64,000 nt of DNA from Agromyces salentinus (GTDB lineage Bacteria; Actinomycetota; Actinomycetes; Actinomycetales; Microbacteriaceae): NCBI RefSeq assembly GCF_009749395.1, contig NZ_WBIR01000018.1, positions 1 to 64,000 on the forward strand, in the 5' to 3' direction. A model generated the notes under the pieces. It saw only the letters and a program-made list of their open reading frames with translations, was not told where the DNA came from and did not search any database. Below are positions 1-64,000 of this stretch, in pieces. Both the position numbers and the translations under genes were made by a program. Position 1 is the stretch's first letter. Each line of letters starts with the position of its first letter.

Positions 1-34
1 GCCCGCGACCCACCACCAACGATTGGTCACCGAC

Positions 35-943
35 ATGTCCGTCTCCACCGCAGCCGCGCGGCCCGCCGGCAGAGCGAGCCGACGCCGCGAGGCGATCGCC
101 GGCCTCCTGTTCGTCCTGCCGACCATCGTCATCTTCGTGGTGTTCAAGTTCATCCCGATCGGCGGCGCCGGTGCGATGAGCCTCACGCAGTACCGCCTGA
201 ACGGCGACGTGACCTTCCTCGGCGCCGAGAACTACACCCGCCTGTTCGCCGACCCGCACTTCTGGCAGAGCCTCGGCGTCACGATCGGGTACGTCTGCAT
301 CTTCGTGCCGCTGATCATCGTGGTGTCACTCGCCGCTGGCCTGCTGCTGAACCGACTCGTCCGGGCGAGCAGCCTGTTCCGCGCCCTCCTGTTCGTGCCC
401 TACCTCAGCTCCTTCGTGCTCGCGGGCATCATCTGGAAGTGGATCTTCGCCGCCGACGGCCCGCTCAACGCGGCCCTCGACGGGATCGGGCTCGGCCCGG
501 TGCCGTTCCTCACGGGTGATGCGTGGCTCGTGCTCGCCAGCCTCGCGATGGTCGCCGCCTGGAAGGGCTTCGGCTACTCGATGCTGATCTTCCTGGCCGG
601 CCTGAAGGCGCAGCCCGCCGAAGTGCACGAGGCCGCCCGCATCGACGGCGCCGGCGCCTGGAAGTCGTTCTGGCACATCACCCTGCCGCTCCTGAAGCCC
701 GTCGTGTTCTTCGTGCTCGTGATCGAGACGATCGTCGGCTTCCAGGTCTTCGACACCATCTACGTGATGACCGGCGGCGGGCCGGCCCGTGCCAGCTACA
801 GCCTCATCTACTTCCTGTTCGACCAGGGCTTCCGGTTCTTCGACTTCGGCTACGCAGCGGCAATCGGCATCGTCCTGTTCGTCATCGTGCTCATCCTGTC
901 GCTCATCCAGCGACGCTTCTTCGAAGGGAAGGAAGACCAGTGA
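35..943 (+). CDS. Carbohydrate ABC transporter permease, MalF type
   Basis: Inner-membrane subunit of a sugar importer. The 302-residue protein has a basic N-terminus (RASRRREA), then about six hydrophobic segments, and the EAA loop EAARIDGAGAWKSFWHITLP that contacts the ATPase subunit. I chose the ATG at 35; an in-frame TTG at 23 lies upstream and neither has a clear Shine-Dalgarno. It overlaps the next permease by 4 bp. The binding-protein gene expected in front of it must lie off the left edge. Sugar specificity cannot be read from the permease. The GH29 fucosidase at the end of the same operon suggests a fucoside or fucose, by inference only. Confidence 0.93.
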   Translation: MSVSTAAARPAGRASRRREAIAGLLFVLPTIVIFVVFKFIPIGGAGAMSLTQYRLNGDVTFLGAENYTRLFADPHFWQSLGVTIGYVCIFVPLIIVVSLAAGLLLNRLVRASSLFRALLFVPYLSSFVLAGIIWKWIFAADGPLNAALDGIGLGPVPFLTGDAWLVLASLAMVAAWKGFGYSMLIFLAGLKAQPAEVHEAARIDGAGAWKSFWHITLPLLKPVVFFVLVIETIVGFQVFDTIYVMTGGGPARASYSLIYFLFDQGFRFFDFGYAAAIGIVLFVIVLILSLIQRRFFEGKEDQ

Positions 944-1857
944 CCTCCACCGCTTCCCTCGCGCTCGACGTCCCCGTCGCCGGCGACGGCTCGCTGCCCA
1001 GGGGTGCCACCGGCAACGGCTCGCCTGCGCGCCGACGCCGTCGCGGCGGCCGTGACGGCAGCCAGACCTGGGTGACCGTCTCGCTCATCGTCATCTCGCT
1101 GTTCACGGTGGCACCGCTCCTCGCGGTGATCGTGCTCGCCCTCTCGCCCGAGGACGCACCCACGATCCCCTACGCGTGGCCGTCGGACCTGACGCTCGAC
1201 AACCTCGTGCGCATCTTCAACGTCGGCGAGTTCCCGCTGTGGTTCTGGAACTCGCTCGTCTACTCGGTCGTCTCGGTGGTGCTCGTGCTCCTGACCGCGT
1301 CGATGGCGGCGTACGCCCTCGCCCGCAAGCGGTTCCCGGGCCGAAACCTCGTGCTCTGGTCGATCGTGGCGACGCTCATGGTGCCGATGCAGGCGACCCT
1401 CATCCCAACATTCATCATGGTCGCAGGCTGGGGCGGCGTGAACACCCTGTGGGGTCTCATCCTGCCGACGCTCGCGAATGCGCAGGCGGTGTTCCTCATC
1501 CGCCAGTTCGTGCGCGACCTGCCCGATGAGCTGTTCGACGCCGCCCGCATCGACGGTGCCGGCGAGTGGCGCACCTTCGTGGCGATCGTGCTGCCGCTCA
1601 TCCGCCCGGTGCTCGCGACGCTCGCGATCTTCGTCTTCCTCTGGCACTGGAACGACCTGCTCTGGCCGCTCGTCATCGGCCAGTCCGACGAGGCCCGCAC
1701 GCTGACGGTCGGTCTCGCTTCGCTCAACACCGAGACGGTCTCGAACTCGAGCATCATGGCGGCCGCACTCATCAGCTTCATCCCGTGTCTCGTGATCTTC
1801 CTGTTCCTGCAGAAGCACATCGTGGCGAGCATCACGTCGAGCGGCGTCAAGGGATGA
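940..1857 (+). CDS. Carbohydrate ABC transporter permease, MalG type
   Basis: Second membrane subunit of the same importer, 305 residues. It starts at the GTG at 940, overlapping the stop of the first permease, with the purine-rich GAAGGGAAGGAAG just upstream as ribosome site. After a charged, Arg-rich N-terminus (to about residue 40) come six hydrophobic stretches and the EAA loop DAARIDGAGEWRTFVAIVLP. The C-terminus SITSSGVKG is typical of MalG-type permeases. No ATPase gene is visible nearby; many actinobacterial sugar importers share one MsiK-type ATPase encoded elsewhere. Confidence 0.94.
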   Translation: MTSTASLALDVPVAGDGSLPRGATGNGSPARRRRRGGRDGSQTWVTVSLIVISLFTVAPLLAVIVLALSPEDAPTIPYAWPSDLTLDNLVRIFNVGEFPLWFWNSLVYSVVSVVLVLLTASMAAYALARKRFPGRNLVLWSIVATLMVPMQATLIPTFIMVAGWGGVNTLWGLILPTLANAQAVFLIRQFVRDLPDELFDAARIDGAGEWRTFVAIVLPLIRPVLATLAIFVFLWHWNDLLWPLVIGQSDEARTLTVGLASLNTETVSNSSIMAAALISFIPCLVIFLFLQKHIVASITSSGVKG

Positions 1858-2762
1858 GCATGACCGACGACGAGCCGGTGCGCTTCGGCCTCGTCGGCGT
1901 CGACTCGTCGCACTCGGTGCAGTTCACGCGGATGCTCGGCGACGGGCGCACCGGAGCCGTGGCGGGCGGCACCATCGTTGCCGCGTGGCAGGGCCCCACC
2001 GTCGCGGACTTCCCTCCGAGTCGCGACCGCAACGATGATCTCGCGGCCGAGGTCGCGGGCCTCGGGGTGCCGCTCGCCGATTCGCCCGAGGCGGTGGCCG
2101 AGGCATCCGACGCCCTGCTCGTCGTCGCGAGCGACGCCCGATCGCATCCGACGCACCTGCGCCGGCTCGCGAGGTTCGGCAAGCCGGTCTACCTCGACAC
2201 TCGCTTCGCCCCGACGCGGCGAGACGCGGTCGAGATGCTCGAGCAGGCCGAGGCGGACGGATGCCTCGTGCTGGCCGGTTCTCCGAAGCGGTTCACGCCG
2301 GAGTTCCGGGCCGCCGTGGCAGAGTCCGCCAGCATGGGCGCGATCGAGCGGATCGACCTCGACGGTCCGTTGCCCGAGCAACCCCATCACGAGTTCTTCG
2401 CCTGGTACGGGGTGCACCTCGTCGACCTCGCGGTCGCCGCACTCGGCCCGGACTGTGCGAGCGTCGACGCCACCGGCGGCCGCGTCGTCCTGGCCTGGGA
2501 CGACGGGCGTGTCGCCACGCTCGGCGGCGAAGCGGAGTGGCAGCCGATCACGCGAGGCTCGATCCAATCCCCCGCGGGCTTGCACGCGTTCGAGATCGAG
2601 TCCAGCGCCGAGATGCTCGCCGGCCTCCTGACGGAGATCATCTCGTCGTGCCGAACGAACAGCCCCAACGTGCCGCGGGCCGAGATCACCGCCACCGTCT
2701 CGATCGTCGAGGCAGCGGCCCGCAGCCGGGCACTCGGCGCCCCCGTCGCCGTACCCCGGTGA
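1854..2762 (+). CDS. Gfo/Idh/MocA-family oxidoreductase
   Basis: Probable NAD(P)-dependent sugar or sugar-acid oxidoreductase, 302 residues, starting at an ATG that overlaps the previous stop (ATGA). The N-terminal Rossmann region reads VRFGLVGVDSSHS, so the usual GxGxx(G/A) loop is altered: G15 is followed by V16-D17 where a second glycine is expected. A lysine in GSPKRFTPEF (near residue 145) sits where the family's catalytic Lys is found. Its position between importer and fucosidase suggests it acts on the imported sugar or a derivative. The substrate is unknown, and the atypical nucleotide loop makes even the cofactor uncertain. Confidence 0.8.
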   Translation: MSMTDDEPVRFGLVGVDSSHSVQFTRMLGDGRTGAVAGGTIVAAWQGPTVADFPPSRDRNDDLAAEVAGLGVPLADSPEAVAEASDALLVVASDARSHPTHLRRLARFGKPVYLDTRFAPTRRDAVEMLEQAEADGCLVLAGSPKRFTPEFRAAVAESASMGAIERIDLDGPLPEQPHHEFFAWYGVHLVDLAVAALGPDCASVDATGGRVVLAWDDGRVATLGGEAEWQPITRGSIQSPAGLHAFEIESSAEMLAGLLTEIISSCRTNSPNVPRAEITATVSIVEAAARSRALGAPVAVPR

Positions 2763-2811
2763 GCGCGAGAACCACCGACCGACCGAATCCACGAGAAAGC
2801 GAGCGTCGACG

Positions 2812-4827
2812 ATGACCACCGAATTCCCCGATCCCTCGACTCCCCCGACCCGATCGACGATCAGCAGGCGCACCCTCCTCCAGGCAGGCGGCGCCGGCGC
2901 GCTGGCCGTCATGGCGACCGCCGCGTTTGCCGAGCCCGCCTCGGCAGCTCGCGGACCGGCTGTGACCGTGACCGACCTCGGCCCCGGCGTCGTGCAGTTC
3001 GGCTCGAAGAGCGCCTACCAGTTCGGCGACACCCTCTACATCGGTTCTCGCAACCTCGAGCCGATGTACGTCATCGCGTACCACGTGCCGAGCGCCACGG
3101 TCACCGGGTACACGACCATCCCGGAGGGCAGGTCGACGCAGGCGATCTGCGCCGACCCCACCGGCCGCTACCTCTACATCGGCACCGAGAACGAGGTGAA
3201 CACCGCGACCCTGTTCCGATGGGATCTCCAGCAGGGCGACGTGGAGGCGGAGGCACTCGGCCGGGCCGGCGACGTCCGCGTCTGGGCGCTCGACGTCGCG
3301 CCGGACGGGGTGGTGTTCTTCGGCGGCCGCGAGCCGGGCGGCAACCTGTGGAGCTACGACCCGGCGGTCGGCGAGGTCGTCGCACTCGGCATCGCGGAGC
3401 CCACGGCGACCGGGGCACGCGCCATCGTCGCCACGGAGAGCACCGTGTACTTCGGGGCCGGCAACACCCTCGGCGGCGGAACCTCGAGCAAGGCCGTGCT
3501 CTCCGCGTACGATCGCGCGAGCGGCACGTTCACGTCGATCCTGCCGCCCGAGCTGGCCGACGACGACACCGTCCGCGAACTGCGGCTCGCGGACGGACGC
3601 CTGGTGGTGACCACCGCCAATGCGTCGGGCTCCAGCATCGCGGTGCTCGACGTCGCCGATCCGACCTCATACCGCGTCGCGACCCACGACGGCATCACCA
3701 CGAAGGCCACCCTCGTGCACGGGGACGACATCTACTTCCTGGCCAAGGCGGGCGACCTGCGCGTCTGCTCGATCGAGACCATGCAGATCCGACCGGTCGC
3801 CATCGACGGCCTCGACCTCGGGGAGGTGTGGGGCCTCGGCTGGATCGACGACCGACTGCACGCGGTGTCCGCATACGGATTCGTCGCGCACCTCGACGTC
3901 GCGGCGGGCTCCTTCGAGACCACCGGCCTCATCGACGCGGGCGCACCACCCGAAGCCCAGCTCGCCATGAGCGTCACCGCCGGCGGCGGCTCCGCCTACG
4001 TCGCGGCGAACGGCGTGCTCGGCCGGCACGTCCTCGACACCGGAGCGGTGCACAACATCATCGCCCCCGGCGAGACGAAGGACGCGGCCTGGTCGGCGAA
4101 CCGGCTCTGGATGGCGCAGTACAGCGGGCTCGGCCTGTGGTCCTACGACCCCGTCGGGGACGTTCGGCGCCAGGCCGCTGCGCTGCCCCCGTCGTACAAC
4201 CGCCCGCAGTCGGTGACCTGGGATGCGGTCAACGGGCTCGTCGTCGTGGTCGCGCTGTCCGACTCGGCGGGCGGCAGTTGCCTGGGCATCCACGATCCCT
4301 CGACCGGGACCACGGACGTGGTCGAGCTTCCGCTCGGACCCGGACAGTCCGTCTCCTCCGTGCTGGCGCACGAGGGCGTGGTGTACCTCGGCGGCGGCAC
4401 GGGCGGAGCATCGAGTCCCGCGGGCGAGATCGTCGCCTTCGACCCGGTGGCCCGCACGATCGCCTGGCGGATCGATCCCGGCGACACGAAGCAGGTGACC
4501 GGGCTCGCCGTCGCGCGGCAGTACCTCTACGTCGCGCTGCACGGCGGCGGCTTCCGGGTGATCGATCGTGCGAAGGGCCGTCTCGTGCACAGCGAGCGGG
4601 TGCCCTTCGCGACGAAGGCCTGGGCGCTGACGACGAGTCGCAACCGACTCTTCGCGGTGACCGCCCAGGAGCTGCGGCACGTCGACACCACCACGTACCG
4701 CTCGCGCGTCGTCGTTCCCGGGCTGGACGGCGCCTGGTACGGGGGCGGCATCGACATCTCGACCGACGAGGCGGGCCGCATGTACACGATGAAGGACCGC
4801 AACCTCGTGCAGATCGATGTCCGGTAG
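2812..4827 (+). CDS. Tat-exported beta-propeller protein of unknown function
   Basis: 671 residues. The N-terminus carries a twin-arginine signal (SRRTLLQ at residues 18-24, a hydrophobic stretch, then a likely cut after ASA near residue 45), so the folded protein is exported. The rest is a chain of repeats of about 45-50 residues with motifs such as LWSYDPAVGEV, LGIHDPSTG and IVAFDPVARTIAWRID. These are typical of PQQ-like or WD-like beta-propellers, and there may be two propellers. I see no catalytic motif or cofactor site that I can name. It lies 49 bp after the oxidoreductase and overlaps the fucosidase start, so it is probably co-expressed for extracellular glycan handling, as a lyase-like or binding propeller. 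Function is not assigned. Confidence 0.78.
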   Translation: MTTEFPDPSTPPTRSTISRRTLLQAGGAGALAVMATAAFAEPASAARGPAVTVTDLGPGVVQFGSKSAYQFGDTLYIGSRNLEPMYVIAYHVPSATVTGYTTIPEGRSTQAICADPTGRYLYIGTENEVNTATLFRWDLQQGDVEAEALGRAGDVRVWALDVAPDGVVFFGGREPGGNLWSYDPAVGEVVALGIAEPTATGARAIVATESTVYFGAGNTLGGGTSSKAVLSAYDRASGTFTSILPPELADDDTVRELRLADGRLVVTTANASGSSIAVLDVADPTSYRVATHDGITTKATLVHGDDIYFLAKAGDLRVCSIETMQIRPVAIDGLDLGEVWGLGWIDDRLHAVSAYGFVAHLDVAAGSFETTGLIDAGAPPEAQLAMSVTAGGGSAYVAANGVLGRHVLDTGAVHNIIAPGETKDAAWSANRLWMAQYSGLGLWSYDPVGDVRRQAAALPPSYNRPQSVTWDAVNGLVVVVALSDSAGGSCLGIHDPSTGTTDVVELPLGPGQSVSSVLAHEGVVYLGGGTGGASSPAGEIVAFDPVARTIAWRIDPGDTKQVTGLAVARQYLYVALHGGGFRVIDRAKGRLVHSERVPFATKAWALTTSRNRLFAVTAQELRHVDTTTYRSRVVVPGLDGAWYGGGIDISTDEAGRMYTMKDRNLVQIDVR

Positions 4828-6088
4828 CCGCCGGATGTCGCAGGCCGACCCCGCTCGCACGGAGCACGCGCCGTGGGTGCCGGTCGGGGCATCCGGCCGC
4901 CCGCTGCCTGCATGGGCACGGAACGCGACGCTCGGGGTGTTCGTGCACTGGGGGGCGTACTCGGTGCCGGCGTGGGCGGAACGCTCCGGCGCGCTCGGCG
5001 ACCACCCGGACGAGGATTGGTTCGCGCACACCTCGTACGCCGAGTGGTACGCGAACACCATCCGCATCGAGGGCTCACCCGCCTCGGTCCATCACACGAG
5101 GGAACATGCCGGCCGACCATACCTGGCCTTCCTCGAGGAGTGGCGCGCCGAGTCGTACGACCCGGCGGAGTGGGCGGGGCTGTTCCGGGCGCTCGGCGCC
5201 GACTACGTCGTGCCGACGACGAAGCACCACGACGGCATCACGCTGTGGGATGCCCCGGGCGCGGCGTCGACCGCCCTCGCGGGCGGCCCCGGCCGGGACC
5301 TGATCGGCCCGCTCGCCGATGCCGTCCGCGCCGAGGGCATGCGCTTCGGCGTGTACTACTCGGGCGGATTGGACTGGTCCTTCGCCGACACACGTCCGCA
5401 CACCTCGAACGAGCACATCGAGCAATTCCGGCCCAAGGGCGCCGACTACCACGCCTACGCGGCCAGGCAGCTGCGCGACCTGATCGAGCGGTACCACCCC
5501 GACGTGCTCTGGAACGACATCGAGTGGCCCGACGCCGGCAAGGCCCCTGGCGACGATTCGCTCGATGAACTGATCCGGAGCTATCGCTCGGCGGTTCCCG
5601 AGGGCATCGTGAACGATCGCTGGGGCCTCGACGTGTGGGACTACCGGACGAGCGAGTACGAAGCCGGCAACGCCAACGAGTCCGCCCCCGGCTGGGAGCA
5701 CTGTCGCGGCCTCGGACTCTCGTTCGGGTACAACTCGGCCGAACCGGCCTCGGATACCCTGTCGCCGCGCGAACTCGCCGGGCTCTATGCCGACATCGTC
5801 AGCCGAGGCGGTCGCCTGCTGCTGAACGTCGGGCCCACCGCGGCCGGTGAGATCCCACCGGTGCAGCGACGCACGCTCGAGGGCGTCGCCGGCTGGATCA
5901 CCGCACTGAAGCCGCGCACGATCGGGCGCGGCCCGGTCACCGCCCACGACATCGAGGTGACAGGTGCCGCGTGGTGGCGCGCATGGAGCACGTCGGACGG
6001 CATCGTGGTGATCGTCGACGACCCCGGGGCATCCGCTCGGTGCCGGAGCGGGCGCCCCGTGACGGTGGTGCCGCTTCCCACGGGTTGA
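4817..6088 (+). CDS. GH29 alpha-L-fucosidase
   Basis: Retaining alpha-L-fucosidase of glycoside hydrolase family 29, 423 residues as drawn. Visible family motifs: FVHWGAYSVPAW near the N-terminus, DYVVPTTKHHDGITLWD, GVYYSGGLDWSF, and PDVLWNDIEWP, whose Asp (D234 with this start) matches the catalytic nucleophile. RGGRLLLNVGPTAAGEIP is the conserved end of the barrel. No signal peptide is evident, so it may act in the cytoplasm on imported fuco-oligosaccharides. The start is uncertain: the ATG at 4817 overlaps the propeller gene by 11 bp and an in-frame ATG at 4835 avoids this. Neither has a strong ribosome site. Last gene of the operon. Confidence 0.9.
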   Translation: MSGSRRMSQADPARTEHAPWVPVGASGRPLPAWARNATLGVFVHWGAYSVPAWAERSGALGDHPDEDWFAHTSYAEWYANTIRIEGSPASVHHTREHAGRPYLAFLEEWRAESYDPAEWAGLFRALGADYVVPTTKHHDGITLWDAPGAASTALAGGPGRDLIGPLADAVRAEGMRFGVYYSGGLDWSFADTRPHTSNEHIEQFRPKGADYHAYAARQLRDLIERYHPDVLWNDIEWPDAGKAPGDDSLDELIRSYRSAVPEGIVNDRWGLDVWDYRTSEYEAGNANESAPGWEHCRGLGLSFGYNSAEPASDTLSPRELAGLYADIVSRGGRLLLNVGPTAAGEIPPVQRRTLEGVAGWITALKPRTIGRGPVTAHDIEVTGAAWWRAWSTSDGIVVIVDDPGASARCRSGRPVTVVPLPTG

Positions 6089-6114
6089 CCATCGGCCCGC
6101 AGCGAAGCGCCCGC

Positions 6115-7485
6115 TCAGCGACCCGCGACGAGGTCGGCGACGTGCGCGATCGGCGACGTGGTCGCCCGGCCCCGCAGTTCGGCGCGGTCGGCCGCGTGGT
6201 ACGCGCCGTAGATCGCCTGCACCGCGAGCCAGCGCAGCGGTTCGACCTCCCAGCGGCGAGCGCGATGGCCGACCCACGGCAGCCGGGTGAGCTCGGTGTC
6301 CCGGCCGAGCACGAGGTCGCGCAGGGTGCGGCCCGCCAGGTTCGTGGTGGTCACCCCGGTTCCGACGTACCCGCCCGCCCAGCCGAGCCCCGTCGAGCGG
6401 TCGTGGCCGACGGTGGCCGACCAGTCGCGCGGGACGCCGAGCACCCCCGACCAGGCGTGGTCGATCGCGGCATCCGAGGCGACCGGGAAGAAGCGGGTCA
6501 GCAGCGCCGTGAGGCTCTCGATGGTGCGCTGCTGCGTTCGGCCGTCCTGGTCGACGCGCGAGCCGTAGCGGTAGGGCACGCCCCGCCCGCCGAAGGCGAT
6601 GCGATCGTCGGCGGTGCGCTGCGCGTACATGTAGACGTGGGCCATGTCGCCGAGGGTGTCGCGCCCGGTCCAGCCGATCTGCTCCCAGGCGGATGCCGCG
6701 AGCGGCTCGGTCACGATGAGCGAGGAGTTCATGGGCAGCCAGGTGCGGTGCTCGCCGTGCAGGTCGGGCGTGAAGCCCTCGGTCGCGCGCAGCACGTGCG
6801 CGGCCCGCACGGTGCCGTGGTCGGTGCGCACCTGGCCCTCGCGGATCTCGGTGACGGTCGTGTTCTCGTAGATCGTGACGCCCAGTCGCTCGACGGCGCG
6901 GGCGAGGCCGAGCACGAGCTTGGCCGGATGGACGCGGGCGCAGTGCGGATGCCACACGCCGCCGAGCGCGCCGGCGACGTCCACCCGCGCGCGGGTCTGC
7001 TCGGCGTCGAGCAGCTCGAGGTCGGTCGCGGGCCACGACTGCTCGGAGGCGGCGAAGGCTCGCAGCCGCGCGAGCTGGGCGGGCGTGTTCGCGACGGTGA
7101 GCTCTCCGCCCTTGCGGAGGTCGGCGTCGATGCCCTCGGCCGCGGCCACGGCGATGACCTCGTCGACGGCCTCGTTCTGGGCGACCTGCTGGGCGATCGC
7201 CGCGTCGCGCCCGTGGCGTTTCACGTACTGCTCGCGCCCCCCGGTGACCGAGTTGGTCAGCCACCCGCCGTTGCGGCCCGAGGCGCCGTACCCGGCGAAG
7301 CGCCGTTCGAGCACGGCGATGCGCAGGTCGGGCTGGTCGCGCTTGAGGTAGTAGGCCGCCCACAGCCCGGTGTACCCGGCGCCGACGATCGCGACGTCGG
7401 CGTGCAGGTCGCCGGGCAGCGCCGGTCGTGGTGCCGGCATGCCCACCTGTCGCAGCCAGAACGAGACGCCGCCGTTCTCGGTCAT
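6115..7485 (-). CDS. FAD-dependent oxidoreductase (DAO family)
   Basis: 456-residue flavoprotein. The FAD-binding fold is near the N-terminus (VAIVGAGYTG, residues 31-40), followed by the family motif YGASGRNGGW, as in gamma-glutamylputrescine oxidase and related amine/amino-acid oxidases. The C-terminal part has GWAGGYVGTGVTTTNLAGR, the second FAD contact of the DAO family. The start ATG overlaps the stop of the ferredoxin-like gene by 4 bp, so translation is probably coupled. It is the last gene of the repeat-peptide operon. An amine substrate would be the family default; acting on the operon's own peptide or a partner metabolite is speculation. Confidence 0.88.
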   Translation of the reverse strand: MTENGGVSFWLRQVGMPAPRPALPGDLHADVAIVGAGYTGLWAAYYLKRDQPDLRIAVLERRFAGYGASGRNGGWLTNSVTGGREQYVKRHGRDAAIAQQVAQNEAVDEVIAVAAAEGIDADLRKGGELTVANTPAQLARLRAFAASEQSWPATDLELLDAEQTRARVDVAGALGGVWHPHCARVHPAKLVLGLARAVERLGVTIYENTTVTEIREGQVRTDHGTVRAAHVLRATEGFTPDLHGEHRTWLPMNSSLIVTEPLAASAWEQIGWTGRDTLGDMAHVYMYAQRTADDRIAFGGRGVPYRYGSRVDQDGRTQQRTIESLTALLTRFFPVASDAAIDHAWSGVLGVPRDWSATVGHDRSTGLGWAGGYVGTGVTTTNLAGRTLRDLVLGRDTELTRLPWVGHRARRWEVEPLRWLAVQAIYGAYHAADRAELRGRATTSPIAHVADLVAGR

Positions 7486-8390
7486 GGGGTCTCCTCGGGG
7501 TCGCGATGCTCGATGCTGCGGACCGCGTACCGGCGCACCTGCACCGGCCGGGTCGCGGCGCACGTCGAGAGTAACGGCGGCGAGGACTCCTCGGCGAGTT
7601 CCACGACGATCGACTCGCCGTCGCCGAGCCCGAGGCGCACGCGCCATCCGTCGTCGGTCGCGGACTCCTCGAGCGGCGGGTAGGCGGCGATGCGGTCGTC
7701 GCCGAAGGCCTCGCGAGCGGCGTGTTGCGCGGCCTGCACGGGGTGGCTGAGCGAGCTGCGGCCGCGCAGCCGGTCGCGCACGACGAGCCCATCGTCGAAG
7801 GCCTCGGCGATGCGGGCCGCGTCGCCGTCATCGGCATACCCGTAGTAGAGCCCGTGCGGGAACACGACAATCGTGCCCGCGAACCGGTCGCCGCCGACGT
7901 GCGAGCACTCCCAGGTCTGCTCGGGCCGGGCGAGCGCGAGCGTCGCAGCGACGCGGCGTCCGCGCACGGCGCAGCAGCGGTCGTGCCGGCCGTGGGCGCA
8001 GGCCGCGTAGACCGGCTCCGCGGAGGGGGTGCCGGTCGACCCGTCGAGCGGCAGGTCGAGCAGGTCCGCGGGGCTCGCCGCCTCGCCCCAGACGATGCGC
8101 TCCAGGCCGAGGCGCGAGTCGGCGATCGCCCAGCGCTGCATCGGCGGGGGCGTGCGCCGGCCCGGGCGACGGATCGCGAGGATCCGCATGCCCTCCGCCT
8201 CGGCGCGGTGCACGAGGCGCCGGCCGAGGTCGCGGTCGAAGGGCGCGTCGAGCAGGGCGTTGTGCCCCCAGCTCGTCGCCACCTCGACGAGCAGCCATCG
8301 GATGCCGCGCGGCGCCGTGCCCGCGAGCGGGTCGTCCCGTTCGCGGGCACGATCGCTGCACGGCGCCCACGGCTCGGCGGCGAGGGTCAC
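7482..8390 (-). CDS. Sucrase/ferredoxin-like family protein
   Basis: 302 residues, matching the sucrase/ferredoxin-like family (thioredoxin-fold, ferredoxin-like). Diagnostic motifs: YAACAHGRHDRCCAVRGR mid-protein and the later WECSHVGGDRFAGT, giving the clustered Cys/His residues expected to hold an Fe-S cluster. The family name is historical; no sucrase activity is implied. The ATG overlaps the stop of the JmjC gene by 4 bp, and the stop overlaps the flavoprotein start. A role as electron carrier between flavoprotein and oxygenase is plausible but inferred. Confidence 0.88.
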   Translation of the reverse strand: MTLAAEPWAPCSDRARERDDPLAGTAPRGIRWLLVEVATSWGHNALLDAPFDRDLGRRLVHRAEAEGMRILAIRRPGRRTPPPMQRWAIADSRLGLERIVWGEAASPADLLDLPLDGSTGTPSAEPVYAACAHGRHDRCCAVRGRRVAATLALARPEQTWECSHVGGDRFAGTIVVFPHGLYYGYADDGDAARIAEAFDDGLVVRDRLRGRSSLSHPVQAAQHAAREAFGDDRIAAYPPLEESATDDGWRVRLGLGDGESIVVELAEESSPPLLSTCAATRPVQVRRYAVRSIEHRDPEETP

Positions 8391-9625
8391 GCGCGGATCA
8401 CCGCGAACCCCTCCCGCACGAGCCGGCGGGCCACGACGACGGCGCTCTCGGCGTCGAGTCCGGGCAGGTCGCCGACGACGACCCGCCCGCCCTCGAGCAC
8501 GTGGCGCAGGGCCGGCTCGGCCTCGACGGGCAGCGAGAGCGTCTTCGCCGTCGACACGAGGCGGACGCGGTCGCCGTCGGCCTCGACGCGCGCGCGAAGC
8601 GAGTCGCGCAGGCCGATCGTCGTCGATGCGTCGAGGCGCGCGAGCGCGGCCAGGGTCGCCAGGGGCGCGATCGGCTCGGGGCGGATGTCCCGCTCGAACC
8701 GCTCCGCGAGGGTCCCGGCCGTGGCCGCGGCATCCGCCTGCTCAATGAGTTCCGCGAGGGCCTCGGCGGTCTCGCGCAGGATCGCGGCCGCCTGGGCCGG
8801 GTCGTCGAAGTCGACGCCGAGCGGGAGCGATGCGCGCAGGCGCTCGCTGTCGCCGACGCGGGCGACGAGGGCGCCGACCACGTCGGCATGCGTGTAGGCC
8901 GACATGCCGATCGTCAGGTGCACCGAGGTGGCGTCGCCGCCGGCCGTGGCCGAGTGGATCCAGCCGCGCGGCAGGTAGAGGGCGTCGCCCGGTCGAAGCA
9001 CGGCGTCGATCACGGGCTCCTCGCGCGCGGCGGCGGCCACGGCCTCGCGGTGCCCGCTCCAGGGCTGCGAGCTCAGCGGGTCGCGGTGCACCGGGGCGTG
9101 GATGCGCCAGTGCTTCTCACCCGAGATCTGCAGCACGAACACGTCGTGCGTGTCGTAGTGGGGGTCGAAGCCCTGCGCCGCCGGCGGCGTGACGTAGGCG
9201 TTGACCTGCACCGGATGCCGCAGCTCGTCGACGAGCTCCCGCGTGAAGTCGATGACGGGCGGCCAGAGGCGGTGCAGCCCCTGCAGCACGATCGTCGCCC
9301 CTTCGGCGAACCGGTCGAAGACGCGCTCGCTCGAGACCTGGTCGCCGACCTCGGCGCCGAACCCGCCCGACGCCGTGTACGCCGATGCCGGGAGCACCGT
9401 GCCGTCGCGGGCCATCCGCATGAACGGCGTGCGCACGCCGCGACGGGTGACGAGCTCATCGACGGCGTCGGCGCTGAAGAGGTCGTCGAATCCGGCGGGG
9501 AGCTCCGCCGCACGCGACAGCAGCGCACTGCGCCCCCACACCTCGTCGGCGAACCGCTCGGCGGGCATGGCGACGCAGCGCGACAGCGCGGGCCGGTTCC
9601 CCGGCCCGCGCCCGCCTGCGACCAT
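8387..9625 (-). CDS. JmjC-domain cupin oxygenase (ROX-like)
   Basis: Fe(II)/2-oxoglutarate oxygenase of the bacterial JmjC class, related to ribosomal-protein hydroxylases, 412 residues. The iron-binding triad is complete with this start: H156-Y-D158 in FDPHYDTHDVFVLQ and H224 in PRGWIHSATAG. VNAYVTPPAAQGF and KHWRIHAP flank the active site as in the family. The start codon shares one base with the stop of the upstream repeat peptide (TGATG), so translation is coupled. Bacterial members hydroxylate Arg or His of proteins. The neighbouring His/Asp-rich peptide is therefore an attractive substrate, but that is inference. Confidence 0.88.
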   Translation of the reverse strand: MVAGGRGPGNRPALSRCVAMPAERFADEVWGRSALLSRAAELPAGFDDLFSADAVDELVTRRGVRTPFMRMARDGTVLPASAYTASGGFGAEVGDQVSSERVFDRFAEGATIVLQGLHRLWPPVIDFTRELVDELRHPVQVNAYVTPPAAQGFDPHYDTHDVFVLQISGEKHWRIHAPVHRDPLSSQPWSGHREAVAAAAREEPVIDAVLRPGDALYLPRGWIHSATAGGDATSVHLTIGMSAYTHADVVGALVARVGDSERLRASLPLGVDFDDPAQAAAILRETAEALAELIEQADAAATAGTLAERFERDIRPEPIAPLATLAALARLDASTTIGLRDSLRARVEADGDRVRLVSTAKTLSLPVEAEPALRHVLEGGRVVVGDLPGLDAESAVVVARRLVREGFAVIRA

Positions 9626-9849
9626 CAGGCCGATCCGTCGGCGCCGCCGTCGTGCCCCTCGGGGTTCGCGCCGCCGTCGGCGGTGCCCTCACCGGCATCG
9701 GCCGAGCCGTCGGCCCCGCCGTCGTGGCCGTGCGGGTTCGCGCCGCCGTCGGCCGCCCCCTCGCCTGCGCCGCCGGTGCCCTTCGGCTCCGCGATGCCCT
9801 CGCGGCCCTCCTTCGGCTCGAGCGTGATGTCTTCGTCTCCGATGGACAT
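9625..9849 (-). CDS. Short Asp/Gly/Ala-rich repeat peptide (possible modified-peptide precursor)
   Basis: 74 residues. A distinct N-terminal part (MSIGDEDITLEPKEGREG) is followed by two 24-residue repeats rich in Gly, Ala, Asp and His, each containing ADGGANP(H/E)GHDGGADGSA. A good ribosome site (GGAAGGGGGA) precedes the ATG by 6 bp, which argues that it is a real gene. There is no signal peptide, membrane segment or cysteine. It is first in a coupled operon with a JmjC oxygenase, an Fe-S ferredoxin-like protein and a flavoprotein. An N-terminal leader plus repeated core followed by oxidative enzymes is the layout of some RiPP precursors. A structural or metal-binding peptide is the alternative. 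Confidence 0.75.
   Translation of the reverse strand: MSIGDEDITLEPKEGREGIAEPKGTGGAGEGAADGGANPHGHDGGADGSADAGEGTADGGANPEGHDGGADGSA
9629..9772 (-). repeat. Two 72-bp direct repeats inside the peptide gene
   Basis: Two tandem, in-frame copies (9629-9700 and 9701-9772) of a 72-bp unit encode the 24-residue repeats of the small peptide. Differences between copies are mostly single bases. The period is a multiple of three, so copy number could change without breaking the frame. Confidence 0.75.
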
Positions 9850-9901
9850 GCCGTCCCCCTTCCGGTTCGCCGCGACCCGGCGCCGCGGCTCGTCTGCGGC
9901 C

Positions 9902-9907
9902 AGCGTA
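9902..9907 (-). promoter_or_regulatory. Possible -10 box for the repeat-peptide operon
   Basis: On the minus strand TACGCT fits the actinobacterial -10 pattern TANNNT and lies about 50 bp upstream of the peptide start. No convincing -35 hexamer is seen at the right distance. Confidence 0.4.
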
Positions 9908-9965
9908 GCGAGCCGGGTGCCGAGCGGCCACGGGTTGACAGCGGTGGCCGCGGCGGGCGACCGGA

Positions 9966-10075
9966 TGCGGAGAGCGCTCGGCCGGAGAGCGCTCGGCCGC
10001 CGGGCGCTCAGCCGGCGGCACTCACCCGCCGGGCGCTCAGCCGGCGGGCGCTCAGCCGGCGGGCGCGTCGGGCAC
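9966..10075. repeat. 15-bp tandem repeat, about seven units
   Basis: The core GCGCTC (or close variants GCACTC, GCGCGTC) recurs at 9974, 9989, 10004, 10018, 10033, 10048 and 10063, a 15-bp period with one 14-bp step. Consensus unit is about GCGCTCAGCCGGCGG. The array runs from the spacer into the last codons of the TetR gene (stop at 10052), so expansion could alter that protein's C-terminus. The rest of the 9850-10051 spacer holds no gene. Confidence 0.7.
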
Positions 10076-10636
10076 GACGGCCGCGACGATCGAGTCGACG
10101 ACCGCGGCGACGGCGTCGGCGCCCAGGAGCTCCGGCATCGTGAGGTGGTCGAGCAGGAGCCCGCTCATGGCGAGGTAGAGCACGAGGGCGGTCGACCGGT
10201 CGCCGGGGAAGCCGTGATCGACGTGGTCGGACGTCGCGAGGGCGAGGTTGCCGGCGAACTGCCGGGTCACGGTCGGCGCGACGTGCGGGTTCCTCGTCGC
10301 CTCGAGCCGCAGTTCGAGCAGCGCGAGATGCGCGGCACGATCGCCGATGGCGCGTTCGACGAGCCACACCATGAGTCCGCGCTCGCCCTCGCGCGTCGGC
10401 TCGACGGCCATGCGCCTCGCCGCCTCCTCGGGGTCGGGTGCGAGCCTGGCGAACACGTGCTCGGCCAGCTCGGCCAGCAGTTGGTCGCGCGACGCGAAGT
10501 AGTTGGATGCCGTGCCGGCCGGGACCCCCGCCGCTCGGTCGACGGCGCCGAACGTGAGCCCTCGACCGCCCTCGACCGCGATCACCTCGACCGCGGCATC
10601 CAGCAGGCGCTGCCGTCGTTCCGCGTTCCTCGCCAT
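10052..10636 (-). CDS. TetR-family transcriptional regulator
   Basis: 194 residues. The N-terminal helix-turn-helix is clear (RRQRLLDAAVEVIAVEGG, then LTFGAVDRAAGVPAGTASNYF), followed by an all-helical ligand domain. Start chosen at ATG 10636 (MARNAERRQ). It is divergent from the RibD-like reductase gene, and the shared spacer holds two related palindromes (10666-10680, 10720-10740). It therefore probably represses itself and the reductase. The 3' end is built from a 15-bp tandem repeat. The ligand is unknown. Confidence 0.9.
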   Translation of the reverse strand: MARNAERRQRLLDAAVEVIAVEGGRGLTFGAVDRAAGVPAGTASNYFASRDQLLAELAEHVFARLAPDPEEAARRMAVEPTREGERGLMVWLVERAIGDRAAHLALLELRLEATRNPHVAPTVTRQFAGNLALATSDHVDHGFPGDRSTALVLYLAMSGLLLDHLTMPELLGADAVAAVVDSIVAAVVPDAPAG

Positions 10637-10665
10637 GGCCGCCCCGTCCTCGTGCCGAACGACTC

Positions 10666-10740
10666 CAACCGTAGTGGTCGAAGCGGTCGGCCGCCTCTGC
10701 ATCACCCTTCCCACCGGAACAACTACGGCTATAGTGGTTG
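10666..10740. promoter_or_regulatory. Probable TetR operators and promoter
   Basis: A 21-bp imperfect palindrome at 10720-10740 (half-sites CAACTACG and AGTGGTTG) covers TATAGT at 10730-10735, a good -10 box for the gene at 10766. A related shorter palindrome, CAACCGTAGTGGTCG, lies at 10666-10680 near the regulator's own start. Shared half-sites and overlap with the -10 box fit repression in both directions. Confidence 0.65.
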
Positions 10741-10765
10741 AGTTCGATTCCGACGCGAAGGACCC

Positions 10766-11407
10766 ATGCGAAACCTCACGTACTACATCTCGCTCTCCAT
10801 CGATGGCTTCATCTCCGGCCCCGACGACGAGGTCGACTTCTTCCCCGGCTCCGACGAGTACATGGCCTGGATGGTCGGCGACTACGGCGACGCCCTGCCC
10901 TCGCACGCGCGGGCGCAGCTCGGCATCGCGGATGCTCCGCTCACGCGCTTCGACACCGTCGTGATGGGTCGGCGCACCTACGAGCCCGGTCTCCAGCTCG
11001 GCATCACCTCGCCGTACGCGCACCTGCGCCAGTTCGTCGTCTCGAGCAGCCTGGAACAGCTCGACCCGGCGGTCACGATGGTGACGGGTGACCCGATCGC
11101 CGCCGTGCAGGCCCTGAAGGAGGAGGACTCGCCGTTCGACATCTACCTCGCGGGCGGCGGCGTTCTCGCCGGCCAGCTGCTCGACGAGATCGACCGGCTC
11201 GTGATCAAGCGCTACCCGGTGGTCGCCGGCGCGGGCCGGCCCGCCTTCGGTCCCGAGTTCAGCCCGACCGCGTTCGCACTCGATGAGGTGCGCTCGTTCG
11301 AGGGCGGCAACGTGGTCGAGTGGTATTCGCGGATCCGGTCGGATGCCGCGGAGCCGGAAGCGGAGTCCGAGCCCGAGTCGCGCCCCGCGCCCGGGCCCGC
11401 AGCATGA
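10766..11407 (+). CDS. Dihydrofolate reductase-like (RibD C-terminal domain) protein
   Basis: 213 residues with the RibD C-terminal/DHFR fold: N-terminal YYISLSIDGFISG, VVMGRRTYEPG, a central FVVSSSLEQL, and IYLAGGGVLAGQLLDEIDRLVIKRYPVVAGAG containing the nucleotide-binding glycines. Such proteins are NADPH-dependent reductases of uncertain substrate. The last 25 residues are a Glu/Pro/Ala-rich tail outside the domain. The gene is divergent from a TetR regulator with operators over its promoter. Its stop overlaps the start of a broken acetyltransferase gene. Confidence 0.88.
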   Translation: MRNLTYYISLSIDGFISGPDDEVDFFPGSDEYMAWMVGDYGDALPSHARAQLGIADAPLTRFDTVVMGRRTYEPGLQLGITSPYAHLRQFVVSSSLEQLDPAVTMVTGDPIAAVQALKEEDSPFDIYLAGGGVLAGQLLDEIDRLVIKRYPVVAGAGRPAFGPEFSPTAFALDEVRSFEGGNVVEWYSRIRSDAAEPEAESEPESRPAPGPAA

Positions 11408-11670
11408 GCATCACCTTCGACATCCGGCACCTCGCCGGCACGCAAGAGATCGAGCTCTTCAACCGCTTCCCGTACCCGCTGAACGACGAGATCGCCGACG
11501 ACCTCGAGCGTGGCCGCCGACGCCCCGAACGGACCTGGCTCGCCGTGCGCGGCGATCGCCTGCTCGGCCGGCTCGCGCTCTGGAGCCCACGGGACGTTCG
11601 AACGGCTCGTCAACCTGGCGTGGGACTGATCGGAAGGTTCCCGGCATCACCGGCGTTGTCCACAGCATGA
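11404..11670 (+). pseudogene. N-terminal remnant of a GNAT acetyltransferase gene
   Basis: An ATG overlapping the previous stop opens a frame of 88 codons. Its first 60 residues (MSITFDIRHLAGTQEIELFN, then RTWLAVRGDRLLGRLALWS) look like the start of a GNAT acetyltransferase. It then turns into composition-poor sequence and runs into the next gene's start. Just after the break, frame +1 (11582-11629) reads GAHGTFERLVNLAWD then stop, which looks like a natural protein C-terminus. This suggests an internal deletion joined the two ends of a longer gene and shifted the frame. An unrecognised small protein remains possible. Confidence 0.6.
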
Positions 11671-12695
11671 GAGCGATCGCGTACTCGAAGACCGGTGACT
11701 CCTCCGTGCTGCGGCTCGTCGAACGCGAGGCGCCCGGACCCGGGGCGGGCGAGGTGCGCGTGCGCATCGTCGTCTCGGGCGTGAACCCGACCGACTGGAA
11801 GGCGCGGGCCGGGTCCCGCGCGGGGCAGCCGCTGCCGTTCGCCGAGGTGGTGCCGAACCAGGACGGTGCCGGCGTCGTCGACGCGGTCGGGCCCGGCGTC
11901 GTGGGTCTTACGGTCGGCGACCGGGTCTGGGCCTACCTCGCCGCGCACGAGCGCCCGACCGGCACGGCGCAGGAGTTCGCGATCCTGCCGGCGGATCGCA
12001 TCGTGCACCTCCCGGATGCCGCGGGCTTCGAGCTCGGCGCCTCGCTCGGCGTGCCCGCGATGACCGCGCACCGCGCGCTGACCGTCTCCGAGGCGGGCCC
12101 GTCGCGTCTCGGACCCGGCGCCCTCGACGGCCGGACGGTGCTCGTCGCCGGCGGGGCCGGTGCCGTCGGGCATGCCGCCATCCAGCTGGCCCGCTGGGCG
12201 GGGGCCACCGTCATCACGACGGTGAGCTCGCCCGAGAAGGCGGCGCTCGCGACGGCGGCCGGGGCGCACCACGTGGTGGACTACCGGGCCACCGATGCCA
12301 CGGCGGCGATCCGTGCCCTCGCGCCCGACGGCGTCGACCAGGTCGTCGAGGTCTCCCCCGCGCGCAACGCCGAGCTGAATGCCCGCGTGATCGCCAACCA
12401 CGGATCCATCGCCGTCTACGCGACCGATGGCGGCGGCGAGATGACCCTCGACGTGCGGCATCACTTCGCGCTGAACGTGCGCTACCAGTTCCTGCTGCTC
12501 TACACCGTCGGCCGGGAGGCGCTCACCGCCGCGGCGGAGGACATCGTGCACGCCGTCGCCGACGGCGCGCTGCCCGTCGGCGAGGACGCCGGGCTGCCGC
12601 TCACGCGCTTCCCGCTGGAGCGCGCCGCCGCGGCGCATGACGCCGTCGAGGCCGGCACGATCGGCAAGGTGCTCATCGACGTCTCCGCCGCCTGA
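11667..12695 (+). CDS. Quinone oxidoreductase-like NADPH dehydrogenase (zinc-free MDR family)
   Basis: 342 residues. N-terminal GroES-like fold (MRAIAYSKTGDSSVLRLVER; VSGVNPTDWKARAG) and a central Rossmann domain with VLVAGGAGAVGHAAIQLARW. The zinc-ligand cysteines of alcohol dehydrogenases are absent, which fits the quinone-reductase branch. The C-terminus ends AHDAVEAGTIGKVLIDV, typical of the family. The ATG overlaps the tail of the acetyltransferase remnant. It probably reduces quinones or reactive carbonyls; the substrate is not readable. Confidence 0.9.
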   Translation: MRAIAYSKTGDSSVLRLVEREAPGPGAGEVRVRIVVSGVNPTDWKARAGSRAGQPLPFAEVVPNQDGAGVVDAVGPGVVGLTVGDRVWAYLAAHERPTGTAQEFAILPADRIVHLPDAAGFELGASLGVPAMTAHRALTVSEAGPSRLGPGALDGRTVLVAGGAGAVGHAAIQLARWAGATVITTVSSPEKAALATAAGAHHVVDYRATDATAAIRALAPDGVDQVVEVSPARNAELNARVIANHGSIAVYATDGGGEMTLDVRHHFALNVRYQFLLLYTVGREALTAAAEDIVHAVADGALPVGEDAGLPLTRFPLERAAAAHDAVEAGTIGKVLIDVSAA

Positions 12696-12705
12696 GTCGG
12701 TGCGA

Positions 12706-13362
12706 TCAGCTCGCCAGGTGCGACACCTGCTCGACCACGAGCACGCCGGCGAGCACGACCATCGCGCCCCCGGAGACCCGTGACACCACGTTGAGCGCCG
12801 TGGGCCTGGCCCGCAGTACGGCCCGGGCACTCACACCCACGACCGAGTAGACGAGGGCGCAGCTGCCCACGAAGATGAGCCCGAGCACGGTGAGTTGCAC
12901 GGGAACGGGCCACGCGCCCGCGGCATCCGTGAACTGCGGCAACAGCACGACGAGGACGAGCAGGCCCTTCGGGTTCAATCCGCTGACGCCGGCGCCTTGG
13001 ACGAGGCGCAGCCAGGGGCGATCGACGGATGCCGCAGCAGCCGACACCTCCGCCTCCGCCGGGCCGCTCACCGCGGCGACGGCGGGCGGTTGGAGCAGGA
13101 CGCGGACGCCGAGCCATGCGAGGTAGCCGGCGGCCGCGAAGGTCAGCGCGACGAGCAGCCCGGGCAGCGCCGAGACCGCGGCGCCGACGCCCACCGCCAC
13201 GGCCGCCACGGCGGCGAGGTAACCGACGAGGATGCCCGCGAGCGAGGGCACGATCGAGCGGTCGCGCAGGCCCGCGGAGATGATGTACGCCCAGTCGGGC
13301 CCGGGCAGCACGACCATGAGGGTCATCATGCCCCAGCAGGCGAGCAGCAGCTCTGGGTTCAT
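12706..13362 (-). CDS. LysE/RhtB-family amino-acid exporter
   Basis: 218 residues, five to six hydrophobic segments, with the family signature LVVLPGPDWAYIISAGLRDR (here MVVLPGPDW) near the N-terminus and GLNPKGLLVLVVLLPQF in the middle. Start is ATG 13362 with GAGG eight bases upstream; a longer in-frame start would cross the control region. It is divergent from an Lrp/AsnC regulator, a standard pairing in which the regulator senses an amino acid and switches on export. The substrate amino acid is unknown. Confidence 0.92.
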   Translation of the reverse strand: MNPELLLACWGMMTLMVVLPGPDWAYIISAGLRDRSIVPSLAGILVGYLAAVAAVAVGVGAAVSALPGLLVALTFAAAGYLAWLGVRVLLQPPAVAAVSGPAEAEVSAAAASVDRPWLRLVQGAGVSGLNPKGLLVLVVLLPQFTDAAGAWPVPVQLTVLGLIFVGSCALVYSVVGVSARAVLRARPTALNVVSRVSGGAMVVLAGVLVVEQVSHLAS

Positions 13363-13440
13363 CGGAGGCCTCGTTTCGTTCGACACGACGAACCTAGGCA
13401 ACATCCGGCGGAAAAGGCTTGCGAAGATCTCCACGCAGAG

Positions 13441-13452
13441 CCACTGCAGTGG
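13441..13452. promoter_or_regulatory. Perfect 12-bp palindrome, candidate Lrp operator
   Basis: CCACTGCAGTGG lies in the 103-bp divergent gap between the exporter and Lrp-type regulator genes and runs straight into the regulator's ribosome site (GGAAGGA). A bound regulator there would block its own translation start region. Confidence 0.55.
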
Positions 13453-13465
13453 AAGGATTCACCCC

Positions 13466-13918
13466 ATGGACGCCATCGATCGACGAATCCTTTCGGAACT
13501 GCAGCAGGACGGCCGACTGAGCCTCACCGACCTCGCCGACCGGGTGCAACTCAGCATGTCGCCGACGCATCGCCGGCTCCGCGCCCTTGAGGCGTCCGGC
13601 GCCATCACCGGGTACCGGGCCGTGATCGACCCCGAGGTCGTCGGACTCGGCTTCGGCGCCCTCGTCTTCGTCACGATGGAGCAGGCGAACCGCGCCACGA
13701 TCCCGGCCTTCGACGAGGCGGTCGCCGAGATCCCCGAGGTGATCCAGGCGCTGCGCCTCTTCGGCGATCCCGACTACCTGCTCCGTGTCGCCGTGCCCGG
13801 CCTGCCCGCATACCAGCGCCTGTGGGACGAGCGGCTCTCGGCACTGCCGGGCGTGCGCCGAGTCGAGTCGACCCTCGTCATGAAGGCCATCGTCGACGAC
13901 CGGCCGCTGCCGATCTAG
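13466..13918 (+). CDS. Lrp/AsnC-family transcriptional regulator
   Basis: 150 residues. The N-terminal helix-turn-helix begins MDAIDRRILSELQQDGRLSL and continues LADRVQLSMSPTHRRLRALEASGAI. The C-terminal RAM ligand domain includes VVGLGFGALVFVTMEQ and ALRLFGDPDYLLRVAV. Ribosome site GGAAGGA is 9 bp upstream of the ATG. The divergent LysE exporter is the obvious target. Its stop overlaps the stop of the convergent ABC permease gene by 4 bp. Confidence 0.93.
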   Translation: MDAIDRRILSELQQDGRLSLTDLADRVQLSMSPTHRRLRALEASGAITGYRAVIDPEVVGLGFGALVFVTMEQANRATIPAFDEAVAEIPEVIQALRLFGDPDYLLRVAVPGLPAYQRLWDERLSALPGVRRVESTLVMKAIVDDRPLPI

Positions 13919-14691
13919 GCGTTGCGGCGTTTCACCCACACCGTCGTGAAGACGATGAGCGCGATCGTCCAGATCACGGATGAGATGGTGCCGGCGACGG
14001 GGTCGAGCTGCGAGGGGTCGGGAGTCAGGGCGAAGAAGTTGTCCGACGCCTTGCCCGGGAACGTGTCGCTGAAGAGCACGAACGCATCGAGCGGCACGAG
14101 GCTGATGCCGATGGGCACCAGGTAGAGGTAGCCGATGGCAACGCCGAGCGTGGCGATCGTGGAGCGGAACATGAGTCCGAGGCACGTCGCCGTGACGGCG
14201 AGGATCGCGGCGAGCAGCGCGGCCTCGCCGAGCACGCGCAGCACTTCGGGGTCGCCCAGGTCGGCGCCGCCGCCGTGCAACGCGATCGAGAGGCCGAGGC
14301 CCGTGAGCATGGCCACACCGCCGACCACTCCGCCGACGATCGCGGCGAGCAGCACCTTCGCGAGCACGAGCGGCGTGCGGGCGGGCACGGCGGCGAAGTA
14401 CACCGTGATCGCGTGATTGTCATGATCGGCCGTGGCGATGCCGGCGCCGACGAGCAGCACGAAAAGGCCGCAGGCCACGAAGCCGTTCGCGGCCGCCGCC
14501 ACCACGTTCTCACGAGTGGGATCGGAGACCACAGCCGACCAGAAGGCCACGAAAACGAGGAGCCCGACGACGGCCGCCGCGCTGAGCCACCATGACGAGC
14601 GCAGGGAGGCGAACTTCGAGAACTCCGAGGCGAACACGCCGCCGAACGTGACCCTCGAGCGTTCGAGGGCGCTGGTGTCGGTCGCGGTCAT
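13915..14691 (-). CDS. ABC-2 type transporter permease
   Basis: 258-residue membrane protein with about six hydrophobic segments (for example SSWWLSAAAVVGLLVFVAFW; AITVYFAAVPARTPLVLAK). It is the membrane partner of the ATPase encoded directly upstream (4-bp overlap). The length and the FAS-L-SSWW start match permeases of two-gene drug or lipid exporters in Actinobacteria. Substrate unknown. Its 3' end overlaps the convergent Lrp gene by 4 bp. Confidence 0.88.
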   Translation of the reverse strand: MTATDTSALERSRVTFGGVFASEFSKFASLRSSWWLSAAAVVGLLVFVAFWSAVVSDPTRENVVAAAANGFVACGLFVLLVGAGIATADHDNHAITVYFAAVPARTPLVLAKVLLAAIVGGVVGGVAMLTGLGLSIALHGGGADLGDPEVLRVLGEAALLAAILAVTATCLGLMFRSTIATLGVAIGYLYLVPIGISLVPLDAFVLFSDTFPGKASDNFFALTPDPSQLDPVAGTISSVIWTIALIVFTTVWVKRRNA

Positions 14692-15647
14692 CGTCGTGCT
14701 CCATCCTGCTCGGACCCGGTCGTGGGGCCGTGCGGGCCCGCGACCGTTCCTGCGGCGTATTCCTGGTCGTCCTTGGTGAGCGCGAGGAACGCGTCCTCGA
14801 GCGAGCCCTGCTGCGGGGTGAGCTCGAACAGCACGATCGAACCGGATGCCGCGAGCCGGCCGATCTGTTCGGCGGTCGCGTTCGTGACGAGCAGCGCCCC
14901 GTCAGGCGCGCGGCGGGTCGAGCCGCCGATGGTCCCGAGCGCTGCCGTGAGCTCCTCAGCCTGCGGGGTGCGCACGAGCACGTCGGACTGCGTGGCCCGC
15001 GCGATGACCTCGGTCACCGGCCCCTGCGTGATGAGGCGACCGCGGCCCATGACCACGAGGTGATCGGCCGTGAGCGCCATCTCGCTCATGAGGTGGCTCG
15101 AGACGAGCACCGTGCGTCCCATGGCCGCGAGGCTCTTCATGAGCTCGCGCACCCAGTGCACGCCGTCCGGGTCGAGGCCGTTGACGGGCTCGTCGAGCAC
15201 GAGCACCTGGGGGTCGCCGAGCAGTGCCCCGGCGATGCCGAGCCGCTGGCGCATCCCGAGGGAGTAGGTGCCGACGCGGCGCGACGAGGGTTCGACCATG
15301 CCGGTGAGGCGCAGCACTTCATCGACCCTCGAGCTCGGAATCCCGTTCGTCAGGGCGAGAGCCCGGAGGTGCGCACGGCCGGAACGGCCGGGGTGCAGCG
15401 CCGCGGGGTCGAGCAGCGCACCGAGCTCGTGCAACGGCCGCTCGGCGCGGCGGAAGTCGCCGCCGTTCACGCGCACGACGCCCTTCACCGGCCGATCGAG
15501 TCCGACGATCATGCGCATGGTCGTCGACTTGCCTGCGCCGTTCGGGCCGAGCAGACCGGTCACGGCCCCCTGACGGACGGTGAAGCTCACGTCATCGACC
15601 GCCGTCTTGTGCCCGAACACCTGGGTGAGTCCCTCGACCTCGATCAT
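14688..15647 (-). CDS. ABC transporter ATP-binding protein
   Basis: 319 residues. Walker A GPNGAGKS, an ABC signature written YSLGMRQRLGIAGALLG, Walker B VLVLDEPVNGLDP and switch His in VLVSSHLMSEM. After the ATPase domain comes a 90-residue C-terminal region (HRD-like) common in bacitracin/drug exporter ATPases. Start is ATG 15645-15647, overlapping the Nudix gene stop; its stop overlaps the permease start. The three genes form one translationally coupled unit. Confidence 0.93.
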   Translation of the reverse strand: MIEVEGLTQVFGHKTAVDDVSFTVRQGAVTGLLGPNGAGKSTTMRMIVGLDRPVKGVVRVNGGDFRRAERPLHELGALLDPAALHPGRSGRAHLRALALTNGIPSSRVDEVLRLTGMVEPSSRRVGTYSLGMRQRLGIAGALLGDPQVLVLDEPVNGLDPDGVHWVRELMKSLAAMGRTVLVSSHLMSEMALTADHLVVMGRGRLITQGPVTEVIARATQSDVLVRTPQAEELTAALGTIGGSTRRAPDGALLVTNATAEQIGRLAASGSIVLFELTPQQGSLEDAFLALTKDDQEYAAGTVAGPHGPTTGSEQDGARR

Positions 15648-16156
15648 CGTGCCGCCTCCGTCTGCATCTCCATGTCGGCCGCCGCGCGTCCACCCTCGAA
15701 TCGCGTCGGGCCGGCGCCGTCGAGCGCGAGCCGGATCCGCCGGTGGTGCTGCTCCTGCACGTCGCCGAGGTCGTCGAGGCGGTGCCATCCGACCTCCGTC
15801 ATCTCGCCGTCGGCCGGGTACGGGTCGCCCGCGACCCAGGCGCAGCGGAAGACGAGGTCGAGGTAGTCGACCTCGTCGCCATTCGCGTGCACGACCCTCG
15901 GCAACTGGTGCACCCAGACGAGGCGATCGGCCCTGACGCGCACCCCGGCCTCCTCGAGCGCCTCGCGGCACGCGGCATCCGCCGGTTCCTCGCCGGGATC
16001 GACGATGCCCGTGATCGGGGTGAGCGCACCGTTGTCGGAGCGGCGGCCCAGCAGGATCTCGTCGCCGCGCACGATCACCGCGGTGACGCCGACGAGGGGA
16101 AGGGGTCGGGTGCCGGCCTGGCGGCGCAGGTCGAGCACGAAGTCGGGAGTGGCCAT
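15644..16156 (-). CDS. Nudix hydrolase
   Basis: 170 residues with an intact Nudix box: G-I-V-D-P-G-E-E, then REALEEAGV with the metal-binding glutamates. The N-terminal part (VGVTAVIVRGDEILLGRRSD) and DYLDLVFRCAW resemble Nudix proteins acting on nucleotides or dinucleotides. The likely -10 box TAGCGT (16163-16168) is only 6 bp from the ATG and there is no ribosome site, so the mRNA is probably leaderless. First gene of the unit with the ABC exporter. The substrate is not predictable. Confidence 0.92.
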   Translation of the reverse strand: MATPDFVLDLRRQAGTRPLPLVGVTAVIVRGDEILLGRRSDNGALTPITGIVDPGEEPADAACREALEEAGVRVRADRLVWVHQLPRVVHANGDEVDYLDLVFRCAWVAGDPYPADGEMTEVGWHRLDDLGDVQEQHHRRIRLALDGAGPTRFEGGRAAADMEMQTEAAR

Positions 16157-16280
16157 GCGGCAACGCTACGTGAGTATGCCGCTCCTGCGGGGCGCCGGGC
16201 CGCAGCAGGGCGAAGTGGCCGAACCCGGTCCGCCGTCAAGGGCCCTGCGACGGGGCCGGCGCGTGGTTACGATCGCCTGC
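16157..16280. promoter_or_regulatory. Divergent promoters, both apparently leaderless
   Basis: Rightward: CTGCGA (16245-16250), 17-bp spacer, TACGAT (16268-16273), then 7 bp to the ATG at 16281. Leftward: TAGCGT (16163-16168 on the minus strand), 6 bp from the ATG at 16156. Both fit a TANNNT -10 box whose transcript would begin at or next to the start codon. Confidence 0.55.
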
Positions 16281-16775
16281 ATGAGCAACCTCCAGGAGAG
16301 AGCCGAGGCCGTGGCGGGTGCCGCGAAGGACACCGGGGCACGCGTGGCGGTCGCCGAGTCGCTCACGAGCGGACGCATCGCGAGCGAGCTCGGACGGGCG
16401 ACGGACGCCTCCGACTGGTTCCTCGGCGGGGTCGTCGCCTACGACACCGGCGTGAAACAGCAGGTGCTCGGCGTCTCCCCCGGTCCCGTCGTCAGCGCCC
16501 GCTGCGCGATCGAGATGGCCGTCGGCGTGCAGCGCCTCTGCCGAGCGGATGTCTCGGTCTCGGTCACGGGCGTCGGCGGACCCGGCTCCGAGGAGGGCGA
16601 GCCCGAGGGCACCGTGTTCCTCGGCTGGGCGACCGCCGACGGCACGGGCAGCGAGCGGCATCGCTTCGACGGCGACCCGTCCGAGGTCGTCGAGCAGACC
16701 GTGGCGGCGGCGCTCCGCGTGCTCGTCGAGCGCCTCGCACCGGCCGAGGGCTCCGAAGGCGACGCGGCCGAGTGA
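16281..16775 (+). CDS. CinA-family protein (stand-alone C-terminal amidohydrolase domain)
   Basis: 164 residues covering only the CinA C-terminal domain, the nicotinamide-nucleotide amidase (PncC) fold. Motifs in order: VAVAESLTSGRIASELG, WFLGGVVAYDTGVKQQVLGV, SARCAIEMAVGVQ, VTGVGGPGSEEGEPEGTVFLGW. The family deamidates NMN to nicotinic acid mononucleotide in pyridine-nucleotide recycling. The promoter -10 box ends 7 bp from the ATG, so a leaderless message is likely. Followed by a strong hairpin. Confidence 0.92.
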   Translation: MSNLQERAEAVAGAAKDTGARVAVAESLTSGRIASELGRATDASDWFLGGVVAYDTGVKQQVLGVSPGPVVSARCAIEMAVGVQRLCRADVSVSVTGVGGPGSEEGEPEGTVFLGWATADGTGSERHRFDGDPSEVVEQTVAAALRVLVERLAPAEGSEGDAAE

Positions 16776-16826
16776 GCCCGCGCTGCGGACTGAAGCGCGC
16801 GCACGGCCACGCGTGAGCACGGGAAC

Positions 16827-16866
16827 GGCGGATGCCGCGGCAGCACGTGCTGCCGCGGCATCCGCC
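16827..16866. terminator. Perfect 40-bp palindrome between convergent genes
   Basis: The two 20-base arms (16827-16846 and 16847-16866) are exact reverse complements, centred on CACGTG. They would fold into a 20-bp GC-rich stem. The position between the converging CinA and surface-protein genes suits a bidirectional terminator. There is no T-tract, as is usual in this GC range. The arms contain GGATGCCGC, the oligomer that recurs across the window. Confidence 0.7.
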
Positions 16867-16885
16867 TGGCTGGTGACTCCGGCCG

Positions 16886-19480
16886 CTACCCGGCGGCGTG
16901 CGCGCGGCGGCGGCGAAGCGCGACGGCACCGGCTCCGAGCCCGAGCAGCAGCAGGGTGCCGGCGATCCACAGGGCCCCCGCGGGGTCCGCGCCCGTGTGG
17001 GCCAGCCCGTCAGCGGTACCGCCGGCGGTCTCGGAGCCGCTCCCGGCGGCGTCGGACGGGTCGGCCGGAGCCGACGGGTCGGTCGAACCATCGGGGTCGG
17101 CCGGGTCCGTCGGGTCGGTCGGATCGGTCGGGCCCGCGATGTCGGCGCCCGGGAGGGTTCCGGTGCGGAGCGCCGCCGGCTGCTCACCGTCGGCGAACCA
17201 CCAGGCCTGCCGGGTGGTCGCCGCGAGCGTCGAGAACGCCGCGGCGGACGGCGCCGCGACCGGGGACGGTGCCTCGGCCGGAGTCGTCGCGAAGCCCTCG
17301 TTGTTGAGATTCGGCATGCCGGCCGGTCGGGCGAAGTGCACGATCGTCGGCTCCGCGCCCGTGAACGCGATGCGCGCGGACTCCCCCTCGCAGCCGTCGT
17401 CGCAGACCGCCCAGAGCTGGTCGAGCACGGTGTCGTAGTCGAGGGCCATGACGCCGCCGAGGCCGGGATCGATCGTCGCGACCTGCGCGAACGACCCGTC
17501 GGCGTTCAGGGCGTAGGCGTAGACCACGCCGTTGTCCTCGACCGCGACGAAGAACAGGCCGTCGCCGTGGCCGGGGTAGTCGGCGGGGTCGTAGGCGAGC
17601 CCGGAGTTCTGGTCGACGAGACCCGTGAGGTCAGCGTCCGAAACCCACTCGACGGCCTCGAGACCCGTGTTCGCGGCGACCTGCGGGAGCGAGGCCGTGA
17701 GGTCCCACTCCTGCGCGGCGACCACGTCCGGGCCGGCGGCCTCGGGGTCGACGGCGAGCACGACGTTGGCATTGACGCCCTTGTCCGCGTTGTCGCGCTC
17801 GGACGCGACGTAGACGCGGCCGTCGGACGCGACGGTGATGCCCTCGGTGTCGGGGCCGGCCTTGGCCGGGTCGGCCGCATCGCGTTGGAAGCGGATGCGC
17901 TTGCCCTCGGCCCAGCCGTCGGCGAAGGCGACGCCGCCGTCGGCCTCGGCGTCGAGCTTCCAGAACGTGCCCGTGCCGTTGTCGACGGCCCAGAGCACGA
18001 CGCCCTCGGCGGTCCGCTGGGCGTCCAGGCCCGACGAGTCCTCGAGGAACATGGTCGCCTCGTCGACGACGCGCACCTCGGCCGACCCGGGCCAGACGGC
18101 GACCTCGGGCTCACCGGGTTCGCCGGGCTCACCCGGGTCGGTGCCGCAGGCGTTCGCCGCGCCCTTGGTCGAGGCGGTGGCATCGCCGAACGCGCCCGTG
18201 CCGTCGGGGCAGCGGGCGTAGGTGAGGGCCGCGTGCGGACCCCAGGCGTACTCGGCCACGATCGTGCCCGCCGCGTTGCGCACGGTCGCGCGGTCGTCGT
18301 TGCCGAGCCCGAACCCGAAGTGCGTGTTCTGGTCGAGGACGAAGAACGCCCCCGGTGCCAGCACGGTCCCGGATGCCACGGGCGTGACGTCACCCGCGTG
18401 GCCGACCGGGTCGGAGTCCATGAGCGTCCAGCCCGAGAGGTCGACGGGGGTCGTGCCGGTGTTCACGATCTCGACCCAGTCGGTCGCGTCGCCGTTGGAC
18501 TCGACCTCGTTGATCGCGATCGCGGGAACCACGCAGTCGTTCGCTGCGCCCTTCGTGACCCGGGCGAGGCTCCACGGGCCGGTCGCGTCGGGGCAGCGCG
18601 CCCAGCTGGCGGCTGCCTCGTCGCCGTCGACGTTCGGGTGCGCCGACCAGGCGTGTTCGTCGAGCTTCGCGCCGGCGGCGTCGTACAGGCGGATCGCGTC
18701 GGCGCCGCCGATGCCGATCGCCGTCTCGAAGGTCTGGGCGGAACCCGCGATGTCGAGGCCGGCCGTCTTCGCGTCGACCACGAGCAGCTCGCCGGCGCCG
18801 ATCGACGCACCGGCGGCGAAGAACCAGCGGTGGTCGTCGGAGTTGTCGCGGAGCTCGTAGCCCGACAGGTCGAGGGCCTCATCACCGGGATTCACGAGCT
18901 CGAGCCAGTCGGCGGGGCCAGAGTCGACCTCGTTGAGCAGCGCGGTGCCCGGCGTCGCGGGCTCCTCGGGCTCCTCGACGGGTGCGCAGGAGTTCGCCGC
19001 GCCGAGCGTGACCGCCGTGGCGGGCGCCCAGGCGCCGCCGTCGGCGCAGCGCGACCAGTCGGCGAGCGGCGCCGTCGCGAGGTACGCGTAGGCGTCGACG
19101 ACGGCATCGGCGGTGTCGACCAGCACGACCTCGTCGCCCTTGCCCAGCCCGAACGGGAATCCGAGCGGCGAGGCGTCCTTCGTGAGCACGAGGTACCCGC
19201 CCGCGGCGAGCGTGGTGCCCGCGGGGATCGTGCCGCGCTCGACCCGCTTGTCGTCCATCACGGCCCAGCCCGAGACATCCACCGCTGCGGATGACGCGTT
19301 GAAGAGCTCGATCGAGTCGGCGGTGCCGTGCGACGCGGCGTCGTAGACGATCTCGTTGACGACCACGCCGGCGTCGGCGGCGATCGCGGCGCCCGGCAGC
19401 GCGAGCAGCGCGGCACCCGAGGTCACGGCCATGGCCGCGACCATCGCGGACGCGCGACGGATGGATGGGGGGAAGGGCAT
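16886..19480 (-). CDS. Sortase-anchored lamin-tail/phytase-like surface protein
   Basis: 864 residues. Sec signal peptide (IRRASAMVAAMAVTSGAAL, cut near AIA/A at 34). Three lamin-tail domains follow (roughly 35-150, 165-290, 300-415), each with a VNEI/NEV start, a DLSGW-type strand and a KGAAN(S/D/A)C end. Next comes a domain of about 350 residues like the esterase-like phytase family (AVWPGSAEVRV to NNEGFATTP), a Pro/Thr/Asp linker (PTDPTDPTDP), LAHTG at 826-830, a hydrophobic segment and RRRRAHAAG. LAxTG suits class E sortases. ATG 19480 has AGGAG upstream. A cell-wall adhesin or phosphate-ester enzyme is plausible; activity is not shown by sequence. Confidence 0.88.
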   Translation of the reverse strand: MPFPPSIRRASAMVAAMAVTSGAALLALPGAAIAADAGVVVNEIVYDAASHGTADSIELFNASSAAVDVSGWAVMDDKRVERGTIPAGTTLAAGGYLVLTKDASPLGFPFGLGKGDEVVLVDTADAVVDAYAYLATAPLADWSRCADGGAWAPATAVTLGAANSCAPVEEPEEPATPGTALLNEVDSGPADWLELVNPGDEALDLSGYELRDNSDDHRWFFAAGASIGAGELLVVDAKTAGLDIAGSAQTFETAIGIGGADAIRLYDAAGAKLDEHAWSAHPNVDGDEAAASWARCPDATGPWSLARVTKGAANDCVVPAIAINEVESNGDATDWVEIVNTGTTPVDLSGWTLMDSDPVGHAGDVTPVASGTVLAPGAFFVLDQNTHFGFGLGNDDRATVRNAAGTIVAEYAWGPHAALTYARCPDGTGAFGDATASTKGAANACGTDPGEPGEPGEPEVAVWPGSAEVRVVDEATMFLEDSSGLDAQRTAEGVVLWAVDNGTGTFWKLDAEADGGVAFADGWAEGKRIRFQRDAADPAKAGPDTEGITVASDGRVYVASERDNADKGVNANVVLAVDPEAAGPDVVAAQEWDLTASLPQVAANTGLEAVEWVSDADLTGLVDQNSGLAYDPADYPGHGDGLFFVAVEDNGVVYAYALNADGSFAQVATIDPGLGGVMALDYDTVLDQLWAVCDDGCEGESARIAFTGAEPTIVHFARPAGMPNLNNEGFATTPAEAPSPVAAPSAAAFSTLAATTRQAWWFADGEQPAALRTGTLPGADIAGPTDPTDPTDPADPDGSTDPSAPADPSDAAGSGSETAGGTADGLAHTGADPAGALWIAGTLLLLGLGAGAVALRRRRAHAAG

Positions 19481-19706
19481 GGGGGCGCTCCTGACGGGTG
19501 GTGAGGGGTCGTCGCCCACTCGACCGCCCGGCGCTGAACGGACGGTGACGCGACGGTGAACTGCGGGGGGCGGCGCCATGTCGGACCGGGGCGGGCGCCC
19601 CGATCCGGGCTGGGCCCACCGGTCGGGTCGGGGAGCCCTGCCCATGTGCCGTCGTCTCGGGAGCGTCTAGCGTTCGACACGAACCACGACCGGAAGGACC
19701 ACCATC

Positions 19707-20114
19707 ATGCGCCTGAAGAATCGAGTGCGAACCGTGATCGCCGCGGCCACCGTCGCCCTGGCCCTCGGCGGCACGCTGAGCGTCGCCGCAGCCCCGGCTC
19801 CCGCCGAGGCCGCGGGCCGTTGCGTCGACTACCAGTACAGCTACGGCGGCTACGCCGGCTGCGTCGGCAACATCCAGGTGCTCCTGAATGCGTTCCAGCC
19901 CCGCCTCGGAAGCTACGGCAAGCTCGCCGTCGACAACTCCTACGGTCCCGCTACGCGGTCCGCCGTCATCGCGTTCCAGCGGTACTTCGGCCTCGCGGCC
20001 GACGGCATCGTCGGCCGGCAGACCTGGGGCGTCCTCTGCGGTCCGCAGATGGGCCCCGGGCCGATCAGCTGGTACCCGTACGCGACGGCGCGCGCCGCCG
20101 GCTGCAACATCTGA
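19707..20114 (+). CDS. Secreted peptidoglycan-binding domain protein
   Basis: 135 residues. Signal peptide (MRLKNRVRTVIAAATVALAL, cut near AEA/A at 36) then a single PG-binding repeat: VGNIQVLLNAF, LAVDNSYGPATRSAVIAFQRYFGL, ADGIVGRQTWGVLC. Four cysteines outside and inside the repeat could form disulfides. No catalytic domain is present, so it binds the cell wall or acts as a small partner of a hydrolase. Ribosome site GGAAGGA lies 10 bp upstream of the ATG, and TAGCGT (19668-19673) may be its -10 box. Confidence 0.9.
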   Translation: MRLKNRVRTVIAAATVALALGGTLSVAAAPAPAEAAGRCVDYQYSYGGYAGCVGNIQVLLNAFQPRLGSYGKLAVDNSYGPATRSAVIAFQRYFGLAADGIVGRQTWGVLCGPQMGPGPISWYPYATARAAGCNI

Positions 20115-20130
20115 GTCGGCACGACCTGTC

Positions 20131-20161
20131 GACCCCGTCGCACCACGGGTGCGGCGGGGTC
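20131..20161. terminator. Bidirectional hairpin terminator
   Basis: GACCCCGTCGCACC pairs with GGTGCGGCGGGGTC across a 3-base loop, a 14-bp stem with one G-T pair. It lies between the convergent peptidoglycan-binding gene and the gene ending at 20160, touching the latter's stop codon. Confidence 0.75.
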
Positions 20162-20615
20162 AGTCGTCGGTCGCGACGACCACGGGGAACCGGGTCGCCC
20201 CGGCCCCGCAGAGGCTGCGGCGCACCCAGTCCGCGGCATCCGGCTGGCGCAGCGCGCCCGCGCGGACCAGGCGCACGAACTCGATGGCCTCCGCGCTCAG
20301 GCGCCCGTCGGCGGTGTCGGGAGCGTCGCGCAGCACATGCGAGGTCAGCCACTGCGAGAGGCCGCCGCCGATGCGCACGGTGACCGCGACGGTGCCGGCG
20401 AAGTGCCGCGACTGGCCGTCGGTGTCATCGTCGAAGGCCGCCCGGAAGCCACGGCCCTTCAGCGGGTTGCTGCCGCCCGACGCGGCATCCGTCACCCAGA
20501 ACGGCCCGCGGCGCACGCCGCCGATGCGGCCGATCTCCTTGAGGAACCGGCGGTTCGAGTACCCGCGATCGGCGATGTGCGAGATCGAGTCGGCGAGGGC
20601 GGCGCAGGCGTCCAT
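20160..20615 (-). CDS. Hypothetical protein
   Basis: 151 residues, not recognised. The sequence is soluble and mixed in character, with ISHIADRGYSNRRFLKEIGR near the N-terminus and SQWLTSHVLRDAPDTADGR in the middle. There is no signal peptide or membrane segment. Codon use matches the neighbours and -10-like TACGCT (20622-20627, minus strand) sits 6 bp before the ATG, supporting a real, leaderless gene. The stop lies inside a shared terminator. No function assigned. Confidence 0.65.
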   Translation of the reverse strand: MDACAALADSISHIADRGYSNRRFLKEIGRIGGVRRGPFWVTDAASGGSNPLKGRGFRAAFDDDTDGQSRHFAGTVAVTVRIGGGLSQWLTSHVLRDAPDTADGRLSAEAIEFVRLVRAGALRQPDAADWVRRSLCGAGATRFPVVVATDD

Positions 20616-20694
20616 GGATTCAGCGTAGCGACGGGAACCGAGCGAATGCCGCGCCGCGGCGTCCGAACCGGCGGCGCCGCAGCGCGTCTCGGAC

Positions 20695-21012
20695 CTACAG
20701 TCCCTCGGCGATCTCCTTGATCGCGGCGAGGCGGCGGTCCCACTGGGCGCCGATCGTCTCGAGCTGCTGCGCGGTCTCGCTGAGCTGGGCCCCCATGACC
20801 CGGAAGCGCACCTCCCGGCCGACCCGCACGGGCTCGACGAGCCCGACCTCCTGGAGCACCGCCAGGTGCTTGGCGATCGCCTGCCGCGTCACGGGCAGGC
20901 GCCCGGCGAGGGCGGACGCGGATGCATCGCCCTCGCCGAGCGCGGCCAGGATCGACCACCGGGTCTCGTCACCCAGGGCGGCGAACACCGGGACCAGCGT
21001 CTCGGTGCTCAC
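20695..21012 (-). CDS. ArsR-family transcriptional regulator
   Basis: 105 residues, a single winged helix: FAALGDETRWSILAALGEGD, SALAGRLPVTRQAIAKHLAVL, GLVEPVRVGREVRFRV. No cysteine metal-site motif is visible, so it is probably not a metal sensor. It belongs to the ArsR group paired with SRPBCC/AHSA1 proteins. The ATG overlaps the SRPBCC gene stop by 4 bp, so the two are co-translated. Three identical-style palindromes upstream of the operon (21511-21587) are the likely binding sites. Confidence 0.93.
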   Translation of the reverse strand: MSTETLVPVFAALGDETRWSILAALGEGDASASALAGRLPVTRQAIAKHLAVLQEVGLVEPVRVGREVRFRVMGAQLSETAQQLETIGAQWDRRLAAIKEIAEGL

Positions 21013-21485
21013 GCGTCGCCCTCGAGCAGGGCGACGAGCTTGTCGAGCTCGGTGACCCAGCCCTCGGCGTGCTCGCCCATGTTCGTGCTCGGGTCGGAAG
21101 TGCGGTCGAACCCGGTCTCGACGACGGTGAGCCGGGTGCCGCCGTCGACCTCCTCGAGCGTGAAGGTGAAGACGGTCGCGTGCTCGTCGAGCTCCTCCGG
21201 CGCGTCTCCGAGGGCGTCGTCATTGCTCCAGCGGTACGACACGAGCCGCGGTGCGTCGATCGCGTCGATCGCCAGCGGCACGCGGCCGTAGCCCTCGAAG
21301 GTGATGCTCCCCCTCGCGCCCGGCCTCGCGCCGTCGAGCTCCGCGCGCCCGAACCAGCGGCTGATGTGCTCGGGCTCGGTGACGGCCTGCCACACCCGGT
21401 CGACGGATGCGTCGATGCGGATGGTGCGTCGCACCGTGTAGGCGGCCTCGTCGATGACGGATGCCTCGTTGTCGGTCATGCTCAC
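21009..21485 (-). CDS. SRPBCC (AHSA1-like) domain protein
   Basis: About 158 residues with the START-like AHSA1 fold: YTVRRTIRIDASVDRVWQAV, EHISRWFGRAEL, FTFTLEEVDGGTRLTVVETG, GWVTELDKLVALLEG. These proteins bind small hydrophobic ligands. The ribosome site AAAGGA (21495-21500, minus strand) fits the GTG at 21485 (9-bp spacing) better than the ATG at 21479, so I use the GTG. Paired by overlap with an ArsR regulator, a common arrangement whose ligand is unknown. Confidence 0.9.
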   Translation of the reverse strand: MSMTDNEASVIDEAAYTVRRTIRIDASVDRVWQAVTEPEHISRWFGRAELDGARPGARGSITFEGYGRVPLAIDAIDAPRLVSYRWSNDDALGDAPEELDEHATVFTFTLEEVDGGTRLTVVETGFDRTSDPSTNMGEHAEGWVTELDKLVALLEGDA

Positions 21486-21510
21486 GATGATCGTTCCTTT
21501 CGCGTCGTCA

Positions 21511-21587
21511 TGCAACTCATCGGTTGCGTCATTGCGTGCAACCACAGAGTTGCATCTTTGCTGCCGCATTGCAACCCTGAGGTTGCA
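21511..21587. promoter_or_regulatory. Three operator palindromes upstream of the SRPBCC-arsR operon
   Basis: Three copies of TGCAAC-N6-GTTGC(A/G): 21511-21528, 21537-21554 and 21570-21587, starts spaced 26 and 33 bp. The last two are 18-bp palindromes with complete TGCAAC/GTTGCA arms. They fill the gap between the GyrI-like gene and the SRPBCC start. The low-GC motif stands out from the background and suits autoregulation by the ArsR protein. Confidence 0.75.
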
Positions 21588-21594
21588 TGAATGC

Positions 21595-22236
21595 TCATGC
21601 CGGCCGGACCGGCTGACGGAGCACCGTCCGCAGCTTCTCCGGCGCCGTGCGCCGCGCGTCGGAGAGGTACACCTCGTGATGCGGCCCGTTGAATGTGAGC
21701 CCGTGCTGCGGCATCCACTCGTCGTGCAGCCGCGCGAGCGTGGGCGTCTCGTCGTCGTACGAGCCGACGTGCAGGATCTGCGCCGACTCGCCCTCGTCGA
21801 GGTGCTCGAGCCGCACGCGGTCGAGCGCGGGGTTCGGCGAGCCCTTCGCCTTGGCGCGGACGGCCTCGACCGCCGCCGCAACGGCGGACTCGTCGATCCA
21901 GTCGGGCTGGTTGATCAGCATCGTCCAACTCCACGCGGCCTTGTCGCGCGCGACGAAGACGGTCGGATCGTCGGCCCACCACAGGCCCTCGAGCGGTGCG
22001 ACCGCGAAGTCCCGGCCGAGCTCGCGCTTGCTCGCGAACTTCACCGTGTACGCGACGCCGAACAGCGCCTCGACGGCCTGCACGTATGCGGGGGCGCGGT
22101 TCGGGTCGCCGCGGCCGTCGACCGCGAGGTAGCGCAGCGGGGGCACCTCGACGATCGCGAACTCCTTCGCCGAGGGCGCGTAGAGCTCGCGGTGGGCGCG
22201 CTTGACGTCGTACTTCTCGTGCGGTTCGCCGGTCAT
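21595..22236 (-). CDS. GyrI-like small-molecule-binding domain protein
   Basis: 213 residues, the stand-alone GyrI-like fold: FAIVEVPPLRYLAVDGRGDP near the N-terminus, then the second half-domain with SAQILHVGSYDDETPTLARL and HEVYLSDARRTAPEKLRTVL. Such proteins bind drug-like or hydrophobic ligands and some hydrolyse cyclopropanoids. -10-like TACGCT (22243-22248, minus strand) is 6 bp from the ATG, suggesting a leaderless mRNA. Downstream on the same strand lie the SRPBCC and ArsR genes, but three operators intervene, so they may be separate units. Confidence 0.88.
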   Translation of the reverse strand: MTGEPHEKYDVKRAHRELYAPSAKEFAIVEVPPLRYLAVDGRGDPNRAPAYVQAVEALFGVAYTVKFASKRELGRDFAVAPLEGLWWADDPTVFVARDKAAWSWTMLINQPDWIDESAVAAAVEAVRAKAKGSPNPALDRVRLEHLDEGESAQILHVGSYDDETPTLARLHDEWMPQHGLTFNGPHHEVYLSDARRTAPEKLRTVLRQPVRPA

Positions 22237-22288
22237 GCGCCGAGCGTACGCGCGGTGCGGTCAGGACTCGACCGGATGCCGCGGGTCG

Positions 22289-23245
22289 TCAGCGATCGAG
22301 CGCCGTCGCGCCGACGACCGCGTCCTCCCAGGACATCCCCGTGGTCTTCACGACGAACGGCTGCGACCGGGTCGTCGCCTCGGCGGCCCACCGACCGGAC
22401 ACGACCTCGGCGAGGGGCACGAGGGACTCGGGGTCGAGTGAGCCGTCACGGACGGCGAGCACGACGTCGCCCGCCTCGCGGAGCGCCGTCGCGACGTCCT
22501 CGACCACGACGACCGCTCGGGCCAGGAGCGCAGAGTCGAGTTCGCGGGCGTCGGCCTCGTGCGAGCCGACCGCGACGACCACGACGTCGTCGCGCAGCAC
22601 CGCCGAGTCGAAGAGCGGCTCGCGCGCCGTCGTGGCGCAGACCACGAACCCGGCCCGGCCGAGCAGGTCCGCCACGGATGCCGCATCCGATGCCTCGACG
22701 AAGGCAGAGCCGTTCAGCGACGCAGGTTCCGCGGGCGGCCGCCGCGCGACGTGCGTGACCGCTCCGATCGCGAGGTCGGGGCACACCTCCCGGAGCGCCT
22801 CGACGTGGGCGACGGCCTGCGGCCCGGTGCCGAACACCACGACCGACAGGGGCGTGCCGGCAGCGGCCACGCGCGCGTCGAGCGCCCGCCTGATGCCGAC
22901 CATCGAGACCGCGGGCGTCCGGACGCCGGTGAGCACGGCCCCGTCGAGGATGAGCGCCGGCGCGAACGTCGCCGGATCGAGCACGAGGTGCACGCCCTGG
23001 ATGCGCGGCAGCCCGAGCGCCGGGTTGCCCGGCGCCACGGTGAGCACCTTGACGCCCACGGCGTCGCCGACCGCCGAGGGCATGAGCAGCGCCTCGGCGC
23101 CCCCGAGCGGGGCGGCCGTGCGCGGGACATCCGTCGCCGGGTCGAACCCGCTCAGGAGCGCCGCCTCGAGCGCCGCGACGGCCCCGCGGTAGCCGAGGCG
23201 GGCACGGGTCGCGGCGGCGTCGAGCACCTCGATGGACCCGCTCAT
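22289..23245 (-). CDS. Ornithine cyclodeaminase/mu-crystallin family protein
   Basis: 318 residues. Rossmann region with SVVVFGTGPQAVAHVEAL; N-terminal catalytic region LLMPSAVGDAVGVKVLTVAPGN contains the conserved substrate Lys; ILDGAVLTGVRTPAVS is a family signature. Members act as ornithine cyclodeaminase, alanine dehydrogenase or ketimine reductase. The start overlaps the stop of the proline-racemase-like gene by 4 bp. With that partner, reduction of cyclic imines such as pyrroline-2-carboxylate in hydroxyproline/proline metabolism is the best guess. Confidence 0.9.
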   Translation of the reverse strand: MSGSIEVLDAAATRARLGYRGAVAALEAALLSGFDPATDVPRTAAPLGGAEALLMPSAVGDAVGVKVLTVAPGNPALGLPRIQGVHLVLDPATFAPALILDGAVLTGVRTPAVSMVGIRRALDARVAAAGTPLSVVVFGTGPQAVAHVEALREVCPDLAIGAVTHVARRPPAEPASLNGSAFVEASDAASVADLLGRAGFVVCATTAREPLFDSAVLRDDVVVVAVGSHEADARELDSALLARAVVVVEDVATALREAGDVVLAVRDGSLDPESLVPLAEVVSGRWAAEATTRSQPFVVKTTGMSWEDAVVGATALDR

Positions 23246-24261
23246 CGCAGCACGAATCCGGGCACGAGGGGATCCCGCGGGTCGATGGTGAACGTCGATT
23301 CGCCGGTGCGGTACGCCATGCCCGTGACCTCGGGCACGACGGCGTCGACGCCGTCGACCTTCACGCGAGCGACGGCCTTCGCGTGGAAGCGCGAGCCGAC
23401 GATCGAGTCGTGCACGAGCGTCTCGCCGAACGCGAGCTCGCCCTGCGCGGTGAGGGCGGCGACCCGTGCCGCCGTGCCGGAGCCGCACGGCGACCGGTCG
23501 AGCTCGCCGTCGGCGAAGACCGTCGCGTTGCGCTGGTGCAGCCGGCCGTCGGCGTCACGGCCGAGCCGCTCGAACAGGATCGTGCCGTAGATGCCGCTCA
23601 GGCGCGGATCGGTCGGATGCTGCGCGGCATCCGAGTCGTCCAGCAGCCACTTGACCTCGCGGCCGAGGGCGATGAGCCCGGCGACGTCGGAGGGCTCGAT
23701 CGCGAGGCCGACCTGCGCGACGTCGAGCATCGCGTAGTTCGCGCCGCCGTAGGCGACGTCGACGACCAGCTCGCCCCGACTCGTCGGGACGCGCAGGCCC
23801 TCGGAGACCAGCCGGCTCGGAACGTTGACGAAGTCGACGCTCGCGACCCGGCCGTCGTCCCCGGTCGAGACCCTCGCGGTGACCCGCCCCGACGGCACGT
23901 CGATGACGACGTCCGTCACGCCGCTCGGATCCACTTCGACGAGACCCGTCTCGACCGCCCAGGCGCCGAGCGCGATGGTGCCGTGCCCGCAGGCCGTCGA
24001 GAAGCCGTCCTTGTGCCAGAACAGGACTCCGAGGTGCGCGCCCTCGTCGTCGGGCGGCGTGATGAACCCGCCGTACATGTCGGCATGTCCGCGCGGCTCG
24101 AAGCAGAGGAGGCGCCGCAGCCCGTCGACGGCCGGATCGTCGATCGCGAACATCCGCCGCTCGGCGACCGTGGCGCCATCGATGGGCACGCCCGGCTCCG
24201 CGATGATCCGGAACGGCTCACCCGCCGTGTGATAGTCCACGGTGCGGATGGGGCGGGTCAT
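23242..24261 (-). CDS. Proline racemase/4-hydroxyproline epimerase family protein
   Basis: 339 residues from ATG 24261 (MTRPIRTVDYHTAGEPFRI matches the family's usual start). An in-frame GTG at 24288 would add nine residues. Both catalytic positions are cysteine: STACGHGTIA (C91) and DRSPCGSGTAA (C259). The trans-3-hydroxyproline dehydratases of this family lack the first cysteine, so racemase or epimerase activity is favoured. The enzyme interconverts D/L or cis/trans forms of (hydroxy)proline by two-base chemistry. Paired with an ornithine-cyclodeaminase-like reductase. Confidence 0.9.
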   Translation of the reverse strand: MTRPIRTVDYHTAGEPFRIIAEPGVPIDGATVAERRMFAIDDPAVDGLRRLLCFEPRGHADMYGGFITPPDDEGAHLGVLFWHKDGFSTACGHGTIALGAWAVETGLVEVDPSGVTDVVIDVPSGRVTARVSTGDDGRVASVDFVNVPSRLVSEGLRVPTSRGELVVDVAYGGANYAMLDVAQVGLAIEPSDVAGLIALGREVKWLLDDSDAAQHPTDPRLSGIYGTILFERLGRDADGRLHQRNATVFADGELDRSPCGSGTAARVAALTAQGELAFGETLVHDSIVGSRFHAKAVARVKVDGVDAVVPEVTGMAYRTGESTFTIDPRDPLVPGFVLR

Positions 24262-24334
24262 GGGCGCGTCGGCGGGCTCGGTGGTCACCCGTCCATTGTG
24301 GTCGCCTCCCGGCCGGCGACCGGCATCCGAAGGA

Positions 24335-24363
24335 CTGACATCCGTGCCCGACCGGGGTAGCGT
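24335..24363 (+). promoter_or_regulatory. Promoter of the VOC-family gene
   Basis: CTGACA (24335-24340), 17-bp spacer, TAGCGT (24358-24363): one of the better sigma-70-type promoters in the window, ending 51 bp before the ATG at 24415. Confidence 0.6.
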
Positions 24364-24414
24364 GGCCCGGGTCGGATGCCGGCCGACCGTGCCGGCCGGA
24401 CAAGGGGGTCACCG

Positions 24415-24882
24415 ATGGCCGAGCTCTCGCCCATCCAGCCGTGCCTGTGGTTCGACGACCAGGCGCGCGAAGCCATGGAGTACTACGTCGAGGTCTTCCC
24501 GAACTCCCGTATCAGGTCGATCGTGCCGTATCCCGACGAGTCGCTCGACGAGCACTTCGCCGGCATGTCGGGCAAGGTGCTGAGCGGGGAGTTCACGCTG
24601 GACGGGGTCGACTTCGTCTGCCTCGACGGCGGCCCGCTCTTCCCGTTCACCGAGTCGATCTCGTTCGTCGTCGCGTGTGCCGACCAGGACGAGATCGACC
24701 GCTACTGGTCGAAGCTCTCGCACGTGCCCGACGCCGAGCAGTGCGGCTGGTGCAAAGACCGCTTCGGCGTGAGCTGGCAGGTCGTCCCGGCGAACATGGG
24801 CGAGCTCACCCGTCGGCCCGAGCAGATCCAGGTCATGATGCGCCAGAAGAAGATCGTGATCGCCGAGCTCGAGAACGCCTGA
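24415..24882 (+). CDS. VOC-family protein (PhnB/3-demethylubiquinone methyltransferase-like fold)
   Basis: 155 residues. Motifs QPCLWFDDQAREAMEYYVEVFPNS, SGEFTLDGVDFVCLDGGP, ADQDEIDRYWSKLS, CGWCKDRFGVSWQVVP and the C-terminal QVMMRQKKIVIAELENA are characteristic of this group. Despite the database name it is not a proven methyltransferase; the fold binds a metal or small ligand. ATG 24415 with AAGGGGG upstream was chosen over a longer frame from 24376. It is monocistronic, with its own promoter and a downstream hairpin. Confidence 0.9.
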   Translation: MAELSPIQPCLWFDDQAREAMEYYVEVFPNSRIRSIVPYPDESLDEHFAGMSGKVLSGEFTLDGVDFVCLDGGPLFPFTESISFVVACADQDEIDRYWSKLSHVPDAEQCGWCKDRFGVSWQVVPANMGELTRRPEQIQVMMRQKKIVIAELENA

Positions 24883-24928
24883 CCGGATGTCGGGCGCCGG
24901 CGCTGCCGCTCGGTGCTGCCCATGTGCG

Positions 24929-24990
24929 GGAGTCCCATTCTCGCGCCGGAGTCCCGTTCGAACGGGACTCCGGCGCTCGGGCGGGACTCC
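24929..24990. repeat. Iterated GGAGTCCC motif in both orientations
   Basis: GGAGTCCC and its complement GGGACTCC occur four times within about 60 bp (near 24930, 24949, 24964 and 24983). Two of these build the 34-bp palindrome at 24943-24976. No gene lies in the 24883-25013 spacer. Confidence 0.6.
24943..24976. terminator. Perfect 34-bp palindrome between convergent genes
   Basis: Arms GCGCCGGAGTCCCGTTC and GAACGGGACTCCGGCGC are exact complements with no loop bases, giving a stem of up to 17 bp. Located between the VOC gene (ends 24882) and the convergent flavin-oxidase gene (ends 25014), it would serve both as terminator. Confidence 0.7.
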
Positions 24991-25013
24991 GGCGGCGGAA
25001 CCGCCCTCGCGGT

Positions 25014-25412
25014 TCAGCGCCCGTTGACCTTGTCGATGCGCATCTCGAGGATCACGCGGTCGGCCTTGTCGTCGGGCGCCTGCTGGTCGGGGTTGCCGTA
25101 GCGCTTGCCGAGGCGCACGTAGAACGCGCCCTCCGGGTCGGGCACGACCTCGGCGAGCTGCCCCCGCACCTCGACGTAGCGCAGCGGGTTCTCGGGGTCG
25201 AGCGCCTCGAGCGTCATGTGCGGGTTCTGCTGCAGGTTGCGGAACTTCGCACGCTTCGTGGTGTGCGTGAAGCGGATGACGCCGGCGTCGGCGTCGAGCT
25301 CGAACCACATCGGGTTCACCTGCACGCTGCCGTCGGGCCGCACGGTGGCGAGGTGCCCGAAGACGGGAGCGGTGAGGATGCGGCTGGCGTGGTCGTCGAG
25401 TTCGATCGTCAT
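25014..25412 (-). CDS. Pyridoxamine 5'-phosphate oxidase-family protein (possibly F420-dependent)
   Basis: 132 residues, a split-barrel flavin/F420-binding fold: FGHLATVRPDGSVQVNPMWF, VIRFTHTTKRAKFRNLQQNP, YVEVRGQLAEVVPDPEG. The SVQVNPMWF and KRAKFRNLQ stretches are typical of actinobacterial PPOX-class F420-dependent reductases. Substrate unknown. The ATG at 25412 is preceded by -10-like TACGGT (25424-25429, minus strand), so the 5' leader would be very short. Confidence 0.88.
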   Translation of the reverse strand: MTIELDDHASRILTAPVFGHLATVRPDGSVQVNPMWFELDADAGVIRFTHTTKRAKFRNLQQNPHMTLEALDPENPLRYVEVRGQLAEVVPDPEGAFYVRLGKRYGNPDQQAPDDKADRVILEMRIDKVNGR

Positions 25413-25520
25413 ACGTCGAGTCAACCGTACGGATGCCGCCGCATATTCCGGATGCCGCCGCGCGACGCCCGCCCGCCCGGATCCGCCCGGCGTTCTCGCC
25501 GACGATCGGCTTCGGCGTCC

Positions 25521-25592
25521 GAGTGCCGGATCGGTGCCCGAGTGCCGGATGGGTCCCCCGTTCTCGGCACTCACGCGCCGATTCGACACTCG
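25521..25592. repeat. Intergenic repeat GAGTGCCGGATCGG, direct and inverted
   Basis: Between the divergent-end spacer positions 25413 and 25632, GAGTGCCGGAT is repeated (25521 and 25540) and met by inverted copies (CGGCACTC, GACACTCG at 25565-25592). Closely similar sequence recurs at 36106-36190, so this may be a small dispersed element. Confidence 0.6.
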
Positions 25593-25632
25593 AGGGCTGG
25601 GAGCTGGGGCGACCGGCGAAGGCCCGCGGTGC

Positions 25633-27459
25633 TCAGATCTCGGTGTGGCCGAGCTCGGGGGCCGCGAGGGTGCGGACGGCGGCATCCGTGAATGTCTCGA
25701 ACTCGAGCACGACGACCTCGTTCGCACCGGCCCTGGTCACGGGAGCGGGCACGATGAGCGTGCGCTGCGGCCCGCGGCGCCAGTAGCGCCCGAGCAGGAA
25801 GCCGTTGACCCAGACCAGGCCCTTGCCCCAGTGCAGCGTGTCGAGGAAGAGGTCGGAGGGCGCCTCGAGGTCGAGCACCGCCCGCGCGAGCACGGGGCCG
25901 GCGAGCGCGGGAGCGAGGTGGGCGGCATCCGCTGGCGATGTCGGCTCGGCCGTCGCGGTCGCAGTCGGCCGCGCTGCCGGGGCCGGCTGCGACGCGGCGA
26001 CGTCCGGCACGCGGTCGAGGTCGATCGGCCGCACGCCCCAGTCGGCGAGCGGCACGCCGTCGAGGGCGACTCCGCCGATGAGGCCCTTGTGCTCGCCGAG
26101 GCGGGCGCCGTAGTCGACGCGGCCCTGGTCCTCGACGACGAGCACGAGCTCGCCCCGAGTGTCGGGCAGTGCGATCGAGCGCTCATGCGCGTCGCGCGAC
26201 ATGACGCCGACGGGCACGCCGTCGAGCAGCACCCAGGCCCGGTCGCGCACCTCCTCGCCGACGGTGAGCACGCCGGGGCCGCCGCGGTCGAGTCGGGTGC
26301 GGAACACCGCCACGCCGCGGTCGTGCGCGAGCTCGTCGAACGTCGGCACCCGGTCGTGGCGCAGCTCCTCGCCGAGCACGTCGGCCGCGCTGAGCAGCGA
26401 CGGGCCGACCACGAGGGGCGCCTCGAGCACGGGCGCCGGCGCCGCCGCATCCGGGACCTCGTCGGGTACGGGCGCATAGCGCGAGATGACCTCGCGGAAC
26501 GCCCAGAACTTCTCGGTCGGATGCCCCGCCTCGTCGAGCGGCGCATCGTAGTCGTAGCTCGTCGTGATCGGCGCGTAGCGGCCCTTGTCGTTGGCGCCGT
26601 TCGTCAGGCCGAAGTTCGTGCCCCCGTGGAACATGTAGATGTTCACCGAGCCGCCCGCGGCGAGGAGCAGGTCGAGCTCATGGGCGGATGCCGCGGCATC
26701 CGTGGTGTGGTGGTGGGATCCCCAGTCGTCGAACCAGCCGCACCAGAACTCCATGCACACGAGGGGGCCGGTCGGCTGGAACTCGCGGAGCGTCTCGAGG
26801 CGTTCGAGCGTGCGCGAGCCGAACGAGCCGGTGAGGTGCAGGCCGGGCAGGCTGCCGTCGGCGAGCATCTGCGGCGTCGGCTGGTCGATGGTCGTGAGCG
26901 GCACCGTGATGCCGGCCTCGCGCGTGACCCGCACGAGCTCGGCGAGGTAGGCCTTGTCGGAGCCGTAGGCGCCGTACTCGTTCTCGATCTGCACGAGCAC
27001 GACCGGGCCGCCGGCGTCGACCTGCCGGGGGGCGACGATCTCGTACACGTTGCGGAGGTACTCGCTGACGGCCGCGACGTAGCGCGGCTCCGAGCGGCGG
27101 ATGCCGACCTCGCGGTCGCGGAACAGCCAGGCGGGCAGGCCGCCGTTGTCCCATTCGGCGCAGATGTACGGGCCGGGGCGCACGATCGCGTGCAGGCCCC
27201 CTGCGGCCACGAGGTCGAGGAAGCGGCCGAGGTCGAGCCCGCCCGCCGTCGTCCACTCCCCCTGCCGCGGCGCGTGCTGGTTCCAGGCGACGTACGTCTC
27301 GATCGTGTTCAGCCCCATGAGCCGCGCCTTGCGGATGCGATCGGCCCAGAGGTCGGGGTGCACCCGGAAGTAGTGCAGCGCGCCCGAGAGCACGCGGTGG
27401 GGCGCTCCGTCGAGCTCGAAGTCGGTCTCGCCGATCGCGAAGCGGCTCTGAGGGGTCAC
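25633..27459 (-). CDS. GH35 beta-galactosidase
   Basis: 608 residues. Glycoside hydrolase family 35 barrel with GALHYFRVHPDLW, ETYVAWNQHAP, VRPGPYICAEWDNGGLPAWL; acid/base in QIENEYG (E159/E161, the second more likely) and nucleophile E237 in CMEFWCGWFDDWG. The C-terminal jelly-roll region ends GFLLGRYWRRGPQ and a short beta tail. There is no signal peptide, so it cleaves imported galactosides inside the cell. Start GTG 27459, with AGGAC upstream. Last gene of the LacI-controlled sugar operon, after a strong hairpin that may lower its expression. Confidence 0.94.
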   Translation of the reverse strand: MTPQSRFAIGETDFELDGAPHRVLSGALHYFRVHPDLWADRIRKARLMGLNTIETYVAWNQHAPRQGEWTTAGGLDLGRFLDLVAAGGLHAIVRPGPYICAEWDNGGLPAWLFRDREVGIRRSEPRYVAAVSEYLRNVYEIVAPRQVDAGGPVVLVQIENEYGAYGSDKAYLAELVRVTREAGITVPLTTIDQPTPQMLADGSLPGLHLTGSFGSRTLERLETLREFQPTGPLVCMEFWCGWFDDWGSHHHTTDAAASAHELDLLLAAGGSVNIYMFHGGTNFGLTNGANDKGRYAPITTSYDYDAPLDEAGHPTEKFWAFREVISRYAPVPDEVPDAAAPAPVLEAPLVVGPSLLSAADVLGEELRHDRVPTFDELAHDRGVAVFRTRLDRGGPGVLTVGEEVRDRAWVLLDGVPVGVMSRDAHERSIALPDTRGELVLVVEDQGRVDYGARLGEHKGLIGGVALDGVPLADWGVRPIDLDRVPDVAASQPAPAARPTATATAEPTSPADAAHLAPALAGPVLARAVLDLEAPSDLFLDTLHWGKGLVWVNGFLLGRYWRRGPQRTLIVPAPVTRAGANEVVVLEFETFTDAAVRTLAAPELGHTEI

Positions 27460-27497
27460 GGGGCGTCCGTCCTGGATTCGGCCGGGCTGCGCCGGCG

Positions 27498-27570
27498 GCG
27501 GTGATGCGGTCGTGCGGTGATGCGGTGGTTCGATCTGCGGTGGTGCGGTCGTGCGGTGGTTCGGGGATGC
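27498..27570. repeat. Degenerate TGCGGT repeats
   Basis: Short units such as TGCGGTCG, TGCGGTGA and TGCGGTGGT(T/G)CG are reiterated for about 70 bp upstream of the galactosidase gene. Low-complexity spacer without a recognisable signal. Confidence 0.55.
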
Positions 27571-27580
27571 GCTGGAGATG

Positions 27581-27617
27581 CGCGGGGCCGGCCGGCGCGC
27601 CGCCGGCCGGCCCCGCG
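27581..27617 (-). terminator. Strong intra-operon hairpin between binding-protein and galactosidase genes
   Basis: A 17-bp perfect stem (27581-27597 with 27601-27617) and 3-base loop, almost entirely G/C, sits 7 bp after the solute-binding-protein stop. A hairpin here typically stabilises the abundant binding-protein message and lets only part of transcription reach the enzyme gene. Confidence 0.75.
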
Positions 27618-27623
27618 ATCCGG

Positions 27624-28967
27624 CTACTCGCCGACCGTGAAGCCCTGGTCGTTGCCGTACTGCACGAGCTGGTCCTGCCAGGCGGCGAGGCCGTCGTTCA
27701 GGTCCGCGTTGTTCGCGTACGACTGGCCCACGGTGTCGCCGAAGATGCTGTTCGCGTACACCTGGTAGGGCAGGTACGACCAGCCGGTCGAGACGTCCTT
27801 CGAGGCCTGCGTCAGCACCTCGTTGATCTTCTGGCCGCCGAAGTACTCCGACTCGAGGTTCACGAAGTCGGGGTTCTCGAGGTCGGCCGTCGTGGCGGGG
27901 AAGCCGCCGCTCGCGAGGAAGACCTCGATCGAGGCCGGGTCGGAGTTCAGCCAGCGGAGGAACGCCGCGGCGAGCGCCGGGTTCTCCGACTGGGTGGTGA
28001 CGGACTGACCGCCGCCGCCGTTCTCGGCCGTGACGGGCGTGCCGTCGTACGTCGGCATCGGTGCGACGCGCCAGTCGCCCGCGGCATCCGGAACGCTCGA
28101 CTCGAGCACGCCGGGCATCCAGGCGCCGGTCACGAGCGTCGCGATCGAGCCGTCGCCGAGGCCCTGGTACCACTCGTCGGTCCAGCCGGGCGTGGTCGAG
28201 AGCAGCTTGCCCTCGACGAGCTCGTTCCAGACGCCGGTCCACTTCTGCGTGCCCTCGTCGGCGAGGTCCACGGTGATGTCCGTGCCGTCGATGCCGAACG
28301 GGCGGCCGCCGGCCTGCCAGATCATGCTCGTGGTGAAGCCGGCGTCACCGGTGTCGGCGGTGATGAACTTCGTCGGGTCGGCGGCGTTCAGGTCCTTGGC
28401 GGCCTGCACGTACTCGTCCCATGTGGTCGGCACGGCGATGCCGTACTGGTCGAACACGCTCGCGTTGTAGAACAGGGCCATGGGGCCGGAGTCCTGGGGC
28501 AGGCCGACGAGCTTGCCGTCGACGTTCACGGCTCCCCAGGTGGACGCGCTGAACTGGTCCTCGAGGTCGCCGAGGCCGTAGGCGCTGAGGTCGACGAGCG
28601 ACTCGGACAGCGCGAACTGCGGAATGGCGTAGTACTCGATCTGCACGACGTCGGGGGCGCCCGAGCCCGCCTTGATGGCGTTCTGCAGCTTCGTGTACTC
28701 CTCGGTGTTGGTGCCGGCGTTCACGAGCTCGACGTCGACGTTCGGGTACGCCTCCTCGAACGCGGCGACCTGCGCCTCGGCGCTGGGGGTCCAGCTCCAG
28801 TACGTGAGCTCACCGCCCTTCTCGAGGGCGGCGTCGAGGTCGGAGGCGGAGCCCGAGCCCGCCGAGCCGCCGTCGTCGCCCGACGAGCAGGCGGCGAGCG
28901 TGCCGATGAGGGCCGCGGCTGCGACGACCGAGAGGGTCCGCCTGACGGCGGAGCGAGCGTTGCTCAT
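27624..28967 (-). CDS. Sugar ABC transporter substrate-binding lipoprotein
   Basis: 447 residues, family 1 extracellular solute-binding protein. Lipoprotein signal with lipobox LAAC (Cys27), so it is tethered to the outer face of the membrane. Body motifs: GGELTYWSWTPSAEAQVAAF, GSGAPDVVQIEYYAIPQF, LPQDSGPMALFYNASVFD, TLVTGAWMPG. Start ATG 28967 with GGGA upstream; an in-frame GTG five codons earlier is less likely. It feeds the two permeases encoded upstream. Given the galactosidase, the ligand is probably a galactoside. Confidence 0.94.
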   Translation of the reverse strand: MSNARSAVRRTLSVVAAAALIGTLAACSSGDDGGSAGSGSASDLDAALEKGGELTYWSWTPSAEAQVAAFEEAYPNVDVELVNAGTNTEEYTKLQNAIKAGSGAPDVVQIEYYAIPQFALSESLVDLSAYGLGDLEDQFSASTWGAVNVDGKLVGLPQDSGPMALFYNASVFDQYGIAVPTTWDEYVQAAKDLNAADPTKFITADTGDAGFTTSMIWQAGGRPFGIDGTDITVDLADEGTQKWTGVWNELVEGKLLSTTPGWTDEWYQGLGDGSIATLVTGAWMPGVLESSVPDAAGDWRVAPMPTYDGTPVTAENGGGGQSVTTQSENPALAAAFLRWLNSDPASIEVFLASGGFPATTADLENPDFVNLESEYFGGQKINEVLTQASKDVSTGWSYLPYQVYANSIFGDTVGQSYANNADLNDGLAAWQDQLVQYGNDQGFTVGE

Positions 28968-29082
28968 GGTGGTTCCCTTCACTTCGTTGTGTCTTCTGTG
29001 TGTGCCATGCGGTTCCGGGGCAGGACGCTCCGGTGAGCGGATGGTGCGGGTCGTCGCGTCGACGTCGTGCGGTGCCGCTCGG

Positions 29083-30024
29083 TCACTGCTTGACGCTTCC
29101 GGCGCTGAGCCCCGACTGCCAGAACCGCTGCAGGCCGAGGAACGCGACGACGATCGGGACGATGGTCAGGAGCGAGCCCGTGATCACCAGGTTGTAGATG
29201 GGCTGCGCGCTGACGCCCGTGGCCTGCGCGCTCCACTGGTTGAGGCCGACCGTGAGCGGGTACCACGTGGGGTCGCTCAGCATGATCAGCGGCAGGAAGT
29301 AGTTGTTCCACGTCGCGACGACGGTGAACAGCAGCACCGTCACGATGCCGGGAGAGAGCAGCCGGATCGAGATCGTGAAGAACGTGCGGAACTCCCCCGC
29401 ACCGTCCATGCGCGCCGCCTCGAGCAGCTCGGTCGGCACCGAGTCCACGGCGTAGACCCAGATCAGGTAGAGCCCGAACGGGCTGATGAGCGACGGGATG
29501 ATGATCGCCCAGGGCGTGTTCGTGAGGCCTAGCTGGCTGAACATCAGGAACGTCGGCACGGCGAGCGCGGTGCCGGGCACGGCGATCGCGCCGAGGACGA
29601 CGGCGAACACGGCGCGACGCCCGGTGAAGCGGAACTTGGCGAGGCCGTACCCCGCGAGCGTCGCGAGGAGCGTGGCGCCGCCCGCGCCGAGCACGACGTA
29701 GAGCAGCGTGTTGCCGAACCAGCGGAGGAAGATGCCGTCCTTGTAGGTCAGCGTCTCCCAGATGTTCTGGAAGAACACGAAGTCGTCGTCGAACCAGAGC
29801 CCGAAGCTCGAGAACAGGCCGGCCTGCGTCTTCGTGGAGTTGATCACGAGCCAGACCAGCGGCACGAGGCTGTAGATCACGAAGATGCCCATGAGCAGGG
29901 TGAAGGCGACGGACTTGCGCGGACGCAGCGGCGAGGCGAGCGGGCGGCGGGTCGGGCGCCGGCGGGACCCGCGGCTGCCGCCGGCGGCATCCGCGGTGGT
30001 CATGACCTCGGTCATGGTGCTCAC
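29083..30024 (-). CDS. Carbohydrate ABC transporter permease, MalG type
   Basis: 313 residues, six hydrophobic segments, EAA loop EAARMDGAGEFRTFFTISIR, and the C-terminal SGLSAGSVKQ ending of MalG-type permeases. The GTG at 30024 overlaps the first permease's stop and has a near-perfect ribosome site AAAGGAGG five bases upstream; the ATG at 30015 is too far from it. A 115-bp gap to the binding-protein gene holds nothing recognisable. Confidence 0.94.
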   Translation of the reverse strand: MSTMTEVMTTADAAGGSRGSRRRPTRRPLASPLRPRKSVAFTLLMGIFVIYSLVPLVWLVINSTKTQAGLFSSFGLWFDDDFVFFQNIWETLTYKDGIFLRWFGNTLLYVVLGAGGATLLATLAGYGLAKFRFTGRRAVFAVVLGAIAVPGTALAVPTFLMFSQLGLTNTPWAIIIPSLISPFGLYLIWVYAVDSVPTELLEAARMDGAGEFRTFFTISIRLLSPGIVTVLLFTVVATWNNYFLPLIMLSDPTWYPLTVGLNQWSAQATGVSAQPIYNLVITGSLLTIVPIVVAFLGLQRFWQSGLSAGSVKQ

Positions 30025-31025
30025 AGCTCCTCCTTTCGAGAGCCGCGCAGTTGCACGACGTAGGCGATGACGGCGGTGAGGACGCCCATGACGATCGCGA
30101 CGGTGGCCGAGGCGTTGTACTGCTGGCCCGCGAACGAGAGGTTGTAGGCGTACATGTTCGGCGTGAAGTAGGTCGTGATGATGTTCGGCGCGAGCGTGCG
30201 CAGGATGTTCGGCTCGTTGAAGAGCTGGAAGCTGCCGATGATCGAGAAGATCGTCGCGATCACGATGGCGCCGCGCAGGGCCGGCAGCTTGATGCCGGTG
30301 ATGACGCGCATGGGTCCCGCGCCGTCGAGTTCGGCGGCCTCGTAGAGGTCGGTCGGGATGACACGGAGCGCCGAGTAGAAGATCAGCATGTTGTAGCCGA
30401 CGAACTCCCACGTCACGATGTTGCCGATCGAGACGAGGATCCACTCGCGGGCGAACGGCGTGAGCACGGTCGAGCCGAGCCAGTCGTTGATGTTGGCGGC
30501 GAGGCCGAAGTTGTCGCCGTAGATGAAGCCCCACATGAGCACCGCGACGACGGCCGGCACCGCGTAGGGCAGGAAGATCACGATGCGGAAGAAGCCGGAT
30601 GCGTGCAGGCGGGCGCTGTCGATCGCGAGGGCGGCGACGAGCGCGAGGCCGAGCATCACCGGCACCTGGACGAGCAGGAACAGCGTGACGCGGCCGAGGC
30701 CCTCCCAGAACTGCGGGTCGACGAAGAGCGCCACGTAGTTCTCGAATCCGACGAACGCGTTGCCGCCGACCATCTGCTCGCGGAACAGGCTGAGGTAGAT
30801 CGAGTACGCGACCGGCGCGATGAAGACGAGCAGGAACACGACGAGGAAGGGCGCCACGAACGCGAGGCCCTTCCACTCGCTGCGGGAGCGGCCGCGGGCT
30901 GCGCGGGCGCCGCGGGTAGCGCGTGGGCCGCCGCCTGCACCTCGGCCTGCACCACGGCCTGCGCCGGGGTCGGATGTCGCGGCTGGACCCTGGGGTGGCA
31001 CCACCGCTGGGGACGTCGTTGTCAT
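30021..31025 (-). CDS. Carbohydrate ABC transporter permease, MalF type
   Basis: 334 residues. An Arg/Gly/Ala-rich cytoplasmic N-terminus of about 55 residues (GRGAGRGAGGGPRATRGARA) is followed by membrane segments and the EAA loop EAAELDGAGPMRVITGIKLP. First gene of the operon; ATG 31025 has GGAAGA upstream. The two LacI-type palindromes at 31045-31095 lie immediately upstream, so the regulator would block transcription of the whole operon. Confidence 0.94.
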   Translation of the reverse strand: MTTTSPAVVPPQGPAATSDPGAGRGAGRGAGGGPRATRGARAARGRSRSEWKGLAFVAPFLVVFLLVFIAPVAYSIYLSLFREQMVGGNAFVGFENYVALFVDPQFWEGLGRVTLFLLVQVPVMLGLALVAALAIDSARLHASGFFRIVIFLPYAVPAVVAVLMWGFIYGDNFGLAANINDWLGSTVLTPFAREWILVSIGNIVTWEFVGYNMLIFYSALRVIPTDLYEAAELDGAGPMRVITGIKLPALRGAIVIATIFSIIGSFQLFNEPNILRTLAPNIITTYFTPNMYAYNLSFAGQQYNASATVAIVMGVLTAVIAYVVQLRGSRKEEL

Positions 31026-31044
31026 GGATCTTCCAATCGGGGAA

Positions 31045-31095
31045 ATGTTTACGTCAACATCTCGCGTGGACACCGTAGCATGTTGACGTGAACAT
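31045..31095. promoter_or_regulatory. Paired LacI-type operators in the divergent gap
   Basis: ATGTTTACGTCAACAT (31045-31060) and ATGTTGACGTGAACAT (31080-31095) are near-perfect 16-bp palindromes sharing the core TG-TT-ACGT-AACA, starts 35 bp apart. They sit between the permease operon and the divergent LacI gene and would control both. Confidence 0.85.
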
Positions 31096-31134
31096 GCGCC
31101 AGTCTTCAGGACGAGCGCCACGAAGGAGCCGCAG

Positions 31135-32172
31135 ATGACGACCACCACCGGCCAGGTGCCCGCCACCGCTCGCCGCCGTGCACCCTCGATGGCCGATGTC
31201 GCCCGCGAGGCGAACGTCTCCGGCCAGACCGTGTCCCGCGTCTCGAACGGGCGCGACAACGTCGACGCCGCCACGCGCGACCGCGTGCTCGCCGCCATGG
31301 CCAAGCTCGGCTACCGGCCGAACAGCGCCGCGCGCGCGCTGCGCACGGGCCGCTTCCGCAGCATCGGCGTCATCATGTTCACCCTCTCGAGCTTCGGCAA
31401 CATGCGCACGCTCGACGCCATCACCACCGCGGCGACCGACGCCGGGTACTCGCTCACCCTCATCCCCGTGCCGCACCCCACCAAGGGCGAGCTCTCGGTC
31501 GCCTTCGACCGGCTGGCGGATGCCGCGGTCGACGGCGTGATCCTCATCATCGAGGCGCACCTGCTCGACGAGTCCGACGTCGAGCTGCCCGGCGGACTCC
31601 CGGTCGTCATCGTGGACTCCTCGGGCGACGAGCGGTTCCCGGCCATCGACACCGACCAGGCGCACGGAGCCCGGCTCGCCGTGCAGCACCTGCTCGACCT
31701 CGGCCACGAGACGGTCTGGCACATCGCCGGGCCGGGCCGCTCGTACTCCGCCACGCGCCGGCGGGAGGCCTGGGCCGCGACGCTCGCCGAGCACGGCGCC
31801 GAGGCGCCGCCTGCGCTCGAGGGCGACTGGTCGACCGAGTCGGGCTACGAGCTCGGACTCGAACTCGCCGCGAACCCCGCCGTCACCGCGGTCTTCGCTG
31901 CGAACGACCAGATGGCGCTCGGCGTGCTGCGCGCCATGCACGAGAGCGGCCGGGCCGTGCCCGGAGACGTGAGCGTGGTCGGCTTCGACGACATGTCGGA
32001 GTCCAGCAGCTTCTGGCCGCCCCTCACGACCGTGCACCAGTTCTTCGGCGAGGTCGGCCGGCGCTCGGTCGAGGCGCTGTTGCACGAGGTCGAGGTCGGC
32101 GAACGGCGCGACGACTCGCTCGTCGACGTCGAACTCGTCGTGCGCCAGAGCACCGCGCCGCCGCGCGCGTGA
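31135..32172 (+). CDS. LacI-family transcriptional regulator
   Basis: 345 residues. Helix-turn-helix and hinge: SMADVAREANVSGQTVSRVS, then DAATRDRVLAAMAKLGYRPN and SAARALRTGR; the rest is the periplasmic-binding-like sensor domain (GVIMFTLSSFGNM, AVFAANDQMALGVLRAM, VVGFDDMSESSSFWPPLTTV). ATG 31135 has GAAGGAG upstream. It probably represses the divergent transporter/galactosidase operon and itself through the two operators, released by the imported sugar. Confidence 0.95.
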   Translation: MTTTTGQVPATARRRAPSMADVAREANVSGQTVSRVSNGRDNVDAATRDRVLAAMAKLGYRPNSAARALRTGRFRSIGVIMFTLSSFGNMRTLDAITTAATDAGYSLTLIPVPHPTKGELSVAFDRLADAAVDGVILIIEAHLLDESDVELPGGLPVVIVDSSGDERFPAIDTDQAHGARLAVQHLLDLGHETVWHIAGPGRSYSATRRREAWAATLAEHGAEAPPALEGDWSTESGYELGLELAANPAVTAVFAANDQMALGVLRAMHESGRAVPGDVSVVGFDDMSESSSFWPPLTTVHQFFGEVGRRSVEALLHEVEVGERRDDSLVDVELVVRQSTAPPRA

Positions 32173-32330
32173 GGCTGCGCGACGCCAGCCCTGCGGCATC
32201 CGCCCGCTTCCCGCGACGGTTCGCGCGTTGGAGGCACGATGGCAGGCGTCCTCCAACCCGTGAAGCGTCGCGGGAGCGAAACGGTGCGGGTGAGTCGGCG
32301 CGCGGCCGCCGGGCGCGCGCACCCGCACCG

Positions 32331-32408
32331 GCGGCATCCGCTCCGCCCGGCGGCATCCGCTCCGCCTGGCGGCATCCGCTCCGCCCGGCGGCATCCGCTC
32401 CAAGCCAT
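32331..32408. repeat. 19-bp tandem repeat, four copies
   Basis: GGCATCCGCTCCGCCYGGC is repeated with starts at 32333, 32352, 32371 and 32390; the last copy degenerates after GGCATCCGCTC. Each unit contains GGCATCC, the oligomer common throughout the window. Confidence 0.85.
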
Positions 32409-32493
32409 GCATCGGCTCACGGCGCCCCGTGCTTCCACGACGAGCGCGGACGCGAATGGTCATCTCACGGCCCCATTGGCGACCATTCGCGAC

Positions 32494-32590
32494 CGCGACA
32501 GGTGCCTGGGGACAAGTGCGCGTGCGCGACAGGCGCCCGGGAACGTGCGCGTCCACGCCAAGTGCCTGGGGGGAACATGCGCGTGCGCGA
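32494..32590. repeat. Imperfect 31-bp direct repeats, three copies
   Basis: Units starting near 32494, 32525 and 32553 share the pattern CGCGACAGGTGCCTGGGG followed by a short variable part and TGCGCGT. Copies differ at several positions and in length by a few bases. Confidence 0.6.
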
Positions 32591-32702
32591 CATCCCGCTC
32601 GTCGAGGCATCCGCAGTACCGGTCAGGCGGCTCCACACTCGGCAGGCTCGACCGCGCGATCATCGCGCGGGGCTCGGGCGGCGCGGGAGGGCGCGCGATC
32701 GG

Positions 32703-33680
32703 TCAGGCGGATGCCGCGTCGGCGGCCCTGCGGTAGCGGTCGGCGTAGACGCGCAGCAGGTCGCGCAGTTCGGGCGGCGACTCGACCGTGAAGTCCATGC
32801 CGAGCATGCCGATGTAGGCGGCGATCGTGTCGAGACTGTCGGCGCCGGTGAGCAGCACCGATTCGTCGGCCGAGACCTCCTCCACGATGCCGACCGCGGG
32901 GTGGATGCGATCGAGCACGGCGGATGCCGCGGCAGCGACCCGCAGGCGGGCGTGCACGTTCCAGCCGCTGACCGCGACCTGGCGCATCGTGAACGCGGTG
33001 TAGTCGCCGCCCGGCACGAGCCGCGGCTCGAACCGTCGGCGGGTGGGCATCCGGGGGCGCATGCGGTCTGCCCGGAAGACGTCCCACTCCCCCGACTCGG
33101 GGTCGCGCGCGACGACGTACCACCGGCGCAGCCAGGAGAGCAGGCGGTAGGGCTCGACGAGCCGCGGCACGTCGTCGCGGTCGTCGTAGGCGTAGTCGAA
33201 CCGCAACCACTCCGCCGAGCGGATCGCGGTGGCGATCGCACGCAGCACCTCCGGATCCACCTCGGGGTCCGGGGCATCCGTGTCGTTGTTCCCAGGGGCC
33301 TGGTCGATGACGCTGGCGACCGCCTCGACCATCGGCCGCAGCCGGGGCGGGAGCACCTGCTCGAGCTTGGCCAGCGCGCGGCGGCTCGATTCGCCGACGC
33401 CCGCGACGCCGGTGGCCGCGCGCAGGCCGATCGCGACCGCGACCGCCTCCTCGTCGTCGAGGAGCAGCGGCGGCAGGCGTCCGCCCGCGCCGAGCCGGTA
33501 GCCGCCGATCGAGCCTCGCGTCGCCTCGACGGGGTAGTCGAGCGCGCGGAGGCGTTCGACGTCGTTGCGGATGGTGCGGGTGCTGACGACGAGGCGTTCG
33601 GCGAGCTCGGGCCCGGACCAGCTCGGGCGCGACTGCAGCAGCCCGAGCAGGGCGAGGAGGCGGCCCGCGGTTTCGGTCAT
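32703..33680 (-). CDS. WYL-domain transcriptional regulator (YafY type)
   Basis: 325 residues. N-terminal winged helix (AGRLLALLGLLQSRPSWSGP, ELAERLVVSTRTIRNDVERL), a linker, the WYL domain (EPYRLLSWLRRWYVVARDPE) and a C-terminal WCX-type extension. WYL domains sense small ligands, often nucleic-acid-derived. ATG 33680 is divergent from an epoxide hydrolase gene 76 bp away, its likely target. Confidence 0.9.
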   Translation of the reverse strand: MTETAGRLLALLGLLQSRPSWSGPELAERLVVSTRTIRNDVERLRALDYPVEATRGSIGGYRLGAGGRLPPLLLDDEEAVAVAIGLRAATGVAGVGESSRRALAKLEQVLPPRLRPMVEAVASVIDQAPGNNDTDAPDPEVDPEVLRAIATAIRSAEWLRFDYAYDDRDDVPRLVEPYRLLSWLRRWYVVARDPESGEWDVFRADRMRPRMPTRRRFEPRLVPGGDYTAFTMRQVAVSGWNVHARLRVAAAASAVLDRIHPAVGIVEEVSADESVLLTGADSLDTIAAYIGMLGMDFTVESPPELRDLLRVYADRYRRAADAASA

Positions 33681-33743
33681 GGACGTCGCCGATTGCGCAG
33701 ACGGAGTTCGATCATCAGGAACGATCCTTTCCGCTATCGACCG

Positions 33744-33749
33744 TACCGT
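33744..33749 (+). promoter_or_regulatory. -10 box of a leaderless epoxide hydrolase transcript
   Basis: TACCGT lies 7 bp before the ATG at 33757 and there is no ribosome site, so transcription should start at the start codon. Confidence 0.5.
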
Positions 33750-33756
33750 CGAAGAC

Positions 33757-34899
33757 ATGACCAACGCCAGCGCAGCCCAGACCGACATCCGCCCCTTCAT
33801 CGTCGAGGTGCCCCAGGCCGACCTCGACGACCTCGCCGATCGCCTCGCCCGCACGCGACTGCCGCAGGCAGCCCCCGTCGACGACTGGACGACCGGCACC
33901 CCGAACCACTACCTGCGCGACGCCGTCGAGCAGTGGAAGTCCTTCGACTGGCGCGCCGTCGAGGCTCGCATCAACGCCGTCCCGCACTTCATCACCGAGG
34001 TCGACGGCCAGCCGATCCACTTCATCCACGTCGTCTCGCCGCATGCCGAGGCGACGCCCCTGCTGCTCGCCCACACCTACCCCGGGTCATCCGCCGACTA
34101 CCTCGACCTCATCGACCGCCTGGTCGACCCGGTCGCGCACGGCGGCCGGGCGGAGGATGCGTTCACGATCGTGATCCCGGATGCCCCGGGCTTCGGGTTC
34201 TCCAACCCGGTGCGCGAGTCGGGGTGGACCATCGCCCGAGTCGCCCGCGCCTACGACGCCCTCATGCGCCGCCTCGGCTACGAGCGGTACGGCGTGCACG
34301 GCTCCGACAACGGCGCGATGGTCGCCCGTGAGCTCGGACTGCTCGAGCCGGAGGGGTTCCTCGGCCTGCACGTGCTGCAGCTGTTCTCGTTCCCGTCGGG
34401 CGACCCGAGCGAGTTCGAGCGCCTCGAGCCCGCCGACTACGCGGGCCTCGAGCACATGCAGTGGTTCCAGAAGGTCGGCGGCTACAACACGATGAACGCC
34501 TCGCGGCCGCAGACGATCGCGGCCGCCCTCAGTGATTCGCCCGTCGGACTGCTCGCCTACAGCGAGCTGTTCGAGTCGTTCGGCAACGGCACGTCGAAGG
34601 TGCCGCTCGACGCGATCCTCACCGCCGTGAGCATCACCTGGTTCGCGAACGCCGCCGCCGGCATGAGCCGGGCGTACTACGAGAACGCGCAGGTCGAGGA
34701 GGAGCCCGCCGTGAACCACGCGCCAACGGGCGTCGCCGTGTTCGCGGACGACTTCCAGACGATCCGGGTGTTCGCCGAGCGCGACAACGACGCGATCGTG
34801 CACTGGAGCCGGTTCCCCGAGGGCGGTCACTTCGCCTCGCTCGAGGTGCCCGACGTGCTCGCGGGGGACATCGCGGCGTTCTTCGCCTCGCGGCGCTGA
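33757..34899 (+). CDS. Epoxide hydrolase-family alpha/beta hydrolase
   Basis: 380 residues. The N-terminal epoxide-hydrolase domain (FIVEVPQADLDDLADRLART; QWKSFDWRAVEARINAVPHF) precedes an alpha/beta hydrolase core. Oxyanion region HTYPGSSADYLD, nucleophile D184 in HGSDNGAM (where related enzymes have G-D-W-G), and the catalytic His in EGGHFASLEVPD. The Asp nucleophile marks epoxide-hydrolase chemistry. Divergent from a WYL regulator and probably leaderless. Substrate unknown. Confidence 0.92.
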   Translation: MTNASAAQTDIRPFIVEVPQADLDDLADRLARTRLPQAAPVDDWTTGTPNHYLRDAVEQWKSFDWRAVEARINAVPHFITEVDGQPIHFIHVVSPHAEATPLLLAHTYPGSSADYLDLIDRLVDPVAHGGRAEDAFTIVIPDAPGFGFSNPVRESGWTIARVARAYDALMRRLGYERYGVHGSDNGAMVARELGLLEPEGFLGLHVLQLFSFPSGDPSEFERLEPADYAGLEHMQWFQKVGGYNTMNASRPQTIAAALSDSPVGLLAYSELFESFGNGTSKVPLDAILTAVSITWFANAAAGMSRAYYENAQVEEEPAVNHAPTGVAVFADDFQTIRVFAERDNDAIVHWSRFPEGGHFASLEVPDVLAGDIAAFFASRR

Positions 34900-34992
34900 C
34901 GCGGTCGGGGCCGCGCGGGCCGGCGGCAGCCATCGCCCGGCCCCCCCGCCCCGCCCCGCCCCGCCCGCCACGGCACGCCGGGCAACACTCCG

Positions 34993-35050
34993 CGAGCGGT
35001 CACGTTCTGTGGTCTCCACACCCTCGGATGCCGCAGAACGTGACCGCTCG
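34993..35050. repeat. 17-bp inverted repeat with 24-base loop
   Basis: CGAGCGGTCACGTTCTG (34993-35009) is exactly complementary to 35034-35050. The rest of the 34900-35172 spacer is C-rich and gene-free. It may act as terminator between the convergent epoxide hydrolase and synthetase-like genes, or be a palindromic repeat element. The long loop makes a plain terminator less typical. Confidence 0.65.
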
Positions 35051-35172
35051 GTGGTGCGCCCACGGCGCGTCGCCTCGGCGGGGCGGCGCCGCGCGGGCGA
35101 CGCGTCGCCCCGGCGGGGTAGAACAGCGCAGGTCGGGGCAGGACGAGGCGGGCGCGACGCCGACAGCACCCG

Positions 35173-36066
35173 TCAGGCGAACAGCAGCGGCAGCAGCTGG
35201 ATGCCGATGGCGCTCGCCATGAGGCGGTTCCGGCGGTCGCTCGTGAGCTGCCCGACCCAGTCGAAGCGGCCGAGATCGACGAGTTCGACGAACGTGGCCG
35301 AATCACCGCCGCGGCGGTGCACGCCGTACCCGACGCGAAGGCCGTCGTAGTAGGCGGCGTTCGCGAGGGCCTCGCGCACGATCTCGACCCCCGGCCAGGC
35401 AGCTGCGATCGCGGCGGCCACCCGATCGCCGAGCACGGCGTGTCCGTCGTCGGCGCGCACGATCGCCCGCGGCCGATCGCCGGCGCCGAGACCCGCTGCG
35501 GCCGCCGCCTCGAGCAGCCGCCGGTAGGCACCGAGCTGGCGCATGACGGCCGCGACCTCGAAGCCGTCGTCGGCACGCGCGCGGCCGGCGTCGGCCATCG
35601 CGAACATCCGGAAGTGGCGCGTTCGGGCACGGCCGGCCGGCGCCGGCTGCATCCGCAGCGTCTGGTGCACGGTGCAGAGGCGCACCTCCTCGTCGGGCGA
35701 GCGCCGAATCCGTGCCGCCGCCTCGAGCGCCAGGACGTTCGTGGGATCCGACACCACCTCGACCGGCCGGATCGTCGACAGCACGCGGTCCTGCGAGGTC
35801 GGCCCCAGCACGGAGGTCGCCCCGAGCGGCGCGACCGGCGAGAGGAGCAGCGCCTCGTGGTCGGATGCCGCGGCGAGCGCGAGCGCGTCGAGCGCCACGC
35901 TCGTGCGCAGGTCCACGGCCGACGGGACGACGAGCGAGTCGTCCGCCCACTGCGCGAGCAGCTGCGCCGGGCGGCGGCGGGACGCGGCATCCCTCGCCTC
36001 GACGAGCAGCTCTCCTCGTCGGTCGTGCACGGGAGGGTCGGATGCCGCGGAACGGTCGTCGTCCAT
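35173..36066 (-). CDS. Orphan protein resembling the HisRS/HisZ catalytic core
   Basis: 297 residues. No close family comes to mind, but segments in order resemble class II synthetases of the histidine group. SDPTNVLALEAAARI sits where HisRS has its DxTxxxAR stretch. RLCTVHQTLRMQPAP with ARTRHFRMFAMADAG resembles motif 2 (fR...REF.Q). NAAYYDGLRVGYGV resembles the YYTG motif. SDRRNRLMASAIGIQLLPLL resembles motif 3. There is no anticodon-binding domain. It may be a HisZ-like regulatory or amino-acid-transferring paralogue; catalytic arginines cannot be confirmed by eye. ATG 36066 chosen. Confidence 0.65.
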   Translation of the reverse strand: MDDDRSAASDPPVHDRRGELLVEARDAASRRRPAQLLAQWADDSLVVPSAVDLRTSVALDALALAAASDHEALLLSPVAPLGATSVLGPTSQDRVLSTIRPVEVVSDPTNVLALEAAARIRRSPDEEVRLCTVHQTLRMQPAPAGRARTRHFRMFAMADAGRARADDGFEVAAVMRQLGAYRRLLEAAAAAGLGAGDRPRAIVRADDGHAVLGDRVAAAIAAAWPGVEIVREALANAAYYDGLRVGYGVHRRGGDSATFVELVDLGRFDWVGQLTSDRRNRLMASAIGIQLLPLLFA

Positions 36067-36105
36067 CGCCCCATCATGCCGCGCGTCGGGCTCGCCATCT
36101 CGCCC

Positions 36106-36190
36106 GGATCGGCGCCCGAGTGCCGAATCGGCCGCCACGTGCCGAATCGGCGCTCGGGAATCCGCACTCCGGCGCCGAATCGGCACTCAG
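36106..36190. repeat. Intergenic repeat GAGTGCCGAATCGG, direct and inverted
   Basis: CGCCCGAGTGCCGAATCGG at about 36112-36131 is followed by ACGTGCCGAATCGGCG and by the inverted CGCCGAATCGGCACTC (36173-36188). The unit is close to that at 25521-25592, in another gene-free gap. Confidence 0.6.
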
Positions 36191-36223
36191 GGGCCGACGC
36201 GAACGCCCGCACGCGACGACAGC

Positions 36224-36700
36224 TCAGTCGCGCGCGGCGAGCTCCAGCGTGTAGAAGACGCTGTTCGGATCGAGCGCGTAGTCGCCGAAGGGCGGGCACT
36301 CGACGAAGCCGGCCTTCTCGTAGAGCGAGCGGGCGGGAGCGAAGAACGGCTCGGTGCCCGTCTCGAGGCTGATGCGCGCGTACCCTCGGGCTCTCGCTTC
36401 GTCGAGCACGTGCTCGAGCAGGCGTCGTCCGAGGCCACGACCGCGGGCCGCGGCATCCGCTCGCATCGACTTGAGCTCGCCGTGGTCGGGCGCGAGCTCC
36501 TTGAGCGCGACGCAGCCGAGCACGTCCTCACCGTCGGACACCGCCCAGAACGTGACGGCGGAGTCCGACAGGCCCGACACGTCGAGGGCGTGCACGCTCT
36601 CGGCGGGCGAGGTGGCGTGCATGTCCGCGAGGTGGTCCTCGAGCAGGCGCAGCACGCGCGGGTCGGCGAGGTCTCCGGGGGCGATCACGAGTTCGGGCAC
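36224..36700 (-). CDS. GNAT-family N-acetyltransferase
   Basis: 158 residues. Acetyl-CoA-binding motif A is clear: SMRADAAARGRGLGRRLLEH, followed by ARGYARISLETGTEPFF and SLYEKAGFVECPPFGDY. The architecture matches the YsnE-like group of GNATs. The start is uncertain: GTG 36700 (VPELVIAPGD) begins just before the domain, whereas a longer frame to 36757 adds unlikely sequence. Substrate unknown. Confidence 0.88.
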   Translation of the reverse strand: MPELVIAPGDLADPRVLRLLEDHLADMHATSPAESVHALDVSGLSDSAVTFWAVSDGEDVLGCVALKELAPDHGELKSMRADAAARGRGLGRRLLEHVLDEARARGYARISLETGTEPFFAPARSLYEKAGFVECPPFGDYALDPNSVFYTLELAARD

Positions 36701-36780
36701 CGGAGAATTCTCACAGCCGGATGAGTCGGCCAGGTTACGCCTCGCCTGCGAGCGCACTCCTCCGCTCCAATGACGGAGCC

Positions 36781-36832
36781 GACGCCCCGCCCGCCGCCAC
36801 CGCCGCCACCACCGCCGCCGCCGCCGAGCTCA
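36781..36832. repeat. CCG/CCA trinucleotide tract
   Basis: About 40 bp of reiterated CCG and CCA triplets (roughly 36788-36828) directly after the stop of the metallo-hydrolase gene. Likely to vary in length; no coding role. Confidence 0.6.
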
Positions 36833-37627
36833 CACCTCGACGGCCACCCCGTCGGTGAGCCACCTGGCTCGATCGTGCACGGATGCCTCGGCCCCATCGA
36901 TCGCGTCGCGGAGCCCCTGCTCGCCGTCGACGAAGTGCGACCACCCGTCGTAGTGCGCGAACACGGCGACCCGAGGGGCCGCGACGCCGACGAGCTCGAC
37001 GGCCTCGCGACCGGTCATCGTGAAGCGCAGCGGGCCGGTGATGCCGAATCGCACGCCGCCGACGTTCGCGAGCAGCACGTCGACGTCGAGTTCCTCCGCC
37101 GTGCGGTGCAGCGCTGCGAAGGGCACGGTGTCCCCCGTGATCCAGAGCGCCACGCGCTCCTCTCCCTGCCGGCGCACGGCGAACCCGACGACGTCGCCGA
37201 CGATCGCGCGGGTCAGCGGCGGACCGTGCCGGCACGGCGTCGCCGAGATCACGAGCGTGGGCAGGCCCGGCCGAGGCGGCGGGAGGGTCACCGACTCCCC
37301 CGGCACGAGGCCGTGCAGCCGCGCGGCCTCCAGCGAGGGGGCCAGCCGGCCGGCGCCGCTCTTCGTGGTGAGCACGGCGCCGGCCGACGGCAGCATGGCC
37401 CGACCGGCGTCGTCGAGGTTGTCGGCATGATGGTCGTGGCTGACGAGGGCCACGTCGATCGGCCCCAGCTCGTCGACGGTGAGCGCGGGGTCGCCGGTCT
37501 TCGTGGAGCCCGTGCCCCAGCCGAACTCGTAGTGACGCCCGGCGCGGTCGAAGGTCGGGTCGACGAGCAGCCGCCACCCATCGAGGTCCACGAGCACAGT
37601 CGGCCCGCCGATGCGCGTCAGCTTCAT
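36830..37627 (-). CDS. MBL-fold metal-dependent hydrolase (UlaG-like)
   Basis: 265 residues, metallo-beta-lactamase fold: MKLTRIGGPTVLVDLDGWRLL, metal site SHDHHADNLDD, then CRHGPP and WITGDTV. The layout resembles UlaG/YtnP-like hydrolases acting on lactones or phosphodiesters. -10-like TAGTCT (37635-37640, minus strand) is 7 bp from the ATG with no ribosome site, indicating a leaderless message. Substrate unknown. Confidence 0.9.
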   Translation of the reverse strand: MKLTRIGGPTVLVDLDGWRLLVDPTFDRAGRHYEFGWGTGSTKTGDPALTVDELGPIDVALVSHDHHADNLDDAGRAMLPSAGAVLTTKSGAGRLAPSLEAARLHGLVPGESVTLPPPRPGLPTLVISATPCRHGPPLTRAIVGDVVGFAVRRQGEERVALWITGDTVPFAALHRTAEELDVDVLLANVGGVRFGITGPLRFTMTGREAVELVGVAAPRVAVFAHYDGWSHFVDGEQGLRDAIDGAEASVHDRARWLTDGVAVEV

Positions 37628-37661
37628 GGTCGCGAGACTATGCCCCGCCCGGCTCGCCCCG

Positions 37662-38516
37662 CTACGCTCCGGCCGCGACGGAGGATCGCGCGTGGGCGAG
37701 CGCCCAGTCGAGGGCGTGGTCGGCGACCTCCTCCCAGCCGGGCTCGGCGCAGATCCAGTGCGAGCGGCCCGGGAACTCGACGTACTCGGTGAGCGCGGGC
37801 GACTTCGCGTAGTGCTTGGCGTTCGACCTGTTCACCGACGGCGGCATGATGTGGTCCTTCTCGCCGCCGATGAACAGCAGCGGCGCGCGGTCGGCGGCGT
37901 AGTCCACCCAGGTCTCCTGCTTGCCCGGCGTGAAGTTCGCGAGCAGTCCGTAGGCCCAGATCCAATTGCCCGGGGCGGGGATCGTGAACTCCTGCCACGC
38001 GGCATCCGAGTCCTCGCGCGAGAGCGTGTTCGCGAACGCGTAGTGGAACTCCTCCGGGGTGAAGGCGACGGCCCGGTGGAGGTTCGCGGGGTTCTTCAAT
38101 GCCGGGAACAGCGACTTCGCCTGCGAGAGCGGCGTGACCCGCACCCCCTCCGTCGGCGCCGAGTCGACGACCACGCCCGCCGCGCCGAGCCCGCGGGCGA
38201 GCAGCAGCTGGGTGAGCGTGCCGCCGAACGAGTGCCCCATGATGATGGGCGGCGTCGGCAGCGCCTCGATCTGCGCGGCGAGGTGGTCGACGGTCTCGGG
38301 TACGGTGAGCTTCGCGATGACGTCTGGGTCCTCGCGCAGCGCCTCCACCTCGACCTCGAAGCCCGGGTAGGCGGGCGTGAGCACGGTGTAGCCCTGCGCC
38401 TCGAAGCGCTCCTTCCAGCCCCGCCAGCTGCGCGGGGTCATCCAGAGGCCGTGCACGAGCACGATCGTGTCGGGGGCGGCGGGGTCGGGCGCAGGGGGTG
38501 GTGTCTGGTCGGTCAT
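37662..38516 (-). CDS. Alpha/beta hydrolase
   Basis: 284 residues. Oxyanion region VLVHGLWMTPRSWRGW, nucleophile elbow GHSFGGTL, acid LLFIGGEKDHIMPP and His in FPGRSHWICAEPGWE, so a complete Ser-Asp-His triad is visible. AAAGGA lies 9 bp before the ATG. It is followed on the same strand, 34 bp on, by the MBL hydrolase and preceded by another alpha/beta hydrolase. Esterase-like activity is likely; substrate unknown. Confidence 0.9.
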   Translation of the reverse strand: MTDQTPPPAPDPAAPDTIVLVHGLWMTPRSWRGWKERFEAQGYTVLTPAYPGFEVEVEALREDPDVIAKLTVPETVDHLAAQIEALPTPPIIMGHSFGGTLTQLLLARGLGAAGVVVDSAPTEGVRVTPLSQAKSLFPALKNPANLHRAVAFTPEEFHYAFANTLSREDSDAAWQEFTIPAPGNWIWAYGLLANFTPGKQETWVDYAADRAPLLFIGGEKDHIMPPSVNRSNAKHYAKSPALTEYVEFPGRSHWICAEPGWEEVADHALDWALAHARSSVAAGA

Positions 38517-38599
38517 GGCGTGGTCCTTTCGTCGAGGTGGGCGGTGCGAACGAGCAGGGCGAGCGGATGCGGCGAGGCGGGCCCGCGGCATCCGCTCGG

Positions 38600-39424
38600 T
38601 CAGGAATCGATGAACGCGAGCAGGTCGGCGTGGAGTCGCTCGCGGTCGGTGTCGGGCAGGCCGTGGGCCCCGCCCTCGTAGACGAGCAGCGTGGCCCCGT
38701 CGATGAGGTCGGCCGAGCGCTCCCCGCCCACCGCGAAGGGGACGATCTGGTCGTCGTCGCCATGGATCACGAGCGTCGGCACGTCGATCTTCGCGAGGTC
38801 GGGCCGGAAGTCGGTGGCCGAGAAGGCGGCGATGCACTCGTAAGCCGCTCGGTGCCCGCACGCCATGCTCTGCAGCCAGAACGCGTCGCGCACGCCCTGC
38901 GAGATGTCGTTGTTGCGGTTGTGGCCGAAGAACGGCCCGTCGGCGAGGTCGCGGTAGAGCTGTGAGCGGTCGGATGCCTCGCCGGCACGGATGCCGTCGA
39001 ACACGGCGATCGGCAGCCCGCCCGGGTTGTCCTCGGTCGCGAGCATCAGCGGCGGCACCGCCGAGACGAGCACGAGCCTCGCGACGCGGGCGGAACCGTG
39101 GCGGCCCACGTAGTGCGCGATCTCGCCGCCGCCGGTGGAGTGGCCGACGAGCGTGAGCTCGGTGAGGTCGAGGTGGTCGATGAGGCACGCGAGGTCGTCG
39201 GCGTAGGTGTCCATCTCGTTGCCGTTCCACGTCTGGCTCGATCGGCCGTGGCCGCGCCGGTCATGGGCGATCGCGCGGTGGCCCTGCTCGGCGAGGAAGA
39301 GCGCCGCGGCCTCCCAGGCGTCGGCGTTCAGCGGCCAGCCGTGGCTCAGCAGCACGGGCGTGCCGCTCGTGCCCCAGTCCTTGTAGAAGATCTGCGCGCC
39401 GTCATCGGCGGTGACGTAGGGCAT
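38600..39424 (-). CDS. Alpha/beta hydrolase, non-heme chloroperoxidase-like
   Basis: 274 residues. Typical cofactor-free haloperoxidase/esterase motifs: [35 protein letters not shown], nucleophile [21 protein letters not shown] and the His in YEGGAHGLP. Such enzymes are esterases that can also generate peracids. ATG 39424 has GGGAGG upstream. It lies downstream of the large LuxR-type regulator on the same strand and may be one of its targets. Confidence 0.92.
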
Positions 39425-39532
39425 GGGCGCCTCCCGGGAGCGGGCGAGTCGCGCGGTTCGCGATTCGCGGATGCCTCGATGCTCGCGCCAGGCGCCCCCG
39501 AGCCGAACCACGTGGTGCGCGTAGTCGCGAGG

Positions 39533-42283
39533 TCAGCCCTCGGAGGTGTGCTCGGCGAGCTGCCGTCGGGAGGTGATGCCGAGCTTCCGGAACACCTTGC
39601 GCAGGTGGTAGTCGACGGTGTTCGCACTGATGAACAGCTCGGCGCCGATCTCGGCGTTGGTGCGGCCCGCGGCGGCGAGCCGGGCGACCGTCTCCTCCTG
39701 CGGGGTGAGGCCGTCGTCGGCCGCGCCGCCCGGCTGGCGGGGCGCGACGCGCTCACCGGTCGCCTCGAGTTCACGGCGGGCCCTGGCGGCGAACGCGGGG
39801 GCGGCCACGCGCTCGAAGATGTCCAGCGCGGCACGGAGCTCCTGGCGTGCCTCCCGCCGTCGCTTCATGCGCCGCAACCACTCGCCGTAGAGGAGGTGGG
39901 CGCGCCCGAGTTCGCCGATCACGGTGGACTCCGCGAGGTGCCCGATCGATTCGACGTAGAGGGCTTCCGCCTCCTCGTCGGCTGCCAGCAGTGCTGAGCC
40001 ACGCGCGGCCAGGCCGCGGATCCAAGGCGTGCCCGAGTGGGCGGCGAACTCCGCCAGCCGCGCGTGCGAGGCCCTCACGTCGTCGGCCCTTCCGCTGCGG
40101 ACCCCCGCTTCGATGTACTCGGGCATCTGCTGGTACGTCACCTGGAGGAACGGTCGCTCGATCATCGGTCGCAGGCGTTCGAAGGCATCGCGGTAGTGCC
40201 CGTCCGCGATCGCGCGGACGCTCAGGCCCATCATCGCGATCGTCCAGGCCCCCGCGAACCCGGTGCCGAGCACGGCCTCGGCGATCGCCTCCACCTGCGG
40301 GACGGGCGCGCCGGCCCACGCGAGGTAGGAGCCGTTCACGACCTGCTCGGCGTCGTAGCCGATGGCGTGCCGCAGTTCCCGGACGTCGTCGATGTACCGA
40401 CCGGATGCCGCAGGGTCGCCCCTGACCAGTTCGATGAGCCCGAGCAGCCACAGCACCGTGTCGAGGTCGCGCAGACGTCCTCGCGAACGGGCCGCCCCGG
40501 CGATGCGTTCGAGGAGCCTCACGCACGCCTGTTCGTCCCAGAGCGCCATGCTCAATGCGACGCCGAAGGTGCCGATCTCCAGCAGCGCCTCCTCGTCGAG
40601 CTCGAACAGCATGTCCAGGGCGTCGCGCATGACGGGCACGGCCTGCTCGTAGGGCAGGAGGATGTGAGCGCTGAGTCCGCGGAGGGCGATGGAGAGCGGA
40701 CCGCCGGCCACGTCGACGCCGGCCGCGAGACGCTGCCCGAGTTCCGGAAGCGTGACCCCCTCGATCGCCCACTCGACCGTCAGCGTGAGGTCGAACGCCC
40801 AGACGAGGGCCCGCTGCTCGAGCGCGGGCACGATGCCGTGGAAGAGCTCGGCCGCCCGGAGCATCGTCGAGGGTCCGGTGAGGATGCGCTCCCGATCGGC
40901 GACGAAGATGGCGATGAGCGCTCGGAGCTGGGCGACCCGCCCGGCGCTGACGGGGTCGAGGGCGTCGCCTTCGAGGCGATCCAGGAGCTCGCGCGCCAGT
41001 TGGGCGGCGCCCGCGCTCGCCGCGGCCTCGGCCGCCGCGAGGAGTCGCCCCGAGCGGACGGGACCGGCCGGTGACAGCTCGGCCGCCCTGGCGAGGAGGC
41101 GCGCACGGGACGCGGTGCCGCCGCGCCCGCCCGCGGCATCCGCCACCGCTTCCAACCGGTCGGCGACCTCGCCGTCGATGCCGACCGTGGCCTCCGCGGC
41201 ATGCCAGACGGCGAGGTCATGGCGGCCCGCGGCATCGGCGACGCCGCCGAGCGCCGCGTGCACGGCCCGGCGCTCCCCGGCGGGGATGGCGTTGTAGACG
41301 GCGGCGCGAACGAGCGGATGCCGGAAGCGCACGCGGTCCCGCACCGTGGCGAGGCCCGCCCGCTCCGCGGGCCCCGGGGCGTCGACCGTGACCCCGAGCA
41401 CACGGGCGGCACCGTCGATCAGCGTCGGATCGCCGGTGGACTCCGCGGCGGCGATGTCGAGCCAGCGCCGCGTCTCGGTCGGCAGCGCGTCGACGGCCCG
41501 GAGGTACACGGACTCCAGCCGCAGCCCGATGGGCACCGGGCCGACGGCGAGCGAGTGGTCGGTGAGCTGTTGCGCCGAGAACTCGAGGGCGAGGTCGATC
41601 AGTGCGAGCGGGTTGCCGCCGGTCTCCTCGGCGAACCGGGTGGCGAGGTACGGGTCGACCGGGTCGGCGGCCGAACGGTTGAGCAGGGCGACGGCGGTCG
41701 GCGCGTCGAGCCCGGCGAGGTCGAGCACGGGCACGCCGGCGGCCGCCACATCGGCTCTCGGCTCCGGCCGCATGCCGAGCAGGAGCGCGACGGACTCGGC
41801 CTCGAGGCGACGTGCGACGAACGCGAGGACCTCGAGCGACTCCGGGTCGAGGAGGTGCGCGTCGTCCACCACGCAGACGACGGGCTCGCGTTCGGCCGCC
41901 GCGGCGAGGAGCGAGAGCATGCCGAGGCCGACCAGGTAGCGGTCGGGCGGCGGCCCCGCATCGAGTCCCGCAGCGATGCGCAGGGCGGAGGCCTGCGGGC
42001 CGGGCAGGTCGCGGATGAGCGCGGCGAACGGGGTGCCGAGCCGTTGCAGGGCCGCGTACGGCATCGCCGACTCCGCCTCGAAGCCGTCGGCACGGACGAC
42101 CCTCACCCCGGCGGCCGCGCGCGTTGCCTCGTCGAGCAGCGCCGTCTTGCCGATGCCGGGCTCGCCGCGCACCACGAGCGCGGCGCCCCTGCGGTTGCGC
42201 GCACCGCCGACGAGCTCGGCGAGACGTTCGAGTTCGCCGGCACGGCCGAGGAGTGCGGAGGGCGACGTGTCGATGGACAACAC
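39533..42283 (-). CDS. LuxR-family regulator with AAA ATPase domain (LAL type)
   Basis: 916 residues. N-terminal ATPase with Walker A GEPGIGKTALL and Walker B-like VVCVVDDAHLLDPESLEV, a long helical repeat (TPR-like) middle, and a C-terminal LuxR helix-turn-helix: LTPQEETVARLAAAGRTNAE, FISANTVDYHLRKVFRKLGI. This size and order define LAL regulators (MalT-like). Start drawn at GTG 42283; nearby alternatives exist. It probably activates adjacent hydrolase genes when a small inducer binds. Inducer unknown. Confidence 0.92.
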   Translation of the reverse strand: MLSIDTSPSALLGRAGELERLAELVGGARNRRGAALVVRGEPGIGKTALLDEATRAAAGVRVVRADGFEAESAMPYAALQRLGTPFAALIRDLPGPQASALRIAAGLDAGPPPDRYLVGLGMLSLLAAAAEREPVVCVVDDAHLLDPESLEVLAFVARRLEAESVALLLGMRPEPRADVAAAGVPVLDLAGLDAPTAVALLNRSAADPVDPYLATRFAEETGGNPLALIDLALEFSAQQLTDHSLAVGPVPIGLRLESVYLRAVDALPTETRRWLDIAAAESTGDPTLIDGAARVLGVTVDAPGPAERAGLATVRDRVRFRHPLVRAAVYNAIPAGERRAVHAALGGVADAAGRHDLAVWHAAEATVGIDGEVADRLEAVADAAGGRGGTASRARLLARAAELSPAGPVRSGRLLAAAEAAASAGAAQLARELLDRLEGDALDPVSAGRVAQLRALIAIFVADRERILTGPSTMLRAAELFHGIVPALEQRALVWAFDLTLTVEWAIEGVTLPELGQRLAAGVDVAGGPLSIALRGLSAHILLPYEQAVPVMRDALDMLFELDEEALLEIGTFGVALSMALWDEQACVRLLERIAGAARSRGRLRDLDTVLWLLGLIELVRGDPAASGRYIDDVRELRHAIGYDAEQVVNGSYLAWAGAPVPQVEAIAEAVLGTGFAGAWTIAMMGLSVRAIADGHYRDAFERLRPMIERPFLQVTYQQMPEYIEAGVRSGRADDVRASHARLAEFAAHSGTPWIRGLAARGSALLAADEEAEALYVESIGHLAESTVIGELGRAHLLYGEWLRRMKRRREARQELRAALDIFERVAAPAFAARARRELEATGERVAPRQPGGAADDGLTPQEETVARLAAAGRTNAEIGAELFISANTVDYHLRKVFRKLGITSRRQLAEHTSEG

Positions 42284-42351
42284 GGTAGTGGAGCGCTCTC
42301 ACGCGGCGCTATGCCCACGTTCGGGTCAGTCTCCCGCCGACGATCCCAGGG

Positions 42352-43944
42352 TCAGAGCGCTCCGGTCGCCGGCGTCTCGCGCACGCGTCCGCCGCCCTCG
42401 AAGACGAGCAGCCGGTCGGCGAGCTTGTCGACGAAGAAGCGGTCGTGGCTGACGACGATGACGGCGCCAGGGAAGTGGGTCAGCGCCCGCTCCATGACCT
42501 GCGTCGAGGTGATGTCGAGGTGGTTCGTGGGCTCGTCGAGCACGATCACGGCGGCGCCCGACAGCAGGCACTGCGCGATCGCGACCCTCGCCCGCTGGCC
42601 GCCCGAGAGTGTTCCGATCTTCTGCTTCAGGTCGGCCTCGGAGAACTGCAGCATCGCGAGGAACCGGTTCACGCTCTTCTTCGTCGCGGTGAAGGCGAGG
42701 GAGTCGGGGTAGGCGTTCACCGCGTGCCCCACGGTGTCCTCGAGGTCGAGCTCGGCGTAGACCCGGTTGTACGAGACGTACCGCGCCCCCTTCGCCCAGC
42801 GCACGCTCCCGGCATCCGCCTCGGTCTCCTCGGTGAGCACGTCGAGCAGCGTCGACTTGCCGGAGCCGTTCGAGCCGAGCACGGCGACCCGGTCGCCGCG
42901 GTGCACGTCGAAGGTCAGGTTCTCGAACAGCGGCGAGCCGCCGAACCCCTTCGAGAGCCCGGTGACGGTGAGCAGGTCGTTGCTGACCCGCAGCCCCTCG
43001 TAGATGCCCGTGATGATCTGGTCGATCGGCCGCGGCGCCTGCCGCTTCTTGATGTCGGCGAGCCGGCGGGCGACGGCGTTCGAGGGATTGCGTGCGGCCT
43101 CCCGACGGGCGGCCGAGGCGGCCTGCTCGTAGGCCAGCAGCTCCTCCTCATGGGCGAACTGCTTCTCGAGCATCTTCAGCCGCGACTGCTTCGCGTGCAC
43201 GTAGGCCGAGTAGTCGCCCTCGTACTCCTGGAGGCGGTAGTTCTCGATCTCGACGATGCGGGTGACGACCCCGTCGAGGAACTGCCGGTCGTGGGAGACG
43301 ACGAGCACCGCGCCGGCGAACGAGGCGAGCCAGTTCTCGACCCACTTCACGCCGTCGAGGTCGAGGAAGTTCGTCGGCTCGTCGAGCAGGAGCACGTCGG
43401 GCGCCTGCACGAGGATCTGCGCGAGCGCGGCGCGGTTGCGCCATCCGCCCGACAACCGGCCGACCGGCAGGGTGCGACGCTCCTCGTCGAAGCCGAGGCG
43501 CGTGAGCACGGTGTCGATCGTGGTCTCGTAGGTCCAGCCGCCGACGTGGTCCATGCGCTCGAAGAGCTCGCCCTGCTCGGTGAGCAGGCGGGTCATCTCG
43601 GCCTCGTCCACGGGTTCGGCGAGCGCCGTCCCGATCTCGTCGAGGCGGGCCTGCGTCTCGTGGACGTCGGTGAAGTGCGCGCTCAGCGTCTCCTGGATGC
43701 TCTGCTCGCCGTCGAGCTCGGAGAACTGCGAGAAGTACCCGATGGTCGTGCCGAGGGTGACGTCGCGGGTGCCGGCGCTCGGGTCGCGGCGGCCGAGCAC
43801 GACCTCGAGGAAGCTGGTCTTGCCGGTGCCGTTCTTGCCGATGAGTCCGACGCGGTCGCCCTGCTTGAGCTTGAGGAAGGCCTCCTTCAGCACCGTGCGC
43901 CCGTCGAACTCGATGCTCACGTCGTTCAGGCGGATCAGGCTCAC
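42352..43944 (-). CDS. ABC-F family ATPase (translation factor type)
   Basis: 530 residues with two ABC domains and no membrane segments. First Walker A GKNGTGKT, signature LSGGWRNRAALAQIL, DEPTNFLD; second Walker A GSNGSGKS, signature LSGGQRARVAIAQ, DEPTNHLD. The linker has the charged, helical composition of the P-site tRNA interaction motif region (RREAARNPSNAVARRLADIK). Start GTG 43944 with AGAGGA upstream; TACGCT (44002-44007, minus strand) may be the -10 box. Likely housekeeping ribosome factor rather than transporter. Confidence 0.92.
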   Translation of the reverse strand: MSLIRLNDVSIEFDGRTVLKEAFLKLKQGDRVGLIGKNGTGKTSFLEVVLGRRDPSAGTRDVTLGTTIGYFSQFSELDGEQSIQETLSAHFTDVHETQARLDEIGTALAEPVDEAEMTRLLTEQGELFERMDHVGGWTYETTIDTVLTRLGFDEERRTLPVGRLSGGWRNRAALAQILVQAPDVLLLDEPTNFLDLDGVKWVENWLASFAGAVLVVSHDRQFLDGVVTRIVEIENYRLQEYEGDYSAYVHAKQSRLKMLEKQFAHEEELLAYEQAASAARREAARNPSNAVARRLADIKKRQAPRPIDQIITGIYEGLRVSNDLLTVTGLSKGFGGSPLFENLTFDVHRGDRVAVLGSNGSGKSTLLDVLTEETEADAGSVRWAKGARYVSYNRVYAELDLEDTVGHAVNAYPDSLAFTATKKSVNRFLAMLQFSEADLKQKIGTLSGGQRARVAIAQCLLSGAAVIVLDEPTNHLDITSTQVMERALTHFPGAVIVVSHDRFFVDKLADRLLVFEGGGRVRETPATGAL

Positions 43945-44257
43945 GGGGGTCCTCTCGGGCGACGACGAGCGGATGCCGCGCGTCGGGGATCTGGCGCCCC
44001 AAGCGTACGTGGCTCGCCTGAGCCCGCTCGCCGCGCGAGCCGCCGAGCAACCGCCGGACCGGCCGCCCTGCGGGCCGCCGCGTCCGTCGGCGCCGACGTC
44101 GTGAGCGGATGCCGCACGCGCACGCCGACCCGAGCAACGAGGTCTATACATCCGATGTTTAATGCGGCAGGATGGCACCGAATCGGCGAATACCGGCAAA
44201 CCTACCGTCCGGAGACCCGAGACACCAGACCAAAGACGTCCTGGAGGTTCTTGTCAG
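43945..44257. other. Divergent control region of the ABC-F and GH95 genes
   Basis: 313 bp without a gene. Contents: a likely -10 box for the leftward ABC-F gene (44002-44007), and near the GH95 side an AT-rich patch with the 11-bp palindrome ACATCCGATGT (44148-44158) beside TATACA (44145-44150), a candidate operator over a promoter. The GH95 ribosome site GGAGG is at 44242-44246. Confidence 0.6.
44148..44158. promoter_or_regulatory. Palindromic candidate operator upstream of GH95
   Basis: ACATCCGATGT is a perfect 11-bp palindrome in an unusually AT-rich patch. Its right half ATCCGATG resembles ATCTGATG at 55101-55108 next to the FadR-type regulator. Confidence 0.5.
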
Positions 44258-47200
44258 ATGCTCGATCACCAACTCGACCGGCGCAGTGTGCTGCAACTGG
44301 GCAGCGTCGCCGCCCTCGCCCCATTCGTGCCAGGCCTGCTGGGCGGAGCCTCGCCCGCCGCGGCCGCGCCCCTGCGTGCCGGCGGCCTCCGCACCGCGGC
44401 CGGCACGCTCGCCCTGCCGGAGATCTCGCGCAAGGCGCTCTGGTACGGGATCCCGGCCACGAACTGGGAGACGCAGGCCCTGCCGATCGGCAATGCGCGC
44501 ATGGGCGCGATGCTCTTCGGCAACCCCGACCAGGAGGTCGTGCAGTTCAGCGAGATCAGCTTCTGGGGCGGCATCAACGACTACGACAACGCGCTCGCGG
44601 GTCAGGGCGACGGCGCCTACGACACGAGCGAGACCGGCTTCGGCTCGTTCCGGGACTTCGGCACGCTGAAGATCACCTTCGCCGCCGGACCGCAGGTGGG
44701 TTCGCCCGGCGGCCCGTACACGATCTCGGGCGGCGAGGGCGTGCAGAACACGGTCGACGGCCGGTCGAACACGAAGTGGTGCATCATCGGGCCGCCGTCG
44801 CATGTGCTCTGGCAGGCCGACCTCACCGCGCCCGTCGCCCTGACGAGCTACAGCATCACGAGCGCGAACGACGTGCCGGACCGCGACCCGCAGCAGTGGG
44901 TGCTCCAGGGCTCGAACGACGGCTCGACCTGGGTCGCGCTCGACACCCGCTCCGGCCCGCCGTTCGAGCAGCGCCAGCAGACGAAGACGTACACGTTCGC
45001 GAACACCGCCGCCTTCACGCACTACCGCTTCGACTTCGTGCCGAAGGCGGGCATCAGCCACTTCCAGCTCTCGGAGATCTCGCTCGGCGGGGTCGACCTC
45101 GTACAGGGCGACCTCGTCTACGTCACCTCGCCGAGCGGGCACTCGGGCGACGACGACCGCGACCTCGCCCGCAGCATCGACGGCGACCCCGCGACCGCAT
45201 GGCACGTCAGCGGCGCCGGTGCGGGGTCCGGTGCCCGCTGGCAACTGCAGCTCCCGGCGAAGCGCGCGCTCACGGGATACGTGATCACGAGCGCCGCCGA
45301 CGGCGCAACCGCCGATCCGCGCGACTGGGTGCTCGAGGGCTCGAACGACGGCGCGACGTGGCAGCAGCTCGACGCCCGCAGCGGCACGGCGTTCGCCGCG
45401 CGAGGCGAGGCCAAGACGTTCTCCTTCGCGAACGCCGTCGAGTACACGAGGTACCGGCTCACCTTCACGGCGCCCGGCGACTTCCACCTGGCCGGCATCG
45501 CGTTCACCGGCGCGGGCTTCGACACCCGCACGCGCCGCATCGCCGCCGACTACCGCCGCTCGCTCGACACCGCGGTCGGCCTGCACCACACCAGGTACGC
45601 CCTGCGCACCGGTCGCGTGCTCCGGGAGGCGTTCGCGAGCCGTGGGGCCGACCTCGTCGTGCTCCGCTACACGACCGACGACCCCGCCGGCTTCAGCGGG
45701 ACCATCGGCATCGCGTCCGGGCAGGCGAACATCCCCGTCGTCGCGAGCGCCGGCGAGCGCCGCATCGGCTTCGAGGGAGCGCTGCTGAACGGGCTGCGCT
45801 ACGCCGCGGTCGCCCAGGTCGCCGACACCGACGGTCGGGTCACCGGGGATGCGACGACGCTGCGCGTCACCGGGGCGACGACCCTCACGCTCCTGCTCGA
45901 TGCGCGGACCGACTACAAGATGAGCGCAGCCGACGGATGGCGCGGCGACGCGCCACGACCCCGCATCGACGCGGCCCTCGCCGCGGCATCCGCCCGCTCC
46001 TTCGACGACCTGCACGACGAGCACACCGCGCAGGTCGCGGAGCTCATGTCGGCCGCCGTCGTGACCTGGGGCGACACGGATGTCTCGGTGCTCGAGCTCT
46101 CGACCGTCGAGCGGCTGAGCCGCTACAAGGCGGGCGCCGCCGACCCGACGCTCGAGCAGGCGATGTTCGACTACGGCCGCTACCTGCTCCTGAGCGCCTC
46201 GAAGTCCGACGGACTTCCCGCAAACCTGCAGGGGCTCTGGAACAACCAGAACCAGCCGGCGTGGGCGTCGGACTACCACACGAACATCAACATCCAGATG
46301 AACTACTGGGCCGCCGAGACGGGCAACCTGAGCGACTCGCACCTCGGCCTCGCGCGGTTCATCGAGCAGGTCGCCGTGCCGAGCCGGGTGGCCACCCGCA
46401 ACGCCTTCGGACAGGACACGCCAGGCTGGACCGCCCGCACCTCGCAGTCGCCGTTCGGCGGCAACGCCTGGGAGTGGAACACGGTGGCCAGCGCCTGGTA
46501 CGCCCTCCACCTCTACGAGCACTGGGCGTTCACGCAGGACCGCGACTACCTCGAGAACCTCGCGTACCCGATGATCAAGGAGATCTGCCAGTTCTGGGAG
46601 CACGAGCTCAAGGAACTCGCCGACGGCACCCTCGTGGCCCCGAACGGCTGGTCGCCCGAGCACGGCCCCCGTGAGGACGGCGTCATGCACGACCAGCAGA
46701 TGGTGTGGGACCTCTTCGAGAACTACCGGGAGTGCGCGGCGGCCCTCGACGTCGACGCCGAGTACCGGGCTCGCGTCACCGACATGCAGTCGCGCCTCGC
46801 GCCGAACAAGATCGGCAGCTGGGGGCAGCTGCAGGAATGGCAGGCCGACCGCGACAGCCCGACGGACCTGCACCGGCACACGTCGCACCTCTTCGCGGTG
46901 TACCCGGGGCGCCAGATCACCCCCGAGACACCCGAGTTCGCCGCGGCGGCGCTCGTCTCCCTGAAGGCACGATGCGGCGAGCAGGAGGGCGTCCCGTTCA
47001 CGGCGGGCACCGTCTCGGGCGACAGCCGGCGGTCGTGGACGTGGGCCTGGCGCACCGCGCTGTTCGCGCGCCTCGGCGACGCGACCCGGGCCCAGGTCAT
47101 GCTCCGCGGGCTGCTCACCTACAACACGCTCGAGAACCTGTTCTGCAACCACCCTCCCTTCCAGCTCGACGGCAACTTCGGCATCCCGGGCGGCATCATC

Positions 47201-47761
47201 GAGATGGTCCTCCAGAGCCACGGCCGCATCATCTCGCTGCTGCCGGCGACGCCCGAGGACTGGGCGACCGGGTCGTTCACCGGCCTCCGCGCCCGCGGCG
47301 GCTACGGGGTGAGCGCCACCTGGGCCGACGGCGTGGTCACCTCGTACGACATCGTCGCCGACCGTGCGCCGAACGCGGAGCCCGTCATCGTGCGGGTGAA
47401 CGGAGAGGATCGCCGCGTCCGCCCGGCGAACCCCGCCACCGGCCAGCCGATGAAGGACCTCGGCCCGGCCGTGGCGCTGGAGTTCGAGCCGCTCGTGACG
47501 ACCCGCGTGGTCGCGGGCAAGGTGCAGCTCGGCGTCAAGGCGACGAACGAGGCCGACGCGCCGGTCTCGTTCGAGTTCGAGACGCCGTACGGCATCACCA
47601 CGGTCGCGGCGGTGAAGCCCGGGAAGAACGCGTTCCACTCGTTCTCGACCCGGCTCGCGTCGATGCCCGCCGGCAGCGTCAGGATCACTGCGACGGGCCT
47701 GGTCGGCGGCGAGCCCGTCACGACCGTGCGCGACGTGGCGTACGACGCCGCGGGCGCCTGA
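44258..47761 (+). CDS. GH95 alpha-L-fucosidase with two discoidin domains
   Basis: 1167 residues, Tat signal (DRRSVLQLGSVAALAPFVPG), so exported folded. The GH95 N-terminal domain starts at ALWYGIPATNWETQALPIGN and is interrupted after about residue 140 by two F5/8-type C domains (about 155-278 and 292-420), each with WVLEGSNDG-type strands; GH95 resumes at DYRRSLDTAV. The (alpha/alpha)6 catalytic part keeps N676/N678 (HTNINIQMNYW), E801 (APNGWSPEHG) and D971 (FQLDGNFG), matching residues used by 1,2-alpha-L-fucosidases. Start ATG 44258 has GGAGG upstream. An inverting fucosidase with carbohydrate-binding inserts is likely. Confidence 0.93.
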   Translation: MLDHQLDRRSVLQLGSVAALAPFVPGLLGGASPAAAAPLRAGGLRTAAGTLALPEISRKALWYGIPATNWETQALPIGNARMGAMLFGNPDQEVVQFSEISFWGGINDYDNALAGQGDGAYDTSETGFGSFRDFGTLKITFAAGPQVGSPGGPYTISGGEGVQNTVDGRSNTKWCIIGPPSHVLWQADLTAPVALTSYSITSANDVPDRDPQQWVLQGSNDGSTWVALDTRSGPPFEQRQQTKTYTFANTAAFTHYRFDFVPKAGISHFQLSEISLGGVDLVQGDLVYVTSPSGHSGDDDRDLARSIDGDPATAWHVSGAGAGSGARWQLQLPAKRALTGYVITSAADGATADPRDWVLEGSNDGATWQQLDARSGTAFAARGEAKTFSFANAVEYTRYRLTFTAPGDFHLAGIAFTGAGFDTRTRRIAADYRRSLDTAVGLHHTRYALRTGRVLREAFASRGADLVVLRYTTDDPAGFSGTIGIASGQANIPVVASAGERRIGFEGALLNGLRYAAVAQVADTDGRVTGDATTLRVTGATTLTLLLDARTDYKMSAADGWRGDAPRPRIDAALAAASARSFDDLHDEHTAQVAELMSAAVVTWGDTDVSVLELSTVERLSRYKAGAADPTLEQAMFDYGRYLLLSASKSDGLPANLQGLWNNQNQPAWASDYHTNINIQMNYWAAETGNLSDSHLGLARFIEQVAVPSRVATRNAFGQDTPGWTARTSQSPFGGNAWEWNTVASAWYALHLYEHWAFTQDRDYLENLAYPMIKEICQFWEHELKELADGTLVAPNGWSPEHGPREDGVMHDQQMVWDLFENYRECAAALDVDAEYRARVTDMQSRLAPNKIGSWGQLQEWQADRDSPTDLHRHTSHLFAVYPGRQITPETPEFAAAALVSLKARCGEQEGVPFTAGTVSGDSRRSWTWAWRTALFARLGDATRAQVMLRGLLTYNTLENLFCNHPPFQLDGNFGIPGGIIEMVLQSHGRIISLLPATPEDWATGSFTGLRARGGYGVSATWADGVVTSYDIVADRAPNAEPVIVRVNGEDRRVRPANPATGQPMKDLGPAVALEFEPLVTTRVVAGKVQLGVKATNEADAPVSFEFETPYGITTVAAVKPGKNAFHSFSTRLASMPAGSVRITATGLVGGEPVTTVRDVAYDAAGA

Positions 47762-47877
47762 CCGCTCGTCCTGTTCCGGCCGGGTGCCCGACGAGGGTGC
47801 CCGGCCGGACCGATGTCCGGGCCTGCCACGGGCGACCGCCCCGGCGCGGCATGTCCTGCACTGCGGGCGTCCGACCA

Positions 47878-47907
47878 TTGCGCCCCGCACCGGCACTCGG
47901 GTAACCT
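47878..47907 (+). promoter_or_regulatory. Promoter of the ABC-F leader transcript
   Basis: TTGCGC (47878-47883), 18-bp spacer, TAACCT (47902-47907). The -10 box ends 7 bp before the ATG of the leader peptide at 47915, so the leader would be read from a leaderless mRNA. Confidence 0.65.
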
Positions 47908-47914
47908 CCTCGGC

Positions 47915-47938
47915 ATGGGTACCCTGATCTTCCAGTAG
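47915..47938 (+). CDS. Seven-codon leader peptide MGTLIFQ
   Basis: ATG GGT ACC CTG ATC TTC CAG TAG, translated MGTLIFQ, lies 185 bp upstream of the resistance-type ABC-F gene and 7 bp after a -10 box. Very short leaders that stall antibiotic-bound ribosomes control many erm and ABC-F resistance genes. The hydrophobic L-I-F-Q end recalls such arrest peptides (for example the LVFQM start of ErmB leader). There is no Shine-Dalgarno; a leaderless start explains this. Confidence 0.6.
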   Translation: MGTLIFQ

Positions 47939-48123
47939 GTGGCGACCGCGTCGAGCTCCGCTCCACGGTCATCTCTCGCGATTCCCTCGCGCAATCCACC
48001 TCCGTGGCCCACGCCACCAGATCATCGACCCGTCGCCGCATCGGCGCACCCGGGGCGCCCACCACCGGCGCATCCGTCCCGGCGTGCCGACCCAGCCGGC
48101 GACAGGCGGGAAGGCCGGTCCCC
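47939..48123 (+). promoter_or_regulatory. Attenuator-like 5' region of the ABC-F gene
   Basis: 185 bp between leader stop and coding start. GGTGGCG (47938-47944, touching the leader's stop codon) can pair with CGCCACC (48012-48018). Shorter hairpins such as GCCG-CAT-CGGC follow, and the ABC-F ribosome site GGGAAGG is at 48108-48114. This layout fits ribosome-stalling attenuation, but exact alternative structures cannot be settled by eye. The rest of the 47762-48123 gap holds no gene. Confidence 0.5.
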
Positions 48124-49818
48124 TTGACCACCGCACAACTGACCCTTCGATCCGTCACGCGACGCTTCGCCGACCACGTCGTGCTCGATCGCGTCGACCT
48201 CACCGCGCGACCGGGCGAGCGCATCGGCCTCATCGGCGACAACGGCGCCGGCAAGTCGACCCTGCTTCGCCTCATCGCGGGTGAACTCGAGCCCGACGAC
48301 GGCGAGGCGCTCGTCGTCTCGCCCGGTGGTCGCAGCGTGCTTCCGCAGTCCGTCGAACTCCCCGACGGGGCGACCGTCCAGGACGCCGTCGACCTGTGCT
48401 GGCGCGAGTTGCGCGCCCTCGAGCACGAGCTCCACGACGCCGAGCTCGCCCTCGGCACGCTCGCGACGACGCCCGACCCGAGTCCCGCGGAGGCCGCCGC
48501 GCTCGACGCCGGCCTCGAGCACTACGCGGAACTGCGGGACCGCTACGACGCCCGCGACGGCTTCGGCGCGCCTGCACGCCTGGATGCCGCGCTCCACGAG
48601 CTCGGCGTCGGGCACCTCGGGCGCGAGCGGACGTGGACGTCGCTGTCGGGCGGTGAGCGGAGCCGCACGGCGCTGGCCGCGATCCTCGCCGCCGACGCCG
48701 AACTCCTGCTCCTCGACGAGCCGACGAACGACCTCGACGACGACGCGTGGGACTGGCTCCTGGGCCAGCTCCGCGGCCACCGCGGCACGGTCGTCGCCGT
48801 CACGCACGACCGCGCCTTCCTCGAGGCGTTCACGCAGACGATCTGGGAAGTCGATGCCGGCTCGGTCGCCCGATACGGCGACGGCTACGCCGGGTACCGC
48901 GCCGCCAAGGCAGCCGAGCGCGAGCGGCGCAGGCTCGCCCACGAGGAGTGGGCGGCGGAACTGGCACGACATCGCTCGCTCGTCGAATCGAATGCCGGGC
49001 GGCTCGACGCGATTCCGCGCAAGCTCGACAAGGCGGGCATGGGTGCGGGGCAGTTCCGGGCGCGCGGACGCGACCACGGCGCGATGGGCCGCATCCGCAA
49101 TGCGAAGGAGCGCATCGCCCGACTCGAGGATCATCCGGTCGCGCCTCCGCCGGAGCCGCTGACGTTCGTGCACGAGTTCGAGCGCGGAGCCCCCACCTCC
49201 GTCCCGCTCGAGGCGTCCTCCGCGACGCCGGATGCCGCGATGCCACCGCTCGTCGCCCTCCTCGACGTCCGGGTCGCCGCGGTGCGCGTGGAGCGCCTCG
49301 AACTGCGCGCCGGCGAGCGGCTGCTGATCACCGGCCCGAACGGCGTCGGCAAGACGAGCCTGCTCCGCACGATCGCCGGCGAGGCCGCGCCCGACTCGGG
49401 GTCGGTGCGCGTCCACGGCCGGGTCGGCCACCTTCGGCAGCAGGCCCCGAGCACCGATCGGCGGCGTTCCCTGCTCGAGGCGTACGCCCGCGGCATCCGC
49501 ACCGACGAGGCGAGCGCGGCGGACCGCCTGATGGGGCTGGGGCTGTTCCACGGGCGCGAACTGGGGGTTCCGGTCGGTGGCCTCTCGTACGGGCAGCGCC
49601 GGCGGCTCGAACTCGCGCTCCTCGTGAGCTCACCGCACGACGTGCTGCTGCTCGACGAACCGACGAACCACCTCGCACCCGAACTCGTCGACGAACTCGA
49701 GCAGGCGCTCGCGGGCTTCGAGGGTGCGGTCGTCCTGGTCACCCACGACCGGCTGATGCGCGAGCGCTTCGCCGGCCGGCGCCTCGAGGTCGGGCAGGAG
49801 GCGGCCCTGACCACGTGA
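48124..49818 (+). CDS. ABC-F family ATPase, antibiotic-resistance type
   Basis: 564 residues from TTG 48124 (LTTAQLTLRSVTRRF, ribosome site GGGAAGG nine bases upstream). A longer frame from 48004 runs through non-protein-like sequence. Two ABC domains: GDNGAGKS, LSGGERSRTALAAIL, DEPTNDLDD; then GPNGVGKTS, LSYGQRRRLELALL, DEPTNHLAP. Between them is a long charged linker (roughly 250-340) with PRKLDKAGMGAGQFRARGRD, the region that reaches the ribosomal drug site in ARE-type ABC-F proteins. The leader peptide upstream supports drug-induced expression. Drug class unknown. Confidence 0.9.
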   Translation: MTTAQLTLRSVTRRFADHVVLDRVDLTARPGERIGLIGDNGAGKSTLLRLIAGELEPDDGEALVVSPGGRSVLPQSVELPDGATVQDAVDLCWRELRALEHELHDAELALGTLATTPDPSPAEAAALDAGLEHYAELRDRYDARDGFGAPARLDAALHELGVGHLGRERTWTSLSGGERSRTALAAILAADAELLLLDEPTNDLDDDAWDWLLGQLRGHRGTVVAVTHDRAFLEAFTQTIWEVDAGSVARYGDGYAGYRAAKAAERERRRLAHEEWAAELARHRSLVESNAGRLDAIPRKLDKAGMGAGQFRARGRDHGAMGRIRNAKERIARLEDHPVAPPPEPLTFVHEFERGAPTSVPLEASSATPDAAMPPLVALLDVRVAAVRVERLELRAGERLLITGPNGVGKTSLLRTIAGEAAPDSGSVRVHGRVGHLRQQAPSTDRRRSLLEAYARGIRTDEASAADRLMGLGLFHGRELGVPVGGLSYGQRRRLELALLVSSPHDVLLLDEPTNHLAPELVDELEQALAGFEGAVVLVTHDRLMRERFAGRRLEVGQEAALTT

Positions 49819-49843
49819 CCATGTCGGATGCCGCGAGTAGCGT
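49815..49843 (+). promoter_or_regulatory. Promoter of the FAD oxidase gene
   Basis: GTGACC (49815-49820), 17-bp spacer, TAGCGT (49838-49843), 27 bp before the ATG at 49871. The -35 box overlaps the stop of the ABC-F gene. Confidence 0.5.
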
Positions 49844-49870
49844 GGTCGACGGATGAGAGGGGCTCCACCC

Positions 49871-51238
49871 ATGACCGATGCTCGCGCAACCGTGCTCGAC
49901 GGCCTTCGACCGAACCTCACCGGCACGATCGTGCTGCCGGGCGACGCCGAGTACGACGCCGCACGCGCACCGTGGAACCTCAGCATCGACCAGCGTCCGG
50001 CTGCGGTCGCGGTGCCGGCGGATGTCGCGGACGTGCAGGCGATCCTCGCGGCGGCCGCAGCCGCCGGGCTCGGCGTCACGACCCAGCCCAACGGGCACGG
50101 CGCCGCCGACGACCTCGAGGGGGTCATCGTGATCCGCCCGTCGGCCTTCGACGAGCTCGAGGTCGACGTCGAGAATCGGGTGCTGCGGGTCGGCGCCGGC
50201 GTCAACTGGGGCCCCGTGCTGCAGGCGCTCGACGGCACCGGCCTCGTCGGCCTCGCCGGGTCGAACCCCGAGGTCAACGTCGTCGGCCTCGCACTGAACG
50301 GCGGTCACTCGCTGTTCAGCCGGCGTCATGGGCTGACGGCCCGGTCGATCCTCGCGGTCGAGTTCGTCGACGCGTCCGGCGAGCTGCAGCGCGTGTCCGA
50401 CGTCGACGACGACGTGTCGCTCATCTGGGCCCTGCGCGGCGGCGGCGGCCTCTTCGGGGTGGTCACGGCGATCGAGCTCGCGCTGCATCCGGCGGACACC
50501 CTTTTCGGCGGCAGCCTGGTCTACGCCGAAGAGGCCGCCGTACCCGTCATCTCCGCGGCGTTCGCACTCGCGCGCGACGAGCCGGAATTGGGACTCGACA
50601 TCGGCATGATGCGCTTCCCCGACCTCCCCGTCATGCCGCCGCACCTGCGGGGCCGCACCGTGGCATCGGTCATGCTCGTGCACGTGGGCGACGAGGCGAG
50701 CGGCTCGGCCATCGCCGAGCGACTGCTCTCGGTGGCCGAGCCCATCACGAACGCACTCACGACGTTCACCGTCGGCCAATTGGCGGCCGTCGCCGGCGAA
50801 CCCGTCGAGCCGATGCCGACGGCCGACTTCGGCGCGACCATCGGCACCGACGACGACGCGTTCGCGGCGGAGTTCGTCGAGGCGTTCCTGGCGGGCGCCG
50901 AGCACGGGCTCATGCGCTGCGGGCTCCGTGCGATGGGCGGCGCGACCGCCGACCAGCACGAGGCCGAGCGTGCCGCCGTCGGTGCGATCACTGCGCCGCT
51001 GCTGCTCAACGCCGGAGTGCTGCTCATGAACCCGGCCATCGACCCCGTCGCGGCGCTGCAGCCGCTGCGCGAGCTCGCCGATCGCCACGGCGTCGTCGGC
51101 GGCGTGCCCTCGATGCTCGGCGCCGGGCCGCTCGCCGACGCGTACCCGCCCGCCGTGCTCGAGCGCCTCGCCGCCGTGAAGCGACGCGTCGACCCGAACG
51201 GCCTCATCCGGAGCAACCGGACCATCCACGCCGTCTGA
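49871..51238 (+). CDS. FAD-binding oxidoreductase, berberine-bridge-enzyme type
   Basis: 455 residues. PCMH-type FAD domain: RPAAVAVPADVADVQAILAA, GLGVTTQPNGHGAADDLEGV, NVVGLALNGGHSLFSRRHGL, LIWALRGGGGLFGVVTAIEL; the C-terminal RRVDPNGLIRSNRTI is the berberine-bridge tail. The His of PNGHG is where family members attach FAD covalently. The cysteine used for a second FAD bond in bicovalent members is not at the usual place. AGAGGGG lies eight bases before ATG 49871. Oxidises sugars or secondary metabolites; substrate unknown. Confidence 0.9.
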   Translation: MTDARATVLDGLRPNLTGTIVLPGDAEYDAARAPWNLSIDQRPAAVAVPADVADVQAILAAAAAAGLGVTTQPNGHGAADDLEGVIVIRPSAFDELEVDVENRVLRVGAGVNWGPVLQALDGTGLVGLAGSNPEVNVVGLALNGGHSLFSRRHGLTARSILAVEFVDASGELQRVSDVDDDVSLIWALRGGGGLFGVVTAIELALHPADTLFGGSLVYAEEAAVPVISAAFALARDEPELGLDIGMMRFPDLPVMPPHLRGRTVASVMLVHVGDEASGSAIAERLLSVAEPITNALTTFTVGQLAAVAGEPVEPMPTADFGATIGTDDDAFAAEFVEAFLAGAEHGLMRCGLRAMGGATADQHEAERAAVGAITAPLLLNAGVLLMNPAIDPVAALQPLRELADRHGVVGGVPSMLGAGPLADAYPPAVLERLAAVKRRVDPNGLIRSNRTIHAV

Positions 51239-51251
51239 GCGGTCGGCGGGC

Positions 51252-52049
51252 TCAGGCGTCGCCGAGGAACTCCAGGGCGCCGTGCCGGAACTCGCGCGAG
51301 ACCGGGGCGTTGAAGTGGTGCCGCCCCGGCAGCTCGATGAAGCGGCTGCCGGGCGTCGCCTCCGCCAGGGCGCGTGAGCGCTCGAGGATCGCGTCCTCGC
51401 TGCCCGTGGCGAACAGCACGGGCTGCGTCGGCGGGTTCGCGACATCCGGATCCGCATCGCCCAGCCGCATGCCCTCGGCGAGGGCGATGAGCGCCCTGAG
51501 GTCGTTGCCCGGCACGCGCTCGGTGAGCGTCACGTAGTTCTGCGTGACCTTGTCCTCGACGGGTGTTCCGTGGTCGGCGTACGCGCGAGCCTGGTCGATC
51601 TGCAGGCGTGCGAGCGGCCGACCGTCGGGGATGCCGCCGAGCACGGCCCGCTGCACGCGCTCGGGGTGGGCGACGGCGACCTGCCAGCCCACGCGGGCGC
51701 CGAGCGAGTACCCGACGTAGTGCGCGCTGTCGAGCAGGTAGGTGTCGAGCACGGTGACGATGTCCTCGACGAAGAGGTCCATGGCGTAGGCCAGGTCGAG
51801 GTACGGCTTGTCGCTCGCCCCGTGGCCGCGTTGGTCGATCGCGAGCACCCGGTAGCCGGCCCGCGAGAGGTCGCGCACCCAGCCGGTGTTGACCCAGTTG
51901 TCGCGCGCGCTCGAGGCGAAGCCGTGCACGAGCAGCACGGGCGTCGCATCGTCCGCGCCCCACGAGTAGGTCGCGATGCGCCGCCCGTTGGTGCTCATGA
52001 CGAACTGGGGGGCGGGCATCACGGTCATGCCGGGGATGTCGGTGGCCAT
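51252..52049 (-). CDS. Alpha/beta hydrolase
   Basis: 265 residues. Oxyanion region VLLVHGFASSARDNW, LAIDQRGHGASDKP, nucleophile GYSLGARV, acid in VLFATGSEDAI and His in LPGRHHFNAPVS. The triad is complete. ATG 52049 was taken; ATGs seven and seventeen codons further in are alternatives. CATGAT ends 6 bp before the start and may be a -10 box of a leaderless message. Convergent with the FAD oxidase gene. Substrate unknown. Confidence 0.88.
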   Translation of the reverse strand: MATDIPGMTVMPAPQFVMSTNGRRIATYSWGADDATPVLLVHGFASSARDNWVNTGWVRDLSRAGYRVLAIDQRGHGASDKPYLDLAYAMDLFVEDIVTVLDTYLLDSAHYVGYSLGARVGWQVAVAHPERVQRAVLGGIPDGRPLARLQIDQARAYADHGTPVEDKVTQNYVTLTERVPGNDLRALIALAEGMRLGDADPDVANPPTQPVLFATGSEDAILERSRALAEATPGSRFIELPGRHHFNAPVSREFRHGALEFLGDA

Positions 52050-52101
52050 ACCCACATCATGCCGTGCCGGCCGCCCGGGCCGGCCCCCTCCGGAGAGCGG
52101 T

Positions 52102-52173
52102 ATTCCGGAGATCACGCGCGACACGCCGCGAGAGCGCCGACGAACGCGGCGCGTCGCCGCGAGTCTCCGGAAT
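52102..52173. repeat. Inverted repeat ATTCCGGAGA / TCTCCGGAAT
   Basis: Ten-base arms at 52102-52111 and 52164-52173 are exact complements across a 52-base GC-rich loop, in the 213-bp gap after the mutarotase gene. Possibly a terminator for the leftward fucose operon or a protein site. Confidence 0.45.
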
Positions 52174-52262
52174 TCGGCCGACCGCGCACGCGGCGCGACC
52201 TCGGGCACTTCCTGCCCGCGAGCGCCGCACCGATGCGTCGCCACGGGCGCAGAGGCATCCGC

Positions 52263-52586
52263 TCAGTCGAGGTGGAAGACCTCGGGGAGCTCCATCCACC
52301 ACTCGCCTGCGGCCCGTTCGGCGAAGGGCCGCTGCAGCGGCTCGCACACCGACCACCAGCGCTGCGTCTCGGGGTCCGCGGCGATCGCCGCCATGTCGGC
52401 CTCGAGGTCGTCGCCGACGTACTCCATGTACGAGAACAGCACCTCGCCGTGCCGGTAGATCGAGTAGTTGCGGACGTTGCTGGCGGTGAGGCGCTCGAGC
52501 ACCGCCGGCCACACCTCGGCGTGCAGGCGCTCGTACTCCTCGCGGTGCTCGGCAGGCAGGCCGATGACCGAGGCGAGCCGCTTCAC
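52263..52586 (-). CDS. L-rhamnose/L-fucose mutarotase (RhaM family)
   Basis: 107 residues matching RhaM-type mutarotases: VKRLASVIGLPAEHREEYER, LHAEVWPAVLERLTASNVRNY, FSYMEYVGDD, WWSVCEPLQRPF. They interconvert sugar anomers so that the dehydrogenase gets the right form. Start GTG 52586 overlaps the SDR stop. Last of four overlapping genes (lactonase, FAH hydrolase, SDR, mutarotase), which fixes its role in a deoxy-sugar oxidation pathway. L-fucose is favoured over L-rhamnose because two fucosidases are nearby. Confidence 0.9.
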   Translation of the reverse strand: MKRLASVIGLPAEHREEYERLHAEVWPAVLERLTASNVRNYSIYRHGEVLFSYMEYVGDDLEADMAAIAADPETQRWWSVCEPLQRPFAERAAGEWWMELPEVFHLD

Positions 52587-53353
52587 GAGCGCGCTCCCGC
52601 GGGTCGCGGACGCAGGTGCGAGACGCCGCCGTCGACGTCGAGCGCTGTGCCCGTCGTGGAGACCGAGCGCGGGCTCGCGAGGTAGGCGATCGCCGCCGCG
52701 ACCTCCTCGGGCGCGACCATCCGGCCGGTGGCCTGACGGGCGTCGAGCGCCGCCCGCTCGGCGACGGGATCGGCGAAGCCCTGCAGCATCCGGTCGACGA
52801 AGGGGGTGTGCACCGTACCCGGGCACACGCAGTTGACGCGGATGCCCTCGGCGACGTGGTCGGTGGCCATCGCGTAGGTCAACGCGAGCACCGCGCCCTT
52901 CGACGCCGAGTACAGGGCCCGCTGGGGCAGCCCGTTCAACGCCGCGATCGAGCTGACGTTGACGACGGATGCCGCCTCCGAGCGTCGCAGCCACGGGAGT
53001 GCCGCGGCCGTCACGCGCGCCATGCCGATGACGTTGACGTCGAGCACGCGCGCCCACTCGGCGTCGTCGTTCTCGGCGACGGTGCCGACCGCGCTGATGC
53101 CCGCGTTGTTCACGACGACGTCGATGCCGCCCAGGCGTTCGGCGACCTCGGCAACGGCCCGCTCGATCGAGGCCCGGTCCGTGACATCCGCCGTGAATCC
53201 GTGCAGCGGCTCGGGCAGTCCGTCGAGAGTGCGGTCGAGCACGGCCACGGTGGCGCCGCGCTCGACGAACTCCTTCGCCGTCGCGAGGCCGATGCCGGAT
53301 GCCCCGCCCGTCACGATCGCGACGAGGCCGTCGAACTCGGCGGCGGCGCTCAT
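52583..53353 (-). CDS. Short-chain dehydrogenase, probable deoxy-sugar (acid) dehydrogenase
   Basis: 256 residues, classical SDR: VAIVTGGASGIGLATAKEF, NNAG, catalytic YSASKGAVLALT, CPGTVHTPFVDRMLQGF. The Asp after the second strand (VAVLDRTLDG) favours NAD. In known fucose and rhamnose operons such an SDR is either the sugar 1-dehydrogenase or the 2-keto-3-deoxy-fuconate 4-dehydrogenase. Sequence alone does not decide. It overlaps its neighbours by 4 bp on both sides. Confidence 0.9.
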   Translation of the reverse strand: MSAAAEFDGLVAIVTGGASGIGLATAKEFVERGATVAVLDRTLDGLPEPLHGFTADVTDRASIERAVAEVAERLGGIDVVVNNAGISAVGTVAENDDAEWARVLDVNVIGMARVTAAALPWLRRSEAASVVNVSSIAALNGLPQRALYSASKGAVLALTYAMATDHVAEGIRVNCVCPGTVHTPFVDRMLQGFADPVAERAALDARQATGRMVAPEEVAAAIAYLASPRSVSTTGTALDVDGGVSHLRPRPAGARS

Positions 53354-54210
53354 GCCTGCACCATGGACTGGCTCGCCCGGCCGAGGCCGTCGATCTCGAG
53401 CTCGACCGTATCGCCGGCTCGCAGGTACGGGTTGCCCTCGATGCCGAGCGCGACGCCCGCGGGCGTGCCGGTGTTGATGAGGTCGCCCGGGCGCAGCACC
53501 ATGAACTGGCTGAGGTACCAGATCACGTGCGCGACGGAGAAGAGCATGTCGGCGCTCGTGCCGTTCTGCCGGATCTCGCCGTTGACCCAGAGGCGCAGGC
53601 CGAGCGCCTGCGGGTCGGCGACGTCGGAAGCGGGCACCAGCACGGGGCCGAGCGGGTTGAACGTCTCGCAGCTCTTGCCCTTGTCCCACTGGCCGCCGCG
53701 CTCGAGCTGGAACTCGCGCTCCGACACGTCGTGCGAGACCGCATAGCCGGCGACATGGGCGAGCGCCTCGTCGGGCGATGCGAGGTAGCGCGCCGTCGTG
53801 CCGATGACGACGCCGAGCTCGACCTCCCAGTCGGTCTTCGTCGAGTTGCGCGGAATCAGCACGTCGTCGAAGGGGCCGACCACGGTCGACGGGTCCTTCA
53901 TGAAGACGACCGGCTCGGCCGGCAGCGCGGCACCGGTCTCCTCGGCGTGGTCGCGGTAGTTCAGCCCGATGCAGACGACCTTGCCCGGCGCCGCGATGGG
54001 GGCGCCGACGCGCAGGCCGGTCGCATCGCCGTCGAGGTCGGGCAGCGAGTCGAGCGCGGCCGCGATGCGGGCGACACCGTCGGCGGCGAAGAACGCGCCG
54101 TCGAAGTCGGCCGTGAGCGATCGCGCGTCGAGGGTGCGTGCACCGACGCGGACGACGGGGACCTCGTGGCCCGCGTCGCCCAGTCGAGCCAACGTGAACT
54201 GGTCAGTCAT
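53350..54210 (-). CDS. Fumarylacetoacetate hydrolase-family protein, probable 2,4-diketo-3-deoxy-fuconate hydrolase
   Basis: 286 residues, FAH fold: KVVCIGLNYRDHAEETGA, EPVVFMKDPSTVVGPFDDV, metal-binding glutamates in WEVELGVVIG, and the C-terminal LRPGDLINTGTPAGVALG. Next to lactonase, SDR and mutarotase genes this family member usually splits the 2,4-diketo acid into pyruvate and L-lactate. The start overlaps the lactonase gene end by 8 bp. An acylpyruvase is the alternative. Confidence 0.9.
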   Translation of the reverse strand: MTDQFTLARLGDAGHEVPVVRVGARTLDARSLTADFDGAFFAADGVARIAAALDSLPDLDGDATGLRVGAPIAAPGKVVCIGLNYRDHAEETGAALPAEPVVFMKDPSTVVGPFDDVLIPRNSTKTDWEVELGVVIGTTARYLASPDEALAHVAGYAVSHDVSEREFQLERGGQWDKGKSCETFNPLGPVLVPASDVADPQALGLRLWVNGEIRQNGTSADMLFSVAHVIWYLSQFMVLRPGDLINTGTPAGVALGIEGNPYLRAGDTVELEIDGLGRASQSMVQA

Positions 54211-55084
54211 CGAGGGGCTCCGATTCTGGGAGGGTGTAGAACCTGCGGGCGGTTCCCGCGAGGATGGCGTCGCGCTCGGCGACGGTGAGGTCGGCGAGGA
54301 GCTCGGAGAGCCCCTGCCAGACGTGGGCGTACCCGCCCGCGATGAGCGAGACGGGCCAGTCGCCGCCGTACATGAGCCGGTCGGGGCCGAAGGCCTCGAG
54401 CGCGTGGTCGAGGACCGGTCGCACCTGCTCGACCGTCCAGGAGGCTGGGTCCCCGGTGGCGGCGTAGAGCCCCGACACCTTGCCGTGCACCCGCGGGTTC
54501 TCGGCAACCCGTGCGATGAGGGAGGCCCAGGGCTCCCACGCGTCATCGCCCGGCACGGCCAGGCCGATGGGCGGCTTGTTGAGGTGGTCGAGGACGAGGT
54601 CGAGCTCCGGATGCCGCTCGGAGATCCCGAGCACCGCCTCGAGGTGCTCGGGCAGCACGCCGACGACGTCGAAGGGCACGCCCGCCGCCGCGAGCAGGCC
54701 CAGCGTCTCGTCGACGTCGGGCCGGCGGAGCCAGTTCGGGTCGGGCCGGTCGTGGATCAGGTTGCGCACCCCGCGGAAGAGCGGCCGCCGTCGGAGCTCC
54801 TCGAGGCGTTCCGCGGCGCGGGCCGGATCGTGCAGCGGCACGTAGCCGACGATGCCGTGCACGACGGGGTGGCGGCCCGCGACCTCGAACATGTGCTCGG
54901 TGTCCTCGTCGTTGTCGGCCGACTGCACGAGCACGGTTCCGACGACGCCCGCGGCCGTGAACTCCGGCATCACCTCGTCCATCTCGATCGTGCGGTGCAG
55001 CACCCCGGCCTCAGGGGTGAGCCAGGCGTAGTCGGCCCGCTCGAGGTTCCACACGTGCTGGTGCGCGTCGATGACCCCGGTCAT
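54203..55084 (-). CDS. Amidohydrolase-family lactonase, probable L-fuconolactonase
   Basis: 293 residues, COG3618-type TIM-barrel hydrolase: DAHQHVWNLERADYAWLTPE, FRGVRNLIHDRPDPNWL, LDLVLDHLNKPPI, GPDRLMYGGDWPVSLIAGGY. It opens sugar-1,5- or 1,4-lactones to acids; close relatives are L-fuconolactonases. First gene of the leftward four-gene unit, with GGAGGAGG just before the ATG. The motif at 55097-55113 immediately upstream is a likely site for the divergent FadR-type regulator. Confidence 0.9.
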   Translation of the reverse strand: MTGVIDAHQHVWNLERADYAWLTPEAGVLHRTIEMDEVMPEFTAAGVVGTVLVQSADNDEDTEHMFEVAGRHPVVHGIVGYVPLHDPARAAERLEELRRRPLFRGVRNLIHDRPDPNWLRRPDVDETLGLLAAAGVPFDVVGVLPEHLEAVLGISERHPELDLVLDHLNKPPIGLAVPGDDAWEPWASLIARVAENPRVHGKVSGLYAATGDPASWTVEQVRPVLDHALEAFGPDRLMYGGDWPVSLIAGGYAHVWQGLSELLADLTVAERDAILAGTARRFYTLPESEPLDD

Positions 55085-55096
55085 GCGGCCTCCTCC

Positions 55097-55143
55097 AAAG
55101 ATCTGATGAATTCGAGGGCGGATGTCGCCCGTTCGCCTAGGCT
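55097..55143. promoter_or_regulatory. Candidate FadR-type operator and leaderless regulator promoter
   Basis: AAAGATCTGATGAATTC (55097-55113) lies just upstream of the lactonase ribosome site and shares 12 of 17 bases with AAAGGTTAGATGATTTC at 57004-57020. TAGGCT (55138-55143) is 6 bp before the regulator's ATG, a probable -10 box of a leaderless transcript. Confidence 0.55.
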
Positions 55144-55149
55144 GTGGCC

Positions 55150-55992
55150 ATGACGAGCGAGAAGACCTCCGACGGCGGCCCGGCGCGCTCGCGCGCCCAG
55201 GTCGTGATCGACGGCATCCGTCAGATGATCACGAGTGGCGAGCTGGTCGCAGGGTCCCGGCTGCCCGTGGAGCGTGACCTCGGCGAGCGGCTCGGCGTCT
55301 CGCGCGGACCACTGCGCGAGGGCGTTCGGGCGCTCGTGATCCTCGGCATCCTCGAGACCAGGCAGGGCGACGGCACCTACGTGACCTCGCTCGAGCCCGG
55401 CCGGCTCTTCGAGCCGCTCGGCATGCTCGCCGAACTGCAGAGCCCCGAGAACAACGTGCACCTGCTCGGCGTGCGCCGCGTGCTCGAGCCCGAGGCGGCG
55501 GCGCACGCGGCGCTGCGCATCAGCGATGACGACCTGGCCGAGGCCGGCCGCATCCTCGACCGCGGCGAGTCGCTGCTCACCGACGAGCGCATCGACCTCG
55601 AGGCCACCATCGACGTCGACACCGACTTCCACCGGCTCATCGCGACCGCCAGCGGCAATCCCGCGTTCGCCGCGATCATCGATGCGCTCGTGAGCCGCAC
55701 CGCGCGGGCCCGCCTCTGGCGCGCGATCCACCAGCACGACGCCGTGCACTCGACGCAGCAGGAGCACCGGGCGATCCTCGCCGCGCTCGCGGCGCACGAC
55801 CCCGACCGGGCCCGCATCCGCATGATGGTGCACGTGCTCGGCGTCGAGGAGTACACGGCCGCCCACCTCGACGAGTCCGCGCCCGAGATCGTCGACGGCG
55901 GAGAGCCCGGTGCGGCGCTGCGTGACCGAGGCGATGCGCAGTCGGGCGAGGCCGCCGGGGGCGCCGACTCCGGCGAGGCCGCCGGCTCCTGA
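55150..55992 (+). CDS. FadR/GntR-family transcriptional regulator
   Basis: 280 residues. Winged helix RAQVVIDGIRQMITSGELVA, SRLPVERDLGERLGVSRGPL, LETRQGDGTYVTS; then the helical FCD ligand domain with metal-site residues (DVDTDFHRLIATASGNP; HSTQQEHRAILAALAAHD). The last 30 residues are a Gly/Ala/Asp-rich tail (GEAAGG, GEAAGS). FCD regulators often sense sugar acids, fitting the surrounding genes. Divergent from the lactonase operon, convergent with the aldo/keto reductase. GTG 55144 is an alternative start. Confidence 0.92.
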   Translation: MTSEKTSDGGPARSRAQVVIDGIRQMITSGELVAGSRLPVERDLGERLGVSRGPLREGVRALVILGILETRQGDGTYVTSLEPGRLFEPLGMLAELQSPENNVHLLGVRRVLEPEAAAHAALRISDDDLAEAGRILDRGESLLTDERIDLEATIDVDTDFHRLIATASGNPAFAAIIDALVSRTARARLWRAIHQHDAVHSTQQEHRAILAALAAHDPDRARIRMMVHVLGVEEYTAAHLDESAPEIVDGGEPGAALRDRGDAQSGEAAGGADSGEAAGS

Positions 55993-55996
55993 GCCG

Positions 55997-56971
55997 TCAG
56001 GCATCGCGCAGCAGCCCGCGCTCGGCCAGCGTCGACCACAGCTCGTCGGGCACCTCGGCACCGACCCGCTCGACGGCCTGCTCGACCTGGTCGGCCGTGC
56101 GCATGCCCACCACCACGGAGACGACGCTCGGATGCCGCAGCGGGAAGGCCAGCGCGGCCTCGGGCAGGGTCACCCCGAACGACTCGCACACGTCGGCGAT
56201 CTCGTTGGCCCTCGCGATGACCTCGGCAGGCGCCTGGGCGTAGTCGTAGCGTGCGTCGGCGGGCGGTCGCGGTCGTGAGAGCAGCCCCGAGTTGTAGACG
56301 CCGGCCGCCACGATGGCGACCCCGCGCTCGCTCGCAGCGGGCAGCAGGTCCTCGAGGGCGCCCTGCTCGAGCAGCGTGTAGCGCCCGGCCAGCATGATCA
56401 GGTCGACGTCATGGCGGAGCACGAACTCGGTGGGCATGGCCGACTGGTTCATGCCCGCACCGACGGCTCGCACGACGCCCTCGTCGCGCAGCTCGATGAG
56501 GGCGGGGATCGCCTCGGCATGCGCCTCCGGGCCGTAGTCGTCGGGGTCGTGGAGGTAGGCGATGTCGATGCGGTCGAGGCCGAGCCGCTCGAGGCTCTCG
56601 TCGATCGAGCGGCGGATGCCGTCGCGGCTGAGGTCGAACCGACGGCGGAGGTCGGCCGGAACGTCGAAGCCCTGATCGTCCCGGGCGCGGCCGTCGTACT
56701 CCTCGTTCGGGACGATGAGCCGTCCGGCCTTGGTGGAGAGCACGTAGTCGTCGCGGGGGTAGGCGGCCAGCGCCGCCCCGAGCCGCCGTTCGGAGAGCCC
56801 GAGCCCGTAGTGCGGCGCCGTGTCGAAGTACCGGATGCCGCGGTCGTACGCCGCCGCGACGGCACCCGCCGCCTCGTCGTCGGTGGTGACGCGGGCGAGG
56901 TTGCCGAGTTGCGCGGCACCGAAGCCGAGCTCGGTCAGCGACAGGCCGGATCGCAACGTGCGACTCTTCAT
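55997..56971 (-). CDS. Aldo/keto reductase, probable L-fucose (D-threo-aldose) 1-dehydrogenase
   Basis: 324 residues, AKR barrel: SLTELGFGAAQLGNL, catalytic Asp/Tyr in YFDTAPHYGLGLSERRLG, Lys in VLSTKAGRL, His in IAYLHDPDD. It resembles D-threo-aldose 1-dehydrogenases, which oxidise L-fucose, L-galactose and D-arabinose to lactones. With the lactonase and mutarotase encoded nearby it would open the pathway. GGAGG precedes ATG 56971. -10-like TAACCT overlaps the candidate operator at 57004-57020. Confidence 0.9.
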   Translation of the reverse strand: MKSRTLRSGLSLTELGFGAAQLGNLARVTTDDEAAGAVAAAYDRGIRYFDTAPHYGLGLSERRLGAALAAYPRDDYVLSTKAGRLIVPNEEYDGRARDDQGFDVPADLRRRFDLSRDGIRRSIDESLERLGLDRIDIAYLHDPDDYGPEAHAEAIPALIELRDEGVVRAVGAGMNQSAMPTEFVLRHDVDLIMLAGRYTLLEQGALEDLLPAASERGVAIVAAGVYNSGLLSRPRPPADARYDYAQAPAEVIARANEIADVCESFGVTLPEAALAFPLRHPSVVSVVVGMRTADQVEQAVERVGAEVPDELWSTLAERGLLRDA

Positions 56972-57003
56972 CGAGTTCCTCCAGGCATGAGAACGGGGTG
57001 AGT

Positions 57004-57049
57004 AAAGGTTAGATGATTTCGCAGCGTCACGCCATTCCTCTGGCATAAT
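57004..57049. promoter_or_regulatory. Divergent promoter region with candidate operator
   Basis: AAAGGTTAGATGATTTC (57004-57020) resembles the site at 55097. On the minus strand it contains TAACCT (57006-57011), a -10 box for the aldo/keto reductase. On the plus strand CATAAT (57044-57049) is a good -10 box for the alcohol dehydrogenase. The AT-rich character stands out. Confidence 0.5.
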
Positions 57050-57106
57050 CGAACCGATGTGGGCGAATAGGTCTCCTCAATCCGCCCCGAACGAGCTGGA
57101 GGATCA

Positions 57107-58141
57107 ATGCTGACCGCCACGTATGCGGGCGACCGCACCATCGCCATCGCCGAAGCGACCGAGGAGCCGCCGGCTCCCGGGCAGGTGCGCCTTCAGGTCG
57201 CCTACGTCGGCCTGTGCGGTACCGACCTGCACATCCTGCACGGGAACATGGACGCGAGGGTGCGGACCCCGCTCGTCTTCGGTCACGAGATGAGCGGCAC
57301 GATCGACGCCATCGGCGACGGCGTCGAGGGGTGGCACGAGGGACAGCAGGTCACCGTGATGCCCCTCGCATGGGACGGGACCTGCCCGGCATGCCTCGCC
57401 GGCAACGAGCACATCTGCCAGAACCTCGACTTCATCGGCATCGACTCCCCCGGCGCCCTGCAGGCGACCTGGAACGTCCCCGCCGAGGTGCTCGTGCCCC
57501 TGCCCGACGACATGGCGCTCGATGCCGCCGCGCTCGTCGAGCCGGTCGCCGTCGCCGTGCACGACGTCCGCCGAGCGGAGATCAGGGGCGGCGAGCGCGC
57601 CGTCGTGATCGGCGGCGGCCCCATCGGCGTGCTCATCGCGACGGTGGCCCGCGCGTTCGGCGCCGAGGTCGCCGTGGTCGAGCTCGACGCGACACGTCGC
57701 GCACAGGTCGCCGCACTCGGCTTCGAGGCCCTCGATCCCCGCGAGGTCGATCAGGTCGGCTGGGTCGAGGAATGGACGGATGGCGCCGGCGCGGACGTCG
57801 TCTTCGAGGTCTCGGGCGCGGCCCAGGCCGTGCTCGGCGCGACCGCCCTCGCCAAGGTGCGCGGCACGCTCGTCGTCGTCGCGATCCACCCCACCCCGCG
57901 CGAGATCGACCTGCAGCGCGTGTTCTGGCGCGAACTGCGCATCCTCGGCGCGCGCGTCTACGAGCGCACCGACTTCGAGCGTGCCGTCGAGCTGATCGCC
58001 GACGGCACGATCCCGACCGACGTGCTCATCACGAAGATCGTGCCGCTCGCCGAGACCGGTGCCGCGTTCGAGGACCTCGAGGCGGGCCGCGCCATGAAGG
58101 TGCTCGTCGACGTGCAGGCCGGGCAGGAGGCGAGCGCATGA
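57107..58141 (+). CDS. Zinc-dependent alcohol dehydrogenase family protein
   Basis: 344 residues, medium-chain dehydrogenase. Catalytic zinc site GLCGTDLHILHG and GHEMSGTIDAIGDGV; structural-zinc loop DGTCPACLAGNEHIC, in which Asp stands where the first of four cysteines is expected; Rossmann GGGPIGVLIATVARAFG followed by VELDA, favouring NAD. Such enzymes oxidise secondary alcohols of sugars, polyols or threonine. The context suggests a sugar-acid or aldose. GGAGG lies before ATG 57107. Co-translated with the following SDR. Confidence 0.92.
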   Translation: MLTATYAGDRTIAIAEATEEPPAPGQVRLQVAYVGLCGTDLHILHGNMDARVRTPLVFGHEMSGTIDAIGDGVEGWHEGQQVTVMPLAWDGTCPACLAGNEHICQNLDFIGIDSPGALQATWNVPAEVLVPLPDDMALDAAALVEPVAVAVHDVRRAEIRGGERAVVIGGGPIGVLIATVARAFGAEVAVVELDATRRAQVAALGFEALDPREVDQVGWVEEWTDGAGADVVFEVSGAAQAVLGATALAKVRGTLVVVAIHPTPREIDLQRVFWRELRILGARVYERTDFERAVELIADGTIPTDVLITKIVPLAETGAAFEDLEAGRAMKVLVDVQAGQEASA

Positions 58142-58896
58142 GCGTGTCGTTCGACCTCACCGGAACGACGGCCGTCGTCACCGGCGCCAAGCGCGGCATC
58201 GGCTACGCGATGGCCGAGGCCCTCGCCGAGGCCGGTGCCGACATCATCGGCGTGAGCGCCACCATCGAGGCCGAGGGCAGCGCGATCGCCGCCGCGGTCG
58301 AGGCGCACGGACGCCGCTTCGAGGCGCGCGCGGTCGACTTCGCCGACCGGGAGGCCGTGCTCGCCCTCGCCGGGGAACTGCGCGACCGGGAGATCGACAT
58401 CCTCGTGAACAACGCGGGCACGATCGAGCGGGCGCCCGCCGCGGAGCATCCGCTCGAGTGGTGGGACCGCGTCGTCGAGGTCAACCTGTCGAGCCAGTTC
58501 GTGCTCACCCAGGCCGTCGGCGCCGGCATGCTCGCCCGCGGCCGCGGCAAGGTCATCTTCACCGCCAGCCTGCTGAGCTTCCAGGGCGGCATCAACGTCC
58601 CCGGCTACGCGGCCGCGAAGTCGGGCATCTCCGGACTCGTGAAGGCCCTCGCCAATGAGTGGACCGCCCGCGGCGTGACCGTGAACGGCATCGCCCCCGG
58701 CTACATCGCGACCGACAACACGCAGAACCTGCGCGACGACCCCGACCGCTCGAAGGCGATCCTGGACCGCATCCCGGCCGGGCGCTGGGGCCGCCCCGAC
58801 GACATCGCCGGCCCGACGGTGTTCCTCGCCTCGCCGGCATCGGACTACGTCTCGGGCGTCATCCTCCCGGTCGACGGCGGGTGGCTCGGGCGCTGA
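58138..58896 (+). CDS. Short-chain dehydrogenase, KduD-like
   Basis: 252 residues, classical SDR: VVTGAKRGIGYAMAEALAEA, NNAGTIERAPAAEHPLEWWD, TASLLSFQGG, YAAAKSGISGLVKALANEW and GIAPGYIATDNTQ. The NNAGTI-R and GYIATDNT stretches are typical of KduD and related 2-keto-3-deoxy-sugar-acid dehydrogenases. It would suit the keto-deoxy-fuconate oxidation step, competing with the SDR at 52583 for that role. ATG overlaps the alcohol dehydrogenase stop. Confidence 0.9.
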   Translation: MSVSFDLTGTTAVVTGAKRGIGYAMAEALAEAGADIIGVSATIEAEGSAIAAAVEAHGRRFEARAVDFADREAVLALAGELRDREIDILVNNAGTIERAPAAEHPLEWWDRVVEVNLSSQFVLTQAVGAGMLARGRGKVIFTASLLSFQGGINVPGYAAAKSGISGLVKALANEWTARGVTVNGIAPGYIATDNTQNLRDDPDRSKAILDRIPAGRWGRPDDIAGPTVFLASPASDYVSGVILPVDGGWLGR

Positions 58897-58946
58897 GTCG
58901 GCGCGGGGCGCGCGAGCGCGGGGCGCACGCGGCGCGCGAGCCGGGC

Positions 58947-60449
58947 TCAGTCGAGCTGCAGCCGGCCGTCGACGCGCCGTGGGATCCCGCGGTAGCCGTC
59001 GCGCAGCTCGGCGGGCAGCACGGCCTCCGGCGCGTCCTGGTACGCGAGCGGGCGGAGGAACCGGCGGATCGCGCTCACGCCCACCGACGTGTGCTGCGAG
59101 TTCGTCGAGGGCCACGGGCCACCGTGGTGCTGGGCCCACGACACGCGCACCCCGGTCGGGTAGCCGTCGAACACGAGGCGCCCGACGCGCGGCGCGAGCT
59201 CGCCGACGAGCGCGGCGACGGCATCCGACTCGGCGGGCTCGCTGTGCACCGTGGCCGTGAGCGAATCGGGCACGGCATCGAGCGCGGCGAGGATGTCGCG
59301 GTCGTCGCCGTACCGCGCGACGACGATGAGCGGCCCGAACGCCTCCTCGGCGATCTCGGCCGTGAGCGCGGTCGCCTCGACCCCGAGCACGGTGGGCGCG
59401 GCGGTGAAGCCCTCGCCCCGGTCGGTGCCACGGGCGAGCAACTGCACCGCACCCTCCCCCACGAGCCGGCCGCGGATCTCGTCGAACGAGGTCGCGATGC
59501 GCTCGTTGAGGAGCACGGATGCCGCGGCATCCGTCGCCCGTTCGACCAGGCGCGCGACGAGTGCATCGCCATCGGCGCCGTACGGCACGAACGCGACCCC
59601 GGGCTTCGTGCAGAACTGCCCGGAGCCGAGGGTGAAGGAGCCGTACAGGCCGTCGGCGATCTCGGTCGCGCGGGCGGCCGCCGCGCCGGGCGTGATCACG
59701 AGCGGGTTGAGGCTCGAGAGCTCGCCGTAGAAGGGGATGGGCTCGTCGCGGCCGGCGATGATGTCCATCAACGCCTGCCCGCCCGTGAGCGAGCCGGTGA
59801 AGCCGACGGCCCGCACGAGCGGGTGCGCCACGAGCGCGGCCCCGGCGGCGGTGCCGTAGACGATTCCGAGCAAGCCGTCGGGTGCGCCGTACGCGCGTGC
59901 GGCGTCGGAGAGCACGGCGTACGACCGCGCCGACGTCTCGAGGTGCGACGAGTGGGCCTTCAGCACCACGGCGTTGCCGCCGGCCAGCGCCGAGGCGGTG
60001 TCGCCGCCCGCCACGGAGAACGCGAAGGGGAAGTTGCTCGAGCCGAACACGGCGACCGGTCCGATCGGGACGAGCAGGCGCCGCAGCTCGGGCGCGGGCC
60101 CGAGCGCCGTCTGCCCCGCGTGGTCGATCGCGACCTCGAGGTAGCCGCCCTCGCGGACGGCCTCGGCGAAGAGCCGGAACTGGAACGCGCTCCGCGAGAC
60201 CTCGCCGTCGAGGCGTGCCGTGCCGAGGCCGGTCTCGCGGTCGGCGACGGCGACGAGCTCGACGCGGTCCGCCTCGAGCGCGTCCGCGAGGGCGTCGAGG
60301 AGGCCGGCGCGCCAGGCGCGGTCGTGCCCGGCGACGGCGGCGAAGGCGGCCTGCGCGGCGCGCACGATGGCATCGGCCTGCTCAGCGGTGGTCGCTTCGA
60401 GTCCGGTCGGGGCGACGGCGCGAGTGCGCGGGTCGGTGGTGGTCAGCAT
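58947..60449 (-). CDS. 2,5-dioxovalerate (alpha-ketoglutaric semialdehyde) dehydrogenase-like aldehyde dehydrogenase
   Basis: 500 residues. The aldehyde dehydrogenase branch for 2,5-dioxopentanoate is marked by FGSSNFPFAFSVAGGDTASA, VVLKAHSSHLETS, GFTGSLTGGQALMD and the catalytic Cys in GSGQFCTKPG. It oxidises the semialdehyde formed from 2-keto-3-deoxy-pentonates to 2-oxoglutarate. AGGAGA precedes ATG 60449. It follows the XylX-like gene by 35 bp, the natural partner in the Weimberg pathway. Confidence 0.92.
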   Translation of the reverse strand: MLTTTDPRTRAVAPTGLEATTAEQADAIVRAAQAAFAAVAGHDRAWRAGLLDALADALEADRVELVAVADRETGLGTARLDGEVSRSAFQFRLFAEAVREGGYLEVAIDHAGQTALGPAPELRRLLVPIGPVAVFGSSNFPFAFSVAGGDTASALAGGNAVVLKAHSSHLETSARSYAVLSDAARAYGAPDGLLGIVYGTAAGAALVAHPLVRAVGFTGSLTGGQALMDIIAGRDEPIPFYGELSSLNPLVITPGAAAARATEIADGLYGSFTLGSGQFCTKPGVAFVPYGADGDALVARLVERATDAAASVLLNERIATSFDEIRGRLVGEGAVQLLARGTDRGEGFTAAPTVLGVEATALTAEIAEEAFGPLIVVARYGDDRDILAALDAVPDSLTATVHSEPAESDAVAALVGELAPRVGRLVFDGYPTGVRVSWAQHHGGPWPSTNSQHTSVGVSAIRRFLRPLAYQDAPEAVLPAELRDGYRGIPRRVDGRLQLD

Positions 60450-60484
60450 GGTGGTCTCCTGGGTCGGCGCAGCAGTCGTTCGCG

Positions 60485-61735
60485 TCAGCGCAGCAGTCCG
60501 CGCGCGGCGAGGGATCGGTAGAGGGCGTCGATGCCGAAGGTCCACGGCTCGGCGTCGGCGGTCGATCGCACCCGATTGACGAGGGCGCCGAGGCGCGGCT
60601 CGGCGATGCGCACGAGGTCCCCGTCGTGGTGGGTGAAGCCGCGGCCGGGCACGTCCCGGTCCTCGACCGGCGCGAACATCGTGCCGAGGTAGAGCACGAA
60701 GCCGTCCGGGTACCGGTGGTGCTCGCCGACCACCTGGTCGACGAGGTCGGCCGGGTCGCGGCTGATGCGGGCGAGCTCGCTCGTGCCCTCGAGGCGGAAG
60801 CCGTCGGTGCCGTCGATGGTGAGCGAAACGACCGCGGCGCGGAGGTCCTCGAGGGAGTACCCGTCGTCGAAGAGCCGGATGAACGGGCCCACCGAGGCGG
60901 AGGCATTGTTGTCCTTCGCCTTGCCGAGCAGCAGCGCGCTGCGGCCCTCGACGTCGCGGAGGTTCACGTCGTTGCCGAGGCTCGCCCCGACGATGCGGCC
61001 GTCGGAGCTCACGACGAGCACGACCTCGGGCTCGGGGTTGTTCCACTGCGACGCCGGGTGCACGCCGACGTCGACCGAGGTGCCGACGGTCGCGAGCACG
61101 GGCGCCTTGGTGAACACCTCGGCGTCGGGCCCGATGCCGACCTCGAGGTACTGGCTCCACCAGCCGCGCTCGAGGAGCATCGCCTTGAGCGCGGCCGCCT
61201 CCTCCGAGCCAGGCTTCAGCTCGTCGAGGCTCCCGCCGATGGTGGCGAGGATGTCGCGGCGGATCACGGCGGCCGCGTCCTGGTCGCCGCGCGCCCGCTC
61301 CTCGATGACGCGCTCGAGCATCGAGACCGGGAAGGTCACGCCGGCGGCCTTGACCACGTGCAGGTCGATCGGCGAGAGGAGCCACGGCCTCGCGGCATCC
61401 CGGGACTCCGGCGGGGTGTTCGCGACGATCTCGGCGAGGCTCCCGATGCGCTGGCCGGTGCCGGACCCGAGCGCCGCGAGGAGCGCACCGGTGGGGTCGG
61501 CCTGCTCGGTGAGGGCGCGCATCGTCGGGAATGCGATCGACACGTCGAACAGGTCGTCGCCGCGCAGGGCGACGACCGCGGGGCCGGCGGCATCGAGGCC
61601 GGCGGCATCACGGCCGGCGTCCTCGCCCGCGTCACCGGCGGCATCCGCCCCGGTCGCGGGGAGCCAGGCGCGCCCGACGAGGGTCGCTCGGTCGGCGTCG
61701 ACGGGCAGCAGGTCTCGTGCATCGGGCCAGGTCAT
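60485..61735 (-). CDS. XylX-like fumarylacetoacetate hydrolase-family dehydratase
   Basis: 416 residues. C-terminal FAH domain with HPASQWNNPEPEVVLVVSSD, ASLGNDVNLRDVEGRSALLL, GKAKDNNASASVGPF and LYLGTMFAPVEDRD; the N-terminal domain includes VKAAGVTFPVSMLERVIEER. This long form matches 2-keto-3-deoxy-xylonate/arabinonate dehydratases (Caulobacter XylX type). Product would be the substrate of the aldehyde dehydrogenase encoded next. Residues about 30-50 are an Ala/Asp/Gly repeat (ADAAGDAGEDAGRDAAG) not expected in the fold. Confidence 0.88.
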   Translation of the reverse strand: MTWPDARDLLPVDADRATLVGRAWLPATGADAAGDAGEDAGRDAAGLDAAGPAVVALRGDDLFDVSIAFPTMRALTEQADPTGALLAALGSGTGQRIGSLAEIVANTPPESRDAARPWLLSPIDLHVVKAAGVTFPVSMLERVIEERARGDQDAAAVIRRDILATIGGSLDELKPGSEEAAALKAMLLERGWWSQYLEVGIGPDAEVFTKAPVLATVGTSVDVGVHPASQWNNPEPEVVLVVSSDGRIVGASLGNDVNLRDVEGRSALLLGKAKDNNASASVGPFIRLFDDGYSLEDLRAAVVSLTIDGTDGFRLEGTSELARISRDPADLVDQVVGEHHRYPDGFVLYLGTMFAPVEDRDVPGRGFTHHDGDLVRIAEPRLGALVNRVRSTADAEPWTFGIDALYRSLAARGLLR

Positions 61736-61847
61736 GGGTGGTGCTCCTCGGTGTGTCGGCGGGCGGGAGGGGGCGGGACGGGTCGAGCGGCGCCAAGTGG
61801 CGGAGGTCGGCGGGCATCCGCGGGCGTCCGCGGGACGAAGGACCGCC

Positions 61848-62642
61848 TCAGCGGCGATGGAACGTGCCGGCCCGCTTCTCGGCGAACGCGGCCCGCCCCT
61901 CGTCGGCGTCGGCCGTCGCGAAGGTGATGGCCTGCAGGTCTCGCTCGTAGCGGATGGACTCATCCTGCGACATGTTCGCCGCGGCGCGCAGGTTCGCCTT
62001 GGCGGTCTCGGCCGCGATCGGCGGACGCGTGGCGATGACCGCGGCGAGTTCCTTCGCCCGGGCCACGAGCGCCGCCGGTTCGACGAGTTCGCTCACCAGC
62101 CCCCAGCGGAGCCCCGTCTCGGCGTCGATCGGGTCGCCGGTCATGAGCATGACCGCGGCGTTCGAGGGCCCCACCGAGCGGGTGAGGAACGTGCTCATGC
62201 CGCCGCCGCCGATCCAGCCGAGCTTGATCTCGGGAGCGGCGAAGCTCGCCGTCGTCGAGGCGAGGCGGATGTCGCAGCTGAGCGCCGTCTCGAGGCCGCC
62301 TCCGAAGGCGTAGCCGTTCACGGCCGCGATCACGGGCTTGCGGGCGGCGCGGATCGCGTCGCAGTAGTCCGCGCGGTTGCGGAACTCCCACGGCGTCGCG
62401 TAGCCGTCGAGCGTGCGGATGTCCGAGCCGGCGCAGAACGCGCGCTCGCCCGCCCCGGTGAGCACGATCGCGCGGACCTCGTGCGCGGCATCCGCCCACT
62501 CGATGACCTGCACGAGCGCCTTCGACATCTCGGGCGTGACCGAGTTGAGCTTCTCCGGGCGAGCGAGGGTGATGGTGACGACCGCACCATCGACCTCGAC
62601 GCGCAGGTTCTCGTGGTCGAGCGGGTATCCCGGGTCGGTCAT
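61848..62642 (-). CDS. Enoyl-CoA hydratase/isomerase family protein
   Basis: 264 residues, crotonase fold: TITLARPEKLNSVTPEMSKA, oxyanion loop AFCAGSDIRTLDGY, then VNGYAFGGGLETALSCDIRL containing the second oxyanion glycines; the acidic residue of hydratases appears at AAPEIKLGWIGGGG. ATG overlaps the stop of the binding-protein-like gene by 4 bp. Together with the CoA-transferase two genes upstream it suggests CoA-activated acid breakdown. Substrate unknown. Confidence 0.92.
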   Translation of the reverse strand: MTDPGYPLDHENLRVEVDGAVVTITLARPEKLNSVTPEMSKALVQVIEWADAAHEVRAIVLTGAGERAFCAGSDIRTLDGYATPWEFRNRADYCDAIRAARKPVIAAVNGYAFGGGLETALSCDIRLASTTASFAAPEIKLGWIGGGGMSTFLTRSVGPSNAAVMLMTGDPIDAETGLRWGLVSELVEPAALVARAKELAAVIATRPPIAAETAKANLRAAANMSQDESIRYERDLQAITFATADADEGRAAFAEKRAGTFHRR

Positions 62643-63811
62643 GCGTGGCTCCGTTCGGTGAGGGACAGGGACGCGAGCGCGTCGAAGCGGGTGTTGACGG
62701 CGTCGACGACCTCGAGGGCCGCGCGCCGCGTGAGCGAGGTGCGATCGGCGAGCATCGCGTCGCGCAGCATCGCGGATGCCGCGGACTGGAAGGCCGTGTA
62801 CCCGGGCACCCGGGGGCGCACGGAGGCGTGCTCGATCGTCGTGAGCGTGCCGCGGTAGAAGTCACCGGATGCCGCGTTCACGACGTCGTTGGTCCAGGCG
62901 CTGCGGAGGCTCGGCTGGCCGTCGTGCTCGGGGATGAACCCGGCCTGCACGGCGGGGTCGAAGAGACGCGCGAGGTGGTCGAGGAGCGCGCGGTCGGGAG
63001 TGCTGCGGACGGTGATCGCGATGCCGGTGCCGCCGATCGTGGATCCGGGCCGCCCGCCGGCGACCTGGGCCGGGGCGTCGCCGAAGACGAGGGCGCCCGG
63101 GCCCGAGGCGTAGTTCACGTACCCGTAGACGAGCGGAACGAACGCGATGTCGCGCACCCTCCGCATGCGCTCGAGCAGGTCGATCGGGTTGAGCCGGGCG
63201 CTGCCGGCCGGTGCCCGGCGCGCGAGGTCGGCCAGCAACTCGAGCGCGGCCGCCCCGTTCCTTGCGTCGACGAGGCCGTGGCCGGGGGTGGTCGCGGGTT
63301 CGGCGCCGAAGGCCGCGCAGACCGAAAGGAGGCTGAGCAGCGCATGCGGGCCGGCGAGGCTCAGTGCGACCGGGACGTCGCCGCCCTCGGCGAGCGCTGC
63401 CACCTCGCGCCACGTGGCCGGTGCGGCGTCCAGCACTTCGGGCAGCCGCACCGACACCTGCGTCGCGGCGTCGAGGGGCAGCGCCCAGAGCGCGCCGTCG
63501 ACGGTGTACGACGCGGCGCTCGGCCCGACCGTGTCGCGCCGCAGGCGGTCGACGAGCTCCGCCGGGAACAGCTCGTCGATCGGGCGCAGCACCCCCGCGG
63601 CGAGCGCGTCACCGAGATGCGGGTGGTCGAGGACGATCACGTCGTAGCGCTCGGCGAGTTCGCCGATGGGCGCGGACTCGAAGCCCTCGAGCGAGTGCAC
63701 GCCCCACTCGATGAGGGGCCGGCCCGCGGCATCCGCCGTCGCCGCTGCCGCAGCCTCGAGCGCGTGGCGCCCCCGCGGGTGATCCCACGTGAGGCCCCGG
63801 TAGCCGGTCAT
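62639..63811 (-). CDS. Solute-binding-protein-like protein without signal peptide
   Basis: 390 residues resembling family 1 ABC solute-binding proteins: RGLTWDHPRGRHALEAAAAA, YDVIVLDHPHLGDALAAGVL, LWALPLDAATQVSVRLPEVL, GGTGIAITVRSTPDRALLDH. The protein starts directly in the domain at ATG 63811, which overlaps the CoA-transferase stop. No secretion signal or lipobox can be found, and no permease genes are adjacent. It is therefore probably cytoplasmic, perhaps a substrate carrier or sensor for the CoA enzymes encoded on both sides. Confidence 0.85.
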   Translation of the reverse strand: MTGYRGLTWDHPRGRHALEAAAAATADAAGRPLIEWGVHSLEGFESAPIGELAERYDVIVLDHPHLGDALAAGVLRPIDELFPAELVDRLRRDTVGPSAASYTVDGALWALPLDAATQVSVRLPEVLDAAPATWREVAALAEGGDVPVALSLAGPHALLSLLSVCAAFGAEPATTPGHGLVDARNGAAALELLADLARRAPAGSARLNPIDLLERMRRVRDIAFVPLVYGYVNYASGPGALVFGDAPAQVAGGRPGSTIGGTGIAITVRSTPDRALLDHLARLFDPAVQAGFIPEHDGQPSLRSAWTNDVVNAASGDFYRGTLTTIEHASVRPRVPGYTAFQSAASAMLRDAMLADRTSLTRRAALEVVDAVNTRFDALASLSLTERSHA

Positions 63812-64000
63812 CGGGCGCCGGCGACGGCGGGAGCGGCATCCGTCGCATCCGTCGCCCTGGCCGCGCCCGAGGCGAGCAGCGCGTCGATCGCGGCGTCGTC
63901 GAAGCCGGCCTCGACGAGCACCTCGCGCGTGTGCTCCCCGACGAGCGGCGCACCGCGGTGGAGCTGCGGGGGCGTCACGGAGAAGCGGTACGGGAAGCCG
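63808..64000 (-). CDS. CaiB/BaiF family CoA-transferase, C-terminal part (cut by window edge)
   Basis: The last 63 codons of a gene continuing beyond the right edge. The readable end (GFPYRFSVTPPQLHRGAPLV, GEHTREVLVEAGFDDAAIDA, LLASGAARATD) is the typical C-terminus of family III CoA-transferases, with the conserved G-E-H-T. The stop overlaps the next gene's ATG. It would activate an acid as CoA ester for the enoyl-CoA hydratase. Confidence 0.85.
   Translation of the reverse strand, partial: GFPYRFSVTPPQLHRGAPLVGEHTREVLVEAGFDDAAIDALLASGAARATDATDAAPAVAGAR

Follow-up and report, generated by a model that had tools for sequence, protein, structure and literature searches.

The closest characterised relatives of the oxygenase considered here are NO66, MINA53 and YcfD, whose targets are histidine or arginine residues and not aspartate. 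A JmjC enzyme is also a proven RiPP hydroxylase, since BipG carries out gamma-hydroxylation of ornithine according to the accessible part of the report (PMC12707348). In the available sections of a further study, RRE-like folds fused to PF08007 are described for fish and algae, with the closest bacterial homologues in RiPP-like contexts (PMC12710340). For the yeast protein Aim32, the text at hand gives a bis-histidinyl [2Fe-2S] cluster with the motif CX8CXnHX3H (PMC8482512). Here we describe a locus in a window of 64,000 nt, the whole stretch of DNA that was analysed. We think it rather probable that this locus is an instance of a RiPP cassette widespread in actinobacteria, with aspartate beta-hydroxylation as the predicted modification.

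Gene Organization of the Locus

According to the ORF listing of the window, all four ORFs of the cassette region lie on the minus strand (Table 1). The overlaps of 1, 4 and 4 bp noted in an earlier reading made from the sequence only are real, the junctions being TGATG, GTGA and ATGA. The start of the DAO gene was taken as the ATG at 7485, while the ORF list gives a longer frame from an upstream ATG. Pfam searches assigned the JmjC protein to JmjC_2 (PF08007, E 6e-30), the third protein to Suc_Fer (PF06999, E 5.8e-14, 53 bits versus a cut-off of 34.9) and the flavoprotein to PF01266 (E 3e-59). For the window peptide and six variants no family match was obtained in Pfam or NCBIfam. Purifying selection acts on the peptide gene, with a mean pS of 0.52 and a mean pN of 0.12 in 465 pairs from 31 Microbacteriaceae sequences. 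The complete iron triad H156/D158/H224 was found as claimed before and is invariant in 89/89 aligned JmjC enzymes. Purifying selection, gene overlaps, conserved triad and domain matches together place the operon far beyond chance.

Table 1. Features of the cassette region, in window coordinates.
Feature	Position	Strand	Remarks
Precursor peptide	9625..9849	-	74 aa, ATG, acidic; leader plus two Asp/Gly-rich repeats
N-terminal leader motif MSIGDEDIT	9823..9849	-	Conserved; family form MxINDDDIT
Core repeat 1, EGAADGGANPHGHDGGADGSA	9700..9762	-	Direct reading and 31-sequence alignment
Core repeat 2, EGTADGGANPEGHDGGADGSA	9628..9690	-	Direct reading
JmjC 2-oxoglutarate oxygenase, NO66/MINA53-like	8387..9625	-	412 aa, ATG; PF08007
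Iron triad of the JmjC enzyme	H156 9158-9160, D158 9152-9154, H224 8954-8956	-	
RRE-like winged-helix domain, JmjC residues 330-412 (about)	8390..8638	-	C-terminal; putative leader-binding part
Suc_Fer-like (thioredoxin-like ferredoxin) protein	7482..8390	-	302 aa, GTG; PF06999; usual third cassette gene
DAO-family flavoprotein	6115..7485	-	456 aa; PF01266; overlaps cassette, judged passenger

Linkage of Peptide and Oxygenase Genes

In all 33 Microbacteriaceae genomes that gave a strong match to the peptide, that of the window included, the peptide gene lies directly upstream of an NO66/MINA53-like JmjC gene; homologues scattered without the oxygenase were sought among these matches and not found. 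The JmjC gene is patchily distributed: at a threshold of at least 45% identity it occurs in 16 of 160 Microbacteriaceae genomes, and the peptide is present for 16/16. In a class-wide peptide search JmjC adjoined the peptide at 29/29 loci read. Starting from the oxygenase (JmjC score of at least 240 bits), an acidic precursor ORF was found upstream in 63/63 genomes of the class sample, of which 56 loci were read and 7 were assigned from where the peptide-profile match lies. The counts 33 and 63 were tallied by hand from the search tables.

Using a fixed acidic-ORF rule, 43 of 45 loci from the class and Microbacteriaceae samples whose JmjC protein has 44% identity or more carried such an ORF, versus 1 of 152 control ORFs, which include out-of-frame ORFs. 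L065 and L086 failed the acidity rule although a repeat peptide is present, as did L141 and L147 although short SDGGGTGR(S/T)D peptides were seen. All ten distant loci carrying Suc_Fer obeyed the rule (the Suc_Fer match of L152 lies on the opposite strand), and 8 of 16 distant JmjC loci (below 44% identity, no Suc_Fer match) failed it. G034 and G103 contain distant JmjC genes without such a peptide. Beside some distant JmjC-peptide pairs an S9 peptidase was observed. Outside the class but within the phylum, where a looser rule (12% Asp) was applied, 12 of 13 JmjC-linked Suc_Fer loci had an acidic precursor, the 13th being ended by a contig edge.

Ten close-clade loci (L067, L070, L071, L075, L078, L081, L083, L085, L088, L093) gave no JmjC protein call, apparently for want of a start codon upstream of the match. 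An Asp-rich ORF is present at all ten, none of which enters the tallies of the acidic-ORF rule, the triad, core composition and residue/leader motifs. Second genome copies (L113, L114, L125-L129) were omitted, and L002 and L003 from the acidic-ORF-rule tally. The set of 76 precursors used below omits seven JmjC loci where no precursor was recognised (L112, L143-L147, L150) and, of the twelve precursors from outside the class, six with apparently truncated starts (L184, L188, L189, L191, L192, L194). For L122 and L086 the precursors were chosen by hand, the script having picked other ORFs.

Precursor Architecture and the JmjC Enzyme

The two Asp/Gly/His-rich repeats noted before are correct for the window peptide, which also has a remnant, while three repeats are found in most of the 31 aligned relatives. 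Repeats 1 and 2 differ at 12 of 66 nucleotides, the last compared codon being outside the repeat. The number of repeats varies among the precursors, and the layout is a leader followed by a core. Leader positions M1, I3, D5, D7 and I8 are invariant in the 31-sequence Microbacteriaceae alignment. A leader motif acidic-[IM]-[TSV], formulated post hoc on peptides already inspected, occurs in 50 of 76 precursors versus 3.7 expected in shuffles. It is not general: 26 of 76 do not have it, including the Streptomyces GRSDGND type and the short f24-family peptides. No shared regulatory motif was detected in the upstream regions of 24 peptide genes, the best k-mers being not or barely commoner than in shuffles; a TACGCT-like element was seen by eye only upstream of several. 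As in RiPP systems, a modifying enzyme thus has as its neighbour a short, genetically encoded precursor made of leader and core.

The JmjC profile matched NO66 (4y4r) with an E of 1e-47 over profile positions 20-410, and the JmjC_2 domain, the HxD...H triad and the C-terminal winged helix of NO66/MINA/YcfD-type enzymes were all found. The structure model of the enzyme has a whole-model mean pLDDT of 43 and was read only for residues 330-412, the ten-residue blocks from 331 on reaching 69-90 and the remainder being poor; whole-chain Foldseek alignments (rmsd above 18 A) were not used as structural evidence. For the C-terminal domain, VIA-align placed MINA53 (Z 11.8) and NO66 (Z 10.4) on top. 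Matches to RREs followed below these two with Z 5.9-6.7 (PqqD 6.7, PbtF RRE 6.3, TbiB1 with leader 6.2, NisB, TruD), a range below 8 that may reflect a common arrangement and is not conclusive alone. The domain has the RRE arrangement of three strands followed by three helices in a winged helix, a likeness of fold only. In the model it resembles an RRE and is a putative leader binder.

The genomic context points to the linked peptide, and not to a ribosomal protein, as the target of the enzyme. One could imagine instead that the peptide is an accessory, either an acidic metal chaperone supplying the JmjC or Suc_Fer protein with iron or a regulator of the oxygenase, and that the real substrate, for example a ribosomal protein, lies elsewhere. 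Hydroxylation of ribosomal proteins is known for the JmjC family (NO66, MINA53, YcfD), and repeats rich in Asp and His could bind metal without being modified. However, leader-core layout, changing repeat number and fast divergence of the core over an unchanged catalytic site are typical of a substrate, an RRE-like domain is a precursor-binding device, and the patchy occurrence of the JmjC gene is unlike that of a conserved ribosome modification. We consider the accessory role improbable. The substrate role of the peptide, proposed in the sequence-only reading, is strongly supported by the Microbacteriaceae linkage (33/33 and 16/16); judged by comparative genomics, the peptide is very probably the substrate of the JmjC oxygenase, with the modification itself inferred.

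Partner Genes of the Cassette

A Suc_Fer gene was found in 24 of 27 neighbourhoods, and JmjC and Suc_Fer were the only ORFs of at least 90 aa that recurred widely; no protease, transporter or exporter of that size recurs with the cassette in these 27. No Suc_Fer match was obtained in three class genomes that have both JmjC and peptide. The expectation that the peptide always sits beside both genes was borne out for JmjC among the strong Microbacteriaceae matches, while Suc_Fer is a usual but not an obligatory member. Residues C131, C140, H164 and D168 of Suc_Fer, forming CX8C and HX3D, are invariant in 29/29 sequences, and the bis-histidinyl motif CX8CXnHX3H does not occur, the second His being Asp in all 29. 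The structure model of this protein was poor (mean pLDDT 54.9).

The fourth gene was no part of this pattern. The DAO flavoprotein had been counted as a cassette member, but no DAO match was found in 20/20 other neighbourhoods of 13-15 kb; most loci shorter than this are too short to show its presence or absence. In G142, a genome of the same genus, an 89% identical DAO protein is encoded in a collinear neighbourhood beside the same LysE-type gene, and no peptide, JmjC or Suc_Fer was found. The best DAO proteins of the cassette-bearing genomes G079 and G280 are 50% and 45% identical and encoded elsewhere in the genome. The earlier reading in full, with all four genes in one pathway and the flavoprotein as a further enzyme acting on the peptide, could appeal to the 4-bp overlap of the DAO and Suc_Fer genes. 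Against it stand the 20 neighbourhoods without DAO, the G142 gene kept without the cassette and the at best 50% and 45% identical proteins of G079 and G280, which leave it a next to negligible probability. From these comparisons the flavoprotein looks like a passenger outside the conserved unit.

Candidate Target Residue and Proposed Pathway

All 76 precursors have at least two Asp in the core, although at distant loci the ORF chosen as precursor was the most acidic one upstream, which makes Asp-richness there partly a matter of construction. Gly and Ala are near-universal in the cores as well (74/76 and 76/76). His is absent from 28 precursors, Asn from 28, and Lys and Arg from 37. The earlier suggestion of His or Arg as general target does not agree with these numbers. 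Arg/Lys was rejected as general target, neither residue being present in 37 of 76 precursors. Judged from core composition, Asp is the likeliest modification target and His or Arg an unlikely shared one; as Gly and Ala are near-universal too, Asp was chosen partly on chemical grounds.

Two other chemistries were weighed. The JmjC enzyme might beta-hydroxylate the His of each GHDGG repeat in the manner of NO66 and MINA53, at least in lineages that keep this His. These nearest characterised relatives are histidine hydroxylases acting on ribosomal proteins, in 31 Microbacteriaceae peptides one repeat has an invariant His and the others a nearly invariant one, and 48 of 76 precursors contain His. 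Yet 28 precursors are without any His while the aligned JmjC enzymes share their catalytic residues, and within the close clade the position is also taken by Ser, Thr, Gln or Gly; we regard His hydroxylation as unlikely. Alternatively, JmjC, perhaps with Suc_Fer, could install a cross-link or another oxidative modification, with a net -2 Da for each event, in place of a simple hydroxyl. That a ferredoxin-like partner is often present hints at more than a single oxidation, but the often cross-linked residues Cys, Tyr and Trp are nearly absent from the cores (1, 3 and 4 of 76), and the three class genomes lacking a Suc_Fer match do have JmjC and peptide. To us such a change seems decidedly doubtful.

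In the preferred reading, Asp hydroxylation, the small gene would yield a precursor whose leader is acidic and whose core consists of Asp-Gly-rich repeats. The leader would be bound by the C-terminal RRE-like winged helix of the JmjC enzyme, which with iron, 2-oxoglutarate and O2 may hydroxylate repeat residues, most likely at the Asp beta-carbon, favoured because Asp is the reactive side chain common to the cores. Suc_Fer may serve as a redox partner keeping the iron reduced or catalyse a second oxidation. In siderophores, beta-hydroxyaspartate chelates metal, and for this reason a hydroxylated poly-Asp peptide could plausibly bind iron or other metals. We tentatively put forward, as a possibility of limited likelihood, phylum-wide RiPPs in which an NO66-like JmjC enzyme hydroxylates many Asp of a tandem-repeat peptide to give a genetically encoded poly-beta-hydroxyaspartyl metal chelator; the ferredoxin-like partner would be of an unusual Cys2-His-Asp type.

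Comparison With Known Systems

A literature search, which covered open-licence papers only and is weak evidence, gave five matches unrelated by title for the core motif GHDGG and none for DGGADGG and four other core motifs; JmjC, RiPP and precursor peptide occurred together in only three papers. The linkage of peptide, JmjC and usually Suc_Fer points to an apparently undescribed and unnamed family of modified peptides. If our reading is true, it is a widespread RiPP family with a minimal gene set of a peptide, one oxygenase and usually one ferredoxin-like protein, easily expressed and tested in E. coli. The substrate chemistry of NO66/MINA53-type JmjC enzymes would extend from His and Arg to Asp, their winged helix, also found in human enzymes, would be linked to leader-peptide recognition, and a natural multi-site substrate for studying repeat processing by JmjC enzymes would be at hand.

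With NO66, MINA53 and YcfD (RoxA) the cassette oxygenase shares the JmjC_2 domain, the iron triad, the C-terminal winged helix and a near full-length NO66 profile match. It differs in its dedicated Asp-rich repeat peptide, the usual ferredoxin-like gene and its patchy presence, with 28 of 76 collected peptides lacking His. The JmjC-RRE proteins of PMC12710340 are set apart by description, as the available sections of that study name no precursor family, Asp-rich repeats or Suc_Fer partner. The cassette Suc_Fer belongs to the same family as Aim32/Apd1 and has CX8C and an invariant downstream His, but, compared with the part of the Aim32 report at hand, the second His of HX3H is replaced by an invariant Asp. 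In the biphenomycin-type RiPPs, a JmjC-type enzyme likewise acts on a ribosomal precursor (BipG/PbsQ, JmjC or cupin hydroxylases; PMC12707348, PMC12257519). As far as the accessible text of these reports goes, BipG/PbsQ modifies a single Orn there and is one tailoring enzyme accompanied by an MNIO, an arginase and a radical SAM enzyme, whereas here no modifying enzyme other than the JmjC protein recurs in all cassettes read, and tandem Asp-Gly repeats make up the core.

Arrangement of the cassette genes in the window

The four overlapping genes proposed in the sequence-only reading, with overlaps of 1, 4 and 4 bp, were confirmed by the junctions TGATG, GTGA and ATGA.

Genes of the window and their Pfam assignments
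Gene	Position	Strand	Pfam family	Transcription order
Repeat peptide (precursor), 74 residues	9625-9849	minus		first
JmjC oxygenase	8387-9625	minus	PF08007	second
Suc_Fer (sucrase/ferredoxin-like)	7482-8390	minus	PF06999	third
DAO flavoprotein	6115-7485	minus	PF01266	fourth
919-residue ORF	16886-19645	minus		

The flavoprotein, counted as a member in the same reading, seems not to belong to the cassette of peptide, JmjC and usually Suc_Fer genes. No DAO match was found in 20/20 other neighbourhoods, each of 13-15 kb, the 3-kb loci being too short to judge, and G142, a genome of the same genus without peptide, JmjC and Suc_Fer, carries a DAO 89% identical to that of the window and, close to it and likewise ordered, the LysE-type gene of the window. 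The best DAO matches of the cassette-bearing relatives G079 and G280 were 50% and 45% identical and located elsewhere. Comparing window 6115-13434 with the G142 locus (L167), the DAO and LysE-type genes were collinear and the stretch between them different, consisting of the cassette and further genes in the window, and of a short interval with a TetR-like regulator (judged by eye) and no cassette in G142. As G142 has a collinear DAO without the cassette, the latter sits at a pre-existing DAO site in the window genome, having been either gained there or lost in G142. The 919-residue ORF looks like a cell-surface protein: a signal-like stretch lies near the N-terminus, there is a TDPTDPTDPTDPADPDG run, and at the C-terminal end basic residues come after a hydrophobic stretch.

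The precursor peptide and its pairing with the JmjC gene

The window peptide and six variants matched no family in Pfam or NCBIfam. Using a cutoff of E 0.01, matches were obtained in 49/299 Microbacteriaceae genomes, 33 of them strong (E 1e-8 or better, window's genome included) and 16 weak. The alignment of 31 sequences showed MxINDDDIT, a variable spacer and then EGxADGGANPxGHDGGADGSA, repeated three times in most sequences and twice in some. The peptide gene is genuine and conserved, and is under purifying selection since mean pN was 0.12 versus a mean pS of 0.52 (465 pairs). Its core varied between lineages yet remained Asp-rich: Microbacteriaceae had GHDGGADGSA, family f11 GSNPEGHDGGADGTA, family f34 DGTDGDATDTTDGD and further lineages PGVHDGGADGGADGGA, while the precursors of family f24 comprised 35-38 residues with an end resembling GGDSDGTDGSSDFI. 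At least 2 Asp were present in the core of 76/76 precursors, a figure obtained partly by construction because the precursor of distant loci was the most acidic upstream ORF; His was missing from 28/76 precursors, Asn from 28/76, and both Lys and Arg from 37/76. An acidic-[IM]-[TSV] leader motif, composed after the peptides had been seen, occurred in 50/76 precursors versus 3.7 expected in shuffles.

The proposed constant association of this N-terminus type with JmjC held in 33/33 strong Microbacteriaceae matches. The JmjC gene was directly downstream of the peptide in all 30 genomes with a fetched locus, window's included, and adjoined it in the remaining three as judged by coordinates; a Cryobacterium MAG (L002) and Agromyces fucosus (L003) also showed it directly 3' of the peptide. 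Among the 16 weak matches, only G034 had a JmjC match, at 27% identity and at a different place in its genome. Searching 160 Microbacteriaceae genomes with the JmjC protein yielded matches in 18, 15 of them at 56% identity or more, and all 15 genomes have a strong peptide match. In G014 (45% identical) a divergent repeat peptide lies directly upstream; at 27-33% identity, in G034 and G103, no repeat peptide was found directly upstream.

In the class, the peptide profile matched 39/394 genomes, and JmjC was directly 3' of the peptide in 29/29 loci read, two genomes of which belonged to the Microbacteriaceae sample too. The JmjC protein matched 130/394 genomes, 63 of these at 240 bits or more. 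A small acidic ORF was found upstream in 63/63, based on 56 loci read and, for seven genomes (G324, G411, G500, G575, G598, G626, G636), on a peptide-profile match within about 400 bp of the JmjC match; in G561 and G379 this ORF was acidic and without repeats. A fixed precursor rule (30-220 aa, at least 14% Asp, net acidity of 0.15 or more, and a stop codon close to where JmjC starts) was passed by 43/45 loci of both samples with JmjC at least 44% identical, and by 1/152 control ORFs; the two failing loci, L065 and L086, do carry a repeat peptide. Among more distant JmjC loci, 10/10 with a Suc_Fer match passed and 8/16 without.

A distant branch was seen in Streptomyces through named plasmid records; the one of S. 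clavuligerus has a "cupin domain-containing protein", with 33% identity to the JmjC of the window, preceded by a "hypothetical protein" of 48 residues. An S9 peptidase adjoins the S. clavuligerus pair (L202 5266-7104), and in five f24 loci (L137, L139, L140, L148, L149) the short-peptide/JmjC pair has an S9 prolyl oligopeptidase-like frame upstream (identity checked on the L148 fragment only, PF00326). This peptidase is a candidate for leader removal in the distant branches. On two Streptomyces plasmids (L203 3378-6485, L204 3341-6437) the pair is directly followed by a gene for an aldo/keto reductase and then by another gene, suggesting other tailoring partners in this branch.

Suc_Fer as the usual partner

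Suc_Fer is the usual partner of peptide and JmjC. When ORFs of 90 aa or longer were compared between 27 neighbourhoods, JmjC was present in 27/27 and Suc_Fer in 24/27. Among the other clusters with at least 4 loci, two were opposite-strand shadows over the JmjC/Suc_Fer genes, an eight-locus one comprised long same-strand frames just 5' of JmjC, most ending where the peptide lies, and a four-locus one was at scattered positions. A Suc_Fer match was obtained in 60/63 close-JmjC class genomes versus 135/331 others, and in none of four same-genus genomes without JmjC. No Suc_Fer match was found in close-JmjC genomes G413, G392 and G486.

The cassette is not confined to the class. The Suc_Fer profile matched 61/296 genomes of the phylum. 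In 20 loci read, 17 from outside the class, JmjC adjoined Suc_Fer in 13, all outside the class, and an Asp-rich ORF preceded JmjC in 12 of these, the 13th being cut by the contig end. No JmjC was nearby in the remaining 7/20, nor in four more from family f36; thus, Suc_Fer proteins occur in other settings too. In four f36 genomes (L168, L169, L170, L171) the Suc_Fer gene is elsewhere, not beside JmjC, and its motif CTHGxKD has Lys for the second His (window H136; His in 29/29 aligned). The cassette Suc_Fer cluster motif is CX8C plus HX3D, whereas that of Aim32 contains HX3H (PMC8482512).

The JmjC enzyme

The H156/D158/H224 iron triad, described as complete from the sequence, was indeed invariant in 89/89 enzymes, as were N142 and K171, and the enzyme looks active by these residues. 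A 45-enzyme profile matched best NO66 (4y4r, E 1e-47, nearly whole length), then MINA53, and YcfD over the C-terminal part. The structure model, built from only three sequences, was poor overall (mean pLDDT 43), its confident part spanning residues 330 to 412 approximately. For this part, the C-terminal domain of MINA53 gave Z 11.8 and that of NO66 Z 10.4, followed by RRE-type (RiPP recognition element) domains of RiPP enzymes, namely PqqD (6.7), PbtF (6.3), TbiB1 with leader (6.2), NisB (6.0) and TruD (5.9); carbamoyl transferases (GdmN, Z 6.7-7.0) were among the same rows. For the modelled domain these Z values show a common fold, not leader binding; the enzyme may, by prediction, hold a leader.

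Proposed function and comparison with known systems

The peptide, which has a leader and a repeated core, and the oxygenase with an RRE-like domain that it regularly adjoins would work like a RiPP precursor-enzyme pair. The JmjC enzyme would perform a simple hydroxylation of the precursor, the reaction known for its closest relatives. Most economically, the target would be Asp, the sole reactive side chain that the cores share; in some lineages it may be His. That the product serves to bind metal is a guess. Errors are likeliest in the chemistry, not in the peptide-enzyme pairing. Core-motif searches of open-licence papers found no description of the peptide. A 2025 paper reportedly deals with 2-oxoglutarate oxygenases cyclising RiPPs and could overlap with this cassette. 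BipG is a JmjC enzyme able to hydroxylate a RiPP (PMC12707348), and fusions of RRE-like folds to PF08007 were noted before in algae and fish, their bacterial homologues occurring in RiPP-like contexts (PMC12710340).
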